Shown here one piece after another: positions 1-64,000 of a stretch of DNA of 64,000 bases (the first letter of the stretch is position 1; the number at the start of each line of letters is the position of its first letter). This DNA comes from Glutamicibacter sp. JC586 (GTDB lineage Bacteria > Actinomycetota > Actinomycetes > Actinomycetales > Micrococcaceae). The position numbers and the translations under genes were made by a program. The stretch is taken from positions 62,001 through 126,000 of the forward strand of contig NZ_VHIN01000005.1 of NCBI RefSeq assembly GCF_009805585.1, in the 5' to 3' direction. The notes under the pieces are model-generated. The model saw only the letters and a program-made list of their open reading frames with translations. It did no database searches and was not told the DNA's origin.

Positions 1-509
1 TGGGAGAACACAAAGTTCGTCTGCTCATCTTCGGTAATCAGGTGCCCTGCGCCACATAGTAGCTGTCGAGTGACCAAAAACGGAATGAGCATATCGGCAA
101 GTCGCTTAAACTCAATCTTGCGGGGAATCAGATAGTTCTCGTGGCATCCGTACGAATTGCCCGCCGAATCAACGTTGTTCTTGAACATATAGATTCGGCC
201 TTCGTGGCCTTCATCCAATAATTGATCTTCGGCTTGATCTACCAGATCAAGCATGAAGGCTTCACCGGCACGGTCATGGGCGATCAGCTGACTGAGTTGA
301 TCGCATTCAGCTGTTGCATATTCAGGGTGCGAGCCGACATCTAGATAGAGCCGTGAACCGTTTTCGAGGAACACGTTCGAGCTTCGCCCCCAGTTGACTA
401 CGGGCTTAAACAGGTGCCTCGCCGCATCTTCGGGAGTCAGCCGACGCCCGTCCGATGGGACATAGGTCAGTCCGAATTCCGTTTCAAGACCGAAAATTCT
501 GCGATCCAC
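1..509 (-). CDS. pafA: Pup--protein ligase PafA (5' part, runs off window)
   Basis: PafA ligates the C-terminal glutamate of Pup to lysines of target proteins, using ATP. Only the N-terminal 169 or so residues of an enzyme of about 450 are in the window. They begin [13 protein letters not shown], which carries the catalytic glutamate motif shared with Dop and glutamine synthetase folds. The later stretches [22 protein letters not shown] and GCHENYL are typical family motifs. The start is a GTG at 509. It lies 77 bp downstream of pup on the same strand, so the two are probably co-transcribed. In proteasome-bearing actinobacteria prcB and prcA sit in this gap; here there is no room for them. 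Confidence 0.95.
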
Positions 510-586
510 GCGTGGTTACTTCCCCTCGACTGCACAGATAATTTGAGTTGATGTCAGTTGATCAATGCCCTGCCGGCATTGCGGGA

Positions 587-772
587 CTACTGTCCACCTT
601 TTTGTACAAAGCCACGAACAAATTCCTCGGCGTTAGACTCAAGAACCGAGTCGATTTCGTCGAGCAGGTCATCAACGCCAGCGGATTGTGCGTTGGTGTT
701 AACTTGAATCTCTTCAGCTTCCTGCGACTGATTCTGGCTTGCGCGGCGAGCTGAGAAGCTTTCCTGAGTCAT
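587..772 (-). CDS. pup: Prokaryotic ubiquitin-like protein Pup
   Basis: A 61-residue, Glu/Asp-rich, probably disordered protein with the Pup C-terminal pattern: an acidic helix ([12 protein letters not shown]) and the end [11 protein letters not shown]. Pup is the small tag attached to lysines by PafA. The terminal residue is Gln, so Dop must deamidate it to Glu before ligation. The ATG start has a good upstream ribosome site (TTTAGGAG). It sits between dop (62 bp upstream) and pafA (77 bp downstream) on the same strand. The only lysine is the one next to the GGQ end. Confidence 0.97.
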
Positions 773-834
773 TACTATCTCCTAAAATCTAAAATCACGT
801 CTATGAACTGAGATTCATACCTATTCTGCGCTGA

Positions 835-2451
835 TTATCGGCGTCGAGCCAATTCATCAATGAACTCCGAAATCTGCAGCTCAGCATCGAATAGATCTCC
901 TACGCTCTTTCGCGTCCCGCCGAGTGGTTCGGCCATGTGGAAACGACTGATCTGCCGAGCACCTGGCACTGCAAAGGACAATGCGTCCCAGTTCGCTGCA
1001 ATCACGTAGGGCGCATAGCGTTGTAGGGCCATCCCCCGCAGATAAGCGCGGGTGTCTTCGGGTGGGTTCGTCACTGCTTGATTGATTTCGTCTTGGCTAA
1101 AGAGCGTTTGCATCGCACCTCGAGCCGCTAGGCGATAATACAAACCCTTCTCTGTGCGCAGATCGGCCCATTGCAAATCCATCATTGCGACCCTAGGGTC
1201 GGCAAGTGACAACTGGTGTCGGTCGGCGAATCCATTGATCAGCTTGTACTTTGCGATCCAATCAATTTGATCCGACGCTTCCAATGGATCGCGTTCTAAG
1301 ATGTCTAGAATGTTCTGCCAGCGTTCCAGAATTTCTGCGGTATCCGGATCATCAATTCCACGAGCAGCACAATACTTTTGACTGGCCTCGAAATAGAGCC
1401 ACTGAATCTCAATGGCTGTAAGTTCTCGACCATCTCGGAGCCTCACGGCAGTCTTCAGCGAAGGGTCATGACTAATTTGTTGGAGCGCTTGAACTGGTTC
1501 GGCCAGCTCAATGTCCGGTGCCATGTTCGCTTCAATCAGCGAGAGCACCAGATTGGTCGTGCCTACTCGGAGTAAGGTCGAAATCTGGCCCAGGTTTGCA
1601 TCCCCGATGATCACATGCAATCGACGATATTTGTCCCAGTTGGCATGCGGCTCGTCACGTGTATTGATGATGGGTCGGTTGATCGTCGTCTCTAGACCAA
1701 CTTCAGCTTCAAAAAAATCAGCACGTTGCGAGATCTGGAAGGCCGCCTTTTGGCCGAGCATGCCCTGTCCCACTCGCCCGGAACCACAGAAAATTTGTCG
1801 ACTCGCGAAGAACGGAGTTAATCCCTTGACGATGGAGGAGAATTCTACTTCTCGCGGAAGTAGGTAATTCTCATGAGAACCGTAGGAGACAGACTTGTTG
1901 TCGGTGTTGTTCTTGTATAGCAGTAATTCGCCACCGCCCAAACGTTGTGCCGTCGCTGCTGCGCGTCGCATCACCTCATCACCCGCTTGATCCCACAGAA
2001 CTGCTGCCCGTGGAGTTAGCGATTCTGGGCTGGAGTACTCTGGGTGCGCGTGGTCAACGTAGAGCCTGGCGCCATTGCCCAGAACCATGTTCATGACAAC
2101 TTCTGTTGAGTCTTTCTCTTGGTACAAAGTAGACCCAACACGGGCGTCATTGCCATCCAAAGCGATGGACTCAGCAGTCCAGATTCCAGATTCTACTAGC
2201 CCTGGCTCAACATCAGTCAGCTGACTAGGGTGGGCCTGCTCACGAGAGATAGAAAAACCACGAACGTCCTGCAAAGGCGACTCGTCCGCATAGTCCCAGC
2301 GTGCTGCCATTGCGCTTGAATTTTGCTGCGCAACTAGTTGAGCGTAGGCGTCAACAATCTGGGCCGAGAGCACCGTGGCATTGGCGTTGGGCATTTGTGG
2401 GCGAATAATCCCGTATTCAGTCTCTAGTCCGACCAGACGACGCGCGCTCAT
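835..2451 (-). CDS. dop: Pup deamidase/depupylase Dop
   Basis: Dop deamidates the C-terminal Gln of Pup and also removes Pup from substrates. The 538 residues are in the expected range and start [14 protein letters not shown], the paralogous equivalent of the PafA start. At about residues 64-115 there is the longer insertion expected for the Dop loop. [13 protein letters not shown] and [13 protein letters not shown] follow with the nucleotide and metal site residues. The ATG overlaps the stop of the upstream ATPase gene by 4 bp (ATGA), so translation is probably coupled. PafA is the only close alternative, and it is present separately downstream. Confidence 0.96.
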
Positions 2452-4130
2452 GAGGTGGCCTCGTGAGTAACCAAGGAACGAATGTTGCTAATCCGCTCCC
2501 CCTTGCGTCCTGAAATACGAGCCCAATCATCCGGGTTAGTGGTGTTTGGCATGTCTTCGTGTTCAGCGAATTCTTCTCGAACTGCACGGGACAAGTACTC
2601 CATTTTTAACCCGCGGTCTCCACCGGTAATCAGGGCTTTGATCGCGTGCTTCTTGGCCCGGTCAACGATGTTGTGAATTACCGCGCCCGAGGCAAAATCC
2701 TTGAAATAGAGGATCTCGGTTTCTCCGGTCACATAGGTGACCTCCAAGAACTCGTTGATCCGGTCTGTGGAATACATTTCCGACACAGTCGAATCAATCA
2801 TGCGCCGAATCGTAGCAGCCGCATCATCCGCATCGGCCGCCAGCTCGTCTTGATGCAACGGGAGTTTGGTGGTCAGGTATTTGCTAAAGATCTCGGCTGC
2901 TCCCTCTGCATCAGGGCGTCGAATTTTGATCTTCACGTCCAGACGACCTGGACGCAAAATGGCGGGGTCAATCATGTCCTCACGGTTTGAAGCGCCGATA
3001 ACAATCACGTTATCCAAGCGTTCAACTCCGTCAATTTCTGCCAATAGTTGGGGAACAATAGTGGTCTCCACATCGGAAGAAACACCGGTGCCACGTGTGC
3101 GGAACAGCGCCTCCATTTCGTCGAAGAAGACCACGACTGGGTCACCGTGCAGTGCCTTCTCGCGTGCTCTGGCAAAGATCAATCGAATGTGTCGTTCGGT
3201 CTCACCCACGTACTTATCTAACAGCTCCGGGCCCTTGATATTCAAGAAGTAGCTGCGGGTGCTGTTGCCTTCCTTGCGCTCGAGCACACGCTGTGACAAA
3301 GAGTGGGCTACGGCTTTGGCAATCAGAGTCTTGCCGCAGCCTGGAGGGCCATAAAGTAGGATCCCCTTTGGCGCACTCAACCCGTGCTCACGGTAGAGCT
3401 CTGGGTGAGTGAACGGCAATTCAACTGAGTCTTTGATCGCTTCGATTTGCGAGTTCAGCCCGCCAATATCGGAATAGGCAATTTCCGGCACTTCCTCGAG
3501 AACCAGCGATTGCATGTCTGTGAGCTGTACACGGCTCACCGCCATACCACTTCGTGAATCTACGGTGAGCTGGTCGCCAACGCGCAAATGAGTTTTACGC
3601 AGCGGGTCGGCCAATTCAATAACTCGCTGGTCGTCGGCTCGTGCCATAACCACTGCAAGATTCTCGTCTAGTAGCTCTTTGACAGTGACCAGTTCACCGG
3701 TTTCTTCAAATCCTAAAGCAGCAACGACGACAAGAGCTTCGTTCAGCAAGACCTGCTGACCAATGAGAACCGAGTCAAAGTCCATCAATGGGCTCACCGT
3801 GACGCGCATTTTGCGTCCGGAGTAGACAACATCAACGCTTTGGACGCCGGTGGATTCGATACCCTGACCTGGCTCAGGATGCTTGCGCGGATGTTTGGCA
3901 ACGACCGTGCCATGGCTAAAGGGGGTGTCTCCGTCTTTTTCCAGCGCTGCTTTCAAGGTAATGATTTGCTCGCGCGTGGTCTCTAGTAACGCAACTAGTC
4001 GCTGGTTGTTGCCGCTTAGCCCGGAAAGTTGCTTGTCGAGATTGCGATTCTTATCGCGCAGTACATTAACTTGGCGTTCGGTCATTTGCAGACGTTCTGC
4101 CAATTGTTCTGTCTCGTGGTGTTCGTTCAC
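2448..4130 (-). CDS. arc: AAA ATPase Mpa/ARC of the Pup system
   Basis: Ring-forming AAA+ unfoldase that recognises Pup through an N-terminal coiled coil and threads pupylated proteins. Seen here: a coiled-coil region in the first 65 residues (heptad-like, with [13 protein letters not shown]), an OB-type interdomain, Walker A GPPGCGKT, Walker B VVFFDE and the arginine-finger region ILRPGRLD. I prefer the GTG at 4130, preceded by GGGAG at suitable spacing; the frame is open to a GTG at 4199 with a weaker site. The C-terminus ends THEATS and lacks the GQYL-like tail with penultimate Tyr that docks Mpa on the 20S proteasome. This agrees with the missing prcBA genes. It overlaps dop by 4 bp. Confidence 0.93.
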
Positions 4131-4220
4131 GTTCCAACTCCCAACTTGCAACGTCGTTGCTAGCCGCCTAGCAACGAGTTTTTCCGGCACTCGGCGCACC
4201 GTCTTGATTCCATCCTAAGA

Positions 4221-4290
4221 ACTTCGGGCCCCGAGTGCGGAACACTCAGGGCCCGAAGTCACATAGTGAGACGCAATGTCTCACTATGTG
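4221..4290. terminator. Two back-to-back perfect hairpins between trmI and arc
   Basis: First hairpin: arms 4221-4231 and 4249-4259 are an exact 11-bp inverted repeat, extended inside by GAGTG/CACTC around a CGGAA loop. Second hairpin: arms 4260-4272 and 4278-4290 are an exact 13-bp inverted repeat with a 5-base loop. They fill the gap between the end of trmI and the start of arc. Neither has a strong T-run in the minus direction, so termination or attenuation between trmI and arc is inference. Confidence 0.7.
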
Positions 4291-4303
4291 AAAATCTAGC
4301 TAT

Positions 4304-5359
4304 CTAGTTATCTTCTGATTTTTCTGAATTCAGAGCATCACGCACGCGTACAGACTGGTTTGCGTCACGAGCAGCGCGACGCAGTTTCTTGTCTGAAATT
4401 CCACGCTCACCCAGAGCTTCTGCGCTCCACTCTTGATCATCGTGGTCTCGTGTCCACGCGCTCAGGTCTTCGGAAGAGTAAGAATGTTCTTTGATTCTCT
4501 TGGCCTTGGGAATACCGTCTGCCGAGTCCGCCAACCGGCGGCACGTGATCAAGAAAGCAGTGTGCGCCACCATGCGGTGGTCCGGGCGAACAGCCAAACC
4601 GTCCACGTGCCAGCCACGTACAAGCGTTTCGAAACATTCAGGCTCAGTAAACTGACCCGATGCACGAATGGCTTCGACCACGCGTGACATCTGAGTCACC
4701 GAAGAAACGTAGTTGGTCCAAACGCCACCCGGAGCAAGAACGGTTGCAACAGCATCTAGGCATTCCCAAGGGCTGAGCATATCCAGCACGACTCGGTCAA
4801 CACTTGCTGGCTCTTCGAGCTCTACTACCTTGTCCTGGAAATCTCCAATGGAGATCTTCCATGAAGGATGGTCTCCACCAAATACGGTGGAGACGTTGCC
4901 GCGGGCAATATCGGCGAATTCTTCACGTCGCTCAAAGGAGTGCAGGAATCCCTCGTCGCCGACGGCACGCAAGAGAGAAATGGACAATGCGCCCGAGCCC
5001 ACGCCGGCCTCAACTACGCGTGCACCCGGGAAAATATCGCCGAACTGCACAATCTGTGCGGCGTCTTTCGGGTAGACCACCGTCGCTCCACGCGGCATGG
5101 AGAGCACAAAGTCTTTTGCAAGTGGGCGAAGCGCCTGATAGCGGAATCCATCAATATTCTCGATCACCGAACCTTCAGGCAAACCAATGATGGCCTCATG
5201 CGGCAACACACCCTTATGGGTATGGAATTCACCACCGTTTTGCAAGGTGATCGTATTGATTCGACGCTTTTCGTCGGTCAACTGTACGCGGTCGCCTACG
5301 CGGAATGGTCCGCGTCGGGCTGCCGCACCATGGGGCGCCGGGGTGATGGCTTCGCTCAC
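4304..5359 (-). CDS. trmI: tRNA (adenine-58-N1)-methyltransferase TrmI
   Basis: SAM-dependent methyltransferase that makes m1A58 in the tRNA T-loop. The 351 residues comprise an N-terminal beta domain (FRVGDRVQLTDEKRR), then a Rossmann domain with SAM motif VVEAGVGSGALSISLL and motif RVVLDMLSPWE. Its placement directly before the Pup-system ATPase is a usual actinobacterial arrangement. The start is a GTG with an AAAAGGA ribosome site 9 bases upstream. The C-terminal 60 residues are charged and likely flexible. Confident family call; the base specificity follows from the family. Confidence 0.93.
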   Translation of the reverse strand: MSEAITPAPHGAAARRGPFRVGDRVQLTDEKRRINTITLQNGGEFHTHKGVLPHEAIIGLPEGSVIENIDGFRYQALRPLAKDFVLSMPRGATVVYPKDAAQIVQFGDIFPGARVVEAGVGSGALSISLLRAVGDEGFLHSFERREEFADIARGNVSTVFGGDHPSWKISIGDFQDKVVELEEPASVDRVVLDMLSPWECLDAVATVLAPGGVWTNYVSSVTQMSRVVEAIRASGQFTEPECFETLVRGWHVDGLAVRPDHRMVAHTAFLITCRRLADSADGIPKAKRIKEHSYSSEDLSAWTRDHDDQEWSAEALGERGISDKKLRRAARDANQSVRVRDALNSEKSEDN

Positions 5360-5403
5360 TGGGGGTGGTCCTTTTCTTGATGCTTAATTCAGTTTTTTAA
5401 AGT

Positions 5404-6531
5404 TTACTTGCGCCGGCCGGTAACGGCTTTGACGATATCGCGCTGATGCAGCAACCCGACAACATGTCCTTGGCCACTAATCACCGCATATTCCGCCGAT
5501 TCAACGCTGGCTAAGTAGTCAATGAGTGCACGTCCATCGGATTCTTGGGCCACTATGGCTCCCTGGCCCAACGCTCTGGACACTGCAAGGGCAGGAACCT
5601 GGTTAGCGTTCGACGCATCGACTCGTGACAGTGCGTGGGTATCAACAACGCCTACGGGCATGCCTTGAGCATCCACGAGGATAATCGAGCCCTCGCGCTG
5701 ACTTTGCCTGGCTAACACGTCTGAAACCATTACGTGCGACAGCATTGCCGAAGCCGGGGTCATGAGATCTGAGGCAATCACGGTGGGAAGGTTCAGCATC
5801 ATCTTTGAATGCGCAATCAGCGACGTGGTTGCCTGCCACATAAAGATCGCCACCATCAGCCCAACAACAGCGGTGATGATTTGTACTTCTTGCCCGCGAA
5901 GGTAGGGGAACGCCACGAAGAAAAAGACAACACCGATGGCGATAACCCGGCCAACCCAACTCGAGGCGATCGTGCCCTTAAATTGGGATCCGGTAGCTTT
6001 CCAAACAATCGATTCGACCAGCCGACCTCCATCTAGGGGAAGTCCCGGTAGTGCGTTAAATCCGCCGAGCAATAAGTTGGAGTAGATGAAGAAGTCCAAG
6101 AGCAGTTTGGCGTAGACGCTCACTTCAACGTTCTGAAGCACCAGCCAGCCAATACCGGCCAGCACAAAGTTTGATACGGGTCCCGACAAGGCCACCCATA
6201 AGGACGCACCGGGCTTAGCTTTGAACGATCCAAACTGGGTGTGTCCACCCATGAGCGTGAGCACAATATGGGCATCTGGCCATTTAAAAGCACGTGCCGT
6301 CATCGCGTGAGCGACCTCATGGATCAGTACCGCCACGGCAATGACTACAGCACAGGCGAAACCCATGAGGTAGGCGTTAAGGGCCGGAATCCACTGGGTC
6401 CGAGAAAGCTGAAGCCCCACGGATATGGTAATTACAGCCGTGATAATGAACCATGAGCTCGAAAGATATACCGGAACCCCGGCAATACGACCGAGCTTTA
6501 TTCCGGGAGCTTGTTCTGAAGTTTCGCTCAC
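5404..6531 (-). CDS. Site-2 protease family (M50) membrane metalloprotease with CBS-like domain
   Basis: Integral membrane zinc protease, 375 residues. Hydrophobic segments cover roughly residues 20-230. Zinc ligands are in HEVAHA near residue 71 and LPLDGGR (the LDG motif) near residue 165. The C-terminal 120 residues form a soluble CBS-type region, including IILVDAQGMPVGVVD and YAVISGQGHVVGLL. This order matches the Rv2625c-like branch of site-2 proteases. The GTG start overlaps the HAD gene stop by 4 bp (GTGA), indicating an operon. Family members cleave membrane-bound anti-sigma factors or similar substrates. The substrate here is unknown, and CBS domains suggest nucleotide control. Confidence 0.88.
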   Translation of the reverse strand: MSETSEQAPGIKLGRIAGVPVYLSSSWFIITAVITISVGLQLSRTQWIPALNAYLMGFACAVVIAVAVLIHEVAHAMTARAFKWPDAHIVLTLMGGHTQFGSFKAKPGASLWVALSGPVSNFVLAGIGWLVLQNVEVSVYAKLLLDFFIYSNLLLGGFNALPGLPLDGGRLVESIVWKATGSQFKGTIASSWVGRVIAIGVVFFFVAFPYLRGQEVQIITAVVGLMVAIFMWQATTSLIAHSKMMLNLPTVIASDLMTPASAMLSHVMVSDVLARQSQREGSIILVDAQGMPVGVVDTHALSRVDASNANQVPALAVSRALGQGAIVAQESDGRALIDYLASVESAEYAVISGQGHVVGLLHQRDIVKAVTGRRK

Positions 6532-7241
6532 GCGTTAACCTGCACCAACCATCGAGTCATTTCTTCTACGTTCACATCTTCTAGACTTTTGATGCGGCGC
6601 CAATTTCCCTCGCCTGGATCAATCGCATTAGGAATAAGTACTGCATGCAAGCCAGCGGCAGAAGCAGCAGCGATTCCAGGTACCGAATCTTCAAATCCGA
6701 TGCACCGTGTAGCAACGAGTTGCTGATCAAGAGCTTCACTTAGCAGTTCAAGACCACGAAGGTAAGGTTCTGGATGTGGCTTACCTTGACTAACTTCTTC
6801 GCCGGTCACAGTTGCTTGAAAAGTGCCTTCCGGAAGCTGTGCCAACAGCTCATTCACGATGCTACGTTCAGACATCGTGACCAAGGCCTGCGGTATCCCC
6901 GCTTCAGTACAGGCCATCAACAATTCTTTGGCTCCTGGACGCCAAGGAATTTCGCGCTGAAGACCGGCGATCACCTCGGTACTGAGCAAATCTATGATTT
7001 GGCGCGAATCAAGTTTGACCCCAGCTTCTTGGAGAACTCGTGCCGAGTTGGGAAGGGCGCTGCCTACCAATGACAGGCCCTGTTCTTCGCTCCAACGCCC
7101 ACCATGTGCGGCTACCAATTCTTCCTCGGCAGCGATCCAATATGGCTCGGTGTCGATCAAGGTGCCGTCCATATCCCATAGGACAGCTTGCGGTGTCATG
7201 GAGTGTGGGCCGGAATTAAAGTCAAAACTGGTGCTTGGCAT
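6528..7241 (-). CDS. HAD family hydrolase (phosphoglycolate/beta-phosphoglucomutase-like)
   Basis: 237-residue haloacid dehalogenase-type phosphatase. Motif I is WDMDGTLIDTEP (nucleophile Asp and acid/base Asp), motif II is VTMSER, motif III is the Lys of GKPHPEPY, and motif IV is GFEDSVPGIAAA. A helical cap domain sits between motifs I and II, as in subclass IA. The substrate is probably a small phosphorylated sugar or glycolate, but the sequence does not decide this. Its stop overlaps the start of the site-2 protease. The ATG at 7241 is taken as start; an internal ATG at 7199 would also keep the whole domain. Confidence 0.88.
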   Translation of the reverse strand: MPSTSFDFNSGPHSMTPQAVLWDMDGTLIDTEPYWIAAEEELVAAHGGRWSEEQGLSLVGSALPNSARVLQEAGVKLDSRQIIDLLSTEVIAGLQREIPWRPGAKELLMACTEAGIPQALVTMSERSIVNELLAQLPEGTFQATVTGEEVSQGKPHPEPYLRGLELLSEALDQQLVATRCIGFEDSVPGIAAASAAGLHAVLIPNAIDPGEGNWRRIKSLEDVNVEEMTRWLVQVNA

Positions 7242-7323
7242 GAGTCCATTCTAGATGGAAGAGTGGGGCTAAGCCGCTTTGGCAAGCCACGCTGTGGGCT
7301 AAAACGCTGGATAGGAGTTTTCA

Positions 7324-8232
7324 ATGAACAAGGATTTCCACACCCCAACGCTGAATACCTATGTTGCCCAGAGTGATCATGAGATTCGCCCCACTATCGT
7401 CGTAGCAGCCTTTGAAGGATGGAATGATGCCGGCTCAGCGGCCAGCGATGCGGTGCGCCTACTGTTGGAGGATCAAACCTTCGAACTCATCTGCACCATC
7501 GGGGAAGATGACTTTTACGACTATCAATTTTCCCGCCCCAAGACTCGCCGTACCGAACACGGTGCGGTGGTGGAATGGCCACGCACCGAAATATATAAGA
7601 TCGATCTCCCCCAGGCAGCGGCGGATCTTTTGGTTGTTCTAGGTGTGGAACCCACGTTCAAGTGGCAAAGCTTCTGCGCACAAATTCTCGATGTGGCTCA
7701 AGCGCATAATGCACAGGCAATCGTGACCCTCGGTGCACTGTTGGCGGATGTTCCCCACACCCGACCGGTACCGACTTCGCTGACCAGCGACGATGCTGGA
7801 TTCCAGGAGTATTTCAACGTCAAGCCTTCTGATTACGAAGGACCCACCGGAATTCCATCAATTCTGGGCATGGAGTTCCAACGTCGACAGATTCCCTACA
7901 TGTCACTCTGGGCTCAGCTATCGCACTATGTGGCGCAGTCTCCGAGTCCACGAGTCCAACTGGCCCTCATTGAGCTGCTCGAAGAATTATTGCCGGTGAC
8001 CTTGACCGCCCAGCAGCTACGTGAGGATGCCTTGGCTTGGAAGCATGGGGTTGATGAACTAGCGGCAGCGGATCCGGACGTTGCTAAGTACGTGAAACAG
8101 CTCGAAGAGGCCACGGATACTAGCGATTTGCCCGAGGCCAGCGGCGAATCAATCGCACGCGAATTCGAGCGCTATCTACGCCGACGTGGCAAGTTCCGTC
8201 CGGATGGATCAGGGACCGACTTCGAAGCGTGA
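7324..8232 (+). CDS. PAC2 family protein
   Basis: 302-residue protein of the PAC2 fold, named after eukaryotic proteasome assembly chaperone 2. Diagnostic stretches are ATIVVAAFEGWNDAG-like sequence near residue 25 and VTLGALLADVPHTRPV near residue 140. The ATG is preceded by an AGGAG ribosome site. Actinobacterial members are common and of unclear function. Some have been discussed in relation to the bacterial proteasome, but this locus lacks prcBA about 7 kb away, so a chaperone role for a 20S core is not supported here. It is convergent with mshC. Confidence 0.88.
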   Translation: MNKDFHTPTLNTYVAQSDHEIRPTIVVAAFEGWNDAGSAASDAVRLLLEDQTFELICTIGEDDFYDYQFSRPKTRRTEHGAVVEWPRTEIYKIDLPQAAADLLVVLGVEPTFKWQSFCAQILDVAQAHNAQAIVTLGALLADVPHTRPVPTSLTSDDAGFQEYFNVKPSDYEGPTGIPSILGMEFQRRQIPYMSLWAQLSHYVAQSPSPRVQLALIELLEELLPVTLTAQQLREDALAWKHGVDELAAADPDVAKYVKQLEEATDTSDLPEASGESIAREFERYLRRRGKFRPDGSGTDFEA

Positions 8233-8244
8233 AGCCGGTCCCTG
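8210..8244 (+). terminator. Inverted repeat spanning the PAC2 gene stop codon
   Basis: Exact 9-bp arms at 8210-8218 and 8236-8244 flank the stop codon at 8230-8232 and are followed by AAATAA. There is no T-run on the plus strand, so factor-independent termination is only a weak suggestion. Confidence 0.4.
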
Positions 8245-8280
8245 AAATAACCAGTTGCCCTTCCCTGGGCAAGGCAATTA

Positions 8281-9543
8281 CTAGAGTTTAAGACCAAGAA
8301 GTGCGTCGATCCCATCACGCAAAAGCTGCGCACCGTCACCGAGATTTGCTGATGGTTTTGCTGCCCACTGATCGATAGCATTCAAAGCTGCTGGTGCGTC
8401 TAGATCATTTGCCATGTGAGTGCGAATACTGTTGAGCAACTCGGTAGCTTCCTGTTCGGAGGCTACCTTAAGGCGTTCACGCCACGCAGCGACGCGTCCT
8501 TGAGCTGTGGCGAGCAATTCGTCGGTCCAGAACCAATCGGTACGGTAGTGCTGCGAGAGCAGCACTGCACGAATGGTTACCGGTTCAACACCTGCTGCGC
8601 GAAGCTTGGAAACCAAAACAAGGTTGCCCAGGGACTTGCTCATCTTTTCGCCGTCCAAGCCGACCATGCCGGTGTGAACGTACGTTTGCGCAAGTTCATG
8701 CTGGTCGCTGGCTGCAGCGTGCGCGGCCGAGAATTCGTGGTGTGGGAAGATCAGATCCGACCCGCCACCTTGAACCGTGAACGGAGCCGGCAGGGTCTTG
8801 CGAGCAATGACTGAGCACTCAATATGCCAGCCTGGGCGACCAGTCCCCAGTTTGCCGCCGTCCCATGAAGGTTCGCCGTCACGAGCCGCACGCCACAGCA
8901 GTGGGTCCAGAGCGTCTCGCTTACCGGTGCGTTGCGGATCTCCACCACGCTCGGCGAAGAAACCAAGCATAGTCTCGCGGTCGTAGTTAGAAACCGAACC
9001 CAGTTTCCACGCGTCGTTCTGCGCTGCATAGGTATCGAAGTAGATATCTCCTTCAACACCGTCAGCACCGGCCGGCACCCGGTAAGCAAGGTCAGCTTCT
9101 AACAGTTCTTCCACCACAGGAACCAGCCATTGAATCGACTCGACGGCGCCAATGTAATTCTGTGGCGGAATCACGTTGAGGGCTTCCATGTCGTCGCGGA
9201 AGAGCTGAACCTGCTCTTCGGCAAGATCTCGCCAGTCCACACCGTTAGCGTTTGCTCGTTCTAACAGCGGATCATCCACATCCGTAATGTTTTGTGAGTA
9301 TGCAACGCTTCGCCCGCTATCAAGCCAGGTGCGGTGCACCAGGTCAAAGGTGACATACGTCGAGGCATGGCCCATATGGGTGGCATCGTACGGGGTGATC
9401 CCGCAGACGTACATACTAGCGTCGGCAGTAGCAGCATCCGCAGGTGCGGTGGCCTGCAGGTTACCTGTGGCGGTATTAAAGAGTTCCAGTATTGGTGCTG
9501 AACCAACCACCTGAGGCACCTCAGGGTTTTTCCACGCGTGCAC
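8281..9543 (-). CDS. mshC: L-cysteine:1D-myo-inositol 2-amino-2-deoxy-alpha-D-glucopyranoside ligase MshC
   Basis: Adds cysteine to GlcN-inositol in mycothiol synthesis, using ATP. The 420-residue protein is related to class I cysteinyl-tRNA synthetase: the HIGH-like motif is HMGH (in ATHMGHAST) and the KMSKS motif is in [10 protein letters not shown]. The opening [11 protein letters not shown] and the zinc-binding region around WHIECS fit MshC. It lacks the long C-terminal anticodon domain of true CysS. The start is a GTG with an AAAGGA ribosome site nine bases upstream. mshA, for the first pathway step, lies 11 kb away in this window. Confidence 0.95.
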
Positions 9544-9626
9544 TGATGTACGTCCTTTCGCAGATGCGACGATTTTCTTCCTTTAAGTCCAAGTGAAGCA
9601 GGACTAGGTTTATTCCCGTTAACGCA

Positions 9627-9658
9627 GAGATGTCCGTGAAGCGATCCACGGACATCTC
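9627..9658. terminator. Hairpin between uppP and mshC
   Basis: Exact 12-bp inverted repeat (arms 9627-9638 and 9647-9658, 8-base loop) just after the end of uppP. On the plus strand it runs into a T-rich stretch (AATTTTTTGG). On the minus strand, the direction of uppP, the following tract is poor. It is probably the end of the uppP transcript. Confidence 0.6.
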
Positions 9659-9670
9659 CAATTTTTTGGA

Positions 9671-10495
9671 TTATGCGTTGATCCAGCCAAAGCCCAGAGC
9701 AACAAAGAGTACGAATCCCAACAGGATGCGGTACCAGACAAAGAACCGGTAGGAGTGGGTGGAGACGAACTTCAAGAACCAACCAACGATGAAGAAGCCA
9801 ACGACAAAAGCGATGGCCGTAGCCAAACCCGTTTGTGCCAGGGTGTAGACACCTGGTTCGTCCAAGGACTTCACCAGCTTGTACAGACCGGAAGCGTAGA
9901 CCGCTGGAATCGCGAGCAAGAATGAGTAGCGGGCAGCGGCTTCACGGGTGTAGCCCATGAGCAAACCTGCGGTGATCGTTCCGCCAGAGCGTGATACGCC
10001 AGGAATCAGTGCCATGGCCTGCGCTAGACCATAGAACACGCCATGCTTGACCGTGAGCTGGTCTAGTCCCGACTTTTCCTTGCCGTAATGATCCGCTAGT
10101 GCCAAGAAGAGACCGAAGACCACTAATGTCGTGGCGGCCAGCCACAGTGAGCGGAAGTTGGTATCAATGTAGTCCTGGAGCAACAGACCAAGGACCGCGA
10201 TGGGGATAGAACCGACAATAATTAGCCAGCCCATCTTCGCGTCAGGATCCGAGTGTGGAACCTTGCCAACGATAGCTTTGCACCAGGCACCAATGATTCG
10301 CACTATGTCTCGCCAGAAGAACAAGATTACTGCGGTTTCGGTACCCAACTGGGTGATAGCCGTAAAGGCTGCACCGGGGTCTTGGGCGTTGGGTAGGAGT
10401 TCACCAACGATACGGAGGTGCGCTGAGGACGAGATCGGGAGGAACTCGGTCAGGCCCTGGATCAATCCGAGAAATGCTGCTTCAAACCAATTCAC
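9671..10495 (-). CDS. uppP: Undecaprenyl-diphosphatase UppP (BacA)
   Basis: Membrane phosphatase that recycles undecaprenyl diphosphate to the monophosphate carrier for peptidoglycan and other wall polymers; overproduction gives bacitracin resistance. The 274 residues contain about eight membrane segments. The two family motifs are present: [14 protein letters not shown] near residue 14 (with the catalytic Glu) and [10 protein letters not shown] near residue 160. The start is a GTG. It is on the same strand as mshC, with a hairpin between them, so they are probably separate units. Confidence 0.95.
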
Positions 10496-10573
10496 CCCTC
10501 GACATTACTTCACCGCCGCCGTGGAACCCGCCTCAAAAACACATTTGGGTCAAAATTCACCCCGTGGTCGTAC

Positions 10574-10783
10574 TCACTGATCTTCTGAGGGTATGGTGAA
10601 AGGCAAAAGTTCAGAATATTGGTCGTAGAGCGCATCTTCGTAGTCTTCAAACGCATCCGCGAGCGCACCGAAAGCCGCATCAACGGACGCTTCCGCGGCG
10701 CCACGACTCTGCGAAACAACAGCAAGGTGTTGTTCGAGACGTGCAATCAGTGACTGCAGTGCAAAGCTAGGATCAGTGCTCAT
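10574..10783 (-). CDS. Small acidic hypothetical protein (69 aa)
   Basis: I do not recognise a domain. The 69 residues are helical and Ala/Glu/Asp-rich, with AFEDYEDALYDQYSELLPF near the end; the pattern is that of a short coiled coil. There is no signal peptide or membrane segment. It lies between uppP and a divergent DUF5703 gene. No clear ribosome site precedes the ATG, and the -1 frame on this strand is also open for 78 codons, so the call rests on amino acid composition and gene spacing. Confidence 0.55.
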   Translation of the reverse strand: MSTDPSFALQSLIARLEQHLAVVSQSRGAAEASVDAAFGALADAFEDYEDALYDQYSELLPFTIPSEDQ

Positions 10784-10827
10784 GGCATTACGCTACAACG
10801 CAAAAGGTTCTTTAGATAGGGGGCAAA

Positions 10828-11067
10828 GTGCTTCAAGAAAGAATTAAGCCACCGCTGCATCATTCAGACGAGCAGCGTTTCGAGTATTTGGTGATCACGT
10901 CGTTTCCCACCGAACCGGTGCACATAGCCCGCGCAGCAATACGAGAGCACGCCGACAACGGCAAGTGGGAACTGATGCGCACCTGCCGTTACGAAGGTGG
11001 AGCTTATAAATACTGGCTTCGCCGGCGAGTCATGCGGATACGAAGCACCCTTCCACCACTGGATTAG
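10828..11067 (+). CDS. DUF5703 family protein
   Basis: 79-residue basic protein. It has the pattern of this actinobacterial family: FEYLVITSFPTEPVHIARAAIREHA, shortened here as FEYLVIT...AIREHA, then NGKWELMRTCRYEGG and a C-terminal YWLRRRVMRI. No function is established for the family. It is divergent from the 69-residue gene and ends 32 bp before the convergent flavoprotein gene. Homologues start nearer FEYLV, so the true start may be slightly downstream of the one given. Confidence 0.7.
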   Translation: MLQERIKPPLHHSDEQRFEYLVITSFPTEPVHIARAAIREHADNGKWELMRTCRYEGGAYKYWLRRRVMRIRSTLPPLD

Positions 11068-11098
11068 CTCTTACTTCATTGACTACATTGCGCCGTGA

Positions 11099-12238
11099 CT
11101 AGTCATGGAGCGGCCCAAGAAGCCAAGAAGCGACGGTGTTGGCAGCCGAAGCGGCGTTGGAAGGGTGGTACCAGCTAGCTTGCACGTCGCGGTATAACCT
11201 TTCGAACTCGGATCCTCTGAAATATCCGCCGCCACCGATGATTTGACCTAGGACCTGTACATTCTCCCTGGCACTTTGCCCTGCAACAGTACGCAATGTA
11301 ACAAGCTTCGGGAACCACTGATCACCGTGATCAACGACCGCTTCCAGGTCTCCAGCAATCACGCGTTGTAGCGCGTCCAAAGAGATCAGGCGCATCGCCG
11401 CTTCCGAGAGTAAATCTCGAGAACGTACGTCTTGTGAATACTTGGTGCCGTCATGACGTACTTTCTTGTTTAGCCAGTGGCGCGCTAATATTACAGCCCG
11501 GTCAGCGATGCCAACGTAGACACTTGCCGTCAGCGTTAGGAAGGAAGCAAAAATTCCGAAGACCAAAAGATCGGGATTTGGCCCAAGTGCTAGTCGGCTA
11601 TGAACCCAGTCCTTGGGCGCCACTGCGTTCTCTAGTTTGGTCGAGTGTGATTGGCTGGCCCGCATGCCAAGGGTGTTCCAATCTCCCATCGATTTCACTC
11701 CTGGACCCTTGGCGACAAATCCATGGACTAGCTCATTACTAGATTCGTCTTTACCGAAGACCCCGAGGCGTGTGTACGCTGGCGAGAGCGAGGTGAAGAT
11801 TTTCATACCGTTGAAGGTCACTGATCCGTCGTCACCAGTTACGGCTTGGGTCTTTGAGTCAAAAAGCACAGAGTCGTTACCTGGCTCAGAGATTCCGAAG
11901 GCCATCACCTCACCTTGCGCGATCCAGTCAGTCACCATGTTCAGGCGGTCATCACCGCGCGCTGCGAGTAGGTGGGCGACTCCGGCCCACACCTGGTGCA
12001 TATTAACTGCCAATGCGGTTGCAGGAGCGGCTGTTGCCAGTCGACGTTGGGCCAGAGCCAGCTGTTCAAAATCCCAGCCCAGTCCCCCAAGCTCAACAGG
12101 GATCAGTGCTTTGAGGTAACCGAGAGAGACCAATTCTTCAAAGTCCTCGGTGCAGAAAGTGTTTTCTGCATCGTAGATCGAGGCGCGTTCGCGAAATCGT
12201 TCCAACAGCTCGTCCGAAAGAATCGACTCAATACTCAA
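11099..12238 (-). CDS. Acyl-CoA dehydrogenase-fold flavoprotein
   Basis: 379 residues with the three-domain acyl-CoA dehydrogenase layout: an N-terminal helical domain (GYLKALIPVELGGLG), a beta domain with the FAD motif region AFGISEPGNDS, and a C-terminal helical domain ending GGGGYFRGSEFERLYRDV. The usual motif with catalytic Glu, as in GGYGYIMEYP of the gene at 56558, is changed here to GGGGYFRGSEFERL. The C-terminal WYHPSNAAS resembles flavin monooxygenases of the DszC type more than dehydrogenases. The start is TTG at 12238, supported by AGGAG seven bases upstream. The substrate is unknown. It is preceded by an M20 peptidase gene on the same strand, 42 bp away. Confidence 0.8.
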   Translation of the reverse strand: MSIESILSDELLERFRERASIYDAENTFCTEDFEELVSLGYLKALIPVELGGLGWDFEQLALAQRRLATAAPATALAVNMHQVWAGVAHLLAARGDDRLNMVTDWIAQGEVMAFGISEPGNDSVLFDSKTQAVTGDDGSVTFNGMKIFTSLSPAYTRLGVFGKDESSNELVHGFVAKGPGVKSMGDWNTLGMRASQSHSTKLENAVAPKDWVHSRLALGPNPDLLVFGIFASFLTLTASVYVGIADRAVILARHWLNKKVRHDGTKYSQDVRSRDLLSEAAMRLISLDALQRVIAGDLEAVVDHGDQWFPKLVTLRTVAGQSARENVQVLGQIIGGGGYFRGSEFERLYRDVQASWYHPSNAASAANTVASWLLGPLHD

Positions 12239-12280
12239 CGTTCTACTCCTGAAAATTGTTGGGGCTGGGGCACGACGAAT

Positions 12281-13597
12281 TTAATAGGTGCGCAATAGAT
12301 TCTCTAAAACGCGCACACCGAACTTGATAGAGTCCACCGGGACCCGTTCGTCTACCCCATGGAACATTCCCGTGAAATCAAGTTCGGCCGGAAGTTGCAA
12401 CGGCGCAAAACCGTAGCCCGTAATCCCCAGAGTAGCCAGCCATTTGTTATCGGTTCCTCCGGAGAGCATATACGGCAGCACAATTGCTTCTGGGTCTTGC
12501 TCCAACAAGGACTGCACCATGCTGTCCACAAGTTCACCGGCAAAAGGAACTTCCAAGGAGTCTTGCTCATGAACCATGGACAGTTCGACGCCCGCCCCAG
12601 CCAATTCACGCAGCGTTTCCAAGGTAGCTTCATGTTCTTCAGGCAAGGTACGGCAATCAATGAGCGCTTCAGCTTGTCCTGGGATGACGTTGTGCTTGTA
12701 TCCTGCTTGCAAAGCCGAGGGATTGGCCGTGTTTTGCAGCGTGGCTCCGACAAATCGAGAGACATTACCCATGGCTTCTAACAGTGGTTGTGGCTTCTGC
12801 GGATCGAACTCCAGACCTGCCAACTCGGCGACTTGTTCCATCAATGCAGTAGTGGTCTTCGTGTAGGACAACGGCCATTGGTGCTCGCCTATACGATGGA
12901 CCGCCCCAGCAAGGTTGGTGACCGCATTATCACCGTTGATCTGCGAACCGTGCCCAGCCATCCCCTGCGCGGTGAGTTTGAGCCACGCAATCCCCTTTTC
13001 AGCAGTTTGAAGCATATAGGCCCGGCGCCCATTTATGTCCACCGAGAATCCGCCGACTTCACTAATGGCTTCGGTAGCACCGGCGAAAAGCTCTGGATGA
13101 TTCTTCACCATCCAGCCGGCACCATAGTCGCCGCCTGCTTCTTCATCCGCAAAGAAGGCAATGACGAGGTCTCGGCGAGGAGCAATATTTTCACGGTGAA
13201 GGTGCAAGATGGCGGCGAGAATCATGGCATCCATATTCTTCATGTCCACTGCCCCGCGCCCCCAGATCATTTTGTCGATGATCTGCGCTCCGAACGGATC
13301 CACGCTCCACTCTTCGGCGATCGCTGGCACAACATCCAGGTGTCCGTGCACAATTAAGGCCGGCAATGTACTATCGGTACCGATAATTCGGAAGACAACG
13401 TTTGCTCTACCAGGGGCAGACTCATAGATCGTAGAATCGATGCCTGCCTCAGCCAAGCGGTGCACCACGTATTGTGCGGCTTCAAGTTCCCCCGCTCCTT
13501 TATTGCCGCCGAAGTTTGTTGTATCAATTCTGATGAGGTCTTGGCAGATGTCTATAGCTTCTTGTTCCATACGTTTAATGGCAGTAGCAGTAGTCAT
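12281..13597 (-). CDS. M20 family metallopeptidase (ArgE/DapE/carboxypeptidase-like)
   Basis: Cytoplasmic dinuclear zinc hydrolase, 438 residues. Ligands seen: LIVHGHLDVVPA near residue 85, the bridging Asp in WGRGAVDMKN near residue 115, the catalytic Glu pair in FFADEEAGGDYG near residue 150, and GTDNKW near 390. The dimerisation lid is between about residues 200 and 315. Family members remove acyl or amino acid groups from peptides and amino acids. The sequence is closer to the broad M20/M25/M40 group than to DapE proper, and the substrate is unknown. It may be co-transcribed with the flavoprotein gene downstream. Confidence 0.87.
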   Translation of the reverse strand: MTTATAIKRMEQEAIDICQDLIRIDTTNFGGNKGAGELEAAQYVVHRLAEAGIDSTIYESAPGRANVVFRIIGTDSTLPALIVHGHLDVVPAIAEEWSVDPFGAQIIDKMIWGRGAVDMKNMDAMILAAILHLHRENIAPRRDLVIAFFADEEAGGDYGAGWMVKNHPELFAGATEAISEVGGFSVDINGRRAYMLQTAEKGIAWLKLTAQGMAGHGSQINGDNAVTNLAGAVHRIGEHQWPLSYTKTTTALMEQVAELAGLEFDPQKPQPLLEAMGNVSRFVGATLQNTANPSALQAGYKHNVIPGQAEALIDCRTLPEEHEATLETLRELAGAGVELSMVHEQDSLEVPFAGELVDSMVQSLLEQDPEAIVLPYMLSGGTDNKWLATLGITGYGFAPLQLPAELDFTGMFHGVDERVPVDSIKFGVRVLENLLRTY

Positions 13598-13683
13598 CCT
13601 CTAAGAACCTTTCGCAGCAGTTGTTCTATTGCCCACCCTAGTGCGCGATTGGCGTTTCGTCTTCAGCAGGGGAAACGAAACTC

Positions 13684-14661
13684 CTACCCATGTAATTTTT
13701 CGTAGGCTTTCCGAGCCCCGGGATGCAGTTGTTGACCGGAGGTACTGATCAATGAGTCGGGAGTCAAACTTTGGATTCCCTCGCTACCTTCGGGAATCAG
13801 CATGGTCGAGCGCGTAGCGAGCATTTGCACGATTGCCGCGGCGGTGCTGTCAGGCAAGTCTTTGCGTGTCATCAGCAGATTGCTGACGCCAATGGTGTTG
13901 ACGCCTTCAGTGTTGGGGTAGGTATTTTGAGGGATGACCACCTGGTCATAGAGCCCGGGGTAAGTCTCGCGTAGTGTCGGGAGAACTGCTGAGACATCTA
14001 GGAGCTTCAGCTTACGTTCTGAAGCCAACTTAGATAATGACGTGACAGGCATTCCTCCAAAGAGGAACAGAGCGTCGATCGTTCCTTGACGTAGCGCATG
14101 AATCCCCGAACCGTATCCCAGTTTCAGCTCAACCGGAGCGTTCGAAGCGTTCTTGAGCCCTGCTGCTTGCAAGATTCTTTGCCCTGTCACCCACGTGCCA
14201 GAGCCAGCGGCACCGGCACCGATTTTACGCTTCTCCAGTTCTTCAAAGGCACCGATCCCACTATCAGCACTGACGATGCAATGGAAATAGTTCTGATATA
14301 TCCGCCCGAGTGCCACCAGCCGTTCTTCAGGCTCCCGATTGTTGTTGAATTGCGCGACGGTGTCGCCCAGACCCAAAGCAAGTTGGGCTTTGCCATCAGC
14401 CAGTAGCTGGAGGTTTTGAAACGACCCCTGAGTCTTGAGCACGTCAGTTTGTTCAGTGACGTCCGCGTCAAGCATGGCTCTAGACAGCAATTGGGCGAAT
14501 TCAATGTATCTACCGCCTTCTTCGCCTGATGCAATCACCAGATGGTTGGTGGGCTTCGGTGCAGTACACGAGGTAAGACCCAACGAGGCGGCACCCATTG
14601 GAAGAGCAAGAAGACACTGGATCAAGGTGCGCCGCTTGAGTACGTTTCGGTTACTACTCAT
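13684..14661 (-). CDS. TAXI family (TRAP-type) solute-binding lipoprotein
   Basis: Extracytoplasmic binding protein, 325 residues from the ATG at 14661. That start has AGGAGG six bases upstream and overlaps the kinase stop by 8 bp; a longer frame reaches 14709. The signal peptide (RRTLIQCLLALPMGAASLGL) ends in lipobox LTSC, so it is a predicted lipoprotein. The mature part has the TAXI features IASGEEGGRYIEFAQLL, AAGSGTWVTGQRIL and ALFLFGGMP. TAXI proteins normally feed a fused DctQM permease, often for glutamate or dicarboxylates. No permease is in the window. The overlap with a sensor kinase gene suggests a role in sensing. Confidence 0.88.
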   Translation of the reverse strand: MSSNRNVLKRRTLIQCLLALPMGAASLGLTSCTAPKPTNHLVIASGEEGGRYIEFAQLLSRAMLDADVTEQTDVLKTQGSFQNLQLLADGKAQLALGLGDTVAQFNNNREPEERLVALGRIYQNYFHCIVSADSGIGAFEELEKRKIGAGAAGSGTWVTGQRILQAAGLKNASNAPVELKLGYGSGIHALRQGTIDALFLFGGMPVTSLSKLASERKLKLLDVSAVLPTLRETYPGLYDQVVIPQNTYPNTEGVNTIGVSNLLMTRKDLPDSTAAAIVQMLATRSTMLIPEGSEGIQSLTPDSLISTSGQQLHPGARKAYEKLHG

Positions 14662-16087
14662 CCTCGACCTCCTCAGCCTTGGTGACCCGACGCAACGAGA
14701 TCGTGGCACAAAGCCCCGATCCCTGCTCCGAAGCCAATTTCAGTTCTCCTCCATTGGCCCGTGCGAGCCGATCAACAATTGCAATGCCTAGTCCGGTACC
14801 AGGACTAGAGCTCACGGTGCTCCCGCGCCAGAATCTTTCCCCCACATGCTCTAAATCGGTGGCGCTCATCCCCGGCCCATGATCCTGAACTTGAATTTCG
14901 ACCGTTCGTTCAAATTCCTGAACGTTCAAATTAATCAGCACCCCTGGCGCATATTTGATCGCGTTGGAAAGCAGCTCGGCAAGCATCTGCTGCAACTCAA
15001 ATCCATTACCCCAGGCTAGGACTGGGCCTGAGGACTTTTTACTCGCCTCAACCATCAGCTGATTTCCTGATTGCTCAGCCCTCAGGGATTGCCGTTCGAC
15101 TTCTTCAATAAGAATCTGTTCAGCGTCGATACGTTCAAGTTTTCGTTGATCCCTAGGCAATGATTGATCCGCGGCCTGTTCATTGAGTCGATGCTCTGCC
15201 GTGGCCAGCCGAAGGACCCCGTCCAATAGTGACTCGACCCGGCCAAGTTCTAGCTCAACGGCTTGTAGCCCCTCGACGTCTTCAGGTTTCGACAGCCGCA
15301 TTTTCAGTAGGTCTACGCGTAGTCGCAAGGCGGCGACCGGGTTGCGAAGTTGATGCGACGTCTCAGCGATCAGTTCCCGTTGCTGTTGTAGGCTAGTGGC
15401 CATTGCTTGGGCCATCTGACTCACGGATCGGGACAACTGACGAAGCTCGGGTGGACCTACTTCTTCTAGAGCTACTGGACGTTTAGTTTTAGACAATCGC
15501 TGAACTGCGTCGTCTAGTGAGTGGACCGGGCGCAATACCCATGCCGTCAGACGGTCCGCAAGCAAGAGAAAACCCGCTCCGATACTCAGTGTTATCAAGA
15601 CCAGCGCGGCTGTTTTTTGCAGCACTCGCAATCTCGCCTGCTCTAAGTTGACTTGCATCGTTACCGACCCAAGCACTTGAGCAGAGTTGCCGAAAGGCCG
15701 CGTTATCAAGATCTGTTCGTGGCTGAAAGGATTGATCTCTGAAATCTTGCTCTGCTCGAGATTGAGCCCCGCAGTGTAAATCGCTTCTTGAACGTTTCGA
15801 TCGCTCGGCTTGATGTCCCCTGAAACGAGTTGTCTGCCATTATGAACAATCAGTAAAGCCTCGTCATAGAGCTCAGAATAGGTATTCATCTCTAGCTGAA
15901 GCATGTACAAGTCATCATCGCTTTGGGCCTGCGAAGATAGTTGAACGAAACGAGCCAGCGATGCCAGACGGTTAACTTGAATGCTGACGGTCTCGTCGCG
16001 GCTGACGCCCTGGGCTAGGGCAGCGCACACCAGAACCACGATCACGCTAATCAGCGCTCCGAGCACCAAAAGCACTCGCAATCTCAT
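14654..16087 (-). CDS. Two-component sensor histidine kinase (TctE-like)
   Basis: Membrane sensor kinase, 477 residues. TM1 is at about 1-25 and TM2 at about 165-190, with a 140-residue extracytoplasmic domain between. A HAMP-like linker leads to the phosphoacceptor box ETSHQLRNPVAALRL (His near 245). N box is ELLSNAIKYAPG, G1 is DHGPGMSATD and G2 is GTGLGIAIVDRLA. The layout is like that of TctE. The ATG overlaps the regulator gene by 4 bp, and the 3' end overlaps the TAXI lipoprotein gene, so the three genes form a coupled operon. The lipoprotein is a plausible ligand-loaded partner of the external domain (inference). Confidence 0.92.
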   Translation of the reverse strand: MRLRVLLVLGALISVIVVLVCAALAQGVSRDETVSIQVNRLASLARFVQLSSQAQSDDDLYMLQLEMNTYSELYDEALLIVHNGRQLVSGDIKPSDRNVQEAIYTAGLNLEQSKISEINPFSHEQILITRPFGNSAQVLGSVTMQVNLEQARLRVLQKTAALVLITLSIGAGFLLLADRLTAWVLRPVHSLDDAVQRLSKTKRPVALEEVGPPELRQLSRSVSQMAQAMATSLQQQRELIAETSHQLRNPVAALRLRVDLLKMRLSKPEDVEGLQAVELELGRVESLLDGVLRLATAEHRLNEQAADQSLPRDQRKLERIDAEQILIEEVERQSLRAEQSGNQLMVEASKKSSGPVLAWGNGFELQQMLAELLSNAIKYAPGVLINLNVQEFERTVEIQVQDHGPGMSATDLEHVGERFWRGSTVSSSPGTGLGIAIVDRLARANGGELKLASEQGSGLCATISLRRVTKAEEVEDE

Positions 16088-16782
16088 CGTTGAGCGACCT
16101 CAAGTCGGTAGCCAACACCGCGTACATTAACGATCATTCCAGGGCTTTCCAACTTAGCCCTAAGGCCTGTGAGGTGAACATCCAGCGAGCGAGATACCGC
16201 AAGAAACGCGTCTCCCCAGAGCTGGTCAAGAATTTGTTCACGTGTCACTACCGAGCCGGCATGCTGGGCCAAGAGACTGAGCAACTCGAACTCCTTGGCG
16301 GTCAGTCCCAAACCTCTCCCGAAGAGCGTTGCCTCATGCTTATCAAAGTCAATCACTAGTGGACCGGCAACAATGCGTGCTTCTGCGGCGTGCGTATTTA
16401 GTCGAGAGCGCCGGGCAACTGCTTCAATTCTTGCTAGCAGGACACTTAGCCCGATGGGTTTAATGAGATAGTCGTCCGCGCCCTGGCGCAATCCACGGAC
16501 GACGCTGCGTTCGTCGTCCTGAGCAGTCAGAACGATCACCGGCACTTCGCTAACTAGCCTCAGTTTGCGTAAAACATCCAGACCGTGAATATCCGGCAAC
16601 CCAAGGTCAAGAAGTATCAGCTCTGCTTGCTGATGACGTAACAATGCATCAGCACCGCTGGAAACGTGAATGGCTTGATGTCCCGAAGTTGTCACTGCGT
16701 CGCGAAGGGCGTCCGCTAGGGCCTGGTCGTCTTCGACGATCAACAGCTGCACGGTATCATCACCCCTAGCTTTGCGAGTCAT
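16084..16782 (-). CDS. Response regulator, OmpR/PhoB type (TctD-like)
   Basis: 232 residues: an N-terminal receiver domain with acidic pocket VEDDQ, phospho-acceptor Asp in LILLDLGLPD, Thr in VLTAQDD and Lys in LIKPIG. A C-terminal winged helix follows, with LTAKEFELLSLLA and RGVGYRLE. First gene of the regulator-kinase-TAXI operon. Two starts are possible: ATG at 16782 with AGAGGA eight bases upstream, or GTG at 16752 with AGGGGTG eight bases upstream. The second gives a protein beginning directly at the receiver strand. Confidence 0.93.
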   Translation of the reverse strand: MTRKARGDDTVQLLIVEDDQALADALRDAVTTSGHQAIHVSSGADALLRHQQAELILLDLGLPDIHGLDVLRKLRLVSEVPVIVLTAQDDERSVVRGLRQGADDYLIKPIGLSVLLARIEAVARRSRLNTHAAEARIVAGPLVIDFDKHEATLFGRGLGLTAKEFELLSLLAQHAGSVVTREQILDQLWGDAFLAVSRSLDVHLTGLRAKLESPGMIVNVRGVGYRLEVAQR

Positions 16783-16997
16783 CGACTCGTTCCTCTTTGA
16801 CGCATTAACTCTAACAAGCGCCGGAGGGGCGGCTCTCCTTGCTGGTTCTCAAGTCCTAAGAAAGTGTTAGTACTTGCCTTTCAGTTTGCGAGTAACGCAA
16901 ATCACTACCAGTATTGATAGCGATCTCAAGCGCTTGTGGCACACATCACTGTAGATGGGTGTCAGGCGACTCGCACGGTGAGCAAAGGAATGACTTA

Positions 16998-18281
16998 ATG
17001 AGTGAAAGTACGCAGGCGCCCGGTGCCCAAATCGAAAGCGACGGGCCACCACGCTGGAAAATCATCGGGCCCGGATTAGTTGTCGCTGCGACAGGGGTTG
17101 GCGCTGCTGACATGGTTGCCACCCTCGTCGCTGGTAGCCAGTACGGGTACGCCTTGCTCTGGGCGGTCATCCTGGGCGTCATTCTAAAGATCGTGTTGGT
17201 TGAAGGCGCTGGCCGCTACACCCTCGCCACCGGCAAGACCATCTTCGAGGGATGGAAGTCCCTAGGAAAATGGACTACCTGGTACTTCGGGCCCTACATC
17301 ATCATTTGGGGCTTTGTTTACGGCGCTACCGCCATGAGCTCCGCTGCCTTGCCTCTTGCCGCACTCATGCCGGCGGTGGATTTGAAGATTTGGGCTGTAC
17401 TCATGGGCCTCTTGGGCTTCGTGATGGTCTGGTTTGGCCGTTATCACTTCTTTGAAAAGATCACAGCGGTACTCGTGGGCATCATGTTTGTCACCGTAGT
17501 TGGCTTGGCCGTTATCGCGGTTCCCAACGTACCGAATATGCTGACCGGGTTGATCCCTATGATCCCTTCGGGCGGCGTGGTCTACACCTTGGCTTTGGCC
17601 GGCGGTGTCGGTGGAACGATCACCTTGGCAGCCTACGGATACTGGCTGCGTGAAAAAGGCTGGTACTCCCCTAAGTGGATGCGCGTGATGCGCATCGACA
17701 ACTCCATGGCCTACGTAATGACCGGCGTATTTGTCATCGCAATGCTGATTGTTGGCGCCGAAGTTGTTCAGTCAGCAGGCGTGGCTATCTCCGGCAGCGA
17801 CGAAGGACTACTTGACCTTTCCGAAGTCTTGCGTCAGAAATATGGCGCCGTAGTCGGCAACGGATTCCTCATTGGCTTCTGGGCCGCTTCCTTCTCTTCG
17901 ATCATCGGTGTGTGGAATGGCGTTTCACTAATGTTCGCCGATTTCTGGGGTCATATGCGTAAGCGCCCAGCAAATCACCCGGACACGATGACCGGCGGCA
18001 AGTACTTCAAGTTTTACGTCCTGTGGCTCACCTTCCCACCGATGGTGCTATTCCTGCTGGATAAACCAATCGCGCTGATCCTTGCCTACGGTGTTCTGGG
18101 TGCCTTGTTCATGCCATTCTTGGCCGTCACATTATTGGGGCTGCTCAACGGCAAACGAATTCCTAAGCAGTGGGCCAACCGTTGGCACACCAATACCGCA
18201 TTGGCCATTACGGCCGTGTTGTTCATCGTCCTTGGCGTGCAGCAACTTTATAAGTCGCTTTCCCCACTCTGGGCGGGTTAG
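16998..18281 (+). CDS. Nramp-like metal ion transporter lacking DPGN and MPH motifs
   Basis: 427-residue membrane protein with about eleven predicted segments. The start GPGLVVAATGVGAADMVATLV aligns by position with Nramp TM1, where classical members have a DPGN metal-binding motif; here the position reads GAAD. In the TM6 region the classical MPH is replaced by GGTITLAAYGYW. The ion is therefore uncertain: manganese/iron transport cannot be assumed, and Nramp-related magnesium or other carriers also depart from these motifs. The ATG at 16998 is chosen for AAAGGA upstream; the frame is open from 16914. Divergent from the TAXI two-component operon. A hairpin follows the stop. Confidence 0.82.
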   Translation: MSESTQAPGAQIESDGPPRWKIIGPGLVVAATGVGAADMVATLVAGSQYGYALLWAVILGVILKIVLVEGAGRYTLATGKTIFEGWKSLGKWTTWYFGPYIIIWGFVYGATAMSSAALPLAALMPAVDLKIWAVLMGLLGFVMVWFGRYHFFEKITAVLVGIMFVTVVGLAVIAVPNVPNMLTGLIPMIPSGGVVYTLALAGGVGGTITLAAYGYWLREKGWYSPKWMRVMRIDNSMAYVMTGVFVIAMLIVGAEVVQSAGVAISGSDEGLLDLSEVLRQKYGAVVGNGFLIGFWAASFSSIIGVWNGVSLMFADFWGHMRKRPANHPDTMTGGKYFKFYVLWLTFPPMVLFLLDKPIALILAYGVLGALFMPFLAVTLLGLLNGKRIPKQWANRWHTNTALAITAVLFIVLGVQQLYKSLSPLWAG

Positions 18282-18299
18282 GCTCCGCCTGATCCCACC

Positions 18300-18336
18300 G
18301 AGCCGTCGCCCAATATTGCACAATAGGCGACGGCTC
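18300..18336 (+). terminator. Hairpin after the Nramp-like gene
   Basis: Exact 11-bp inverted repeat, arms 18300-18310 and 18326-18336, 15-base AT-rich loop. No T-run follows on the plus strand, and the next gene starts 20 bp later, so it may attenuate rather than terminate. Confidence 0.5.
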
Positions 18337-18356
18337 CGGCAGTTAAGCTGAAGTTT

Positions 18357-19004
18357 ATGAGCATCAAGAAAATCGGCATTCTGGGGGCAGGTCGCGCCGG
18401 TACAGCCCTAGCCCGAGCGGCGGCCGCTGGCGGCATTGACGTCAACATCGCCGGATCCCGTCCACCTCGCATGATGAAATACCATCTGGCTCAATATGCG
18501 CCCAAAGCCCAGGCAGTTGAGGCCTCCGAAATCGCTGACGATGTAGAACTAGTAGTCCTCATGGTCCCCCAGGAGGAGCTGGACGACCTCAATCCAGAAA
18601 CCTTGTCAGGCATTTTGCTGGTGGATGCAACCAACCGCTGGCAAGACGAACCCATTCCAAGCTGGCTCGAAAACGCACTTGATCGTGGCCTAACTAGTTC
18701 GGAAGCTCTCTCCGAGCATTTCAGTGGATCCCGCATCGTTAAGTCACTTAATCACATCAGTCACTGGGATATGGACACGGACCGAGGTTCCAAAGCGGCA
18801 TCACAACGAGCGCTAGCTATCGCATCAGACAGTTCAGAAGACTCTCAGGTGATCGCCGAGCTAGTAGAACAACTCGGATTCTGCGCAGTACAGCTTCCCA
18901 AGCTTTCCTACGGCAAATACCTGGAGCCAGACAGCGAAATCTTCAATGAGGTACTGGGACACATGGAGCTACTGCGCCGAATCGATGCTTCGAGAGGTGC
19001 CTAG
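18357..19004 (+). CDS. NAD(P)-binding oxidoreductase, F420-dependent NADP reductase-like
   Basis: 215 residues with an N-terminal Rossmann fold: IGILGAGRAGTALARAA (GxGxxG), then a beta strand ending IAGSR, where the Ser-Arg pair after strand 2 usually favours NADPH. VELVVLMVPQEEL and LLVDATNRW match the NADPH-dependent F420 reductase / pyrroline-5-carboxylate reductase N-domain group. RIVKSLNHISHWDMD fits the F420 reductase side. The real substrate is not decided by sequence. The ATG is 75 bp after the Nramp-like gene, so co-transcription is possible. Confidence 0.78.
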   Translation: MSIKKIGILGAGRAGTALARAAAAGGIDVNIAGSRPPRMMKYHLAQYAPKAQAVEASEIADDVELVVLMVPQEELDDLNPETLSGILLVDATNRWQDEPIPSWLENALDRGLTSSEALSEHFSGSRIVKSLNHISHWDMDTDRGSKAASQRALAIASDSSEDSQVIAELVEQLGFCAVQLPKLSYGKYLEPDSEIFNEVLGHMELLRRIDASRGA

Positions 19005-19232
19005 CGCAGTAAAAACCGCTGTTCACTAGGCCATGAATGCAAAATACGTGTGACGCTTGACACTCAAAACCGAATTTTCCACTGAAGTCACTACTCAGAC
19101 CTTGATTTTCCCGCGAATTTACGGGAATTTTCCGTACGCACGATACCGAGTTCGCCGATTGGAAATCTTCCGACATGGCTGGTAAAGTTTTACTTCGTTG
19201 CCAGCGATAACAACGCAGACAACAAGTAACCT

Positions 19233-19317
19233 GCGCGGGTGGCGGAATAGGTAGACGCGCTAGCTTGAGGTGCTAGTCCTCGATAAGAGGGTAGGGGTTC
19301 AAGTCCCCTTTCGCGCA
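19233..19317 (+). tRNA. tRNA-Leu(GAG)
   Basis: 85-nt class II tRNA. The acceptor stem pairs 19233-19239 with 19310-19316, the discriminator A is at 19317, and no CCA is encoded. The anticodon stem CTAGC/GCTAG encloses loop TTGAGGT, giving anticodon GAG at 19267-19269. A long variable arm (CCTCGATAAGAGG) and the T-loop GGGGTTCAAGTCCCC are present. A strong terminator follows seven bases later, so it is a single-gene unit. Confidence 0.97.
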
Positions 19318-19323
19318 CAGGTA

Positions 19324-19368
19324 GAATTCCCGGTTGACTACGGTCAACCGGGAATTCTTTTTTGTTTT
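19324..19368 (+). terminator. Rho-independent terminator of tRNA-Leu
   Basis: Perfect 15-bp stem (19324-19338 with 19343-19357), 4-base loop TACG, followed by TTTTTTGTTTTT. A textbook intrinsic terminator. Confidence 0.95.
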
Positions 19369-19393
19369 TGCACCACTACACTAAGCTTTGAAG

Positions 19394-20371
19394 ATGTCTG
19401 TACAAGCCGAAACATCCACGCCGTCCTCGTCCGGTTTCTTGGAAGTGAACGACGGGCACCGGTTGTATTGGGAAGAATTCGGCACCCCCAATGGTGTTCC
19501 GGCATTGCACTTACACGGCGGACCAGGTGGCACGTTAGGATCATCCGGATACCGGCAGCGTTGGGATCTTAATCGAACTCGACTCATCGGCTTTGAACAA
19601 CGCGGCTGCGGACGATCCAGCCCTTCGGCTGCTGATCCTTGCGTGCCCAAGAGTCAATTTTCGACTCAAAAATTCATCGAAGACATCGAGGCACTTCGCG
19701 TGTCTCTAGGTATCGATCGGTGGATCATCAACGGTGTCTCTTGGGGAACAACCCTCGCGCTAGCTTATGCGCAAGCTCATCCGCAGCGAGTAGTCGGTCT
19801 CGTGCTCTTCGCCGTAACCACCACTAGCCGTCGAGAAGTCCAATGGATCACCGAGTCAATGGGTGCAATCTATCCCGAAGCATGGCACCGGCTCTCATCC
19901 TTCGCGCAACAACACGCACCGGCTTATGATGCCGGCAGAATTAGGTTGGTAGAAGCTTATGCCGACATGTTGTGGTCACCGGATCTACAACTTCGCGATA
20001 AGGCATCGCATGAATGGGCGCTATGGGAAGACACTCATATCTCCTTGGGTTCAGGAGAAGTCAAGCGGGATCCTCGATGGGAAGATACAACTTTTCGGCA
20101 CACCATGACCCGCCTAACTACGTTATTTTGGGCCCGCGATGGGTTCTGTGACCCGCCGATTTTAGAAAACTTGGATCGTCTCCAGAACCTGCCAGCGATT
20201 TTCATTCACGGCCGCAGCGACGTTTCAAGCCCGACAAGCACTGCATGGAAACTACATGTAGATTGGCCGGGCTCTGAACTTCATGTCGTTGACGCCGATG
20301 GACACGGTGGAGCTGAGATGGTGGAGCTTTGGACAAACGCCAACTTGAAAATGATTAATCATGCTTCTTGA
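19394..20371 (+). CDS. pip: Proline iminopeptidase (alpha/beta hydrolase, S33)
   Basis: Cytoplasmic serine peptidase that removes N-terminal proline. It is 325 residues from the ATG at 19394; an in-frame TTG lies two codons upstream. Family marks: LHLHGGPGGTLGSSG oxyanion region, FEQRGCGRS, nucleophile elbow GVSWGTTLALAYA, then the C-terminal acid in IHGRSDVSSP and His in DGHGG. No ribosome site precedes the ATG, and TACACT lies about 14 bases upstream, so the message may be nearly leaderless. It follows the tRNA-Leu terminator. Confidence 0.9.
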   Translation: MSVQAETSTPSSSGFLEVNDGHRLYWEEFGTPNGVPALHLHGGPGGTLGSSGYRQRWDLNRTRLIGFEQRGCGRSSPSAADPCVPKSQFSTQKFIEDIEALRVSLGIDRWIINGVSWGTTLALAYAQAHPQRVVGLVLFAVTTTSRREVQWITESMGAIYPEAWHRLSSFAQQHAPAYDAGRIRLVEAYADMLWSPDLQLRDKASHEWALWEDTHISLGSGEVKRDPRWEDTTFRHTMTRLTTLFWARDGFCDPPILENLDRLQNLPAIFIHGRSDVSSPTSTAWKLHVDWPGSELHVVDADGHGGAEMVELWTNANLKMINHAS

Positions 20372-20436
20372 TAGCATCTAGAAGGATTTGTGACGGAAAA
20401 ACTCTGTCGGTCCGCTAATCTTTGGAGCAAACAACG

Positions 20437-21627
20437 ATGCGCATAGCCATGCTGTCTTTGCATACTTCGCCGATGCACCAACCAGGGCAAGGCGATGCTG
20501 GAGGCATGAACGTCTATATTCAGAATCTTTCCTTCTCCTTGGGGGCTTTGGGACACGAAGTTCACATGATTACTCGCACAGCTGGTGAGACTGAATCAAT
20601 TCAGGTCGCAGAGGGCGTCTGGATGCATCAAATACAAATCGCTGCTGGAAGGTCCCTCTCTAAAGAAGAGTTGGCGACCATGATTGAACCGTCGATTGAA
20701 GCAATTGCCGCACATCTAGAACAGCTCAAGATTGACATCGTTCACGCTCATTACTGGCTATCAGGAATGGTTGGGCTCGATTTAGCAAAGCGCTGGTCTG
20801 TTCCACTTATTGTTTCGATGCATACCTCCGCGGCAGCCAAGGAATTTGAATCCGGCATTGCCGAGTCTGAGCAAAGAAAAGTTGCCGAGAAGCAATTATT
20901 GCGCGGTTGCTCACGGATTATTGCCAATACCCCTGTTGAAGCTCAACAACTAAAGCGCTTCTACGATGTTGACTCAAAAAAACTAGATGTAGTCCTGCCC
21001 GGCGTCAACCACCGGATCTTCCACCCCAACCAAGACAAGGTCCACCGGCCGCTCGGCGACGACGATCTTCATCTGGTCTATGCCGGCCGGATGCAACGGT
21101 TGAAGGGCGCGCATCTCTTACTGCAAGCCATGGGCACAGCACGCCGCAAAGCACCAGAGTTACGTATCACAGCATCTCTTTTCGGTTCTCTCTCGGGCAG
21201 CGCCGACTACGATTTGAAGGCCCTGGTGAGTACTGAAGGCTTAACGGATGTAGTCCGTTTTTACGACCCTTTGGAACCAAGTAAACTGGCCCTCGCATTC
21301 GCCAATGCTGACGTTGTCGCTGTGCCATCACTCTCGGAGACTTTTGGTCTGGTTGCTGCCGAGGCTCAGGCTTGTGGTACCCCGGTCATCGCCAATGCGG
21401 TGGGCGGGTTGGCCTACGCAGTGAGCGACGAGGTCTCAGGGTGGCTCATGGATGAACCTGATGCTGAGCTGTGGTCCAAGAAGCTGATTGAACTTGCACG
21501 TAACCCACAGATGATTACAGCTGCCGGGCATGGGGCACTGAAACATTCTGGGCTATTCACGTGGGAACGAGCAGGGGTCTCCACGCTCGCCAGTTACCGT
21601 TATACACCGATGCCTTATCAAAACTAA
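20437..21627 (+). CDS. mshA: D-inositol-3-phosphate glycosyltransferase MshA
   Basis: First committed step of mycothiol synthesis: transfers GlcNAc from UDP-GlcNAc to 1L-inositol 1-phosphate. 396 residues from the ATG at 20437, which has GGAG nine bases upstream. GT4 fold with GT-B layout: the N-terminal acceptor domain has MLSLHTSP and GQGDAGGMNVYI, the C-terminal donor domain has VYAGRMQRLKGA and the phosphate-binding PSLSETFGLVAAEAQACGTP. The GDAGGMNVY stretch is characteristic of MshA. It is close to, but separate from, the proline iminopeptidase gene upstream (66 bp). Confidence 0.93.
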   Translation: MRIAMLSLHTSPMHQPGQGDAGGMNVYIQNLSFSLGALGHEVHMITRTAGETESIQVAEGVWMHQIQIAAGRSLSKEELATMIEPSIEAIAAHLEQLKIDIVHAHYWLSGMVGLDLAKRWSVPLIVSMHTSAAAKEFESGIAESEQRKVAEKQLLRGCSRIIANTPVEAQQLKRFYDVDSKKLDVVLPGVNHRIFHPNQDKVHRPLGDDDLHLVYAGRMQRLKGAHLLLQAMGTARRKAPELRITASLFGSLSGSADYDLKALVSTEGLTDVVRFYDPLEPSKLALAFANADVVAVPSLSETFGLVAAEAQACGTPVIANAVGGLAYAVSDEVSGWLMDEPDAELWSKKLIELARNPQMITAAGHGALKHSGLFTWERAGVSTLASYRYTPMPYQN

Positions 21628-21634
21628 ATAGGCA

Positions 21635-21682
21635 AAAGCACTGGGCTCCAGGCTCCCGGAGCCATTTGGAGTCCAGTGCTTT
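21635..21682. terminator. Bidirectional terminator between mshA and the MaoC gene
   Basis: Arms 21635-21649 and 21668-21682 form a 15-bp stem with one mismatch; a second nested stem GGCTCC/GGAGCC lies in the loop. A-tract on the left and T-tract on the right serve both convergent genes. Confidence 0.88.
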
Positions 21683-21686
21683 CCCA

Positions 21687-22559
21687 TTAGTTGCTCTGGG
21701 AAATAAGTTCCAGTTCAAAGTGCGGTTTACCCTTGCGGGCGTGCCACGCGTCGACTGTATATCCCGTTGCGTTCCGTCTAAACCCCAGATCTACCGTTGC
21801 AGGTAGTACTACTGGAGTTTTGAATTCAATGCTCCACTGGTAGGTCCCAGCGCCCGGTTCAATCCCTGCCAATACACGGGCCGCCATGTAGATTCCGTGT
21901 GCGATGGCACTGGGCATCCCCAAGGCTTTGGCGCTCAAAGCCGAAAGGTGAATCGGGTTATAGTCCCCCGCTACCTTGGCCCACCGACGCCCTGTGCCGC
22001 TATCAAGCTTCCATTGGGCAGTTCGAATAGGAGCCGCGAACTCTGGATGCTCAATAGTTACTGGTTGCGCATCCGAGAGTTTGACGCCCTTAGCCAAAAA
22101 TGTACTTCGCATTAGCATCCGGTCTTGACCGTCCACGACGATTCGAATCACCAGATCGCAGGTAACACCCTTTGCATGAGAGGTCAGATTTTCACTATGA
22201 ACTTCGATATCGAAAGATTCGTCCTCTCCCAATGGTTGGGAAACGCTCACGTGATTGCTCAAATGAATCATTCCCAGCAAGGGCAAGGGAAAATCATTGC
22301 GCAACATCAATGACATGGCAAGCGGAAACGCTAGCGAGTGCACATACAGGCTTGGTAAAACCGCATTCATTGGAGCGTTGACTGCTTTACGGAAATCCTG
22401 GAGCTTCTCCAGATCTGCGGTAGCGCCTTGGAAAACCAACACGGTTTGTGGAAGCTTTGGGTTCTTTGGCTTACGCCCCAAAGTTTTCACCGCACTGGCG
22501 TACACAGTCGCCATTGAAGGAATTTCAGAAACGATTTTGGCGCTCACGTTATGCACCAA
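21687..22559 (-). CDS. MaoC-type (R)-hydratase/dehydratase, HtdX-like
   Basis: 290 residues. The C-terminal half is a hot-dog fold with the MaoC/hydratase-2 signature: GDYNPIHLSALSAKALG (catalytic Asp and His) and GIYMAARVLAG. The N-terminal half is a degenerate second hot dog, as in HtdX (Rv0241c). It should hydrate or dehydrate acyl chains between the ketoreductase and dehydrogenase steps encoded alongside. The frame starts at a TTG at 22559 overlapping the reductase stop; a GTG at 22544 is an equal candidate. Last gene of the thiolase-reductase-hydratase operon. Confidence 0.85.
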   Translation of the reverse strand: MVHNVSAKIVSEIPSMATVYASAVKTLGRKPKNPKLPQTVLVFQGATADLEKLQDFRKAVNAPMNAVLPSLYVHSLAFPLAMSLMLRNDFPLPLLGMIHLSNHVSVSQPLGEDESFDIEVHSENLTSHAKGVTCDLVIRIVVDGQDRMLMRSTFLAKGVKLSDAQPVTIEHPEFAAPIRTAQWKLDSGTGRRWAKVAGDYNPIHLSALSAKALGMPSAIAHGIYMAARVLAGIEPGAGTYQWSIEFKTPVVLPATVDLGFRRNATGYTVDAWHARKGKPHFELELISQSN

Positions 22560-23886
22560 CTAGTGACTGTCCGCAGACACGAAGTACCTGACCATTAAGA
22601 CCAGCTGCCGCATCCGATCCCAAGAAGCTGATCGCTTCGGCCACATCTTGTGGAAGACCACCCTGCATCAACGATGGGAGCACCATACGTGCCACGGTGC
22701 GCGTGCCAAGAGGAATCTTGGAGGTCATATCGGTCTCGATGAACCCGGGCGCTACGGCGGCGATAGAACCGCCGTTAGTTTCGAACAGCTTGGCACTAGA
22801 ACGCACCATGCCGATAACACCGCCCTTTGAAGCCGCGTAGTTACTCTGCCCACGGTTACCCGCAATGCCAGAGGTTGAGGCCAATGAAACGATACGAAGA
22901 TTCGGCAAGCCTGCTTTGAGGAATGCCTCGTTCATGCGTAGCTGGGAAGCAATGTTCACAGCGATCACCGAGTCCCAGCGACCTGCATCCATATTGGCCA
23001 GAAGCTTATCGCGCGTAATGCCAGCGTTATGAATAACCAAGTCTAAAGAACCATGTCGGCCAATTGCGTGGTCCATGATTTGTTGTGCAGCGTCCGCGGC
23101 CGTGACATCCAGCTGAAGAGTGGTGGCTCCAATAGCGTTAGCTACCTTGACCAAGGAATCTCCGGCTTGGGGCATATCCACTACAACAACTTGCGCACCG
23201 TCGCGAGCTAAAGTCTTTGCAATGGCAGCGCCAATACCCCGCGCTGCACCTGTGACCACAGCGACCTTGCCGGTTAGCGGCTTGGTGAAATCTTCTGCCA
23301 GTACGCCTTGGTCATTTCGAACTCTCAGGAACTGGCCGTCGACGTAGGCACTGCGTCCGGAGAAGAAGAATTGCAAGGACGCCAAAGCGCTTGGGCTGAG
23401 AATAGACGTGGAATTTTCCAACACGATGCCATTAGCAGTTGCTCCGCCACGCATTTCTCGGCCCACTGAACGCATGATGCCGTCAATGCCCTGGCGTACG
23501 GCCGCGACTGCTGGTTCATCGTCTGCCGTTGCAGGGCGTGAGAAGGAAACCACACGAGCTCCTGGAAGCAACTGTCGCAGTGCCCGACCGGCAGCAAGCA
23601 TAATCGGTGAGAGTTCTTCTGGATGAACGAGCTCATCCAGAAGTAATAAAAGTCCGCCTAGCTTGGCATCTCCCGCATCATGTCGACAGACATCCAATCC
23701 CCAAGAAACCAAGGTGTCGCTCAGTTCTTGTGCTCGTGCGCTATTGCCCAACACCAGAAGTGGTCCGGGTAGCAGAGGTCCTTGCTCGGAATAACGGCGA
23801 AGACGCGGTGGTCGAGGTAGCCCAAGGAGCTTTGCGAGTTTTTTTGTTGCCCCGGTGTTGACCAGTTCCATGTACTTATCAGTCAT
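22549..23886 (-). CDS. fabG4: 3-oxoacyl reductase of the FabG4 (long SDR) type
   Basis: 445 residues. Residues 1-200 are an extra flavodoxin-like N-terminal domain; about 205-445 are a classical SDR: VTGAARGIGAAIAKTLA cofactor motif, NAG in LVIHNAGITRDK, active-site Ser in SLASTSG, and YAASKGG with catalytic Tyr and Lys. This two-domain design is that of mycobacterial FabG4 (Rv0242c), a reductase that acts on 3-ketoacyl-CoA. The ATG overlaps the thiolase stop by one base (TAATG), so translation is coupled. The MaoC gene follows with a 10-bp overlap. Confidence 0.9.
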   Translation of the reverse strand: MTDKYMELVNTGATKKLAKLLGLPRPPRLRRYSEQGPLLPGPLLVLGNSARAQELSDTLVSWGLDVCRHDAGDAKLGGLLLLLDELVHPEELSPIMLAAGRALRQLLPGARVVSFSRPATADDEPAVAAVRQGIDGIMRSVGREMRGGATANGIVLENSTSILSPSALASLQFFFSGRSAYVDGQFLRVRNDQGVLAEDFTKPLTGKVAVVTGAARGIGAAIAKTLARDGAQVVVVDMPQAGDSLVKVANAIGATTLQLDVTAADAAQQIMDHAIGRHGSLDLVIHNAGITRDKLLANMDAGRWDSVIAVNIASQLRMNEAFLKAGLPNLRIVSLASTSGIAGNRGQSNYAASKGGVIGMVRSSAKLFETNGGSIAAVAPGFIETDMTSKIPLGTRTVARMVLPSLMQGGLPQDVAEAISFLGSDAAAGLNGQVLRVCGQSLVGA

Positions 23887-25187
23887 TAGCTACGTGCCTC
23901 CAAGATTGCTACGACGCCCTGCCCGCCTGCAGCACACACGGAAATCAATGCGCGTCCGGTTCCCTTTTCATGCAGCATCTTTGCGGTGCTGGCAATAATG
24001 CGTCCACCGGTGGCTGCGAATGGGTGTCCCGCGGCCAGCGATGATCCATTCACATTGAGCTTAGTACGATCGATGGCACCCAGCGGTGCATCTAGTCCGA
24101 GCTTCTCCCGGCAGAACTCTTCGTCTTCCCATGCCTTGAGGGTTGAGAGTACAGTGCCGGCAAAGGCCTCGTGAATTTCGTAGAAATCAAAGTCCTGCAA
24201 GCTCAAGTTGTTGCGCTTAAGCAGACGTGCAGTGGCGTAGGCCGGTGCCATCAAAAGTCCTTCAGCTCCGTGAACGAAATCCACTGCAGCTGCTTCAAAG
24301 TCGACGAAGTTAGCAAGCATCGGTAGATCGTGGCTCTGCGCATACTCTTCACTACCGAGTAGAACGGCAGATGCTCCGTCAGTCAACGGAGTTGAGTTAC
24401 CTGCGGTCATCGTTGCGGACTCACCCAGATTTTTGCCGAATGCGGGCTTGAGCTTACCCAGCTTCTCCATCGTGGAATCGGCTCGCATGTTGTTGTCCTT
24501 GGACAGCCCGTTGAAAGGAGTGATCAAATCGTTGAAGAATCCGCGGTCATAAGCGGCGGCTAAGTTCTTGTGGCTGGCCAACGCAAGTTCATCCTGAGCT
24601 TCACGGGTAATGCCCCATGCTTTGGTGGTCTGCGACTGGTGGTCGCCCATGGACAATCCGGTCCGCGGCTCCCCCGTGCCAGGCGCGTTCGGTGCCAGGT
24701 GTGAAGGACGGATCTTGGCCAGGGCAGCGAGCTTAGCTTTAGTGCTGCGTGCACGAGAAAGCTCTAGGAGAATGCCCCGTAGGGACTCGGATACAGCAAT
24801 TGGTGCATCAGAGGTGGTATCAACTCCGCCACCAATCGCTGATTCCAGCTGACCGAGCTTGATCTTGTTCGCTAGAGAGCCAATGGCTTCCATGCCGGTG
24901 GCACACGCCATCTGAACATCATAAGCAGGGGTTGAGTGATCCAGCGTTGAGCCGAGTACGGACTCACGAATCAAATTGAAATCTTTGGAGTGCTTTAGCA
25001 CCGCACCACCGCTGACTGCTCCAATGCGTTCACCTTGCAAACCGAAGCGTGCGACGAGACCTTCAAGCGCTGCGGTGAACATGTCTTGGTTAGATGCGTT
25101 GACGTAGGCGGTGTTGGAGCGGGCGAAAGGGATACGGTTGCCGCCGATAATTACGGCGTTGCGCGCAGACTGCTGGCTCATGTTCAA
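23886..25187 (-). CDS. Acetyl-CoA C-acyltransferase (thiolase), FadA2-like
   Basis: 433-residue thiolase that cleaves or forms 3-ketoacyl-CoA. The nucleophilic Cys is in MACATGMEAIGS, His in GSSLAAGHPFAATGGR, and the second Cys in SVCAAGGQGVVA, so all catalytic residues are present. It is longer than the usual 390 residues, as in the FadI/FadA2 group. It heads the minus-strand operon thiolase-FabG4-MaoC, 58 bp from a divergent TetR gene that probably controls it. Catabolic or biosynthetic direction is not decided by the sequence. Confidence 0.9.
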   Translation of the reverse strand: MNMSQQSARNAVIIGGNRIPFARSNTAYVNASNQDMFTAALEGLVARFGLQGERIGAVSGGAVLKHSKDFNLIRESVLGSTLDHSTPAYDVQMACATGMEAIGSLANKIKLGQLESAIGGGVDTTSDAPIAVSESLRGILLELSRARSTKAKLAALAKIRPSHLAPNAPGTGEPRTGLSMGDHQSQTTKAWGITREAQDELALASHKNLAAAYDRGFFNDLITPFNGLSKDNNMRADSTMEKLGKLKPAFGKNLGESATMTAGNSTPLTDGASAVLLGSEEYAQSHDLPMLANFVDFEAAAVDFVHGAEGLLMAPAYATARLLKRNNLSLQDFDFYEIHEAFAGTVLSTLKAWEDEEFCREKLGLDAPLGAIDRTKLNVNGSSLAAGHPFAATGGRIIASTAKMLHEKGTGRALISVCAAGGQGVVAILEARS

Positions 25188-25245
25188 AAAACTCCTACAA
25201 AGATTGTTGTGACACGTATTACTGTAACTAAGAGTACATGATACT
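25188..25245. promoter_or_regulatory. Divergent promoter region between thiolase operon and TetR gene
   Basis: 58 bp separate the two starts. The segment holds GTAACT at 25224-25229, whose inverted partner AGTTAC is at 25249-25254 just inside the TetR gene, and a repeated ACTGT at 25221 and 25243. These are candidate TetR half-sites. This is inference from position and weak symmetry. Confidence 0.4.
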
Positions 25246-25914
25246 GTGAGTTACGTGAACAAGATCACTGAAGAATTAGAGGTTGAGGCCGACGGTCGAT
25301 CCGTACGCTGGCAGGCGCATCGCACCGCCCGGCACGAAGAACTACTTAAGCTCGCCCGTAAAGCAGTGCATAAGCTCGGCCCACAGGTTTCCATGGAGGA
25401 CATTGCTAGTCATGCAAAAACTTCCAAGCCCGTGTACTACCGGTACTTTGGCGACAAGGAAGGGCTACGCCAAGCACTAAGTGCAAAAGTCATCAACGAC
25501 TTCCGTGACCGAGTGATCGCCGCGGCTTTGGCGAAGGATCAGGAGCTTAGCTCCTTACACGCCATGGTTACTGCCTACCTCGAACTGGCCACAAACAGCC
25601 CAAATCTGTACTACTTCGTCACTGGCGCGCAGAGATCACCAGATGATGAATCGGCGGGAGCGCTGAACGATTTTTTCGATGAAGCATCCAACCTCATCAG
25701 CGTTCGGCTTCTAAAGCTCTACGACCAACAAGCCACTCCAGCTGCACTGAGCTTCTGGCCAAGGGCCGCCTTGGGAATGGTTCGCGCTACGGGCGAACAA
25801 TGGCTACGCCAACCAGCTTCCGACTCAAAGCCGAGCTTAGAAGCGATGGCACAAGAACTCACTAATTGGCTGGCCTACGGCATCGCCTCAACGTCAGTTC
25901 AGACCCGCAACTAA
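25246..25914 (+). CDS. TetR family transcriptional regulator
   Basis: 222 residues with an N-terminal helix-turn-helix: HRTARHEELLKLARKAVHKLG-type first helices (about 28-46), then VSMEDIASHAKTSKPVYYRYFGDKEGL. The remaining 150 residues are the ligand and dimer domain. The start is GTG. Placed between the divergent thiolase operon and the acyl-CoA dehydrogenase gene, it is likely a local repressor relieved by acyl-CoA (inference from the habit of FadR/KstR-like regulators). The dehydrogenase gene follows by 47 bp on the same strand. Confidence 0.9.
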   Translation: MSYVNKITEELEVEADGRSVRWQAHRTARHEELLKLARKAVHKLGPQVSMEDIASHAKTSKPVYYRYFGDKEGLRQALSAKVINDFRDRVIAAALAKDQELSSLHAMVTAYLELATNSPNLYYFVTGAQRSPDDESAGALNDFFDEASNLISVRLLKLYDQQATPAALSFWPRAALGMVRATGEQWLRQPASDSKPSLEAMAQELTNWLAYGIASTSVQTRN

Positions 25915-25961
25915 ATATCTACACATCTCACAGCGACTCATCAAAGAATGAAAGGTACGTC

Positions 25962-27977
25962 ATGAGCGAGAACCGCATCAACGTCACTGCCCTAGCTGAA
26001 CAGCTCCTCGGCCCCTACGCAGAAGTGCGTAAAGCTTCGCGCGCACGCGCCGCCCGTCCAGAGTTGCAGCGCGACCCATCACTGGCGATGGACGCACACC
26101 GCGAGCGAGTCTTGGGTCAGCTCAGCCTGCTGGTTGAAGAAGAAGCAGTCCAGCGCGCCTTCCCCAAGAAGTTTGGTGGATACGACGATCACGGTGGATC
26201 CATCGCATCGTTCGAAGAACTCGTTGCGGCCGACCCCTCCTTGCAGATTAAAGCCGGTGTTCAGTGGGGTCTCTTTGCGGGCGCTATCCTTCACCTAGGT
26301 ACCGAAGAACACCATGAGAAATGGCTTCCAGAGGCACTGAATTTGCAGACCCCCGGTGCCTTTGCCATGACTGAAATCGGCCATGGTTCCGACGTTGCCG
26401 CCGTGGCCACCACCGCGACCTACGATGAAGAAACCGATGAATTTATCATCCACACTCCTTTCAAGGCGGCTTGGAAAGAGTTCCTCGGAAATGCTGCCCT
26501 GCACGGGAAGGCAGCTACCGTCTTTGCGCAGCTGATTACCAAGGGTGTCAACCACGGCGTTCACTGCTTCTATGTTCCAATTCGTGACGAACAGGGCAAC
26601 TTCTACGAAGGCATCGGCGGTGAAGACGACGGATTGAAAGGTGGTTTGAACGGCATCGATAACGGACGCCTGCACTTCACCAATGTCCGCGTGCCACGCA
26701 CCAACCTGCTCAACCGCTATGGAAACGTGGATGAGAATGGTGAGTACTCCTCCCCTATTGCTTCTTCCGGCCGTCGTTTCTTCACGATGCTCGGCACCCT
26801 TGTCCAGGGGCGCGTTTCTTTGGATGGCGCAGCCACCAGCGCATCAAAGATTGGACTGCAGATCGCAGTCACCTACGGAAACCAACGCCGCCAATTCAAT
26901 TCCACCTCGGACATTGAAGAAACCACCTTGTTGGATTACCAGCGTCATCAGCGACGACTGATCACGCGCATTGCCCGCACCTATGCGTCCTCTTTCGCCC
27001 ATGACGGCCTACTGGATAAATTTGACGCGGTCTTCTCCGGACGCGCCGACAGTGACGATGATCGTCAGGATCTCGAAACCCTTGCCGCGGCATTGAAGCC
27101 ATTGAGCACGTGGGATGCCTTGGACACACTTCAAGAAACTCGTGAAGCCTGCGGCGGCTCCGGGTTCATCGCTAAGAACCGCTTCACTCAGCTCTACCAG
27201 GACCTTGATGTTTATGTGACATTTGAAGGCGACAATAACGTCCTACTTCAGTTGGTCGGCAAGCGTTTGCTCACCGACTATGCCTCCGAATTCCGCAAAC
27301 TTGATAACGGCGCTATGGCCCTATTTGCCGCCAAGCAGGTCGGCAACACTGCATTGAACCGCTCGGGTCTTCGCGGAGTCGGCCAAGCGTTCGCTGACAT
27401 TTCAGATGAACGCAAGAGCGCCAACTTCTTCAAAGATGTCGAGAACCAGCGCGCCCTTCTCACCGGACGTATTAAGGCCAAGGTTGCCGAAGTGGCCAAC
27501 GCCCTTCGAAGCGCAGGAAAGGACAAGGCCAAGGGAGCCGCAGCGTTCAACGAAAATCAGGACCTGTTGATCTCTGCCGCTCGCGACCACGGTCAGCTCT
27601 TACGCTGGGAAGCATTCACCGCAGCTCTGGAGAAGATCGATGACCCTACAACCCACGAAGTACTCACTTGGTTGCGGGATGTCTTCACCTTGAGCCTGAT
27701 CGAGGAGGACCTGGGCTGGTACCTCGGCAACGGATTCCTCTCGATGCAACGTGCACGCACACTACCGGGCTACATTAACCGCTTGTTGGCCCGTTTGCGT
27801 CCACACGCGCAGGATTTGGTGGATGCTTTCGGGTACACCCAGGATCACCTGCGCGCGGATATCTCATCCGGTGGAGAGTCTGAGCGACAGGACGAGGCGA
27901 TGGCATATTTCAGAACCCTGCGCGCCAGCGACAACGCACCGATCAGTGAGAAGTCGCTAAAGAAGTCTTCGGTCTAA
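25962..27977 (+). CDS. Long acyl-CoA dehydrogenase (FadE5-like)
   Basis: 671 residues, clearly longer than the usual 380-400, because of a C-terminal helical extension as in FadE5 and ACX-like enzymes. FAD-domain marks: AFAMTEIGHGSDVAA, then TPFKAAWKEFLGNAA; C-terminal motif ACGGSGFIAKNRF with the following DLDVYVTFEGDNNVLLQ, where the Glu of TFEGDN is the likely catalytic base. The ATG at 25962 is chosen for GAAAGG seven bases upstream; the frame is open further upstream. It lies with TetR opposite the thiolase-FabG4-MaoC operon, completing an alpha,beta-oxidation set. A terminator follows. Confidence 0.9.
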   Translation: MSENRINVTALAEQLLGPYAEVRKASRARAARPELQRDPSLAMDAHRERVLGQLSLLVEEEAVQRAFPKKFGGYDDHGGSIASFEELVAADPSLQIKAGVQWGLFAGAILHLGTEEHHEKWLPEALNLQTPGAFAMTEIGHGSDVAAVATTATYDEETDEFIIHTPFKAAWKEFLGNAALHGKAATVFAQLITKGVNHGVHCFYVPIRDEQGNFYEGIGGEDDGLKGGLNGIDNGRLHFTNVRVPRTNLLNRYGNVDENGEYSSPIASSGRRFFTMLGTLVQGRVSLDGAATSASKIGLQIAVTYGNQRRQFNSTSDIEETTLLDYQRHQRRLITRIARTYASSFAHDGLLDKFDAVFSGRADSDDDRQDLETLAAALKPLSTWDALDTLQETREACGGSGFIAKNRFTQLYQDLDVYVTFEGDNNVLLQLVGKRLLTDYASEFRKLDNGAMALFAAKQVGNTALNRSGLRGVGQAFADISDERKSANFFKDVENQRALLTGRIKAKVAEVANALRSAGKDKAKGAAAFNENQDLLISAARDHGQLLRWEAFTAALEKIDDPTTHEVLTWLRDVFTLSLIEEDLGWYLGNGFLSMQRARTLPGYINRLLARLRPHAQDLVDAFGYTQDHLRADISSGGESERQDEAMAYFRTLRASDNAPISEKSLKKSSV

Positions 27978-27998
27978 TAGCAAAAGTCAGCACTGCAG

Positions 27999-28042
27999 TA
28001 AGGTGCCCACATTCATTTTGAATGCGGGCACCTTACTCTTTA
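27999..28042 (+). terminator. Terminator after the long acyl-CoA dehydrogenase gene
   Basis: Exact 11-bp arms 27999-28009 and 28027-28037, with extra pairing towards an AT-rich loop, followed by TCTTTAATT. Confidence 0.85.
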
Positions 28043-28054
28043 ATTGTGCTCAAT

Positions 28055-28498
28055 TCACGAAAGGCGTTGAGCTAGGGCGACGATCAGGCCTTCGGGTCCT
28101 CTGATATAGGCCATCTTCCACTCACCTACGTACTCGCCTATACCGCCGATCAACTCAAATCCTTGTTCCCCTAACTCAGCGACGGTGGCCACAATATCGT
28201 CGACTTCGAAGGCAAGTGACCGCAACCCTAGCTCGTTAGCCATAGCGTTCGGTTGACCAGGACCATGTTCGGGTTTCTCGAAGCTAGAGAGCTCAATACC
28301 TACTTCGCAGTCAGGCGCTTTAAGCATCACAATATTCGTTCGTGAGTTGGGAACTCCACTAACGGTTTCAAGAAAGTCGCCTTCCAACCCATCAGCTCTC
28401 CCTTCAACACGTAGTCCCAAGCTGACAAAGAATCTCGCGACTTCCTCGATGTCAGCCACGGTAATACCAACATGATCAAATCTCAGAATGCGTGCCAC
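28055..28498 (-). CDS. VOC family (glyoxalase-fold) protein
   Basis: 147 residues from the GTG at 28498, which has GAAAGG nine bases upstream; the frame extends further but without support. Two betaalphabetabetabeta modules: FDHVGITVADIEEVARFF opens the first, and LRSLAFEVDDIVATVAELG the second; RGPEGLIVALAQ closes it. Metal ligands His (FDHVG) and Glu (VGIELSS) are present, the latter near residue 75. It resembles methylmalonyl-CoA epimerase or lactoylglutathione-lyase relatives, but the substrate is open. It follows the DapA-fold lyase gene by 65 bp on the same strand. Confidence 0.82.
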   Translation of the reverse strand: MARILRFDHVGITVADIEEVARFFVSLGLRVEGRADGLEGDFLETVSGVPNSRTNIVMLKAPDCEVGIELSSFEKPEHGPGQPNAMANELGLRSLAFEVDDIVATVAELGEQGFELIGGIGEYVGEWKMAYIRGPEGLIVALAQRLS

Positions 28499-28563
28499 AA
28501 GAATTAACCTTTCATCGCCCTGACAGCTGGACACAATCAATAGCGTCAACTCTAGAGACGATA

Positions 28564-29463
28564 CTAAGAAACGAAAAGCTCCTGTAGTACTTGTGCAACT
28601 CGAACTCGCTGGGAACTCTCCAGACCTTGAAGTGGCCGAGGTAGGCAGTCACGCTCCACGAGACCAAGCTGTTCAGCAATGGCGGCGGTCACCCGAAGGC
28701 TGCCACCTAGCTCAGCAAACAGCTCCCAAAGCGGATTTAGCTGATCCGAGCGTTTGGTGGCCTGTTGAAAATCCTGTTCTTGTGTCGCCCTGGTGATCTC
28801 CAGCGCTGGTTCGGGAAGTGTTCCACCGATTACGCTGTACCACGCATCGCAGCCCGCAATAAGTCCGGCAGCGCCGAACGCATCACCCGAGACTCCAATG
28901 CTGACGTGTTCCGGAATGACCTTACGAATTGCATCAATATGGGCCTTCGCCGCTACGTTTCCGGAGGGAACACCCGGAATCTTAATGGAAGCGATTCCCG
29001 GAAGCGCTGCAATACGCTCGTAGAGCTCGACACTGAACGTGAAGTGCGTTGTCCCCGGATTGTCATAAACAACGATCGGCAGCTCGCTATGGTTCGTCAC
29101 GGCACGAAATAGTTCGAACACCTCTTCATCATTCATTTTTTGATAGCCGACAGGTGCAACCAGAATCCCCGCTGCACCAGCAGCCCTGGCGTCATCGATA
29201 TTTTCCAGGACGTGTGCTGTGCGCATCGCGCCGACGCCAACTAGTACTGGAATGCCACCGGCATGCTCCACCGCTAGGTGCGCCACACGGGCCCGTTCAG
29301 TACGACTCAAGTACATATAAGAGCCAGTAGATCCTAGGGCCGTCAGTGAATCAACACCCGCTTTTGCCAGTCTCAGTATCAGATTGCTAAACGACTGTTC
29401 GTCCACGCAGTCGTTTTTCATTGGGGTCAGTGGGAACGCGCTCAAGCCGGTAAACAGTTTCAA
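28564..29463 (-). CDS. Dihydrodipicolinate synthase-fold lyase, not DapA proper
   Basis: 299-residue TIM-barrel Schiff-base aldolase. The lysine is in IASIKIPGVPSG near residue 166 and the Tyr in PIVVYDNPG near residue 135. In true DapA a conserved Arg follows the NVPSRT stretch and binds the substrate carboxylate; here the motif reads YDNPGTTHF, so the Arg is absent. The GTTGE motif is changed to LGSTGSYMY. Another 2-keto acid aldolase or dehydratase role is more likely. The start is TTG at 29463 with GGAG five bases upstream. Middle gene of an exporter-lyase-VOC series. Confidence 0.84.
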   Translation of the reverse strand: MKLFTGLSAFPLTPMKNDCVDEQSFSNLILRLAKAGVDSLTALGSTGSYMYLSRTERARVAHLAVEHAGGIPVLVGVGAMRTAHVLENIDDARAAGAAGILVAPVGYQKMNDEEVFELFRAVTNHSELPIVVYDNPGTTHFTFSVELYERIAALPGIASIKIPGVPSGNVAAKAHIDAIRKVIPEHVSIGVSGDAFGAAGLIAGCDAWYSVIGGTLPEPALEITRATQEQDFQQATKRSDQLNPLWELFAELGGSLRVTAAIAEQLGLVERDCLPRPLQGLESSQRVRVAQVLQELFVS

Positions 29464-29520
29464 TGCGACTCCAATATTTCTCAGTAGATTTCAATAGACA
29501 GACTAGTGGCGATGACGTGC

Positions 29521-30477
29521 CTAACGGTCCACGGCTAGAACTTCAGGAACCGTGGAGTCAACGTTTCTCGTGCGCACGGCCAACAGTGCACACGCAATCA
29601 CCGCCAGGCCTCCAACGACGGTACTCCAACCGAGGTGTTCCCCCAGCAATATCGAAGCCCATCCCAAAGTCAAGACTGGTTGAGCCAATTGAACCTGGCT
29701 GACTAGTGACATCGGCCCCAGTCCAAGCCCGCGGTACCAGGCGATAAAACCCAGAAACATGCTCACGACACCAAGGTAGGCAAAGCTTACCCAGCCAGAA
29801 AAGCTAGCTGACGGTACGCCATGACTCAAACTAAGCGCGGTCAATGAAGCCATGACGGGCGAGGCGAGAACCAATGCCCACGAAATTGTTTGCCACGCAC
29901 CAAGTTCTCTGGCAAGTAGCCCGCCCTCTGCATAACCCATGGAGCAGACTACCACCGCAATAAAAAGCAAAAAGTCCGCGCCATGTAGGCCGGCTACGCC
30001 ACCACCATTAATTGCAGCGAATAAGACTGCGACGAGGGCCCCGAGGCCAGCGGCTAGCCAGAATGCCGTTCTTGGTCGCTCTTTGGTTCGAAGTGCCGAA
30101 GCGACTGCGGTGGCAGCTGGAAGGAGCGCAATAACCACCGCACCATGACTCGCCGGAACGGACGTCATAGCAAACGACGTCAATAGGGGGAAACCGGCGA
30201 CTACTCCAATAGCAACCACGCCGAGCCGGATACACTGCCTCATACTTGGGCGTTTCTGCCCTGTGATCCAGAGCGACACTGCCGCTAAGAGCGCCGCGAT
30301 GACGGCGCGACCAGACCCCACGAATAGCGGATCCATTCCGCCACCTGACACTGCAATGCGCGTCAACGGGACAGTTAGCGAAAAAGCGCCAACTCCAAGC
30401 AAACCCCAGACTAGACCAGGTGCGGCAGTAAGTAGCGCTTGGGACTTCTCTTGAGTAGCGGTACTATTGTGCTTCAT
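29521..30477 (-). CDS. DMT superfamily transporter (EamA family)
   Basis: 318 residues, ten predicted membrane segments in two EamA repeats (about 20-150 and 165-300). Start of first repeat: APGLVWGLLGVGAFSLTVPL. Proline at GFIAWYRGLGLG and LLGEHLGWSTVVGGLAVI are family features. Members export amino acids, purines or other small metabolites. The ATG overlaps, by two bases on the opposite strand, the start codon of a MocR regulator gene, so the promoters of each must lie in or next to the other gene. The DapA-fold lyase and VOC genes follow. Confidence 0.88.
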   Translation of the reverse strand: MKHNSTATQEKSQALLTAAPGLVWGLLGVGAFSLTVPLTRIAVSGGGMDPLFVGSGRAVIAALLAAVSLWITGQKRPSMRQCIRLGVVAIGVVAGFPLLTSFAMTSVPASHGAVVIALLPAATAVASALRTKERPRTAFWLAAGLGALVAVLFAAINGGGVAGLHGADFLLFIAVVVCSMGYAEGGLLARELGAWQTISWALVLASPVMASLTALSLSHGVPSASFSGWVSFAYLGVVSMFLGFIAWYRGLGLGPMSLVSQVQLAQPVLTLGWASILLGEHLGWSTVVGGLAVIACALLAVRTRNVDSTVPEVLAVDR

Positions 30478-31888
30478 GTTTAACAGTAGCAGTGACCGAC
30501 TGGTTACGAAACTACGTGAATGGATTTCGTCAGCCCCTGCAGGGGCTCAACTTCCATCAACACGAGAATTGGTAGCAGAGTACGAGATCAGTCCTGTGAC
30601 AGTTCAAAAGGCGCTTCGAACCCTCATTTCTCAGGGCCTGGTTGAATCCCGCCCAGGAATCGGGACATTTGTGCGCTCCGTGCCGGTCACCCGCCCGAAC
30701 GACTACGCGTGGCAGACCGCTGCGTTAGGCACTCCCCGTAACCATCTACCGCAAGTTCATCCGACTCAGCGGGCTTTCCCCAATGACGTGATCGCCCTCC
30801 ATTCTGGTTACCCTGACCACGAATTACTGCCCCAAAGACTAGTAAAGTCGGCATTCGCACGCATAGCCCGAACTGAGTCAGTTCTCCAGCGCACCGAGGC
30901 AGCCGGACTGCCGGAACTGCAAGCGTGGTTCGCCTCTGAGCTCAACGAACATTTGATGCCTGGCCTAGGCGCACCCACGGCCCGTGACGTTGTGATCTTG
31001 CCTGGAAGCCAGAGTGGCCTAGGGTCGATTTTCCGCGCCTTGGTCGGCGAGGGAGAACCCATGCTCATAGAGTCGCCCACCTACTGGGGCGCGATCATGG
31101 CAGCGTCACAAGTCGGCGTGACTTTGATACCTGTGCCGGCTGGGCCTCATGGACCAGACACCGAAGAACTTGATCGTGCTTTTGAGCGCACGGGGGCACG
31201 AGCGTTCTACGCCCACCCCAATTTTGCAAACCCCACCGGCGCACAGTGGCCAGCAACCGTGGCAGAACGTGTTTTAGAGATCGTCAAAGCACGCGGCGCG
31301 TTTTTGATCGAAGACGATTGGGCCAAAGATTTTGGGATCAGCACGGAATCATCCCCGCTAGCCGCACGTGATGACACCGGGCACGTGGTTTATCTGCGCT
31401 CCCTGACTAAGAGCGTTTCCCCTGCAGTTCGAGTAGCAGGACTCATTGCGCGTGGGCCAGCACGTGATCGTATTTTGGCCGACAACCAAGCCCAGTCGAT
31501 GTACGTCAGCGGCCCGTTACAAGCAGTCGCGTTAGACGTAGTTACCCAGCCAGGTTGGGGAACGCACCTTCGCTCTTTACGTACGCAGTTGGCTAATCGA
31601 CGAGATCAGTTGATTGGCGCCCTTGATCGACATGTTCCTCAAGCCCATTTACAGTCAGTCCCGTCTGGCGGTTTAAATCTCTGGGTTCAGCTACCCGATG
31701 GGACCAACCTGCGACAACTAGAACGAGACTGCGAATCTCGTAGGCTGGCGATCGCCGCTGGGGCAAGCTGGTTCCCGGCAGAAGAATCTGGTCAATTTTT
31801 GCGCCTGAACTATTCCGGGCCGAATCCTGGCGCCTTTGACGAAGGTGCCAGAATTCTCGGTGAGGCCCTCAATATCCAGTGGGGTTAG
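30476..31888 (+). CDS. MocR-type regulator (GntR helix-turn-helix plus aminotransferase domain)
   Basis: 470 residues. N-terminal winged helix about 5-68: LREWISSAPAGAQLPSTREL and ISPVTVQKALRTL. Residues 110-470 are a fold type I aminotransferase domain with PLP lysine in LRSLTKSVSPAVR, Asp in FLIEDDWAKDF and NFANPTG. MocR proteins use PLP or an amino acid adduct as effector and usually control the adjacent gene. The ATG at 30476 gives a protein starting just before the HTH; TTG at 30467 is the alternative. Divergent from and overlapping the EamA gene start. The stop overlaps the convergent next gene by 4 bp. Confidence 0.92.
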   Translation: MFNSSSDRLVTKLREWISSAPAGAQLPSTRELVAEYEISPVTVQKALRTLISQGLVESRPGIGTFVRSVPVTRPNDYAWQTAALGTPRNHLPQVHPTQRAFPNDVIALHSGYPDHELLPQRLVKSAFARIARTESVLQRTEAAGLPELQAWFASELNEHLMPGLGAPTARDVVILPGSQSGLGSIFRALVGEGEPMLIESPTYWGAIMAASQVGVTLIPVPAGPHGPDTEELDRAFERTGARAFYAHPNFANPTGAQWPATVAERVLEIVKARGAFLIEDDWAKDFGISTESSPLAARDDTGHVVYLRSLTKSVSPAVRVAGLIARGPARDRILADNQAQSMYVSGPLQAVALDVVTQPGWGTHLRSLRTQLANRRDQLIGALDRHVPQAHLQSVPSGGLNLWVQLPDGTNLRQLERDCESRRLAIAAGASWFPAEESGQFLRLNYSGPNPGAFDEGARILGEALNIQWG

Positions 31889-32448
31889 GCCAAACCATCA
31901 ACTTCGACCAAACCACGACGAGTTGGCACAGGCGCAACATGGTTGCCACCGGTGGCCACACACTGCACGGACAGTAAACGCGGAGCCTTGCCATCGGTAG
32001 TTTTCAAGATCCATGGGCCAACCATCAGGTAGTCATGATCGTTTTGCGCTTCGGTCACCACACCGGTGACTACAAAGTCGCCGTAGGGGCTCTGCGCAAA
32101 GGAAGCAACGACGAGGTCACCGTGGTTCAACTCAGATACCTCGATTTTTTCAGGCGAAAATTCGCCATCAAAGGTAGCGGGGAAGGCGCGGACGTCTTTA
32201 TCGGGTTGGCGCTGCATTACCTCAGCACCATCAACATCCTTCGCCTTTTTCTTTGCCGCCGCCGCATTAAGCCCTCCGACCATCACATCGTCAAGAACCG
32301 TGGCGTGGGCTGCACCGGTGATCAAAAAATTGCCGAAACGAGCGGTCTTATAGAGCACCGAGATCACATCGCCGACTTCTACTTCACCAAACGCGGCTTT
32401 CATGCCGGCTACATCTCGCTTGGAAGGGCCTTTGATGAAGGTGTCCAC
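31885..32448 (-). CDS. Unrecognised protein with a duplicated module
   Basis: 187 residues; I do not recognise a family. Two related segments are visible: about residues 20-58 (VGDVISVLYKTARFGNFLITG, later DDVMVGG) and about 105-148 (HGDLVVASFAQSPYGDFVVTG, later HDYLMVG). Both share the pattern GD-hydrophobic, then G-x-F-hydrophobic-hydrophobic-TG, then D-x-hydrophobic-MVG, suggesting two small beta-barrel-like units. There is no signal peptide, membrane segment or cysteine pair. The gene converges on and overlaps the MocR gene stop by 4 bp. The linker between the modules is rich in Lys and Asp. Confidence 0.72.
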   Translation of the reverse strand: MDTFIKGPSKRDVAGMKAAFGEVEVGDVISVLYKTARFGNFLITGAAHATVLDDVMVGGLNAAAAKKKAKDVDGAEVMQRQPDKDVRAFPATFDGEFSPEKIEVSELNHGDLVVASFAQSPYGDFVVTGVVTEAQNDHDYLMVGPWILKTTDGKAPRLLSVQCVATGGNHVAPVPTRRGLVEVDGLA

Positions 32449-32813
32449 TGATTTACTCCGATCGTGCAGGGATAAGTTGCTGAACTTAAGCGTAGGTCAG
32501 TTCTTGATTTGCACGAAACACGAGTGCAAGCAGCTGAGCTAGCCGCACATCTCTTCATCAAACCCGACGGCATTACTTGCCTGATGAGTTATTACGGTAC
32601 CAATCCACTACCCCGAAACTTCAAGGTCAATGTCAATGTCAACATCAAGGGTCTGTTGGATTTAGGCCAAGATTACCGAACCTCCCGATCATCGATTTTG
32701 ACCAGTTCCGCGGGAGTCGAGTTGTACCGGCCAAGCGCTCTTTCAACCTTGGGGGTCAGATGAATTAGTAGTCGCACCTAGGTCTCAAACATTCGTTTCA
32801 CAGCTAAGCTGTA
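32449..32813. other. Intergenic region upstream of pepN
   Basis: 365 bp between two divergent genes. I see no RNA gene, strong hairpin or convincing small gene. An 84-codon frame on the plus strand lacks a ribosome site and gives unlikely composition. A short imperfect iteration (GTCAATGTCAATGTCAACATCAA, in part) lies near 32629-32647. The region presumably carries promoters for both flanking genes. Confidence 0.6.
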
Positions 32814-35462
32814 ATGGTGGACACTTTAGAACGCTATGCACCTAATGAAAACCTGCGACGCGACGAGGCGGCTTGGCGCGCTGAAAACATCACGTGGCAC
32901 TTCGCCGAAGTACAACTGGATCTAAGCAACGCCAGCGACATTTCAGCTACCAGTTTCACCTCGGTCACCACGCTGAATTTCTCCTCCAAACGAGCCGATA
33001 CTTTCATTGACTTCATTCACGAGTCCGTGGAAGAAGTTTTGGTCAACGGAACACCAATTGATCTGTCTAACGCAGTACTCGATGCCAGAATCTACCTGGA
33101 TAATTTGCGCGTTGATGTGCCCAATACCGTAAAAATTACCGGGCAGGCACTGTACTCACGCTCGGGCGAAGGACTTCACCGATTTGTTGATCCTCAAGAC
33201 GGCGAGACTTACCTCTACACCCAGTTCGAACCTTCAGAAGCACGTCGAGTCTTCGCCTGCTTCGAACAACCAGATCTGAAAACTAGCTTCCGTTTTACCC
33301 TCACAGGCCCAGCGGGCTGGCACCTAGCCAGCAACCAGCCAATCGTTGATGAAGCCCAAAACGAAGATGGCACCAAAACTGTCGCTTGCTCCCCCACTCC
33401 ACCAATTTCCAGCTATATCACCGCAGTTCTGGCCGGTCCCTACCATGTTGAGCGCGCCCAAAACGTGCAAACCTTGCCCGATGGTGAACAGCTGGTCATC
33501 GAGATGGCGGCCACCTGCCGCGCTTCTCTGGCCGAGCACTTTGATGGAGCACAGATTCTGGAACTCACCAGTCGTGGACTGGACTACTACCATGGGCTCT
33601 TTGACTACCCCTACCCATGGGGCAAATATGATTCGGCGTTCGTACCCGAATACAACTTGGGCGCCATGGAAAACCCTGGCCTGGTGACATTCACCGAAAG
33701 TTACGTCTTCACCTCGCGCGCAACCGAAGCCCAATATGAACAGCGTGGCAACACCATCATGCACGAAATGGCGCATATGTGGTTCGGCGACTTGGTCACC
33801 ATGAAATGGTGGGACGACCTCTGGCTCAAAGAATCGTTTGCTGACTACATCGGCACCTTGGCCAATGATCAGGCCACCGACTTCACCACCGCGTGGACTA
33901 CTTTCGCTGCCCGACGCAAGGCGTGGGCTTATGTGGCTGATCAGATGCCAACCACACACCCAATCGTGGCCGACATCCCCGATCTTCTAGCAGCCGATCA
34001 GAATTTTGATGGCATCACCTATGCCAAGGGTGCCAGTGTGCTCAAACAGCTCGCCGCCTTTGTTGGCGAAGAAGCTTTCCGCGATGCCGCACGCGCTTAC
34101 TTCCGCAAACACGCATACTCAAATACTTCGCTCGAAGATTTCCTACAGGCCTTGGAAACTGCCAGCGGACGCGATATGCGTGGATGGGCCGAGGCCTGGT
34201 TGAAGACTAGCGGCGTACCCAAACTGAAGATCAGCTATTCAACCGACGACAATGGCCTGATTGAAGCTGCCCAGCTAGATCAGTTTGGTACCGACCCGGT
34301 GACCGGCCAGAAAATCGTTCGCCCGCATGTTCTCAGCGTCGGCGCTTACGAACTCCGCGAAGGAAAACTAGTACGTACCGATTCGGTGCCGGTAGAACTA
34401 TCCGGAGCGTCGGTTGAACTTGAATTCCTTGTTGGTAGGACAGTTCCAGATCTGATGTTGCCCAACGATGACGACCAGACTTACGCCCTGATTGAATTTG
34501 ACGCAGCTTCACGGACTACCTTGCTCAATCACCTCTCAGGACTAACCGACTCCTTGCCGCGAGCCACTTGCTGGGCTTCGCTGTGGGACGCTGTACGCTC
34601 GGCGACCTTGGACGCACAAAGTTACGCAAGAGCGATTTTGGCGCATGCTCACACCGTTACCGATGCCGGCGTGTTCACCGTATTAACGAATCAACTGGTT
34701 GACTCCATTAGCAAGTACGTTGCTCCTGAAATGCGTGCAGAGCTACGCAACGAAGCCGTGAAGGTCTTGACTGGCTGGCTTGGCGTCTTCGAATCCGGTA
34801 GCGATCAACAGACCACCACTGCTCGGGCCTTAACTCGGCTCGCTCGATCGGGCGTTGCGAACGAGGTGATCGACGCGTTCTTAGGCGAGCAGCCTAACCG
34901 TCTTAACGTCACCGTTGATGAGCAGCTGCTATGGAACTCGTATATTGCGCTAGCCGCTTCCGGGCGTCTAGATGCTACAGCCGAAGCACAGATGCAGGCT
35001 GCAGCTCAAGCCAACCCAACGAGCATCGCTAACAATGCGCTTCGCACGGCCCTAGCCGCCCGACCAGATGCCCAGGTTAAGGAAAGCGCATTTGATACCG
35101 TTCTCATGGCCCGCGATGAGAGGTCATCATTATCCAACGATGCTCTTTCAGCCACAGCTCTAGGATTCTCGCTGGGTTCCGCTTCGCTGCTGGCTCCTTT
35201 TGAGACTCGATTCTGGGCAGCTATCCTGCCAGTATTCGAAACAATGAGCATGGAATTCTCCACCCGTGTCATCGAAGGCCTGTTCCCAGGACATCAGGAC
35301 TTGGACGGATCAGTTGAACAGAATCAAGCGTTGGTCTCCGCCACCAAATGGCTCGATGAAAATGACCAAGCTCCTAACGCATTAAAGCGAATCCTCCTGG
35401 AAGAACGCGCAGAGCTAGAACGTTCGTTGAACGCACAGGCATTCAGTCGAACCAGTCGCTAA
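32814..35462 (+). CDS. pepN: Aminopeptidase N (M1 family)
   Basis: Zinc aminopeptidase with broad specificity, cytoplasmic, 882 residues. N-terminal beta domain to about 195; catalytic domain with GAMENPG near residue 283, zinc motif HEMAHMWFGD near 319 and the third ligand Glu in LKESFADYIG eighteen residues on. The C-terminal ERAP1-like helical domain fills about 540-870. Length fits actinobacterial PepN (about 850). The start is ATG but no ribosome site is evident. A strong terminator separates it from the convergent lipoate ligase gene. Confidence 0.95.
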   Translation: MVDTLERYAPNENLRRDEAAWRAENITWHFAEVQLDLSNASDISATSFTSVTTLNFSSKRADTFIDFIHESVEEVLVNGTPIDLSNAVLDARIYLDNLRVDVPNTVKITGQALYSRSGEGLHRFVDPQDGETYLYTQFEPSEARRVFACFEQPDLKTSFRFTLTGPAGWHLASNQPIVDEAQNEDGTKTVACSPTPPISSYITAVLAGPYHVERAQNVQTLPDGEQLVIEMAATCRASLAEHFDGAQILELTSRGLDYYHGLFDYPYPWGKYDSAFVPEYNLGAMENPGLVTFTESYVFTSRATEAQYEQRGNTIMHEMAHMWFGDLVTMKWWDDLWLKESFADYIGTLANDQATDFTTAWTTFAARRKAWAYVADQMPTTHPIVADIPDLLAADQNFDGITYAKGASVLKQLAAFVGEEAFRDAARAYFRKHAYSNTSLEDFLQALETASGRDMRGWAEAWLKTSGVPKLKISYSTDDNGLIEAAQLDQFGTDPVTGQKIVRPHVLSVGAYELREGKLVRTDSVPVELSGASVELEFLVGRTVPDLMLPNDDDQTYALIEFDAASRTTLLNHLSGLTDSLPRATCWASLWDAVRSATLDAQSYARAILAHAHTVTDAGVFTVLTNQLVDSISKYVAPEMRAELRNEAVKVLTGWLGVFESGSDQQTTTARALTRLARSGVANEVIDAFLGEQPNRLNVTVDEQLLWNSYIALAASGRLDATAEAQMQAAAQANPTSIANNALRTALAARPDAQVKESAFDTVLMARDERSSLSNDALSATALGFSLGSASLLAPFETRFWAAILPVFETMSMEFSTRVIEGLFPGHQDLDGSVEQNQALVSATKWLDENDQAPNALKRILLEERAELERSLNAQAFSRTSR

Positions 35463-35474
35463 CGGATCAAACTG

Positions 35475-35525
35475 GAGCCCAGATTTCTCGATGATGTGCC
35501 ATCGAGAACTCTGGGCTCTTTTTAC
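35475..35525. terminator. Bidirectional terminator between pepN and lipoate ligase gene
   Basis: Two stacked stems: GAGCCCAGA (35475-35483) with TCTGGGCTC (35510-35518), and TTCTCGATG with CATCGAGAA inside (35485-35493, 35500-35508); TTTTTTT follows on the plus strand. Confidence 0.93.
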
Positions 35526-35542
35526 TTTGTAGCGTGTTGAGG

Positions 35543-36598
35543 TTAAGGAACTCGTGCAGTCCATTGCTCGGTATCAAATTTAGTTTCAGCCAGCTTCCTA
35601 GCGGCGGCACGAGTATCCTCATCGATCTGTGCTGGTTGGGCGCCAGTGCGCTGTGCGAAAGTTTCCATCATGATCTTGATGATCTCCAAACGACCCAACT
35701 CTGTTTGAGATTTCAACGGATCTACACGCTTCACCGCTGAGGTAATCCCCTTGTCCGAGATCTTCTCACGACCAATACGAAGAACCTGCATCATTTTCTC
35801 AGCGTCAATGTCGTAGCTCATCGTCACGTGGTGCAGCATTGCTCCATTAGCCAGTCGTTTTTGTGCAGCTCCACCAATTTTTCCGGCCTCAGTAGCAATG
35901 TCATTCAGCGGCTTGTAATGGGCTTTAAGACCGATACTTTCCAGCGCCTGCATGACCCACTCATCGAGGTAGGGGTATGAATCAGCAAAGCTCATGCCGT
36001 CCACCAAAGACTCAGGGGCATATAGCGAGTAGGTGATGCAGTTGCCGGCTTCCATAAACATGGCACCGCCACCAGAAATACGGCGAACAACTTTGATCCC
36101 GTAGTTCTGGGCTTGTTCCATGTCGACTTCGTTTTTCAGCGACTGGAAGGATCCAATAACTACTGCTCCTTCGTTCCAATCCCAGAAACGAATCGTTGGC
36201 TTGCGTACACCTTGGGCAATCTGACGGGTGAGAACTTCGTCCAAGGCCACCTGTTCAGCAATTGGGATAATCTCTGGACCCAGCACTTCCCACTGATGAT
36301 CTTCCCATTTGGTGGCGTGACCCAGCGCACGGCGTACAACTCGGGCCACAGCATCGGCATCAAAACCAAACAATACTGCGCCCTCGCGTAAGTTTTTGGT
36401 AACTGCATCGCGGATGGTGCTATGGCTGGCATCGGTGGGCAGTCCGAGCACCGCTGCGTTGAGATCCTCTAACGCTTCGTCAGGCTCTAGGAAGAAGTCT
36501 CCGTTAAGTGAAACGTTAGTGATTTTTCCGTCGTTACTGTCCAGATCGACTACGACTAATTTGCCACCGACTACCTTGTACTCACCATGATGCATCAT
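35543..36598 (-). CDS. Lipoate--protein ligase, accessory domain at the N-terminus
   Basis: Attaches lipoate to the lysine of 2-oxoacid dehydrogenase E2 and GcvH. 351 residues. Residues 8-95 look like the LplA accessory domain (GGKLVVVDLDSNDGKI, NVSLNGDFFLEPDEALEDL), which in E. coli LplA is C-terminal. Residues 105-345 are the BPL/LplA catalytic domain with RRISGGGAMFMEAGN and KIGGAAQKRLANGAMLHH (catalytic Lys). The order is therefore reversed, like a fusion of archaeal LplB then LplA. The ATG at 36598 has no clear ribosome site. Single gene between two terminators. Confidence 0.87.
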   Translation of the reverse strand: MMHHGEYKVVGGKLVVVDLDSNDGKITNVSLNGDFFLEPDEALEDLNAAVLGLPTDASHSTIRDAVTKNLREGAVLFGFDADAVARVVRRALGHATKWEDHQWEVLGPEIIPIAEQVALDEVLTRQIAQGVRKPTIRFWDWNEGAVVIGSFQSLKNEVDMEQAQNYGIKVVRRISGGGAMFMEAGNCITYSLYAPESLVDGMSFADSYPYLDEWVMQALESIGLKAHYKPLNDIATEAGKIGGAAQKRLANGAMLHHVTMSYDIDAEKMMQVLRIGREKISDKGITSAVKRVDPLKSQTELGRLEIIKIMMETFAQRTGAQPAQIDEDTRAAARKLAETKFDTEQWTARVP

Positions 36599-36703
36599 GT
36601 CCCCAGTCTATCCCTGAGCAACGTTTACCCCCATTTACATGGACATAGATCACATCAAGGCAGCTGGCAATTCCTTAGGCCTACTCTGGTAGTTAAAGCA
36701 ACA

Positions 36704-36736
36704 GCGGCGCGCTTCCCGCAATGGGAAGCGCGCCGC
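36704..36736 (-). terminator. Terminator of rpmE2
   Basis: Perfect 14-bp GC-rich stem (36704-36717 with 36723-36736), 5-base loop; on the minus strand it is followed by TGTTGCTTT. Confidence 0.9.
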
Positions 36737-36760
36737 GTAAAGCTTGCGAGGGGCGAAGTA

Positions 36761-37018
36761 TTACTTCTTGCCGCCGAAGCCCTTGAAGCGGGCGTTGAAG
36801 CGCTCGACACGACCAGCGGTGTCCATGATGCGCTGCTTACCGGTGTAGAACGGGTGCGAAGCAGCCGAGATTTCAACGTCAATCACTGGGTAAGTGTTGC
36901 CGTCTTCCCACTCGATGGTCTTGTTCGAAGTTGCGGTCGAACGAGTCAGGATCTTTTCGCCGGATGCCAGGTCGTTGAATACCACAGCGGCGTAATTTGG
37001 ATGGATATCAGCCTTCAT
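36761..37018 (-). CDS. rpmE2: 50S ribosomal protein L31 type B
   Basis: 85-residue ribosomal protein that bridges the subunits. Type B: longer than L31 type A and without the CxxC zinc pairs. Typical sequences are [31 protein letters not shown] and [15 protein letters not shown] lies nine bases before the ATG. In many bacteria the type B form replaces the zinc-binding paralogue under zinc limitation and is Zur-controlled. I see no clear Zur box in the 147 bp upstream. Single gene with its own terminator. Confidence 0.97.
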
Positions 37019-37165
37019 AGCTATACACCTTTATGTTTATGGCCACTGGATTTTGCCAGCAGCTACTTACTCGGAAATGAAGTCCGGCGAAGCTACGCTC
37101 AGGAGAGAACTCGCAACACACAGACATTACATCCTATCGCACAATTGCTCCGTCAGAGAACCTTA

Positions 37166-37999
37166 CTACCGTGGTGCGGAGCACAAATGCCAGAACGCAA
37201 TCGCGCTTGCAGCACCCACATTCAACGAATCGACTTCGCGGTGCATGGGAATGATGACCGTACGGTCAGCAAGATCCAGAGCTTCCTGCGTAACTCCCCG
37301 ACCTTCATTGCCTAAGATCATGGCGATTTTTTCACCAGACTCAATGCGAACATCGTTGAGCGCTACAGCGTCATCCGTAAGTTCCATGGCCAATAATTCG
37401 TACCCATGAGACTTGAGCCTGTGAATATCCATGGGCCAGTTTTCCAAGCGTACCCACGGCAGGTCAAAGACCGTTCCCATCGAAACTCGCGCACTACGTC
37501 GGTACCACGGATCAACACACTTGGGCGTCAGCAGAACCGCGTCTATGCCCAGGCCGGAAGCTGAACGAATAATCGCACCCAAATTGGTGTGGTCCGCTAC
37601 GTCTTCAAGAATGGCAATTCGAGTACTCGTTGCGAGAACCTGGTCTAAGTCCAGTGACTCAGGACGGTTCATGGATGCCATCGCACCACGGTGCAAATGA
37701 AAACCAACCAAGTCTTCAAGTTGCTTGTCGTCTCCGATAAAGATTGGAGCGTCGGGATATTTGTTGAATTCTTCAGTCAGTTGGCCCAAGTGCTTTGCTG
37801 CAAGCAAGAAACTACGAGGAACATGTCCGGCATTGATTGCTCGCTGAACAACTTTGGTGCTCTCGGCAATATAGAGCCCGTTTTCCACATCAGTGCGCAT
37901 TCGCAAATGAGCTTCGGACAGCCTAAGGTACTCATCAAGCCGAGGATCCTCAAGATCTTCTACATGCAAGATGCGTTCGGGATTCACAATATCGTTCAC
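37166..37999 (-). CDS. TrmH/SpoU family RNA 2'-O-ribose methyltransferase
   Basis: 277 residues. N-terminal substrate-binding region to about 110 (GLYIAESTKVVQRAI). C-terminal SPOUT domain with the three motifs: VADHTNLGAIIRSASGLG, IAMILGNEGRGV and PMHREVDSLNVGAASAIAFW, which make the SAM trefoil knot. Likely acts on 23S rRNA or tRNA; the exact nucleotide cannot be read from sequence. The start is GTG at 37999, four bases after the stop of the TSUP gene, so the two form an operon. Confidence 0.9.
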   Translation of the reverse strand: MNDIVNPERILHVEDLEDPRLDEYLRLSEAHLRMRTDVENGLYIAESTKVVQRAINAGHVPRSFLLAAKHLGQLTEEFNKYPDAPIFIGDDKQLEDLVGFHLHRGAMASMNRPESLDLDQVLATSTRIAILEDVADHTNLGAIIRSASGLGIDAVLLTPKCVDPWYRRSARVSMGTVFDLPWVRLENWPMDIHRLKSHGYELLAMELTDDAVALNDVRIESGEKIAMILGNEGRGVTQEALDLADRTVIIPMHREVDSLNVGAASAIAFWHLCSAPR

Positions 38000-38003
38000 G
38001 GTT

Positions 38004-38801
38004 CTACAGCAACTTAATGATCATGTTGGTAAGGGCTATTAGCCCAAGGACAACGATAATTCCACGGAGCCAGCCCGGAGAGAGCTTGCGTCCGATCTTG
38101 GCACCGATGAATCCACCAATGAGCGATCCCACAGCGATCAGCAAGACAATGAGCCAGTTGATTCGTTCCGGTGCAATGACGAGATACATCACCGCTGCCA
38201 TCAGGTTAACGATCAACGAAAGAATGACCTTGATTGCATTGGACTGTTGCAACGAGGCTTGAAGGAACACTCCAAAAACAGCCATCAGCAGTACACCTTG
38301 AGCTGCGGTGAAGTAACCACCGTACACACCGATAACAAAGACCAAGATGTACAAGATCAATGGAATCCTGGCTCGATCCGCCCCAGTTGGATCCGTGCCA
38401 CCCCGGGCGGCCTGTCGAGTCTTGGCCCACTTCGCTAAACGAGGTTGGAAAATCACTAGGACCAGCGCACAGATCAACAGTACTGGGGCAACAATTCCGA
38501 AAACACTCTCGGGTAGGCTAAGCAGCAACAGTGAGCCTATGAGCCCTCCGACAAGCGAGACGGGAATGAGTTTAAGCAAGGTTTTCTTAACACTTGCCGC
38601 TTCCCTGCGATAGCCCCACGCACCAGAGAATCCTCCAGCGACAAGACCCATAGCGTTGGAAACAACGGCGTTAACCGGCGCAGTTCCTAACGCAACAAGA
38701 ATAGGGAAGGTAACCAAAGTGCCGGAACCAACAACTGTATTGATCGTTCCGGCCCAGAGGCCGCCTATAAAGATCAGGGCTTCACGCCAAAATTCAACCA
38801 C
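38004..38801 (-). CDS. TSUP family (sulfite exporter TauE/SafE-like) membrane protein
   Basis: 265 residues, about eight membrane segments in two halves. Begins FIGGLWAGTINTVVGSGTLVTFPILVALG-type TauE motif (GTINTVVGSGTLVTFP), repeated in the second half as GVYGGYFTAAQGVLL. Members export sulfite, sulfoacetate or related anions; the substrate here is not known. The gap to the RNA methyltransferase gene is 4 bp, and the ABC ATPase gene upstream ends 29 bp before it. Confidence 0.88.
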   Translation of the reverse strand: MVEFWREALIFIGGLWAGTINTVVGSGTLVTFPILVALGTAPVNAVVSNAMGLVAGGFSGAWGYRREAASVKKTLLKLIPVSLVGGLIGSLLLLSLPESVFGIVAPVLLICALVLVIFQPRLAKWAKTRQAARGGTDPTGADRARIPLILYILVFVIGVYGGYFTAAQGVLLMAVFGVFLQASLQQSNAIKVILSLIVNLMAAVMYLVIAPERINWLIVLLIAVGSLIGGFIGAKIGRKLSPGWLRGIIVVLGLIALTNMIIKLL

Positions 38802-38830
38802 GGGCAGTGATCCCCTTCAGATAGTTCGTT

Positions 38831-39613
38831 TTAGATCTTGGCAAAAGCCGAGAATCGCCCACCGTCACGGCGAAGCGATAGCTTCAACCCGTACGTCGCT
38901 TCCAGATTCTCCTCGGTCAGCGTTGATTCCAGTTCACCTGAGGCAATGACCTGGCCCTCGCGCATCATCAAAATGTGGGTGAACCCTGAAGGAATTTCTT
39001 CGAGGTGGTGGGTAACGAGAACTAGCGCAGGCGCGTCTTCGTCCGCCGCCAATTGCGTCATCTGGGCGACAAGTTCCTCGCGGCCCGCCAGGTCCAATCC
39101 CGCAGCAGGCTCATCAAGAATCATCAGCTCCGGATCAGTCATGAGTGCGCGAGCAATCAGTACGCGCTTTCGTTCCCCCTCGGAAAGCTTGCCAAACGGC
39201 TGGTTCATGAAGGTGGACATTCCCCACTGGTGCAAGAGTTGGAAGGCTCGTCGCTCATCCATCTTCTCGTATTGCTCACGCCATCGACCGGTCGTGCCAT
39301 AGGCGGCAGTGACCACTACGTTCAAAGCAGTCTCGCTGGCGGGAATTGAGTTGGCCACCAACGCCGAGCTCAATCCGATCAGCGGACGCAGGTCAAATAC
39401 TGAAACTCGGCCGAGCTGTTCGCCAAGAATTCCAGCGGTGCCGCGGGTGGGATGCAACCGAGCGGCCGCAATATTCATGAGGGTCGATTTGCCGGCGCCG
39501 TTGGCGCCCAGCACGATCCATCGTTGTCCTTCTTTAACTTCCCAGGACACGTCCTTGAGCAGTTCTTTTCGTCCGCGTACCACGCTGACATCTTTGAAAG
39601 TTAGCACTTCGCT
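38831..39613 (-). CDS. ABC transporter ATP-binding protein
   Basis: 260 residues from the ATG at 39613; a TTG eleven codons upstream keeps the frame open. Walker A GANGAGKST, Q-loop region, signature LSEGERKRVLIARAL, Walker B LMILDEPAAGLD, and switch His in VLVTHHLEE. No permease gene is next to it, so it may be a stand-alone ATPase of the ModF/YlmA-like kind, as often found in actinobacteria. TAGTCT lies just upstream of the ATG and no ribosome site is seen, so a leaderless transcript is possible. Divergent from serB. Confidence 0.88.
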   Translation of the reverse strand, partial: SEVLTFKDVSVVRGRKELLKDVSWEVKEGQRWIVLGANGAGKSTLMNIAAARLHPTRGTAGILGEQLGRVSVFDLRPLIGLSSALVANSIPASETALNVVVTAAYGTTGRWREQYEKMDERRAFQLLHQWGMSTFMNQPFGKLSEGERKRVLIARALMTDPELMILDEPAAGLDLAGREELVAQMTQLAADEDAPALVLVTHHLEEIPSGFTHILMMREGQVIASGELESTLTEENLEATYGLKLSLRRDGGRFSAFAKI

Positions 39614-39739
39614 CATGGTATTCAAGACTAGACTTTTCGGTGCCAATTAACTAATTGAATCACCGCCAATTCGCCGTTTATCCCCCGGTCAGTGCCGTCA
39701 TGTTTGGTCGTAATCGTTGCATCAACGAAAATTAGTTAC

Positions 39740-40660
39740 ATGGCTTCTTCACTAGTATTTGTCTCTCGCCCTTCCCTGCCACGCGAACAGTTCCTTAGTC
39801 TCTTGGAACAAGCCGTCGCTGAAGACCTCATTTCGGAGGTCAACGAAAAGTTGATCAACATCAGCGAGGACCGTCTAGTAGCGAAGATACATTTATCTGC
39901 GGCAGAACGAGGTGAGTTACAGCAGGCCTCCAGTGCCTTCATCGACAATCAGGTCGCTGCTGGCAATATGAGTTACTCGGATGTCTGCCTCGCCGTCGTT
40001 CCGGACGAGATCAGCGAAGCTGGGCAACTGCTCTTGCTCATGGACGTAGATTCCACCTTGATCAAACAAGAAGTCATCGAGCTGCTTGCGGCTCACGCGG
40101 GACGCGAAAAAGAAGTCGCCGAAGTCACCGAGGCCGCGATGCGCGGTGAGTTGGACTTCGCACAATCACTGGTCCAACGAGTCGCCACTCTCAAAGGTCT
40201 TCCAGATTCGGTATTACAAGAGGTCGGTCAGCGCATCATCCTCTCCGACGGCGCGGCTTCATTGGTACGCAGATTCCATGCAGCCGGCCATAAAGTTGCC
40301 GTAGTTTCCGGCGGGTTCCAGCAGATTCTTGACCCACTGGCAGAAACCTTGAACCTTGATCATGCTTTGGCCAACACCTTGGGAATCACCGACGGCGTAC
40401 TGGATGGAACCGTTCATGGAGACATCGTTGACCGTGCCATGAAGGAAACAAAGCTGCGCCAATGGTCCGAAGAGCACCGCATCCCACTGTCTGCGACAAT
40501 CGCGGCCGGTGACGGTGCCAATGATCTTGCCATGGTCGCTGCTGCGAGCTTGGGTATCGCCTTTAATGCCAAGCCAGCGTTACGAGATCAAGCCGATGTG
40601 CGTCTGGATTTTTCTCGCCTGGACGTCATTGCAGACCTGGTGCTCAACGACCTTAGCTAG
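39740..40660 (+). CDS. serB: Phosphoserine phosphatase SerB
   Basis: Last step of serine synthesis. 306 residues from the ATG at 39740 (frame open from 39692). N-terminal 95 residues are a regulatory-type domain as in other long SerB proteins. HAD core: motif I LLLMDVDSTLIKQE, helical cap AAMRGELDFAQSL, motif II AVVSGGFQQI, Lys in GTVHGDIVDRAMKE region, motif IV AAGDGANDLAMV. All catalytic residues are present. Divergent from the ABC ATPase gene. An 8-bp inverted repeat (40657-40664 with 40671-40678) overlaps its stop codon. Confidence 0.94.
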   Translation: MASSLVFVSRPSLPREQFLSLLEQAVAEDLISEVNEKLINISEDRLVAKIHLSAAERGELQQASSAFIDNQVAAGNMSYSDVCLAVVPDEISEAGQLLLLMDVDSTLIKQEVIELLAAHAGREKEVAEVTEAAMRGELDFAQSLVQRVATLKGLPDSVLQEVGQRIILSDGAASLVRRFHAAGHKVAVVSGGFQQILDPLAETLNLDHALANTLGITDGVLDGTVHGDIVDRAMKETKLRQWSEEHRIPLSATIAAGDGANDLAMVAAASLGIAFNAKPALRDQADVRLDFSRLDVIADLVLNDLS

Positions 40661-40762
40661 TTGTTTCCCGACAACTAGATAACAATTCGGTACATCAGGC
40701 CCTTACGGCACGGTGTTCAGTTGCTCCAGCAGATAGTATTTTGAATGACGCATTAATGGCCT

Positions 40763-42553
40763 GTGGTAGATACCTCGACCGAGCGGCAACATCTATACGC
40801 TTTCGAAAGAACTCTAATACCAGTGCAGACCCCACCTCAGGACTCTAATCCAGCAGCGTCTTCTAACAAGAAGAAGTCGAAGAGCAAGGCCAAGCCTTGG
40901 ATCATCGGCGGCTCCTGCGCCGTTGCCCTCACCGCCGCATACTTCGGAGCCGCAGCGGTCATCAGCTCGCAGGTTCCAGCCAACGCTTCGGTCGCCGGTG
41001 TCAATATCGGTTCCATGAACAAGGACGAAGCTCAGGCAGAACTTGCCAAGGTTGCAACTCCCCTGGCTCAAAAGCCAGTGGCGCTAAAGGTCAACGGCAA
41101 AGACTATGAGCTTGATCCAGCCAAGGCGGGCATGAGCTTGAGTATTGAAAACACTGTTAATGACCTCACCACCTACGAGGTAAACCCAGTCAAGCTCTAT
41201 GAACGACTGACGAACGACTACAAGGTCACCCCTGACCTCGAAGTCGATCAGGACAAGCTCAAGACACAAGTTGAAGCTCTGGCCAAAAAGGCCAATGCTA
41301 AAGCGACTGAAGGAACGATCGAGTTTGCCGATGGTGAGGCGAAGCTGACCAAGCCGGCTGACGGGGTTGAGTTGAACACCGATGATGCCGTTAAAAAGAT
41401 CAGTGATGATTGGTCTCTTGATGGTGCTGCTATTGAGTTGCCTGCCGACGTGAAAAAGCCTGAAGTCTCCGAAAATGATTTGCAGGCCTTCTACGACGAT
41501 CAGGTCAAGGCGTTGCTCAAAGACAAGGTCACCTTGGATTCAGGTGACAAGAAGGCGACCGTTTCAACTGCTGACATCATCAGCGCAGCAACCTACTCAG
41601 CCAAGGATGGCAAACCTGCCCTCACCTTGGATGATAAGAAGTTGTACAACGCGGCCACCAAGGGAACAGATCTTTCTAGCACCGCCAAAGACGCAAAGAT
41701 CACCCTAAAAGATGGCAAACCTTCGATTACAAAGTCGACCAACGGCATTTCGCTAGAAACCGATGGCCTAGGGGCCAAGGTGTTGGCCGCGACCGCCACT
41801 GCGGATCGGACTGCGACGGTCAAGATGACCGAAACGGAGGCGGACTTTACCACCGCAGATGCCGAGAAGCTGGGCGTCAAGGAACCGATCGTAGACTTTT
41901 CGACCCCTTACCCGGCTTCAGATACGGTGCGAACCAAGAACCTCAAGGCCGGATCTGCGCGGGTAACCGGGGTTATCGTCAAGCCCGGTGAACAGTTCTC
42001 ACTTTTAAAAACCCTGGGTCCGATCACCGAGGCTAATGGTTACTACACCTCGGGTGTTGTTGAGAACGGATTCAGCTCTGAAGCCGTCGGTGGTGGCCTC
42101 TCTCAGATTTCCACCCAAATGTACAACGTTGGTTTCCTAGCCGGCTACGATGACATCACTCACAAGCCACACTCCCGCTGGTTCGACCGCTACCCAGCAG
42201 GCCGTGAAGCCACGCTGTGGGAAGGTCAGGTCGATATGGTCTGGCAGAACAATACTCCTTACGGTGTCATGGTTCAGGCTTGGGTCGACGGGGATGCCGT
42301 ACATACCCGACTGTGGTCCACCAAGTACTGGAAGGTCACTCAGAAAAGCTCAGGTCAGTACAACAAGACCGACCCTGAGACCAAGTACAACAACGCTGAA
42401 AAGTGTGTTTCCGAGTCCGGTGGACAGAAGGGCTTCACCATCGATATCACTCGATACCGCGAGGCCATCGATGGATCAAAGAAGCTTCCAGCGGATAAGA
42501 AGACCTGGACCTACAGCCCATGGAACAAGATCGTTTGTGGTGAAAAACCATAA
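40763..42553 (+). CDS. VanW family envelope protein with putative peptidoglycan-binding domains
   Basis: 596 residues. Cytoplasmic N-terminus with a basic stretch (KKKSKSKAKP, about 36-45), one membrane helix at about 47-70, and the rest outside. Two PG_binding_4-like domains are suggested at about 95-215 and 235-365, starting SVAGVNIGSMNKDEA, with many Lys/Asp/Thr repeats. The VanW domain is at about 375-530: KPGEQFSLLKTLGP, GGGLSQISTQMYNV and RYPAGREATL. VanW proteins occur with glycopeptide resistance genes and with wall-bound proteins; the biochemical role is not established. The GTG start has no clear ribosome site. Confidence 0.88.
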   Translation: MVDTSTERQHLYAFERTLIPVQTPPQDSNPAASSNKKKSKSKAKPWIIGGSCAVALTAAYFGAAAVISSQVPANASVAGVNIGSMNKDEAQAELAKVATPLAQKPVALKVNGKDYELDPAKAGMSLSIENTVNDLTTYEVNPVKLYERLTNDYKVTPDLEVDQDKLKTQVEALAKKANAKATEGTIEFADGEAKLTKPADGVELNTDDAVKKISDDWSLDGAAIELPADVKKPEVSENDLQAFYDDQVKALLKDKVTLDSGDKKATVSTADIISAATYSAKDGKPALTLDDKKLYNAATKGTDLSSTAKDAKITLKDGKPSITKSTNGISLETDGLGAKVLAATATADRTATVKMTETEADFTTADAEKLGVKEPIVDFSTPYPASDTVRTKNLKAGSARVTGVIVKPGEQFSLLKTLGPITEANGYYTSGVVENGFSSEAVGGGLSQISTQMYNVGFLAGYDDITHKPHSRWFDRYPAGREATLWEGQVDMVWQNNTPYGVMVQAWVDGDAVHTRLWSTKYWKVTQKSSGQYNKTDPETKYNNAEKCVSESGGQKGFTIDITRYREAIDGSKKLPADKKTWTYSPWNKIVCGEKP

Positions 42554-42572
42554 CAACGTGTTCTAAGTAATG

Positions 42573-42618
42573 ATCGCCGGGTGCCCCACATGGCGGGGCA
42601 CCCGGCGATTTTCCTTTG
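42573..42618 (+). terminator. Terminator of the VanW gene
   Basis: Perfect 15-bp GC-rich stem (42573-42587 with 42595-42609), 7-base loop, followed by TTTCCTTTG. Confidence 0.93.
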
Positions 42619-42657
42619 TGCTCACTCTTGTTGAACCTGATCGCAACGATGGGAATG

Positions 42658-42709
42658 AATAAAGGCTGGTGTTCAACATCCCCATGGATGTTGAACACCA
42701 GCCTTTATT
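42658..42709. terminator. 23-bp perfect hairpin downstream of the SDR gene
   Basis: Exact inverted repeat, arms 42658-42680 and 42687-42709, 6-base loop. It lies 15 bp beyond the stop of the minus-strand SDR gene and 40 bp after the VanW terminator. It starts with AATAAAGG and ends with CCTTTATT, so it can end transcripts from either side. Confidence 0.88.
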
Positions 42710-42724
42710 GGTTCTGGACCCGGA

Positions 42725-43474
42725 CTACTTGCCTGCCTGCTCCAGGAAGTCCCCTGCGCCGCCAACTAGCTCGGTGTGTCCGGTCTCAACCTCGGCGAAC
42801 ACCATCTTGGCTACTTCTGCGCCAAATTCTTCAACGGAGTATAGCTTGCCTGCTGCTTCACGACGAGCGTCAATGGCACCTGGCTCCATGCGGTTCAGCA
42901 GGGTCGCGGTAATGGTACCTTCGATCATGTCACCGGATACGACAACAAAGCTGATGTTCTTTTCGCTGAGCTGTGGGATCATTTCGCGCAGTGCATCTTC
43001 GCCAGCACGCTTGGACTTGGCAACCTCGTCATAAGCTCCCATGGTGGAAACCTCATTGATGAAGTGTGCCTGGTGGCTGGTCACGAAGACAACGCGGCCA
43101 CCTTCACTCATCTTTGGCAATGCTGCGGTGAGCATGGCAACCTGAGCGTCACGGTTCAAACGCAAAGCGTAGTTTTCACCCAGGGACGTCTCCATGCCAC
43201 CTGACGCGTTGAGCACCAACACATCTAGGGAACCGAAGTTCTCAACGGCAGCATCAACTAGAGCCTGCGGGCCTTCAGCAGTGGTCAAATCCGAACCGAC
43301 AGCAACGGCCTTGCCGCCCTTTTCCTCGATTGCTGCGACGATCTTATTGGCCCGTGGAGCCTTCGCGCGGTAGTTCACTACGACGCCAATGCCCTGTTCT
43401 GCCAACAGCTGCGCAGTAACAGCGCCAATGCCGCGGGAGGAACCGGTAACTACGGCACCTTTGTATTCGCTCAT
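42725..43474 (-). CDS. SDR family protein with atypical active site
   Basis: 249 residues from the ATG at 43474, supported by AAGGAG ten bases upstream. Rossmann start VVTGSSRGIGAVTAQLLA. The usual NAG motif reads LNASGGME, the Ser motif VFVTSHQAHF is present, but the Tyr-Lys pair is YDEVAKSK: four residues, not three, separate Tyr and the first Lys. It may be an SDR subfamily with altered chemistry or cofactor role. It follows a canonical FabG gene by 67 bp on the same strand. Confidence 0.85.
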   Translation of the reverse strand: MSEYKGAVVTGSSRGIGAVTAQLLAEQGIGVVVNYRAKAPRANKIVAAIEEKGGKAVAVGSDLTTAEGPQALVDAAVENFGSLDVLVLNASGGMETSLGENYALRLNRDAQVAMLTAALPKMSEGGRVVFVTSHQAHFINEVSTMGAYDEVAKSKRAGEDALREMIPQLSEKNISFVVVSGDMIEGTITATLLNRMEPGAIDARREAAGKLYSVEEFGAEVAKMVFAEVETGHTELVGGAGDFLEQAGK

Positions 43475-43541
43475 GTTCAGTGTTCTCCTTAATTCTTCGG
43501 GAAAATTAGTTTGTGCCCACACTTTGGAGCAACGAAAATTC

Positions 43542-44324
<783 letters not shown>

Positions 44325-44478
44325 CTAGCGCACTTTGCCTAGTTAAGTAGCTTCTCCGTGATCAATCCTATTAGTTACCGACCAGTTTTACCGCTTCGAC
44401 AGCGCGTAGAAATTACTCTCTTTGTGCCACAAGTGAGACAATGGAGGTAGTTCCCGTACAGCAAAGTGAAGTCTTTAC

Positions 44479-44877
44479 ATGTCATCCCAGCCCACGAATC
44501 ACGATTCTGATCAGCCGGGCGTTCACCGCATCACCGAAGCGCGTGAATCGCACACCTCTGAGCGCGATACCCGTGTGCGCAAGTACACGATTTCGATGAC
44601 CGTCCGCATGATTTGCTTCGTCTTGGCCTTTTTCTTTGATGGCTGGCTGCGATGGGTCTTTGTCGCAGGTGCAGTAGTCCTTCCGTATGTCGCAGTAGTC
44701 GTCGCCAATGGTGGTGCCGATCTGACTAAGCGCGAGCCGCCTGCCGAGTTTTACAAGGCCCCGGAGCCAGAACAACTTGCCGCTCCTCCCACCGCACAAC
44801 ACGCTTCTTACGAGAATGACGATGTGATTGACGGAACTTTTGTTGATCAGCCCAGTAGCACTGAGAAAGAGGACTAG
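44479..44877 (+). CDS. DUF3099 domain-containing membrane protein
   Basis: 132 residues. An N-terminal basic stretch (VHRITEARESHTSERDTRVRKY in part) leads to two closely spaced membrane helices at about 41-75, MICFVLAFFF and WRWVF-like WLRWVFVAGAVVLPYVAVVVANG. The tail is acidic and Pro/Glu-rich. The family is actinobacterial, of unknown function. Its stop overlaps the next gene's GTG by one base (TAGTG), and SURF1 follows, so a link to respiratory complex assembly is possible (inference from context). Confidence 0.85.
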   Translation: MSSQPTNHDSDQPGVHRITEARESHTSERDTRVRKYTISMTVRMICFVLAFFFDGWLRWVFVAGAVVLPYVAVVVANGGADLTKREPPAEFYKAPEPEQLAAPPTAQHASYENDDVIDGTFVDQPSSTEKED

Positions 44878-45128
44878 TGGATTTACTAGGTTCCCTGGGG
44901 CAATCCCAACCGCAATCGCCGACCGAAGTCCAGTGCTCCAGGAAGGGTTGCCGTAATCTCGCAGAGCATCAATTGCTCTGGAATAATCCCAAGATTCATA
45001 CTCCTGAGCGTCGCAAGATTTGGTTGGCCTGCCCAGAACACCTGGAATGGTTGGAAACCTATCTCAAGGAACGCCTGCTGCACCGAGAAACTTTGCCACT
45101 ATCGAGCACCTCAGGAGGCACTGAGTAA
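44877..45128 (+). CDS. Small protein with probable zinc-ligand cluster, between DUF3099 and SURF1
   Basis: 83 residues. Cys and His are arranged as VQCSRKGCRNLAEHQL, then WLACPEHLEW: C-x4-C, His, then C-x2-H, a plausible single zinc site. No membrane segment. Function unknown; homologues in actinobacterial genomes have carried the misleading label acetone carboxylase, which the sequence does not support. The GTG start overlaps the DUF3099 stop by one base, and the SURF1 ATG follows its stop directly, so it is the middle gene of a tight operon. Confidence 0.75.
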   Translation: MDLLGSLGQSQPQSPTEVQCSRKGCRNLAEHQLLWNNPKIHTPERRKIWLACPEHLEWLETYLKERLLHRETLPLSSTSGGTE

Positions 45129-46034
45129 ATGTACCGATTTCTAGCAAGCACCCGTTGGGTAGGCTGGTTAGTCCTGGTGGCAATTTTCGCCACCGCGTGC
45201 ATTAGCTTAGGCAATTGGCAAGCAAACCGTAGGGACGAAGTTCTTACCGGTATCGAACGCGTGAACCGCAACTACTTTGCTGATCCAGTCTCAGGTAAAC
45301 AAGCGCTGGCTAAGTTCAAGCAGCTTCCGGACGAAAAGATCTGGATGACTGTCTCGCTAACCGGGACTTATCTGAGCGATGACACTTATATCGTGCGTAA
45401 CCGCATCAAGGCGGGCCGTCCAGGATACGAGGTTCTTGTACCTTTTAAGACCACATCTGGTGAAGTAGTCATCCTCGACCGTGGATACCTTCCAATTGGT
45501 GACAAAGAAAGCGGTCACCCCGACTCTGTGCCAGCACCACCTACGGGACAGGTCACCGTTCAAGCTCGCTTGAAGCCCTCGGAAGTACGTCTAAATCGTG
45601 GCGCCCCCGAAGGTCAGCTGGCCTCGATTCAGCTAGAAGACTACGCATCACACCTGAACTACGACATTGCCCGGGGCGCCTACGGCATCACCTATGAAGA
45701 AGATCCATCTCCTAAGGTTGCTCCTCAACCACTTGATGCTCCGGACATGGATGAGGGTCCACATCTCTCCTACGAAATTCAGTGGTATATCTTCGGTGTG
45801 TTGGCCTTTGTTGGTTTCTGGTACGCCGCGCGACAGCAGAAGAAGCTCAACGCAGAAGATGCCGCCGAATTAGCCGAGGCCAAGGCTCTGGGGTTTGATG
45901 AACCAGTCCACAAGGTGCGTAAGGTTCGCCACGCTGAAGAAAAGAAATTCCGTCGCGACGGTACATTGACCGATGAAGCCATCGAAGACGCACTCCTTGA
46001 TCAGTCGACAGATTCTAGCCCAGAGCACAAATAA
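45129..46034 (+). CDS. SURF1 family cytochrome oxidase assembly protein
   Basis: Membrane protein involved in heme a insertion into aa3-type cytochrome oxidase. 301 residues: TM1 at about 10-30 (VGWLVLVAIFATACISLGNWQ), a periplasmic domain with VSLTGTYLSDDTYIVRNR and ILDRGYLP, and TM2 at about 218-236. The two-helix layout and the GNWQ-type motif after TM1 match Shy1/SURF1. A long charged cytoplasmic tail follows TM2. Last gene of the DUF3099-small protein-SURF1 operon. Confidence 0.92.
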   Translation: MYRFLASTRWVGWLVLVAIFATACISLGNWQANRRDEVLTGIERVNRNYFADPVSGKQALAKFKQLPDEKIWMTVSLTGTYLSDDTYIVRNRIKAGRPGYEVLVPFKTTSGEVVILDRGYLPIGDKESGHPDSVPAPPTGQVTVQARLKPSEVRLNRGAPEGQLASIQLEDYASHLNYDIARGAYGITYEEDPSPKVAPQPLDAPDMDEGPHLSYEIQWYIFGVLAFVGFWYAARQQKKLNAEDAAELAEAKALGFDEPVHKVRKVRHAEEKKFRRDGTLTDEAIEDALLDQSTDSSPEHK

Positions 46035-46052
46035 CTGGGCAAAACAGTGGAT

Positions 46053-46490
46053 CTAGGGTTTCCAACGGACGGCTTCGGACTGGCAGTTTGCAGTGCTCCC
46101 GTCCGCGTCACTGGTTTCGGCACAAGATAGATCAATCAATGTGCGTTCCCCCAGTGGCTCTGAAAGATCTAGGGTGTAGGACACTGTCTGATTCGACTGA
46201 CAGGTTTGAGCCCGGTCCTTCAGCGGCTCCACCACAATGCCTACCGCGACGTTTTCCGTGGAGTAATTCACCTGTGTGACGGTGATGTCTCCCGTGAACC
46301 CAGAAGCACAACCAATGCGGGTGACCTTCAAATCAAGGCTTTCGCTCTGAGCGCTCACCTTTTGAGGGTTTGATAATTCCCATTGTGCGTTAACGTCATC
46401 AGGTACGGGACGTGAGCAACTGCCGACCCCCAGAGACGCCGCGAGCAATATGACCGCAACAAATCCAAAACTGCCTGTAAATAAACGCAT
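46053..46490 (-). CDS. Hypothetical exported lipoprotein
   Basis: 145 residues from the ATG at 46490; an in-frame ATG lies 12 bases further up. A signal peptide (FGFVAVILLAASLGVGSC) ends at a lipobox-like VGSC. The mature part is short, probably beta-rich, with three more cysteines (around IGCAS, AQTCQS, LSCAE and NCQS, four if all are counted) that could form disulfides. I do not recognise a family. It converges on the SURF1 gene with 18 bp between stops, and the ABC-F gene lies downstream on the same strand. Confidence 0.72.
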   Translation of the reverse strand: MRLFTGSFGFVAVILLAASLGVGSCSRPVPDDVNAQWELSNPQKVSAQSESLDLKVTRIGCASGFTGDITVTQVNYSTENVAVGIVVEPLKDRAQTCQSNQTVSYTLDLSEPLGERTLIDLSCAETSDADGSTANCQSEAVRWKP

Positions 46491-46558
46491 GGCTTGGCAC
46501 ATCCCAATTTAGTGGTGTTGCGCCAAGCCTACGAGAAACCGCGGTTGAGCGAAAATTC

Positions 46559-48160
46559 TTAGGTCAGGGAAACCAGTTCCAGGTAATCTTCGCTAAACAG
46601 ATCCTCGTCACCGTCGGGCAGGATCACTACACGTTCTGGCTTCAGGGAAAGCACTGCGCCCTCATCGTGGCTAACCATGACTACTGCACCGGGGAAGGTG
46701 GACAGTGCGCCCAAAACCTCGGCACGTGAAGCTGGGTCCAAGTTGTTAGTCGGCTCGTCAAGGAGCAAAACGTTGGCGCTAGAGGCCACGATGGTTGCCA
46801 GAGCTAGACGAGTCTTTTCGCCACCAGAAAGTACGCCGGCAGGCTTAGACACATCGTCGCCAACGAACAAGAACGAACCAAGAATCGAACGCACATCGGC
46901 GTCATTCAAGTGATCTGGTGCATTACGACGCATGTTTTCCAGTACCGTAGCTTCCTGATCCAAGGTGTCGTGTTCCTGCGCGAAGTAACCGATCTTCAAA
47001 CCGTGACCAGGGATAATTCTTCCGGTATCCGGCTCGGAGACACCAGCGAGCATGCGCAACAAGGTGGTCTTACCGGCACCGTTGAGTCCCAGAATCACTA
47101 CCTTTGATCCTCGGTCAATCGCGAGCGAGACATCGTTGAAGATTTCCAAAGAACCGTAGGCCTTGGACAAGCCTTCCGCCATCATCGGGGTCTTACCGCA
47201 CGGTGCTGGATCTGGGAAGCGCAGGGCTGCGACCTTATCGGTAGCCCGTTCTTCCTGAAGGCCAGAAAGCATACGGTCCACACGCTTAAGCATGGACTGC
47301 GCGGCAGAGGCACCCGAGGCACGGGCCTTCATTTTCTGTGCCTGGGCCTGCAGCACAGACGCCTTCTTCTCGATATTGGCACGCTCGCGCTTACGGGCAC
47401 GCTCATCGGTTTCGCGCTGGATCTTGTAGCGCTTCCAGTTCATGTTGTAAACGTCAACAACACCACGGTTGGCATCAAGGTTAAGCACCTTGTTAACGGT
47501 CTCTTCCATCAGCCCGGTGTCGTGGCTGATCATCAATACGCCACCTGCGTAGTTCTTGATGAAATCGCGAAGCCACATAATCGAGTCAACGTCCAAGTGG
47601 TTAGTTGGCTCATCAAGTAGTAGGGTCTCAGCATCCGAGTACAGGATTCGAGCCAGTTCCACACGACGGCGCTGACCACCCGAGAGGGTGCGCAGCGGCT
47701 GATCTAGGATGCGGTCCGGCAAATCCAAGTTGGCACAAATTGCGGCAGCTTCAGACTCGGCTGCGTAACCACCGGCGGCGAGGAACTCTGCTTCCAGTCG
47801 GTCGTATCGGCGCATGGCCTTTTCGGAAATTGCTGGATCTTCGCTCGCCATCTCTTCACGGTTCTTGGCCAATTTGCCAAGTACTACGTCGAGTCCACGG
47901 GCGCCCAGGATACGGTCGCGTGCCAGCTGTTCCATATCCGGAGTCTTTGGATCCTGCGGTAGGTATCCGATAGAACCCTTGTGGATTACTTCGCCCGATG
48001 CAGGCTGGGTTTCGCCGGCGAGGACCTTGGTCATGGTCGTCTTTCCGGCACCGTTACGGCCCACCAGTCCGATCTTGTCGCCCTTGTCGATGCGGAAGTT
48101 TACTTCGTCCATCAGCAAGCGGGCGCCGACGCGTAGCTCAAGGTTGGCTACGGAAATCAT
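46559..48160 (-). CDS. ABC-F family ATPase (EttA/Uup-type ribosome factor)
   Basis: 533 residues from the ATG at 48160, supported by GAAAGGG nine bases upstream; the frame extends to a GTG at 48178. Two nucleotide-binding domains in one chain without membrane segments: Walker A GRNGAGKTT and GLNGAGKTT, signatures TLSGGQRRRVELARIL and VLSGGEKTRLALATI, Walker B LLLDEPTNHLD and LLLDEPTNNLD. The interdomain linker (about 235-315) is rich in charged residues. ABC-F proteins act on the ribosome in translation or antibiotic protection. Subfamily not determined. Confidence 0.93.
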   Translation of the reverse strand: MISVANLELRVGARLLMDEVNFRIDKGDKIGLVGRNGAGKTTMTKVLAGETQPASGEVIHKGSIGYLPQDPKTPDMEQLARDRILGARGLDVVLGKLAKNREEMASEDPAISEKAMRRYDRLEAEFLAAGGYAAESEAAAICANLDLPDRILDQPLRTLSGGQRRRVELARILYSDAETLLLDEPTNHLDVDSIMWLRDFIKNYAGGVLMISHDTGLMEETVNKVLNLDANRGVVDVYNMNWKRYKIQRETDERARKRERANIEKKASVLQAQAQKMKARASGASAAQSMLKRVDRMLSGLQEERATDKVAALRFPDPAPCGKTPMMAEGLSKAYGSLEIFNDVSLAIDRGSKVVILGLNGAGKTTLLRMLAGVSEPDTGRIIPGHGLKIGYFAQEHDTLDQEATVLENMRRNAPDHLNDADVRSILGSFLFVGDDVSKPAGVLSGGEKTRLALATIVASSANVLLLDEPTNNLDPASRAEVLGALSTFPGAVVMVSHDEGAVLSLKPERVVILPDGDEDLFSEDYLELVSLT

Positions 48161-48291
48161 ATGGTGTGGCCCTTTCACGCGGGAAAAAAGATTTTGGCCC
48201 GTTATTGGGCAACTTAACTAGTCTACTAGCCACAGGCTAAACCGCTGGTGGAAAGTGCATAAACTAACAATCCACCGCCGAACCTACGAGC

Positions 48292-49389
48292 CTAACCGCC
48301 CAGTTGAGAGCGGTAATCCTTCATTTGGATGAGCCGACGACGCAATGAACCTTCACGACGAAGGTCACCGCCACTGGTCTTATCGATGTGTTCCTTACCA
48401 AATCTCCACAGCAACACGTCATCGAGCAGACGGTCTGGTCCTGGCGAATAACGGTGATCCAGCGCAGCACGAACGTCAGTCACCACATTGGCATCCAGCA
48501 ACTGGGCCAGTTGCCAAGTTTGGTTAATATCATGAGCGTCGAGCAGTTCCGCAGCCCAGGACCAATCGTCATCTCGCTTACGGTCCACGTGTGGCAACAG
48601 GGTCTGCCAAATCTCGCCGATTTTTTCGCTCGTCAACGGCTCCGCACCAGAGCCTTGCTGGTCATGATAACCATTTAATCGGTGGTACAGCTCGTCAATA
48701 TCAGTGAAGTAGTCTTCCACGGTTTCCAGCATCGCCGCGGTGGCCGTGAAGTGACGATCGATCTGTGGATTCCATGCGGCCTCCCCCGGGTGCTTAAACC
48801 GAATGTCATGTTCCATTTCGCTCCATGCGTGCTGCAGCACTGTGCGGATCTGGACTTCAAAAACAAAGTTTCCGCTGGCTACTACCGGCTTGCCCAAAGC
48901 TTCCTGGAATTTGCGAACCGTTGGTTCGCTACGCGTTTTCAGCAAGAGGTGTCGCGAGGAGTAACCGTAGGTTCCTGACTCAACCGAACCAATATCTTTC
49001 TCACGGTCGCTGCGGCAATCGAAGGAATCTCGATGCGATTTGATCAGGCTCGCAACCTGTTGAATTTCATGGGGCAACATGACGATGATGCGGATTCCGA
49101 CCATGTCATGGATTTCGCGCAAGGGGTTGGGAAATTCCAAAACCGGTGCGCTCTCGGAGGTTTCCTGCAGCCGGCGCGAGGCCTTGGCAGTAAACGACTG
49201 AGCAGATTTAACCCGGCCGGTAATAAACAATGGTTGGACATCGCTTTGGGCAAATAGTCTTCGGATCTTGGCCTTCATGGCCGACATGACGGTATTCAGT
49301 TCACCGCTGACAGACTTGTACTGTTCAACGGCGGTCGCAATATTTTCAGAGAACTCATCGTGCTCCTGATCATTATTTGAAACTGTCAT
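48292..49389 (-). CDS. RelA/SpoT-domain small alarmone synthetase
   Basis: 365 residues. The (p)ppGpp synthetase domain is at about 45-225: FITGRVKSAQSFTAKASRRL, REIHDMVGIRIIVMLPHE, ESGTYGYSSRHLLLK and FEVQIRTVLQHAWSEMEHDI, which carry the ATP and GTP site residues of the family. No HD hydrolase domain and no TGS/ACT domains, so it is a synthetase-only protein longer than typical RelQ/RelP, with an extra C-terminal helical part of about 120 residues. Upstream on the same strand is the DUF2637 gene, 79 bp away. Confidence 0.9.
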   Translation of the reverse strand: MTVSNNDQEHDEFSENIATAVEQYKSVSGELNTVMSAMKAKIRRLFAQSDVQPLFITGRVKSAQSFTAKASRRLQETSESAPVLEFPNPLREIHDMVGIRIIVMLPHEIQQVASLIKSHRDSFDCRSDREKDIGSVESGTYGYSSRHLLLKTRSEPTVRKFQEALGKPVVASGNFVFEVQIRTVLQHAWSEMEHDIRFKHPGEAAWNPQIDRHFTATAAMLETVEDYFTDIDELYHRLNGYHDQQGSGAEPLTSEKIGEIWQTLLPHVDRKRDDDWSWAAELLDAHDINQTWQLAQLLDANVVTDVRAALDHRYSPGPDRLLDDVLLWRFGKEHIDKTSGGDLRREGSLRRRLIQMKDYRSQLGG

Positions 49390-49468
49390 TACTGCCTCCC
49401 CGTAGCTATTCTGCTCGTCGTTCTAGTCCTTATGGTTATTCAATCCGGCCGGGAATCACTAGGTGAAC

Positions 49469-50266
49469 TTACGGACGGGAAAGACGCTTGGCCATGTCGT
49501 CAAACAATGGCGCCTTGTCTTCAACCGTCTTACCCTGCATGGTCTTAGGTGCCGCATTCTGCTGCGCATCCTTAGCCTGGGTCGCAGACTGAGCGGTGGC
49601 CTTGGCACTGGCAGTCTTGGCATCAGCACGTGCGCTGGCGATACCCTCTGCACGAGCACGGGCTAAGGCATCTTGGTGCTCTTGCTCAAGTTCAGTCAGA
49701 CGCTCCGCCTCTGCGGTTTGGGCATCGGTAAGAGCCGCGCTGTAACCATCGTCATAAGCGACCCCGTACTTCTCAGCGTTGGCTTGCTCTTCGTCATACT
49801 CCAGTTCGGCTCGAAGCTTCGCGGCCTCAGACTTCTTCTGGTACATATGCACGGTCAAGTGAGTGATGGCCAAAAGAACGATTGGAGGCATTGCAGCAAC
49901 GAGAGCCGACACTAGCGCAGGCACACCATTTTCAATGGAATCAACGGTAAGAATTGCGTGCGTCGAGTTCGCTGCCGTGGACACAATCGCGCCAAAGAAC
50001 AACAGCGACCATGGATAAACCATGGCCCTACGACTAAAGCCGTTTAGGGCAACGATGGCCACGGTGGCAGCAACGATCATACCGTCAATGATGATTGGCC
50101 AGATCCAGGCCAAACGGGGGCTAATGCCCGAGCGCTCAGCGAGGTCGGTCAGTGCTGCGAACGACAAGACGAATGCGCCAATGGCGATCAGAACCGTCGC
50201 ACCGACAGCGGTACCTAGGACTGCCTTGTGCGGTTCGTTCGGGACGTCGGGCTTATTTTCTTCCAT
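49469..50266 (-). CDS. DUF2637 domain-containing membrane protein
   Basis: 265 residues. Four membrane helices at about 18-135 (FVLSFAALTDLAERSGISP, RLAWIWPIIIDGMIVAATVA and so on), which match DUF2637/SpdB-like proteins known from actinobacterial plasmids and chromosomes. The C-terminal half is a long coiled coil rich in Ala, Glu and Gln (about 140-240), ending DDMAKRLSRP. No other transfer genes are near, so this looks like a chromosomal relative. The role is unknown. Confidence 0.85.
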   Translation of the reverse strand: MEENKPDVPNEPHKAVLGTAVGATVLIAIGAFVLSFAALTDLAERSGISPRLAWIWPIIIDGMIVAATVAIVALNGFSRRAMVYPWSLLFFGAIVSTAANSTHAILTVDSIENGVPALVSALVAAMPPIVLLAITHLTVHMYQKKSEAAKLRAELEYDEEQANAEKYGVAYDDGYSAALTDAQTAEAERLTELEQEHQDALARARAEGIASARADAKTASAKATAQSATQAKDAQQNAAPKTMQGKTVEDKAPLFDDMAKRLSRP

Positions 50267-50376
50267 GCTGCAGGGCTGACCTAACTTCTCAATATTCGGA
50301 TATGTCGTCGAAAGCGAGTTGATAGCCCTAAGGTACTGGTCAAAAAGCCATCAGATTACATTTTAGCCCCACACGA

Positions 50377-51501
50377 TCAGTGCTCTTGCGCGGCAGGTCT
50401 AATTGCTCGACGGTCAATAAAGCCGGTCTTGCTGACCTTGCCTGCCAGTCCCCTCAATTGTGAATCGCTCAGGAAGATGACTGCGCTGAGCACCATGTAA
50501 ACGGTGAGCAGCATATTTAGCGCCGGGTATGGACTTAAATCCGTGAGACTGGTTGAAATTTGGAATAGGAACGTGATCCCACCAAACCCAAGAACACTAC
50601 GCAATACAGCTCGCCAGGCTAGGGCCGGTCCACCGTTTTCACCGACAATCATTAACCAAGCACAGCGTTGGCCCAGTGACGCACGTCCTGGGGTGAGGGT
50701 AGGTAAGAGGAAGACCAGGAAAACTACCACGACAGGAATCCAGAGATTCATCAATTGTTCATTGGCCGCTGGACCACCTAGTTTTTCCACAAGGGACAAC
50801 GCACCAGTGATCACAAACACGGCGCCAGTTGTGATGGCCAAGTCAAAAACGTTCGCGAGAACCCGGCGTGCACGGTTGACCCTGCGCGGAGCGGCATAAC
50901 GCGCATTGCCTTCTTTTGGACCGGTGAGGAAACTGAAAAGGGGCAAGTAAGCGAAAATTGCGCCGGTAAAAGCGCCAGCCGTGTTCGTGATGACATCGTC
51001 AACGTCAGCCACCCGATAGGCACAGTCATATAATCCCCAAATTCCGGTGTACTGGGTCAACTCAATGGCCAGCGAAGCGGCAAAGCCGAGCACCATCGCG
51101 GTCAAGACATTTCCTCTGAGCCAACGCACGGCAAGGATACCTAGCGGCATAAAGAGGATGACGTTGAAGATTACCTGCCACAAGGTAAAGCTGGTGGCAA
51201 AACCACGTAAGCCTTGCTCGGCAATGGTCAGTTGAAAGTCGTTTACTAAGTGCCCCGGGCGCAGCTGCGGAATTCCACGACCCGGAACACAAGAGGCGGC
51301 ACGTGAAGTGGGTAACGGCAACATCGTGTAACTGAATAAACCGAATCCATACACGGCGGCAGCAGCGGTAGTAATGGTTCTACGCCACGATAGTCTTCCG
51401 TGACGGCGGTACTGCAGGGCCAGCAGAAAAATACCTGCAGCACCCAAAAAGAACGCACCGCCGAGCATGGCTACGGCTGCGGGCCAGAACATTGTTTGCA
51501 T
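50377..51501 (-). CDS. VanZ-RDD fusion membrane protein
   Basis: 374 residues. The N-terminal VanZ-like domain is at about 10-180: helices with FGLFSYTMLPLP, NVILFMPLGILAVRWLRG and SLAIELTQYTGIWGLYDCAYRVADVDDVITNTAGAF-type core (ELTQYTGI, DVDDVITN). The C-terminal RDD-like domain, about 205-350, has RRVLANVFDLAITTG and TPGRASLGQRCAWLMI. The parent families occur as separate proteins. VanZ relates to lipoglycopeptide tolerance, RDD to membrane transport. The function of the fusion is unknown. The ATG is preceded only weakly by a ribosome site. Confidence 0.87.
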   Translation of the reverse strand: MQTMFWPAAVAMLGGAFFLGAAGIFLLALQYRRHGRLSWRRTITTAAAAVYGFGLFSYTMLPLPTSRAASCVPGRGIPQLRPGHLVNDFQLTIAEQGLRGFATSFTLWQVIFNVILFMPLGILAVRWLRGNVLTAMVLGFAASLAIELTQYTGIWGLYDCAYRVADVDDVITNTAGAFTGAIFAYLPLFSFLTGPKEGNARYAAPRRVNRARRVLANVFDLAITTGAVFVITGALSLVEKLGGPAANEQLMNLWIPVVVVFLVFLLPTLTPGRASLGQRCAWLMIVGENGGPALAWRAVLRSVLGFGGITFLFQISTSLTDLSPYPALNMLLTVYMVLSAVIFLSDSQLRGLAGKVSKTGFIDRRAIRPAAQEH

Positions 51502-51562
51502 AGTTCAATCTAAACGGACGCTACAGGGTAAACGCTGTGCCCAGGGATGTGATTTTGGCGTT

Positions 51563-53080
51563 CTAGCCTTTTTTGCCTCGACGTTCTGCGCTGTCCAGTG
51601 GCCCGGATGGCCCATCAAGGATCCGTCTGGTGATTGAGTCGCAGCTGAACAATCCCGCAAATAGTAAGACCGCCAGCACACCTGCGAAAGTCTTCATGAG
51701 CCAAGCTGTGTGCCATTGTTCAATGGACAACTGGTCAACAAAAACTGCGATCAAGATCAAGGTGGAGACATAGATCATCAACTTTTCTGATGACCACGAC
51801 ACGCGGTGGGAGATGGCGAAAAACGCCATCAGCCAAAGAACGTACCAAGGCTGAATGATCGGAGCGAGTAAGACTACGGCGGACAACGACCAAGCAGTCA
51901 GTCGCACAGGATTCGAGATGTTTTTAACCAGCGCAAGGCGTGCGACTATAGCTAGCGCAAATAATTGGAACAGCTGAACGATGATGCTGTTAACCAGTGC
52001 GCCATTTCCACCGAGCATGCCAACAAGTTGACTCATGCTCCATCCGATCAATCCCACCGGTGCGTACGGGAATGCAGCGTCACCGGCACTAAACATCGCA
52101 GGCACCCAGCCAAACCAGAGGTTCGTTACTGCTCCAATGATAGTCAGCCAAATCAGCGACAAGAGGGAGACCTTGAGCCACACGATCCAACGGGCGCGCT
52201 TGGAAGGATTCTTGTTGAGCAGGATCAGGCCGATAAAAGGTAAGGCCAAAAGTACGATGGGCTTCACCGAGACCGCAATTGCAAGTGCCATGGTTGAGGC
52301 GACGGCTCGACGATCATAGGCGTAGGCCAAGGCACTAAAGACTCCGGCAATCATCAATGCGTCGTTATGGACCCCGCCAATCGTGGTCAGTAAGAACAGC
52401 GGGTTGCCAACAATCGCCCAATTGGCCCAGTTTGGGTTCTGCCCCATTTTTTTGGCTAGCTTGGTGGTGAAGTGATAGCAGCCCAAGACCCCCAAGGCGG
52501 CGACAATTCGCAGCAAGCCCACGCCGATTTCGGGAATGCCATTGGAGACAAAAAAGATGATTCGTGACAGTACCAAAAAGAAGGGGCCGTAGGGTGAGGG
52601 CGATTGGGCCCAGAGGCCGTCCGATCCCCCGTCGAACCAGCCAGGTAAAGCGGAAACCCCTTCGAGGTATGGGGATTTGTCCGCGTGCAGCATTCGGCCC
52701 TGGGCAAGGTATGAATAGACGTCACGGCTGAGAATCGGGAAGCTGAAGATCAGCGGCGCTGACCACAAGGTGATGAGCTTGCCCAATTGCCCCGAGGTTA
52801 TTTCGGTTGCTTTCTGAACCTTAGGACGAGTGAGGATCCACGTTCGGGTTAACCACACCATGCCCACCGCCATTAACACGATGCAAGTGATCACGCCGCC
52901 AGCTTCTGTGCGGAATTCTATGAAGAAACCGCTTCTAGCTATGGGTGAAAGTTGATTACGTGGAAACCAGCCGACTCCCCAGGAGGCGACGGTGATCATC
53001 ACCGAGGCCGCAAAGCCCTGCCAGCCAAGCGAGCGCAGGCTTTCCCCGTGTAGTTTCCGACGAATTTCCAGCACAGCCAC
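51563..53080 (-). CDS. MptB-like alpha-1,6-mannosyltransferase, copy 2
   Basis: GT-C membrane glycosyltransferase that uses polyprenol-phosphate-mannose outside the membrane, in the manner of MptB in lipomannan synthesis. 505 residues, about twelve helices. The conserved extracellular loop PILSRDVYSYLAQGRMLHADKSPY carries the Asp pair region (SRDVYSYLAQGR), and SPSPYGPFFL follows. IIQPWYVLWLMAFF is near the C-terminus. It overlaps the preceding paralogue by one base (TAGTG) and starts with GTG. The pair arose by tandem duplication, judged by shared motifs and length. Confidence 0.87.
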   Translation of the reverse strand: MAVLEIRRKLHGESLRSLGWQGFAASVMITVASWGVGWFPRNQLSPIARSGFFIEFRTEAGGVITCIVLMAVGMVWLTRTWILTRPKVQKATEITSGQLGKLITLWSAPLIFSFPILSRDVYSYLAQGRMLHADKSPYLEGVSALPGWFDGGSDGLWAQSPSPYGPFFLVLSRIIFFVSNGIPEIGVGLLRIVAALGVLGCYHFTTKLAKKMGQNPNWANWAIVGNPLFLLTTIGGVHNDALMIAGVFSALAYAYDRRAVASTMALAIAVSVKPIVLLALPFIGLILLNKNPSKRARWIVWLKVSLLSLIWLTIIGAVTNLWFGWVPAMFSAGDAAFPYAPVGLIGWSMSQLVGMLGGNGALVNSIIVQLFQLFALAIVARLALVKNISNPVRLTAWSLSAVVLLAPIIQPWYVLWLMAFFAISHRVSWSSEKLMIYVSTLILIAVFVDQLSIEQWHTAWLMKTFAGVLAVLLFAGLFSCDSITRRILDGPSGPLDSAERRGKKG

Positions 53081-54606
53081 TATGCTTTCTTTTCCTTTTT
53101 AAGCCAATTTGTCGAGCTGAGTAGATCTGGGCAAATCGACTTGGTTTTCGGATCAAAGAACACGAGGTAGACGGCGCAGGCGACAGACAGGCCCCAAGAG
53201 ATCAGCTGAACGCGAGGCACGAGGGATTCTTGCAAGAACTGCCAGACGAATATCTGGTCGGCTGCCTGATAGGCAAGGAAGAATATCGTTGTCAGGTGAA
53301 GCCATAGCATCTGCCAATCATCGCGAAGTCCGGTGACGGCGAAGAATGGCAATAGCCAAAGCAGGTACCACGGCTGAATCACTGGAGAGAGCACCACGAT
53401 CGCCGTGTAGGCGATCGCCATGCGTTGCACTAGGTGTGAGTACTTACCGCGGAACATCAGTACGATGGCCACGCCCACACCAAGGAGACGCCCAATGGTA
53501 CTGATCGTTGGCAGCACACCGCTGGAATCGAGTCCGAAGGAGTGGAAGATGCTGGTCATCGCAACGGACATCAAACCCAACGGCGCGAAGATCGAGAAGC
53601 CTGTGCCCTTGTAGTGCAGCATGACATCGAGCCAGCCGAACCAATAGCCATTCAACCAACCGACCACGGTCATCAATGCCAGGAAAATTACGCCGGAATA
53701 GACCCAGTACAAGATACGCTTTGGCCACTTTGCCTCCGGCCCTGCCCAGAGCAGACCAATAAACGGCAAAAGTACTAAGGTAATTGGCTTGACGCCGATG
53801 GAGGCTGCCAAAACAACAATCGCCCAGAACCCATGACGCTTGCATGCCAGATAAACAGCCCACACGGACAGTCCAGTCATCAAAGCATCATTGTGAGCAC
53901 TGGCGACAAAGTTTACGAGAAACAGTGGGTTGGCAACGGTCATCCATGTTGCCTTGGCAGCGGATACACCGTGCAGTCCAGCAAGTTTTGGAACAAAGTG
54001 CAAGCACAGAAGAACACCAACAAATGCGATGGCGCGGAACGCTAGGATGGCGGCGTCCGTGGAACCGCCAACCAGTTTGGCAACCAAAAATTCGATGGAA
54101 AGAAACAGTGGACCATAGGGGGTTCCGTCTTGGGCCCACATCGTATCGGTTCCTAGTTGGAACCAGTTGTTCAGACTTGAGATACCGTCTACATACGGAT
54201 CTTGGCCGGCTTGGACCAATCTACCCTGACCGAGATAGGCAAAGACGTCGCGGCTCATGATCGGCAGGGCGACTAACATGGGGATGCTCCACAGCCACAC
54301 TGCACGTCGTACTACTTTGAGCGAACCTTCGCCCCAGTCGCGAAGTTTCTGTCCTAAGCGCCACCATGACCGAAAGAGCACCCAACAGCCAAGGGCCAAC
54401 AGAATCACAGACAGCACCACGCCAGCTGATTCGGTGCGCAACATGATGAAGAAGGGGTCACGGTTCAGCGGGGAAACGCTAGCTAACCAGCCGGTGCCAA
54501 ATGAGCCAAAAAGTATCAGCGAAGCACCGATGACGCCGCTGAGCAACGTCTTGTTCACTCCAGCGTCTGGCTGGGAGCGCACTGCTTCTATGTTGCTGGC
54601 TGACAC
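53080..54606 (-). CDS. MptB-like alpha-1,6-mannosyltransferase, copy 1
   Basis: 508 residues with the same layout as the downstream copy: SRDVFAYLGQGRLVQAGQDPY loop, DGTPYGPLFL, VANPLFLVNFVASAHNDALM and VIQPWYLLWLLPFF. First gene of the pair. In mycobacteria and corynebacteria MptB starts, and MptA extends, the alpha-1,6-mannan core; two adjacent copies could divide those tasks. That is inference. Upstream is a 212-bp region before the divergent oligoribonuclease gene. Confidence 0.88.
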   Translation of the reverse strand: MSASNIEAVRSQPDAGVNKTLLSGVIGASLILFGSFGTGWLASVSPLNRDPFFIMLRTESAGVVLSVILLALGCWVLFRSWWRLGQKLRDWGEGSLKVVRRAVWLWSIPMLVALPIMSRDVFAYLGQGRLVQAGQDPYVDGISSLNNWFQLGTDTMWAQDGTPYGPLFLSIEFLVAKLVGGSTDAAILAFRAIAFVGVLLCLHFVPKLAGLHGVSAAKATWMTVANPLFLVNFVASAHNDALMTGLSVWAVYLACKRHGFWAIVVLAASIGVKPITLVLLPFIGLLWAGPEAKWPKRILYWVYSGVIFLALMTVVGWLNGYWFGWLDVMLHYKGTGFSIFAPLGLMSVAMTSIFHSFGLDSSGVLPTISTIGRLLGVGVAIVLMFRGKYSHLVQRMAIAYTAIVVLSPVIQPWYLLWLLPFFAVTGLRDDWQMLWLHLTTIFFLAYQAADQIFVWQFLQESLVPRVQLISWGLSVACAVYLVFFDPKTKSICPDLLSSTNWLKKEKKA

Positions 54607-54818
54607 ACTGACACCTCGTGCTGTAGCGGACCAAAAATCATGAATTTCTGGGCCATCGTCGCATCAAAAACGCACCAGACAGAGGGCATTTCAGCGGCCA
54701 GAATTCTCTGTCGATTTTAGCATCAGCCCACCGCACGGTTAGGGCATGACACTGTTTCTTTCTGGGCTTTCGCATCGTGCGCTCCCCCACAACCCCGGAG
54801 CAAGTGTAGATTGGTCAT

Positions 54819-55433
54819 GTGGCTAGTAATTCAGAAAAAATTGTATGGATCGACTGCGAAATGACGGGACTAGACCTGGTCAACGACGCACTGATCGAAG
54901 TAGCAGTGCTGATCACCGATTCAGAACTGGAAGTTGTTGATGAAGGAATCCAGGTCGTTATCAAGCCTGCAGACGCAGCTTTGGCACAGATGAACGATTT
55001 CGTTCGCAATATGCACACCGTCAGCGGACTGCTACCCGAACTCGAATCGGGCATCACCATGGAAGCGGCCCAGACCCTGGTAATGGACTACATCAAGAAG
55101 CACGTCCCTGAATCCAATAAGGCTCTGCTCGGTGGCAATTCAGTTGGCACCGACAAGAACTTCTTGGCCCGTGACATGCCTAAGGTCATCGAACATCTGC
55201 ACTACCGAATCATTGATGTATCTACGCTCAAAGAACTGAACCGTCGCTGGTACCCGCAGGCGTACGCGTCAGCACCTGCGAAGACGGGCAACCACAGAGC
55301 TCTAGGTGATATTCAGGACTCCATCAATGAGTTGCGGTACTACCGCAAGGCCACGATGGTGCCGACCCCGGGCCCGGACACCGAGACCGCCCAGGCTATC
55401 GCGACTCAGATTGCAACTGGCCTCGACAAATAG
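54819..55433 (+). CDS. orn: Oligoribonuclease
   Basis: 3'-5' exonuclease that degrades short RNA oligonucleotides and pGpG to nucleotides. 204 residues of DEDDh fold: IVWIDCEMTGLD (Asp, Glu), LGGNSVGTDKNFLARDMP (third Asp region) and KTGNHRALGDIQDSI (His and Asp). The start is GTG at 54819. Two tRNA-His genes follow; a GC-rich inverted repeat lies just after its stop. Confidence 0.96.
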   Translation: MASNSEKIVWIDCEMTGLDLVNDALIEVAVLITDSELEVVDEGIQVVIKPADAALAQMNDFVRNMHTVSGLLPELESGITMEAAQTLVMDYIKKHVPESNKALLGGNSVGTDKNFLARDMPKVIEHLHYRIIDVSTLKELNRRWYPQAYASAPAKTGNHRALGDIQDSINELRYYRKATMVPTPGPDTETAQAIATQIATGLDK

Positions 55434-55443
55434 TCGCGGTCAA

Positions 55444-55482
55444 CCCCGGAGTGCAGGTGATGCACTGCACAGCACTTCGGGG
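55444..55482 (+). terminator. Hairpin after orn
   Basis: Arms 55444-55454 and 55472-55482 pair over 11 bp with one G-T, and an inner TGCA-rich stem fills the loop. No T-run follows. Confidence 0.5.
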
Positions 55483-55491
55483 AGCTCTCAA

Positions 55492-55522
55492 TTGGCTAAT
55501 GAGCGTGAAATATGTGTATAGT
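55492..55522 (+). promoter_or_regulatory. Putative promoter of tRNA-His copy 1
   Basis: TTGGCT, 19 bases, TATAGT. The second tRNA-His copy has TTGGTA, 19 bases, TATAGT. In both, the -10 end lies exactly 65 bases before the tRNA G-1 base. Confidence 0.6.
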
Positions 55523-55586
55523 ATTTCTCGTTGCCAGATACAAAGTCGGTTAGCAAACGCATTCTGACTAGTATTGAAGTGAACAT

Positions 55587-55663
55587 GGTGGGTATAGCTC
55601 AGTCGGTAGAGCGTCTGGTTGTGGTCCAGAAGGTCGCGGGTTCAAACCCCGTTACTCACCCCA
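55587..55663 (+). tRNA. tRNA-His(GTG), copy 1
   Basis: 77 nt including encoded CCA. The extra G at 55587 (G-1) faces the discriminator C at 55660, the identity mark of tRNA-His. Acceptor stem 55588-55594 pairs with 55653-55659. Anticodon loop TTGTGGT gives GTG at 55621-55623. T-arm GCGGGTTCAAACCCCG is clear. Identical in all 77 bases to the copy at 55972. Confidence 0.97.
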
Positions 55664-55666
55664 ATC

Positions 55667-55710
55667 AAAAGGTCCAATTTGAAACTTCGGTTTTCGATTG
55701 GACCTTTTGC
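55667..55710 (+). terminator. Terminator of tRNA-His copy 1
   Basis: Stem AAAAGGTCCAAT (55667-55678) with ATTGGACCTTTT (55697-55708), AT-rich loop, T-run at the end of the right arm. Confidence 0.88.
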
Positions 55711-55876
55711 AGTCCCACGGGCGGAATTGAACCAGTCAGCCATCGACCCCGTTCAAGTTCAGAGCCAATTCCCCGATCCCAACGAACCTTAGTTGACCTT
55801 TCAGTACAGCGTGCACACCAGCTTCCCTTGAGTAAACGAGCCACTGATCACAATGAGCCGTAGCTCCCCTACAGAA

Positions 55877-55907
55877 TTGGTATTGAACAGGCATTTACGT
55901 GTATAGT
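55877..55907 (+). promoter_or_regulatory. Putative promoter of tRNA-His copy 2
   Basis: TTGGTA, 19 bases, TATAGT, with the same distance of 65 bases to the tRNA as in copy 1. The TGACTAGTAT block just upstream of each tRNA is shared as well. Confidence 0.6.
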
Positions 55908-55971
55908 ATTTTTAGTTGCTCGATACGCAATCATCAACCGCAAGGCTTTTGACTAGTATCAAAGTAAACAT

Positions 55972-56048
55972 GGTGGGTATAGCTCAGTCGGTAGAGCGTC
56001 TGGTTGTGGTCCAGAAGGTCGCGGGTTCAAACCCCGTTACTCACCCCA
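55972..56048 (+). tRNA. tRNA-His(GTG), copy 2
   Basis: Exact repeat of the tRNA at 55587, 385 bp downstream: G-1 at 55972, anticodon GTG at 56006-56008, discriminator C at 56045 and encoded CCA at 56046-56048. It has its own upstream promoter-like block and its own terminator. Confidence 0.97.
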
Positions 56049-56052
56049 GATC

Positions 56053-56095
56053 AAAAGACTCGATCCAAAGCTTAGGTTTTGAATCGAGTCTTTTT
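56053..56095 (+). terminator. Terminator of tRNA-His copy 2
   Basis: Stem AAAAGACTCGAT (56053-56064) with ATCGAGTCTTTT (56083-56094), followed by TG; a T-run completes the right arm. Confidence 0.9.
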
Positions 56096-56275
56096 GCGTT
56101 CACCGCAGCCACCCCGCCCCTCCCAAGAGCAAGCATTCACGCAGATGCAGCTCAGGGCGCGGGGCAATGCGTATTGATCAGAAACCTCAAACGTCCAATG
56201 AGCAATCAACCACAAAGCTACCGCGAGCGCGATGCCGATCCAGCCAAATAGTGTCGATCCATTAACTTTGCTCAT
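56072..56275 (-). CDS. Possible small membrane protein (doubtful)
   Basis: A 67-codon frame from the ATG at 56275. Residues 10-28 (LFGWIGIALAVALWLIAHW) would make one membrane helix. The Cys-rich end (CICVNACSW) is odd, and the frame stops inside the tRNA-His terminator hairpin. No good ribosome site. It may be chance. Confidence 0.25.
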   Translation of the reverse strand: MSKVNGSTLFGWIGIALAVALWLIAHWTFEVSDQYALPRALSCICVNACSWEGRGGCGERKKTRFKT

Positions 56276-56557
56276 CGCCACGCACTCGGCGAGCGCTGGA
56301 TCCAAATGACCCGCAGCCCTGCTCTCACACCATGATTCCGGGGCACTAGTAAGCGTTCGAAACTATGTTCGAATCGATTATTTTTTGGGGTCTATCCCCG
56401 TGTTTTTCGATACTTGAGGCGATATTTTGCGACTTGATGCAATGTTTCACGGCTTAAATAGGCAGGGCTCGGCCTGAGCAACCATAATGGATGTTGTACT
56501 TTGGCAGGCCCGCGTGCCCTTTTGCCTACGTCAAATCCACCGAAAGGTACTCCCCCT

Positions 56558-57706
56558 GTGAAACGCGCACTTCTTGAAGAAGACCACGAGCAGTTCCGTG
56601 AATTGGCTACGGAGTTCAATGCTCGTGAAGTCTCCGGAAAATACGCCCAGTGGGAGAAGGACCACCAGATTCCGCGTGAGGTGTGGCAGTCTGCAGGTGA
56701 GAATGGCTTGCTGGGGCTGGCCGTTCCGGAAGAGTTCGGAGGTATGGGCATTGATGACTACCGCTTCCGTGTGGTGCTTGACGAAGAGTTTGTTCGCGCA
56801 GGGCATCTAGCACTGGCCTTGGCTTTCCACTTGCACGATGATCTAGTCCTGCCGTATCTGATCAATTACGGTACCGATGAGTTGAAGGCTAAGTGGTTGC
56901 CGCGCATGGTGGACGGCTCCACGATTACCTCTTGTGCGTTCACCGAGCCAGGTGCAGGTTCGGATCTTCGTGCCGTTCGCACCAAAGCTGTACGTGATGG
57001 CGATAACTGGTTGCTCAGCGGCCAGAAGACCTTCATCGGTAACGGCGCCTTTGGCGATGCTGCTTTGGTGCTGGCACGTACTGATGGTGAAAGTGGTCGC
57101 GCCACGGCCACCTCGTTCTCGCTGTTTATGGTTGAGCGTTCCGAGGGTTACAGCAACGGTAATCCTTTCGACAAGATGGGCCTACGTGCTTCGGACACCG
57201 CCGAATTGTTCTTCGATGAGGTCAAGGTTTCTGACGCTGATCGTATTGGTGAAATTGGTCAGGGGCTGGCCTACGTGAAGGAACAGTTACCTCAAGCGCG
57301 CTTGGCTATTGCGGTAGCTGCCTCGGCAATCTGCAGCGCTTCCTTTGCTCAGGCCTTGGAGCACGCTGCGAACCGCTCTACGTTCGGGCAAGCGCTCACG
57401 CAGTACCAGAACACCCGGTTTGAATTGGCTAACCTCAAAACTGAGTCGCATGTCACCCAGACCTTTGTAGACCAGGCCGTTCTAGCGTTTAACGCCGGCG
57501 AACTCAGCGCCGAAGAGGCCGCCGAAGTGAAGCTTTGGGCAAGTGAGAGCGCAAAGAAGCTTTCAGATAAGGCATTGCAGATTCACGGGGGCTACGGATA
57601 CATCATGGAGTACCCTATTGCTCAGTCCTTCACCGCTGCTCGCTTATTGACCATCTTCGGTGGCACAAGTGAGATCATGCGTGAAACTATTGGACGAGCA
57701 CTTTAA
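56558..57706 (+). CDS. Acyl-CoA dehydrogenase
   Basis: 382 residues from the GTG at 56558, chosen for GAAAGG eleven bases upstream; the frame is open from 56501. FAD-dependent oxidation of acyl-CoA: AVPEEFGGMGIDDYR, SCAFTEPGAGSDLRA, FIGNGAFGDAALV, NRSTFGQALTQYQ and C-terminal LQIHGGYGYIMEYPI with catalytic Glu. Length and motifs are canonical. Chain length is not decided. The deformylase gene follows by 24 bp, so the two may share a transcript. Confidence 0.92.
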   Translation: MKRALLEEDHEQFRELATEFNAREVSGKYAQWEKDHQIPREVWQSAGENGLLGLAVPEEFGGMGIDDYRFRVVLDEEFVRAGHLALALAFHLHDDLVLPYLINYGTDELKAKWLPRMVDGSTITSCAFTEPGAGSDLRAVRTKAVRDGDNWLLSGQKTFIGNGAFGDAALVLARTDGESGRATATSFSLFMVERSEGYSNGNPFDKMGLRASDTAELFFDEVKVSDADRIGEIGQGLAYVKEQLPQARLAIAVAASAICSASFAQALEHAANRSTFGQALTQYQNTRFELANLKTESHVTQTFVDQAVLAFNAGELSAEEAAEVKLWASESAKKLSDKALQIHGGYGYIMEYPIAQSFTAARLLTIFGGTSEIMRETIGRAL

Positions 57707-57730
57707 GCACTTTTGAAAGGACCTGATCAC

Positions 57731-58303
57731 GTGCCAATCCGGCAGATCACAGTTTATGGAGAGCCTGTTCTTCATTCTCGCGCAGTAGAAGTCACCGAGT
57801 TCAACGACGAGCTACGTCAGCTGGTTGCTGACATGCACGTGACTATGGATGAAGCCCACGGCGTGGGACTGGCCGCTCCACAGGTTGGTATCGGTCTACG
57901 CCTGTTCACCTACGTGTTTGCCGATCAAGACACCGCCCCTGAACGTGGTGTGGTGATCAATCCTAAGCTGACCCTTTCTAAGGTCTCTCAAGCTGCCCCA
58001 GACGTTGATGACGAGTCCGAAGGCTGCTTGTCAGTCCCAGGGCTAAACTATCCGCTCAAGCGTGCCGAGTACGCCAAGGTGGAAGGTTTCGACGAATTTG
58101 GAAACCCCATCTCGTTTGAGGCTCATGATTGGTTCGCCCGGGTCATGCAGCATGAGTACGACCACCTTGATGGTTTGCTCTACGTAGACAAGCTTCAGCC
58201 ACGCTGGGACAAGCGGTGGAAGAAAGCCAAGAAGGCCTTAGGCTGGGGCGTGCCTGGTAATACCTGGTTGCCAGGCACTGATGAGGACCCGTTTGGTCAC
58301 TAG
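57731..58303 (+). CDS. def: Peptide deformylase
   Basis: Removes the formyl group from N-terminal Met of new proteins. 190 residues from the GTG at 57731, which has GAAAGGA ten bases upstream. The three motifs are present: GVGLAAPQVGI, ESEGCLSVPG (Cys ligand) and VMQHEYDHLDG (His ligands and Glu). A C-terminal extension of about 30 basic residues is usual for actinobacterial type I-B enzymes. Convergent with the winged-helix gene, 12 bp between them. Confidence 0.95.
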   Translation: MPIRQITVYGEPVLHSRAVEVTEFNDELRQLVADMHVTMDEAHGVGLAAPQVGIGLRLFTYVFADQDTAPERGVVINPKLTLSKVSQAAPDVDDESEGCLSVPGLNYPLKRAEYAKVEGFDEFGNPISFEAHDWFARVMQHEYDHLDGLLYVDKLQPRWDKRWKKAKKALGWGVPGNTWLPGTDEDPFGH

Positions 58304-58315
58304 CTTCTTGGCTGC

Positions 58316-59362
58316 CTAGTTAGCAGTCCTGAAGTCGAGATATCGCTGATGTAGCGCCGAACCGAGTGAATCGGTCGGCGCTACATTTGCATCCCACAAG
58401 TGTGTGGCCCGCCCGTGTTGGATCCAGAAAGCGTTGAACATCCCATTATTGGCAGGTAGGATCGCGCGCTGCATCGCCGGGTCGGCGATTAGTTCACGAT
58501 CGGCGGTGGACAGGTAGTATTCGTCGAATGGGCCGAGCAGGCGTTGGGGAAGCTCCCCTACCTCACCAGCTTCTAGTTCCTGATGCGCCGCGGAATCGGC
58601 GACAACTAAGTAGTCCTCACCCCGCGAGTCTTGTCCCACAGCTACCAAGTTCTGCGCCACGTCTTTGGCCACCTGACGCATCGTGGTCAATGTTTGCCCC
58701 GTATACCAGGCGGCACCGCGCACGGTGGCTGGCCCATGTGATCCTAGGTAACGTAGCAAGAGCTCCTGCAGCGGTGCTGCGGGCTGATGGTGTTGGGTAA
58801 TCCACTGATCTACCAATACGTAGTCCTGAGCGATCAGTTTGGCATCAGCGGGTATAGGCCCCAAACAGATGAGACCTTCTTGAACCAAAACCAACAGGAT
58901 GTGCGAGCCCCGCTGTTTACCGGTCTGAATTCCATGACTTTCAAGTTCTGCGTAGATCGTGGCTCGACTAGCTCGTTGGACGCTCATCAGCAGATGGGTG
59001 ACGAGATTAGTGGCACGTTCTATGGTTGGTAGATCGATCTGTAGCGCGCGCAGGTTTGTTGCTGCGGTTTTCAGCGTGCGTTCCCTAGCTTCACGCACCA
59101 GCCATTTGGCATCTTGTGCCCTGCAGATATGCAAGGTGCCTCGCATGGTCCAGGAGCGGACCAATTGCCCACCATCGAATAACGCGTTAACTTCATCCCT
59201 GCTTGGAGCCGAGGCTACCCGCTGAGCCAGCGCGTATCTTCCTGCGCTGAAATCCTGAGACTGAATTGCCAGCATATGCTGTGCAGCATCGAGAAGGTTC
59301 GTTGATGGTTCACGCAGTTTCTGGCTGAGCATCCGTGCGCCTAACAACCGTTCTCGTTTCAT
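58316..59362 (-). CDS. Winged helix DNA-binding domain protein (HTH_42/YcaQ-like)
   Basis: 348 residues from the ATG at 59362 (frame open to 59374). Family marks: QHMLAIQSQDFSAGRYALAQR, LVRSWTMRGTLHICRAQDAKWL and LLLRYLGSHGPATVRGAAWYTG, which match the AlkZ/YcaQ-type winged helix group. Members of that group include DNA glycosylases for interstrand crosslinks, with a QxQ-type motif; QSQD near residue 40 fits. Whether this one has glycosylase activity is not known. Confidence 0.85.
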   Translation of the reverse strand: MKRERLLGARMLSQKLREPSTNLLDAAQHMLAIQSQDFSAGRYALAQRVASAPSRDEVNALFDGGQLVRSWTMRGTLHICRAQDAKWLVREARERTLKTAATNLRALQIDLPTIERATNLVTHLLMSVQRASRATIYAELESHGIQTGKQRGSHILLVLVQEGLICLGPIPADAKLIAQDYVLVDQWITQHHQPAAPLQELLLRYLGSHGPATVRGAAWYTGQTLTTMRQVAKDVAQNLVAVGQDSRGEDYLVVADSAAHQELEAGEVGELPQRLLGPFDEYYLSTADRELIADPAMQRAILPANNGMFNAFWIQHGRATHLWDANVAPTDSLGSALHQRYLDFRTAN

Positions 59363-59428
59363 GCCCAAGCCCAATCTTTTGGTGTCCCAGCTGAGCGTAG
59401 CAGGTCGAAGGTTGTGCTAAAACGAGAA

Positions 59429-59470
59429 CCGGGACCCTTCCGCACACAAAGATGCGCGGTAGGGTCCCGG
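59429..59470 (-). terminator. Terminator of gapB
   Basis: Exact 10-bp arms 59429-59438 and 59461-59470, with a further CCGC/GCGG pairing inside. On the minus strand it is followed by TTCTCGTTTTAG. Confidence 0.85.
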
Positions 59471-59489
59471 ACGTTGACCGAGTTCGGCT

Positions 59490-60947
59490 TTAGACGCTGA
59501 GCGCTTCAGCCTTCAGGTTTGGAACTGCTACTGGGTGGGTGCCAGCGATCGATTCGATCACGCGCACTACCTGGCAGGAGTAACCGAACTCGTTGTCGTA
59601 CCAAACGTAAACAACAGCGTTCTTGCCCGAGACGATGGTGGCAAGGCCGTCAACGATGCCGGCGCGGCGCGAGCCAACGAAGTCGGTGGAAACAACCTCA
59701 GGCGAATCGATGTAGTCGATCTGCTTGTGCAGGCTGGAGGTCAGCGAGGTTTCACGCAGGTAAGCGTTCAGTTCCTCCTTGGTGGTCTCGTTCTCAAGGT
59801 TGAGGTTCAAGATCGCCATGGAGACATCTGGGGTCGGTACGCGGATCGCGTTACCGGTCAGCTTGCCTTCGAACTCTGGCAACGCCTTCGCCACAGCTTT
59901 GGCGGCGCCGGTTTCGGTGATCACCATGTTCAAGGCTGCTGCGCGACCGCGTCGCTCACCCTTATGGAAGTTATCGATCAAGTTCTGGTCGTTGGTGAAC
60001 GAGTGAACCGTCTCAACGTGACCGTGGGAAACACCGAACTTGTCGTTCAACGCCTTGAGCACTGGGGTGATGGCGTTGGTGGTGCACGATGCTGCGGTGA
60101 CGATCTTGTCCTCAGCGGTGATCCAAGAATCGTTAATGCCGTGAACGATATTCTTCAGATCGCCCTTACCCGGAGCAGTCAACAGCACGCGAGCCACACC
60201 CTTGGCCTGCAAGTGCTGGGACAATCCGGCCTCATCGCGCCAACGGCCGGTGTTATCCACGACGATGGCGTTGTCGATGCCGAACTCGGTGTAATCAACC
60301 GTAGCTGGATCGTTCGAGTAGATCACCTTGATCAGGGTTCCGTTGGCGAGGATGGTGTTGTTTTCCTCATCGACGGTGATCGAGCCTTCAAAGCGACCGT
60401 GAACCGAGTCACGACGAAGAAGCGAAGCACGCTTGACGATGTCGTCATCTGAGCCCTTGCGCACAACGATGGCCCGCAAACGCAAACCGTAGCCGCCACG
60501 TTCAATCAGAATGCGAGCGAGCAAACGACCAATGCGACCAAATCCGTAGAGCACTACGTCCTTTGGTTCTGCGTCCGTAGCACCGGCCTGACCGACTTTT
60601 TCACCCAATTCATCACTGAGGAATGCCTTCAGGTCAACCGAACCAGATTCATTGAACTTCTTGTTCAAACGGCCCAGGTCAACGGCGACTGAGCCAACAT
60701 TGAGGTTCTCAATTTCGTCAAGAATTGCCTTGGTTGCCTTCAGGCTTAGCTCTTCGCCATCAATACGGCGCACTACGCGGTGGGCCTTGATGATGTCGAT
60801 TGAAGACTGATTGATCAACTTGCGGCCATAAACGGAGGGCACCACATTGTTCTTGCGGTACAAGCGTCCGATCAGTGGAATCATGGCCTCGGCGAGCTCT
60901 TCGCGCCCGCTCCATTCTTGCTGGGCGACGACAGACTGCTGGGTCAA
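59490..60947 (-). CDS. gapB: Glyceraldehyde-3-phosphate dehydrogenase, extended GapB type
   Basis: Interconverts glyceraldehyde-3-phosphate and 1,3-bisphosphoglycerate. 485 residues from the TTG at 60947, which has AAGGA six bases upstream; a TTG at 60962 also keeps the frame. The first 125 residues are an extension not found in normal 330-residue GAPDH. Then come VLYGFGRIGRLLARIL (NAD(P) motif), VTAASCTTNAITPVLK (catalytic Cys) and HSFTNDQNL. The length matches corynebacterial GapB (GapX), which works in gluconeogenesis with NADP. That role here is inference. Single gene with a terminator. Confidence 0.92.
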   Translation of the reverse strand: MTQQSVVAQQEWSGREELAEAMIPLIGRLYRKNNVVPSVYGRKLINQSSIDIIKAHRVVRRIDGEELSLKATKAILDEIENLNVGSVAVDLGRLNKKFNESGSVDLKAFLSDELGEKVGQAGATDAEPKDVVLYGFGRIGRLLARILIERGGYGLRLRAIVVRKGSDDDIVKRASLLRRDSVHGRFEGSITVDEENNTILANGTLIKVIYSNDPATVDYTEFGIDNAIVVDNTGRWRDEAGLSQHLQAKGVARVLLTAPGKGDLKNIVHGINDSWITAEDKIVTAASCTTNAITPVLKALNDKFGVSHGHVETVHSFTNDQNLIDNFHKGERRGRAAALNMVITETGAAKAVAKALPEFEGKLTGNAIRVPTPDVSMAILNLNLENETTKEELNAYLRETSLTSSLHKQIDYIDSPEVVSTDFVGSRRAGIVDGLATIVSGKNAVVYVWYDNEFGYSCQVVRVIESIAGTHPVAVPNLKAEALSV

Positions 60948-61148
60948 AGGAAATCCTTCCAATTCAGCCGACTTACAGATCCATAAAGTCGGTTGGCACC
61001 GTGGGAAGCACCATTGCTTTTGCGGTGGTACGAGGTCACAGGATCATCCTCGTAAGTACTAAGTACGCTTTCCATTCTAAACTGCGCAGAAATTTTCCAG
61101 GCACGAAGTGCTGTGAATCATCTCACTAGAGCATTGAGGAAAGGGTAT

Positions 61149-61506
61149 GAATGGGATAGCCGATACGCCGGGTTTTGTCTCGCCGAAGCGGGACGGTCAT
61201 CTATCTACGACTGCCGTTGCCAACAGCCTCTAGCGGTCCACCCGACTGCATGGGGCGAACAGCCCTCATAACGCAGTCTGTCTGACCTTGCTCCGAGTGG
61301 GGTTTACCTAGCCACCCCAATCACTTGGGGTGCTGGTGGTCTCTTACACCACCGTTTCACCCTTACCAGGAGAACCTGGCGGTCTATTTTCTGTGGCACT
61401 AGCCTGCGGGTTACCCCGAGTGGGCGTTACCCACCACCCTGTTCTATGGAGCCCGGACGTTCCTCGGGGCAATTACTTGCCACGCGACCGTCTGGCCATC
61501 CCATTC
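61149..61506 (-). ncRNA. rnpB: RNase P RNA, type A
   Basis: About 358 nt of catalytic RNA that matures tRNA 5' ends. The ends pair as helix P1 (61494-61506 with 61149-61161, one G-U). The conserved 5' region contains GAGGAACGTCCGGGCTCC, then AACAGGGTGGTGGGTAACGCC and GGGTGAAACGGTGG. The 3' part has AGATAGATGACCGTC. It lies between gapB and yaaA. A plus-strand reading frame across it is spurious. Confidence 0.95.
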
Positions 61507-61626
61507 GTTAACTATTCTAGCCCCGAAGCTTTACCCGAACCGACAGGGTTCGCGAGCTCTACAACACAACACTCATCAGAATTCACCAACACAGGTTGCC
61601 GATCGGATTCCGATAGGCTGGAAGGC

Positions 61627-62406
61627 GTGCTTATCTTGTTGCCACCTTCTGAAGGTAAAACCGCTCATGCGCAGGGATCTGCTTTTGACCTGGATAACCT
61701 GTCCTTTGCTGAACTGACCGATGAGCGTCGACTCGTGATTGACGCCCTGTCTAATGCCTCCGCCCGCGAAGATGCAATGGATATTTTAGGTGTTGGCGCT
61801 TCCCTCGCCAACGAGGTTGCTCGCAATATCAATTTGCACACCGAACCGGCAGCCAAGGCACACGACATCTACTCGGGGGTCCTTTTTGAAGCCCTTAATT
61901 ATGCGTCACTAGATGAGACGGCAAAACAGCGCGCTGATGAAAGTATCGTTGTGTTTTCCGCGCTGTGGGGCGCAGTACGCTTCGACGATCGCATTCCACC
62001 GTATCGATTGTCCATGTCTGTAAAGCTTGAACCGCTGGGGAAGATGGCAACCTGGTGGAAAAAGCGGCTCACGCCCGTACTGGACGCTGCGGCTAAAGAT
62101 CAACTGATCATTGATGCTCGTTCGAGTACCTACGCGGCAGCCTACAAACCGAGTTATGGAAATAGTGTGGCGGTGAATGTATACCAATTACGCAATGGGA
62201 CACCTAAGGTAGTGTCGCATTTCGCCAAACACACGCGCGGCGAAGTTGCACGGTTCTTGGTTCAGCAAAAGACAGCACCAAAGACTGCCTCAGAGCTCCT
62301 TGAGCTGATTCAAACCAAGTGGGAAGCTGCTCTTGTTGAAGACAAGAAGACGATGGCACTAAACATCTTGCTACCCGAAGATCACCAGTTCACCACCGTC
62401 AGATAA
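61627..62406 (+). CDS. yaaA: Peroxide stress protein YaaA (DUF328)
   Basis: 259 residues from the GTG at 61627: begins VLILLPPSEGKTA, the family start motif. Later VFSALWGAVRFDDRIPPYRLSM and IDARSSTYAAAYKP are typical. In E. coli YaaA limits free iron during peroxide stress and binds DNA. The reading frame is open further upstream through rnpB, but the family start is at 61627. TAGGCT ten bases upstream and lack of a spaced ribosome site suggest a leaderless message. Confidence 0.9.
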   Translation: MLILLPPSEGKTAHAQGSAFDLDNLSFAELTDERRLVIDALSNASAREDAMDILGVGASLANEVARNINLHTEPAAKAHDIYSGVLFEALNYASLDETAKQRADESIVVFSALWGAVRFDDRIPPYRLSMSVKLEPLGKMATWWKKRLTPVLDAAAKDQLIIDARSSTYAAAYKPSYGNSVAVNVYQLRNGTPKVVSHFAKHTRGEVARFLVQQKTAPKTASELLELIQTKWEAALVEDKKTMALNILLPEDHQFTTVR

Positions 62407-62434
62407 TGGTGGCACAAGCCGCCACAAAAACAAG

Positions 62435-62495
62435 GACCGCCTTTAACACGCCTCAGAACCATTACTGGTTGCCGTGTTCGGGGCGGTCTCTTTGA
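62435..62495. terminator. Bidirectional terminator between yaaA and the VOC gene
   Basis: Outer arms GACCGCC (62435-62441) and GGCGGTC (62482-62488), an inner AACACG/CGTGTT stem, then TCTTTGATTGTTTTG on the plus strand. Confidence 0.85.
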
Positions 62496-62512
62496 TTGTT
62501 TTGTTTGTTGCG

Positions 62513-62911
62513 TTACTCATCATCCCGGTGCACTACCGCTACCAGTTCAACCTCAAAACCTGATTCGTCTTCTAAGTACGCAGCATAGTGATGGCTACCT
62601 CCGGCAAACGGATGTTTCTCTGCAAACATCAAAGAAAATCCATGCACGTAGGATTCGCTAGCCATTTCTTCCACATCGAGGCTACTGGGCAAACTAAAAG
62701 CGAGATGATTTAAACCTGGAGTGCGCCGATCATGAGGTTGATGTCGAACATCCGGGCCTGATTCCAGCACGATATAAAATCCATCGAGAGCGTAGCTGAT
62801 CCCGTTGGACCAATCGGACTGAACTCGGTATCCAAGACGGGTCAATAGCCAGCCTAGGGATGCCGAACTCGCTGCTAAATCATCAACCCAGATTTCCAAG
62901 TGGTGCAACAT
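62513..62911 (-). CDS. VOC family (glyoxalase/fosfomycin-resistance-like) protein
   Basis: 132 residues: LHHLEIWVDDLAASSASLGWLL opens with the ligand His. HDRRTPGLNHLAFSLPS gives the second His, and DESGFEVELVA the Glu. Two-module VOC fold. Family members bind metal and act as isomerases, lyases or dioxygenases, or sequester drugs. No clear assignment from sequence. It ends an operon after the Nif3 gene (12-bp gap). Confidence 0.85.
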   Translation of the reverse strand: MLHHLEIWVDDLAASSASLGWLLTRLGYRVQSDWSNGISYALDGFYIVLESGPDVRHQPHDRRTPGLNHLAFSLPSSLDVEEMASESYVHGFSLMFAEKHPFAGGSHHYAAYLEDESGFEVELVAVVHRDDE

Positions 62912-62923
62912 GCGCGAGCCTGT

Positions 62924-63874
62924 CTATGGGGTTAGGACAAAGTCCCATGGATCCGAATTAATCTGTGAAACCTCAATTTCCACTGCGTGACCCAGGTCGT
63001 TGAGTACATTCTGTAAGGCGCGGGCGCCAGCTGAAAGCCACACCCACTCCGAGGCGAAATGCGAAACGTCAATCAAGTATGGGAAGCCACCGTTGGCCGC
63101 CTCGCGTGCTTCGCTGGCAGGGTGATGACGTAGATCGGCCGTGACATACACATCTGCTTCATGCGAACGCACTGCATCAAACAAGGAGTCACCGGCACCA
63201 CCGCAGAGGGCGACCTTACGGATAATTCCCGAACGTTCACCGGCGACACGAACGCCCCCAGCAACGGCTGGCAGTACCGTATACACCCGTTCAGCGAAAT
63301 CCTCTAGCTTCATTGGCTTGTCCAAGTAACCAACTCGACCTAAACCTTCTTCAGGAAGGCCGTCCTTGGAATGAACCAGTGGCACACAATCTTTTAGCCC
63401 GAAAGCATCGGCCAGAGCATCATTGACTCCCCCGATGGCATTATCAGCGTTGGTGTGCGCAGTGAGTAACGCAGTTCCGGTTTCAATAAGCCGATGAATC
63501 GCTTCGCCCTTAAAGCTGGTGCCAGCCACCTGAGTGACGCCACGAAGAAGCAAAGGATGATGGGTGATCAGTAGATCCGCCCCACGCTGGATGGCATCTT
63601 CAATCACCTCGGAGGTGGGATCAACTGCCATGACGATTTTAGTGACTTGTTGGCTGCTACGTCCGGTCACCAAACCGACAGCGTCCCAATCTTCGGCCAA
63701 GGTTTTAGGCCAAAGCTCCTCCACCGCTTCAAGTACGTTGCCCAAAGTAGCCGCAGCCGGAGCCCCATCCGATGGCTGCTTCACTTCTTCGTCAGATACC
63801 GGCTTGAGCGTCGCAGCCTGAGCGGCTGACGGCTTCTTGTCTGGGTCTTGCGAGTTATTTGCCTTGCTCTGCAT
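62924..63874 (-). CDS. Nif3-like dinuclear metal centre protein (DUF34)
   Basis: 316 residues from the ATG at 63874; the frame is open to 63961. Start LGNVLEAVEELWPKTLAEDWDAVG, then ADLLITHHPLLLRGV with metal-binding His pair, TALLTAHTNADNAIGGVNDALA and C-terminal IDVSHFASEW. The hexameric fold binds two metals. Biological role is unclear, with a proposed link to GTP cyclohydrolase-related metabolism in some bacteria. The first 40 residues before the domain are low complexity. A VOC gene follows by 12 bp. Confidence 0.9.
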   Translation of the reverse strand: MQSKANNSQDPDKKPSAAQAATLKPVSDEEVKQPSDGAPAAATLGNVLEAVEELWPKTLAEDWDAVGLVTGRSSQQVTKIVMAVDPTSEVIEDAIQRGADLLITHHPLLLRGVTQVAGTSFKGEAIHRLIETGTALLTAHTNADNAIGGVNDALADAFGLKDCVPLVHSKDGLPEEGLGRVGYLDKPMKLEDFAERVYTVLPAVAGGVRVAGERSGIIRKVALCGGAGDSLFDAVRSHEADVYVTADLRHHPASEAREAANGGFPYLIDVSHFASEWVWLSAGARALQNVLNDLGHAVEIEVSQINSDPWDFVLTP

Positions 63875-63950
63875 GCCACCAACCCTACGCGGTGGGCCTG
63901 TGGATGGAACATAATGCAACGCCGCATCGTTGTGAACTGTGTGAGTATTC

Positions 63951-64000
63951 TCAGCCTTCAATCACCACATCAATTTGTTCCCACACTGGAGCACAACGGC
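63951..64000 (-). CDS. Possible 3' end of an upstream gene (partial)
   Basis: At the window edge the minus strand reads a frame of 15 codons ending in TGA at 63951-63953 (RCAPVWEQIDVVIEG). It may be the end of a gene co-oriented with the Nif3 gene, or chance. Too short to identify. Confidence 0.25.
   Translation of the reverse strand, partial: RCAPVWEQIDVVIEG

Follow-up and report, generated by a model that had tools for sequence, protein, structure and literature searches.

The Pup locus of Glutamicibacter sp. JC586 is situated at the very beginning of the window, by which we mean the whole stretch of 64,000 nucleotides that was analysed, and comprises four genes that are arranged on the minus strand in the order ARC, dop, pup and pafA. 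The features of the locus are as follows:

2448..4130, minus strand: ARC, the Mpa-type proteasomal ATPase, tail-less; GTG start at 4130, stop at 2448
2448..2468, minus strand: C-terminus of ARC, THEATS plus stop codon; 20S-bearing relatives have a longer linker and GQYL here
835..2451, minus strand: dop, Pup deamidase/depupylase; above the cut-off of TIGR03688 and matching the solved Dop 4b0r
587..772, minus strand: pup, 61 codons; above the cut-off of TIGR03687
510..586, minus strand: pup-pafA spacer of 77 bp, the site of prcB and prcA in relatives
1..509, minus strand: pafA, the Pup ligase, first 169 codons; GTG start at 509, leaving the window at base 1

Each of the four proteins scores above the NCBIfam equivalog cut-off of its family (proteasome ATPase, Dop, Pup or PafA). 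ARC scores 763 bits against a cut-off of 505 (TIGR03689) and its residues 52–582 match the solved Mpa; a further in-frame GTG is located upstream of its start at 4199, and dop overlaps the ARC stop by 4 bases. Pup terminates in VQKGGQ, a GGQ end that necessitates deamidation by Dop. The complete pafA of 457 codons was read from the same contig beyond the window (stretch L101), and its product exceeds the cut-off of TIGR03686 and matches the solved PafA 4b0t over residues 2–455. On the same strand, pafA is followed by two more genes and then by a 665-codon open frame, which, going by the usual order of the locus, is probably a fused PafBC.

A Pup locus without a 20S core

A first-pass annotation of the sequence had pointed out that pafA starts 77 bp past pup, leaving no room for prcBA, and that the ATPase ends in THEATS instead of a GQYL-like tail; both statements are borne out by the sequence. 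A search of the whole genome (3.52 Mb, 100% complete) with the PF00227 profile returned no 20S subunit, whilst the same search matched 10 of 14 control genomes; the profile also picks up HslV-type proteins, E. coli for example being matched. With the controls working, this rules out that prcBA had been missed elsewhere in the genome, and the presence of pupylation genes without a 20S core is supported. The other members of the genus conform to the same picture: PF00227 is matched in none of the 12 sampled Glutamicibacter genomes, Pup is present in all of them, and the gap between pup and pafA measures 62–91 bp throughout (with the pafA starts set by BLAST), at the position where core-bearing relatives harbour prcB and prcA. 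The genus-wide short gap, together with an ARC of identical length behind its DDWA motif in 12 of 12 genomes, is more than chance. The 20S activator Bpa (PF10759) is likewise not matched in any of the 12, a CDC48_N gene of the Cpa type was not found either, and open frames ending in GQYL do not exceed 21 residues in our genome. An assembly artefact, in which a gap or misassembly would have hidden prcBA, is of negligible probability and at the locus itself refuted, since the genome is a draft in 26 contigs but one of these runs without a break from pup into pafA and all 12 genus genomes agree, including two single-contig assemblies (G127 and G142).

Frequent loss of the core in the family and order

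Core-less pupylation is common in both the family and the order. PF00227 was matched in 106 of 197 family genomes and Pup was found in 196 (the miss being G067, 82% complete); 90 of these Pup-bearing genomes are core-less. An order-wide sample of 248 genomes contained the core in 144 and Pup in 226, of which 83 are core-less, and in addition one genome with a core and no Pup match (G358, 77% complete). The family locus set comprises 115 loci (L101–L215), 49 with and 66 without prcBA. A set of 80 named loci, some from the same genomes as the G loci, includes prcB in 74, and in all 74 ARC ends in GQYL; three lack both prcBA and GQYL (MYb229, Kocuria polaris MS50-16 and a Micrococcus MAG), and three are cut by contig ends and not scorable. 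The 66 core-less loci were searched by tblastn using PrcB queries trimmed to begin behind pup, as untrimmed frames matched the pup gene itself; no prcBA remnant was detected in the genus spacers, and the sole match was L134 of G008, to which we return below.

Species relations were read from a tree of ARC, Dop and PafA from which the ARC tail had been left out; some branches in these trees are flagged as long. Glutamicibacter is the sister of Paeniglutamicibacter, a genus that retains prcBA and GQYL, with a support of 0.994 in FastTree and 100/100 in a careful mixture-model tree; Paeniglutamicibacter quisquiliarum (L022) is placed inside genus g23. As judged from these sequences, the core was probably lost in the ancestor of Glutamicibacter alone. 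The first-pass annotation had suggested that the loss is a separate instance, and this stands insofar as the sister genus keeps prcBA and a tree in which Glutamicibacter is constrained with g4 and g2 of a core-poor clade is rejected (p-AU 0.0018); a loss shared with g21 or g27 is formally not rejected. Under this latter alternative g21 and/or g27, which are core-less as well, would share the loss, and Paeniglutamicibacter would either be misplaced or have regained prcBA. Trees in which the genus is constrained with g21, g27 or both yield p-AU values of 0.054, 0.076 and 0.112, none of which is rejected at 0.05, and a quick 79-row tree leaves the fork between Glutamicibacter and Paeniglutamicibacter unresolved; the same constraints nevertheless cost 34, 24 and 27 log units, respectively, and go against the 100/100 support for the sister relation, and we consider a shared loss quite improbable. 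On the 79-row tree the minimum number of changes is at least six for the core and at least four for the tail, and a hand count on the FastTree tree gives about 11 core losses if prcBA was never regained. Our main reading, to which we assign a probability of roughly 85%, is that Glutamicibacter sp. JC586 encodes an intact pupylation system whose 20S proteasome has been lost, and that the loss most probably dates to the ancestor of this one genus.

The ATPase tail and the cores that outlive it

Counted from the DDWA motif onwards, ARC has 27 residues in all 12 genus genomes, none of which has the GQYL motif, compared to 43–48 residues in the 45 relatives sampled that possess both prcBA and GQYL. 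The last residues differ among the members of the genus (THEATS, NQRAAK, KAKDAL and others), indicating that the tail has been lost, and not swapped for a conserved one; a new conserved motif was accordingly rejected at the very C-terminus. Among the family loci, ARC ends in GQYL in 45 of the 49 with prcBA versus one of the 66 without. Once shared descent is removed, five independent pairs remain, of which two change in the same direction and three are equal in the tail (p 0.5), and tail loss does not correlate significantly with core loss. The first-pass annotation had interpreted tail and spacing as both pointing to the absence of a 20S core; the core is indeed absent, but the tail by itself is not diagnostic, because six tail-less relatives carry prcBA and G008 displays the reverse arrangement.

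These six are spread over two families. In G001 (genus g2) and in G093, G110 and G155 (g22), pup and pafA are separated by prcBA and ARC is without GQYL, and the same combination occurs in G259 and G363, which belong to another family (f11). No Bpa match was obtained in any of the six. A CDC48-like Cpa was rejected as a stand-in partner for the tail-less cores, given that CDC48_N scores above the cut-off in none of the 197 family genomes (with one sub-threshold match, in G178). A search for other GQYL-tailed proteins with the pattern GGNCARTAYYTNTRR, which recovered both ARC and Bpa in the controls G009 and G022, found no GQYL-ended frame in G001, G110 and G363, and frames of 17 codons in G093, 9 and 128 codons in G155, and 10 and 33 codons in G259. 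The 128-codon frame of G155 looks non-coding.

The tail-less set retains the PrcB active-site motifs, which we take to be the TTI start and the D and K of GDRR and EKVF; in G363 they have a variant form. Median dN/dS values for the three g22 loci are 0.089 for prcB and 0.069 for prcA (3 pairs each). Genus g22 is mixed, five of its sampled members being without prcBA and having ARC ends alike. In FastTree, the PrcBA of g2 and g22 sit on a long stem and are basal within the family; the mixture-model tree joins them to g18, g23 and g30 (SH-aLRT 87, not starred), the grouping expected under vertical descent, and puts them inside a family clade with a support of 100. This nesting makes a horizontal regain of prcBA from outside the family unlikely; a regain from within the family may have occurred.

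G008 (genus g9) is the one core-less family locus in which ARC has retained the motif, terminating in NTGQYL, and PF00227 is not matched in its genome. The interval between pup and pafA amounts to 272 bp and holds an 87-codon frame whose first half resembles the start of PrcB (33.1 bits, with 26.2 as the best of 500 shuffles) and whose second half resembles the end of PrcA (46.2 bits, with 25.8 as the best of 500 shuffles), the remnant having been scored in all three frames. To judge from these similarities, the frame is apparently a deletion scar in which the beginning of prcB has been joined to the last part of prcA, and the remnant alongside the retained GQYL of ARC implies that the core was lost before the tail in this genome. 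G008 also has a Bpa-like frame of 135 codons that covers profile positions 51–161 only (E 4.4e-33), ends in STGQYL and matches none of the NCBIfam models at 1e-5. G425, from another family, is without prcBA and has an ARC ending in TGTYL, perhaps a similar case. Judging by the survey, either the ATPase tail or the core can be the first to disappear.

The core outliving the ATPase tail is the most interesting by-product of the survey. We tentatively propose, at odds somewhat short of even, that in two families the ATPase was uncoupled first through the loss of GQYL and Bpa, and that fast-diverging prcBA genes, their active-site motifs kept, were later lost repeatedly, which together with the reverse order in G008 would amount to two routes of loss. 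If this were true, the surviving cores of G001, of G093, G110 and G155, and of G259 and G363 would represent 20S proteasomes that work without any GQYL-tailed activator, acting either through a different contact with ARC or without involvement of Pup. The six genomes offer a direct test of whether a bacterial 20S proteasome is able to function without that contact. No case of a tail-less ARC beside a 20S core was found in the open-access literature consulted, which included PMC4254994, PMC3511204 and PMC12288473.

Possible roles of pupylation without a core and comparison with known systems

Going by published work on the protein families, Dop would deamidate PupGln, PafA would join Pup to lysines, ARC would bind Pup and unfold the tagged protein or pull it apart without passing it on to a protease, and Dop would strip Pup off for re-use. 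Likely outputs of such a cycle would be the disassembly of complexes, for instance iron release from ferritin as in Corynebacterium glutamicum, or reversible regulation. The unfolding of ferritin-like targets by ARC without degradation, reasoned by analogy, may be the simplest reading. Two genes matching PF00210 occur in each of 13 genus genomes, and in our genome one of them is ferritin-like and the other Dps-like; PF00210 is matched in 14 of 14 controls too, and since these genes are universal and our ferritin-like protein scores under the NCBIfam cut-off, ferritin lends the reading little weight.

All four genes are under purifying selection, similar to that in the 20S-bearing sister genus. 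Median pairwise dN/dS values across the 12 genus genomes are 0.083 for arc, 0.150 for dop, 0.127 for pup and 0.102 for pafA (63, 46, 48 and 40 usable pairs out of 66, respectively), compared to 0.113, 0.149, 0.186 and 0.072 for four loci of the sister genus; with a mean pS of 0.57–0.64, synonymous sites are near saturation and these ratios are readable for the sign of selection only. They bear on two further explanations of what the retained genes do. Pup could serve solely as a reversible regulatory mark that is put on by PafA and taken off by Dop, with ARC acting on few or no conjugates; the conservation of dop, pup and pafA and the GGQ end of Pup make the on-off cycle complete, but the lowest of the four dN/dS values in the genus is that of arc, which favours a required ATPase and renders this explanation rather unlikely. 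The idea that tagged proteins are still degraded, with ARC unfolding them and ClpP1P2, FtsH or Lon finishing the task in place of the core, fares worse: purifying selection on ARC and the tagging enzymes does call for some useful output, but the docking tail of ARC is gone and its last residues are too variable to suggest that a conserved docking motif has newly arisen at the C-terminus, and we regard a replaced protease as distinctly improbable. A protease partner with docking of the known type was not found.

No paper on pupylation in Glutamicibacter was found in the open-access literature. Core-less pupylation is of an already published kind. According to the accessible part of the source, corynebacteria are devoid of the subunit genes, have pup directly before pafA and possess an ATPase without the C-terminal motif (PMC3511204, Barandun et al. 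2012). A subset of actinobacteria has lost the subunits, Micrococcus luteus being among the compared loci in the legend of Fig. 2, which also states that the subunit genes are missing from a subgroup (PMC8223512, in the portion available), and partial texts propose that pupylated ferritin is unfolded by ARC in C. glutamicum, with Dop recycling Pup (PMC8223512; PMC12288473). A published tree includes M. luteus and Kocuria, and the subunit-less genomes are described as being without Cpa in the available sections of that paper (PMC6017811). The first-pass parallel to Corynebacterium is apt in gene set and layout, but the novelty of the case was overstated, as M. luteus has been published too (PMC3511204; PMC8223512; both sources in part). 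What our genome adds is a loss of the proteasome at the level of a genus, probably an independent one, in which the tagging machinery has been retained, against a background of frequent core loss across the family and order. A core-less genus beside a core-bearing sister furthermore provides a clean pair for studying the roles of Pup and ARC without degradation.

The complete Pup-proteasome loci of Arthrobacter, Paeniglutamicibacter and others share the gene order described here; they differ in that pup and pafA are separated by prcB and prcA and that ARC carries GQYL, neither of which applies to our locus. Propionibacterium acnes, which by the accessible excerpt of the source has a 20S proteasome but neither ARC nor Bpa (PMC4254994), is comparable to the six tail-less genomes in having a 20S core without the known GQYL-tailed activators; it differs in that ARC itself is absent there and present but tail-less in the six, whilst our genome has no core. 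The M. luteus locus, as far as the figure legend conveys, is core-less and of the same kind (PMC8223512), whereas a grouping of Glutamicibacter with the sampled g4 and g2 of the core-poor clade is rejected (p-AU 0.0018). C. glutamicum resembles our genome in having pup directly before pafA, no prcBA and an ARC without the C-terminal motif (PMC3511204, in its accessible part). In contrast, the present case belongs to another lineage, and its loss would fall inside the family, following or close to the divergence from Paeniglutamicibacter.

Core-less loci and a remnant of prcBA

In the genome of the window, pafA is followed by a long frame, which we presume, from the usual layout of the locus, to encode a fused PafBC regulator:

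L101 7561-9558, minus strand, 665-codon frame downstream of pafA

A remnant of the 20S core genes is preserved in a locus of the core-less genome G008, where the start of PrcB is joined to the end of PrcA; the C-terminus of the ATPase ARC here still reads GQYL, the 20S-docking tail:

L134 2849-4719, prcB-prcA remnant of 87 codons between pup and pafA

In G425 (L243, family f8) the core is absent and ARC still ends in ATGTYL; core loss may perhaps be recent in this genome. G077 (L164) is the sole core-less member of genus g26, the other five fetched members possessing both prcBA and GQYL, and its ARC is truncated, with 28 residues from DDWA to the end.

20S cores beside tail-less ATPases

Four loci of the window's family f1 (L167, L189, L190, L191) and two of f11 (L234, L235) combine prcBA with an ARC lacking GQYL and yield no match to the alternative activator Bpa. 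Judged by sequence, these are 20S cores with no known activator tail.

Bpa and the 20S core

The published account assigns Bpa to every species with a 20S proteasome. Contrary to this universality, 15 of the 106 20S-bearing f1 genomes appear to lack Bpa, giving no match in a profile search (E 0.001); in 10 of these ARC ends in GQYL. The converse rule, that Bpa is missing where the core is missing, is stated in the reviews. G008 differs, since a Bpa-like frame ending in STGQYL is present although the 20S is gone:

L216 4998-5405, minus strand, Bpa-like frame of 135 codons, first 50 profile positions missing
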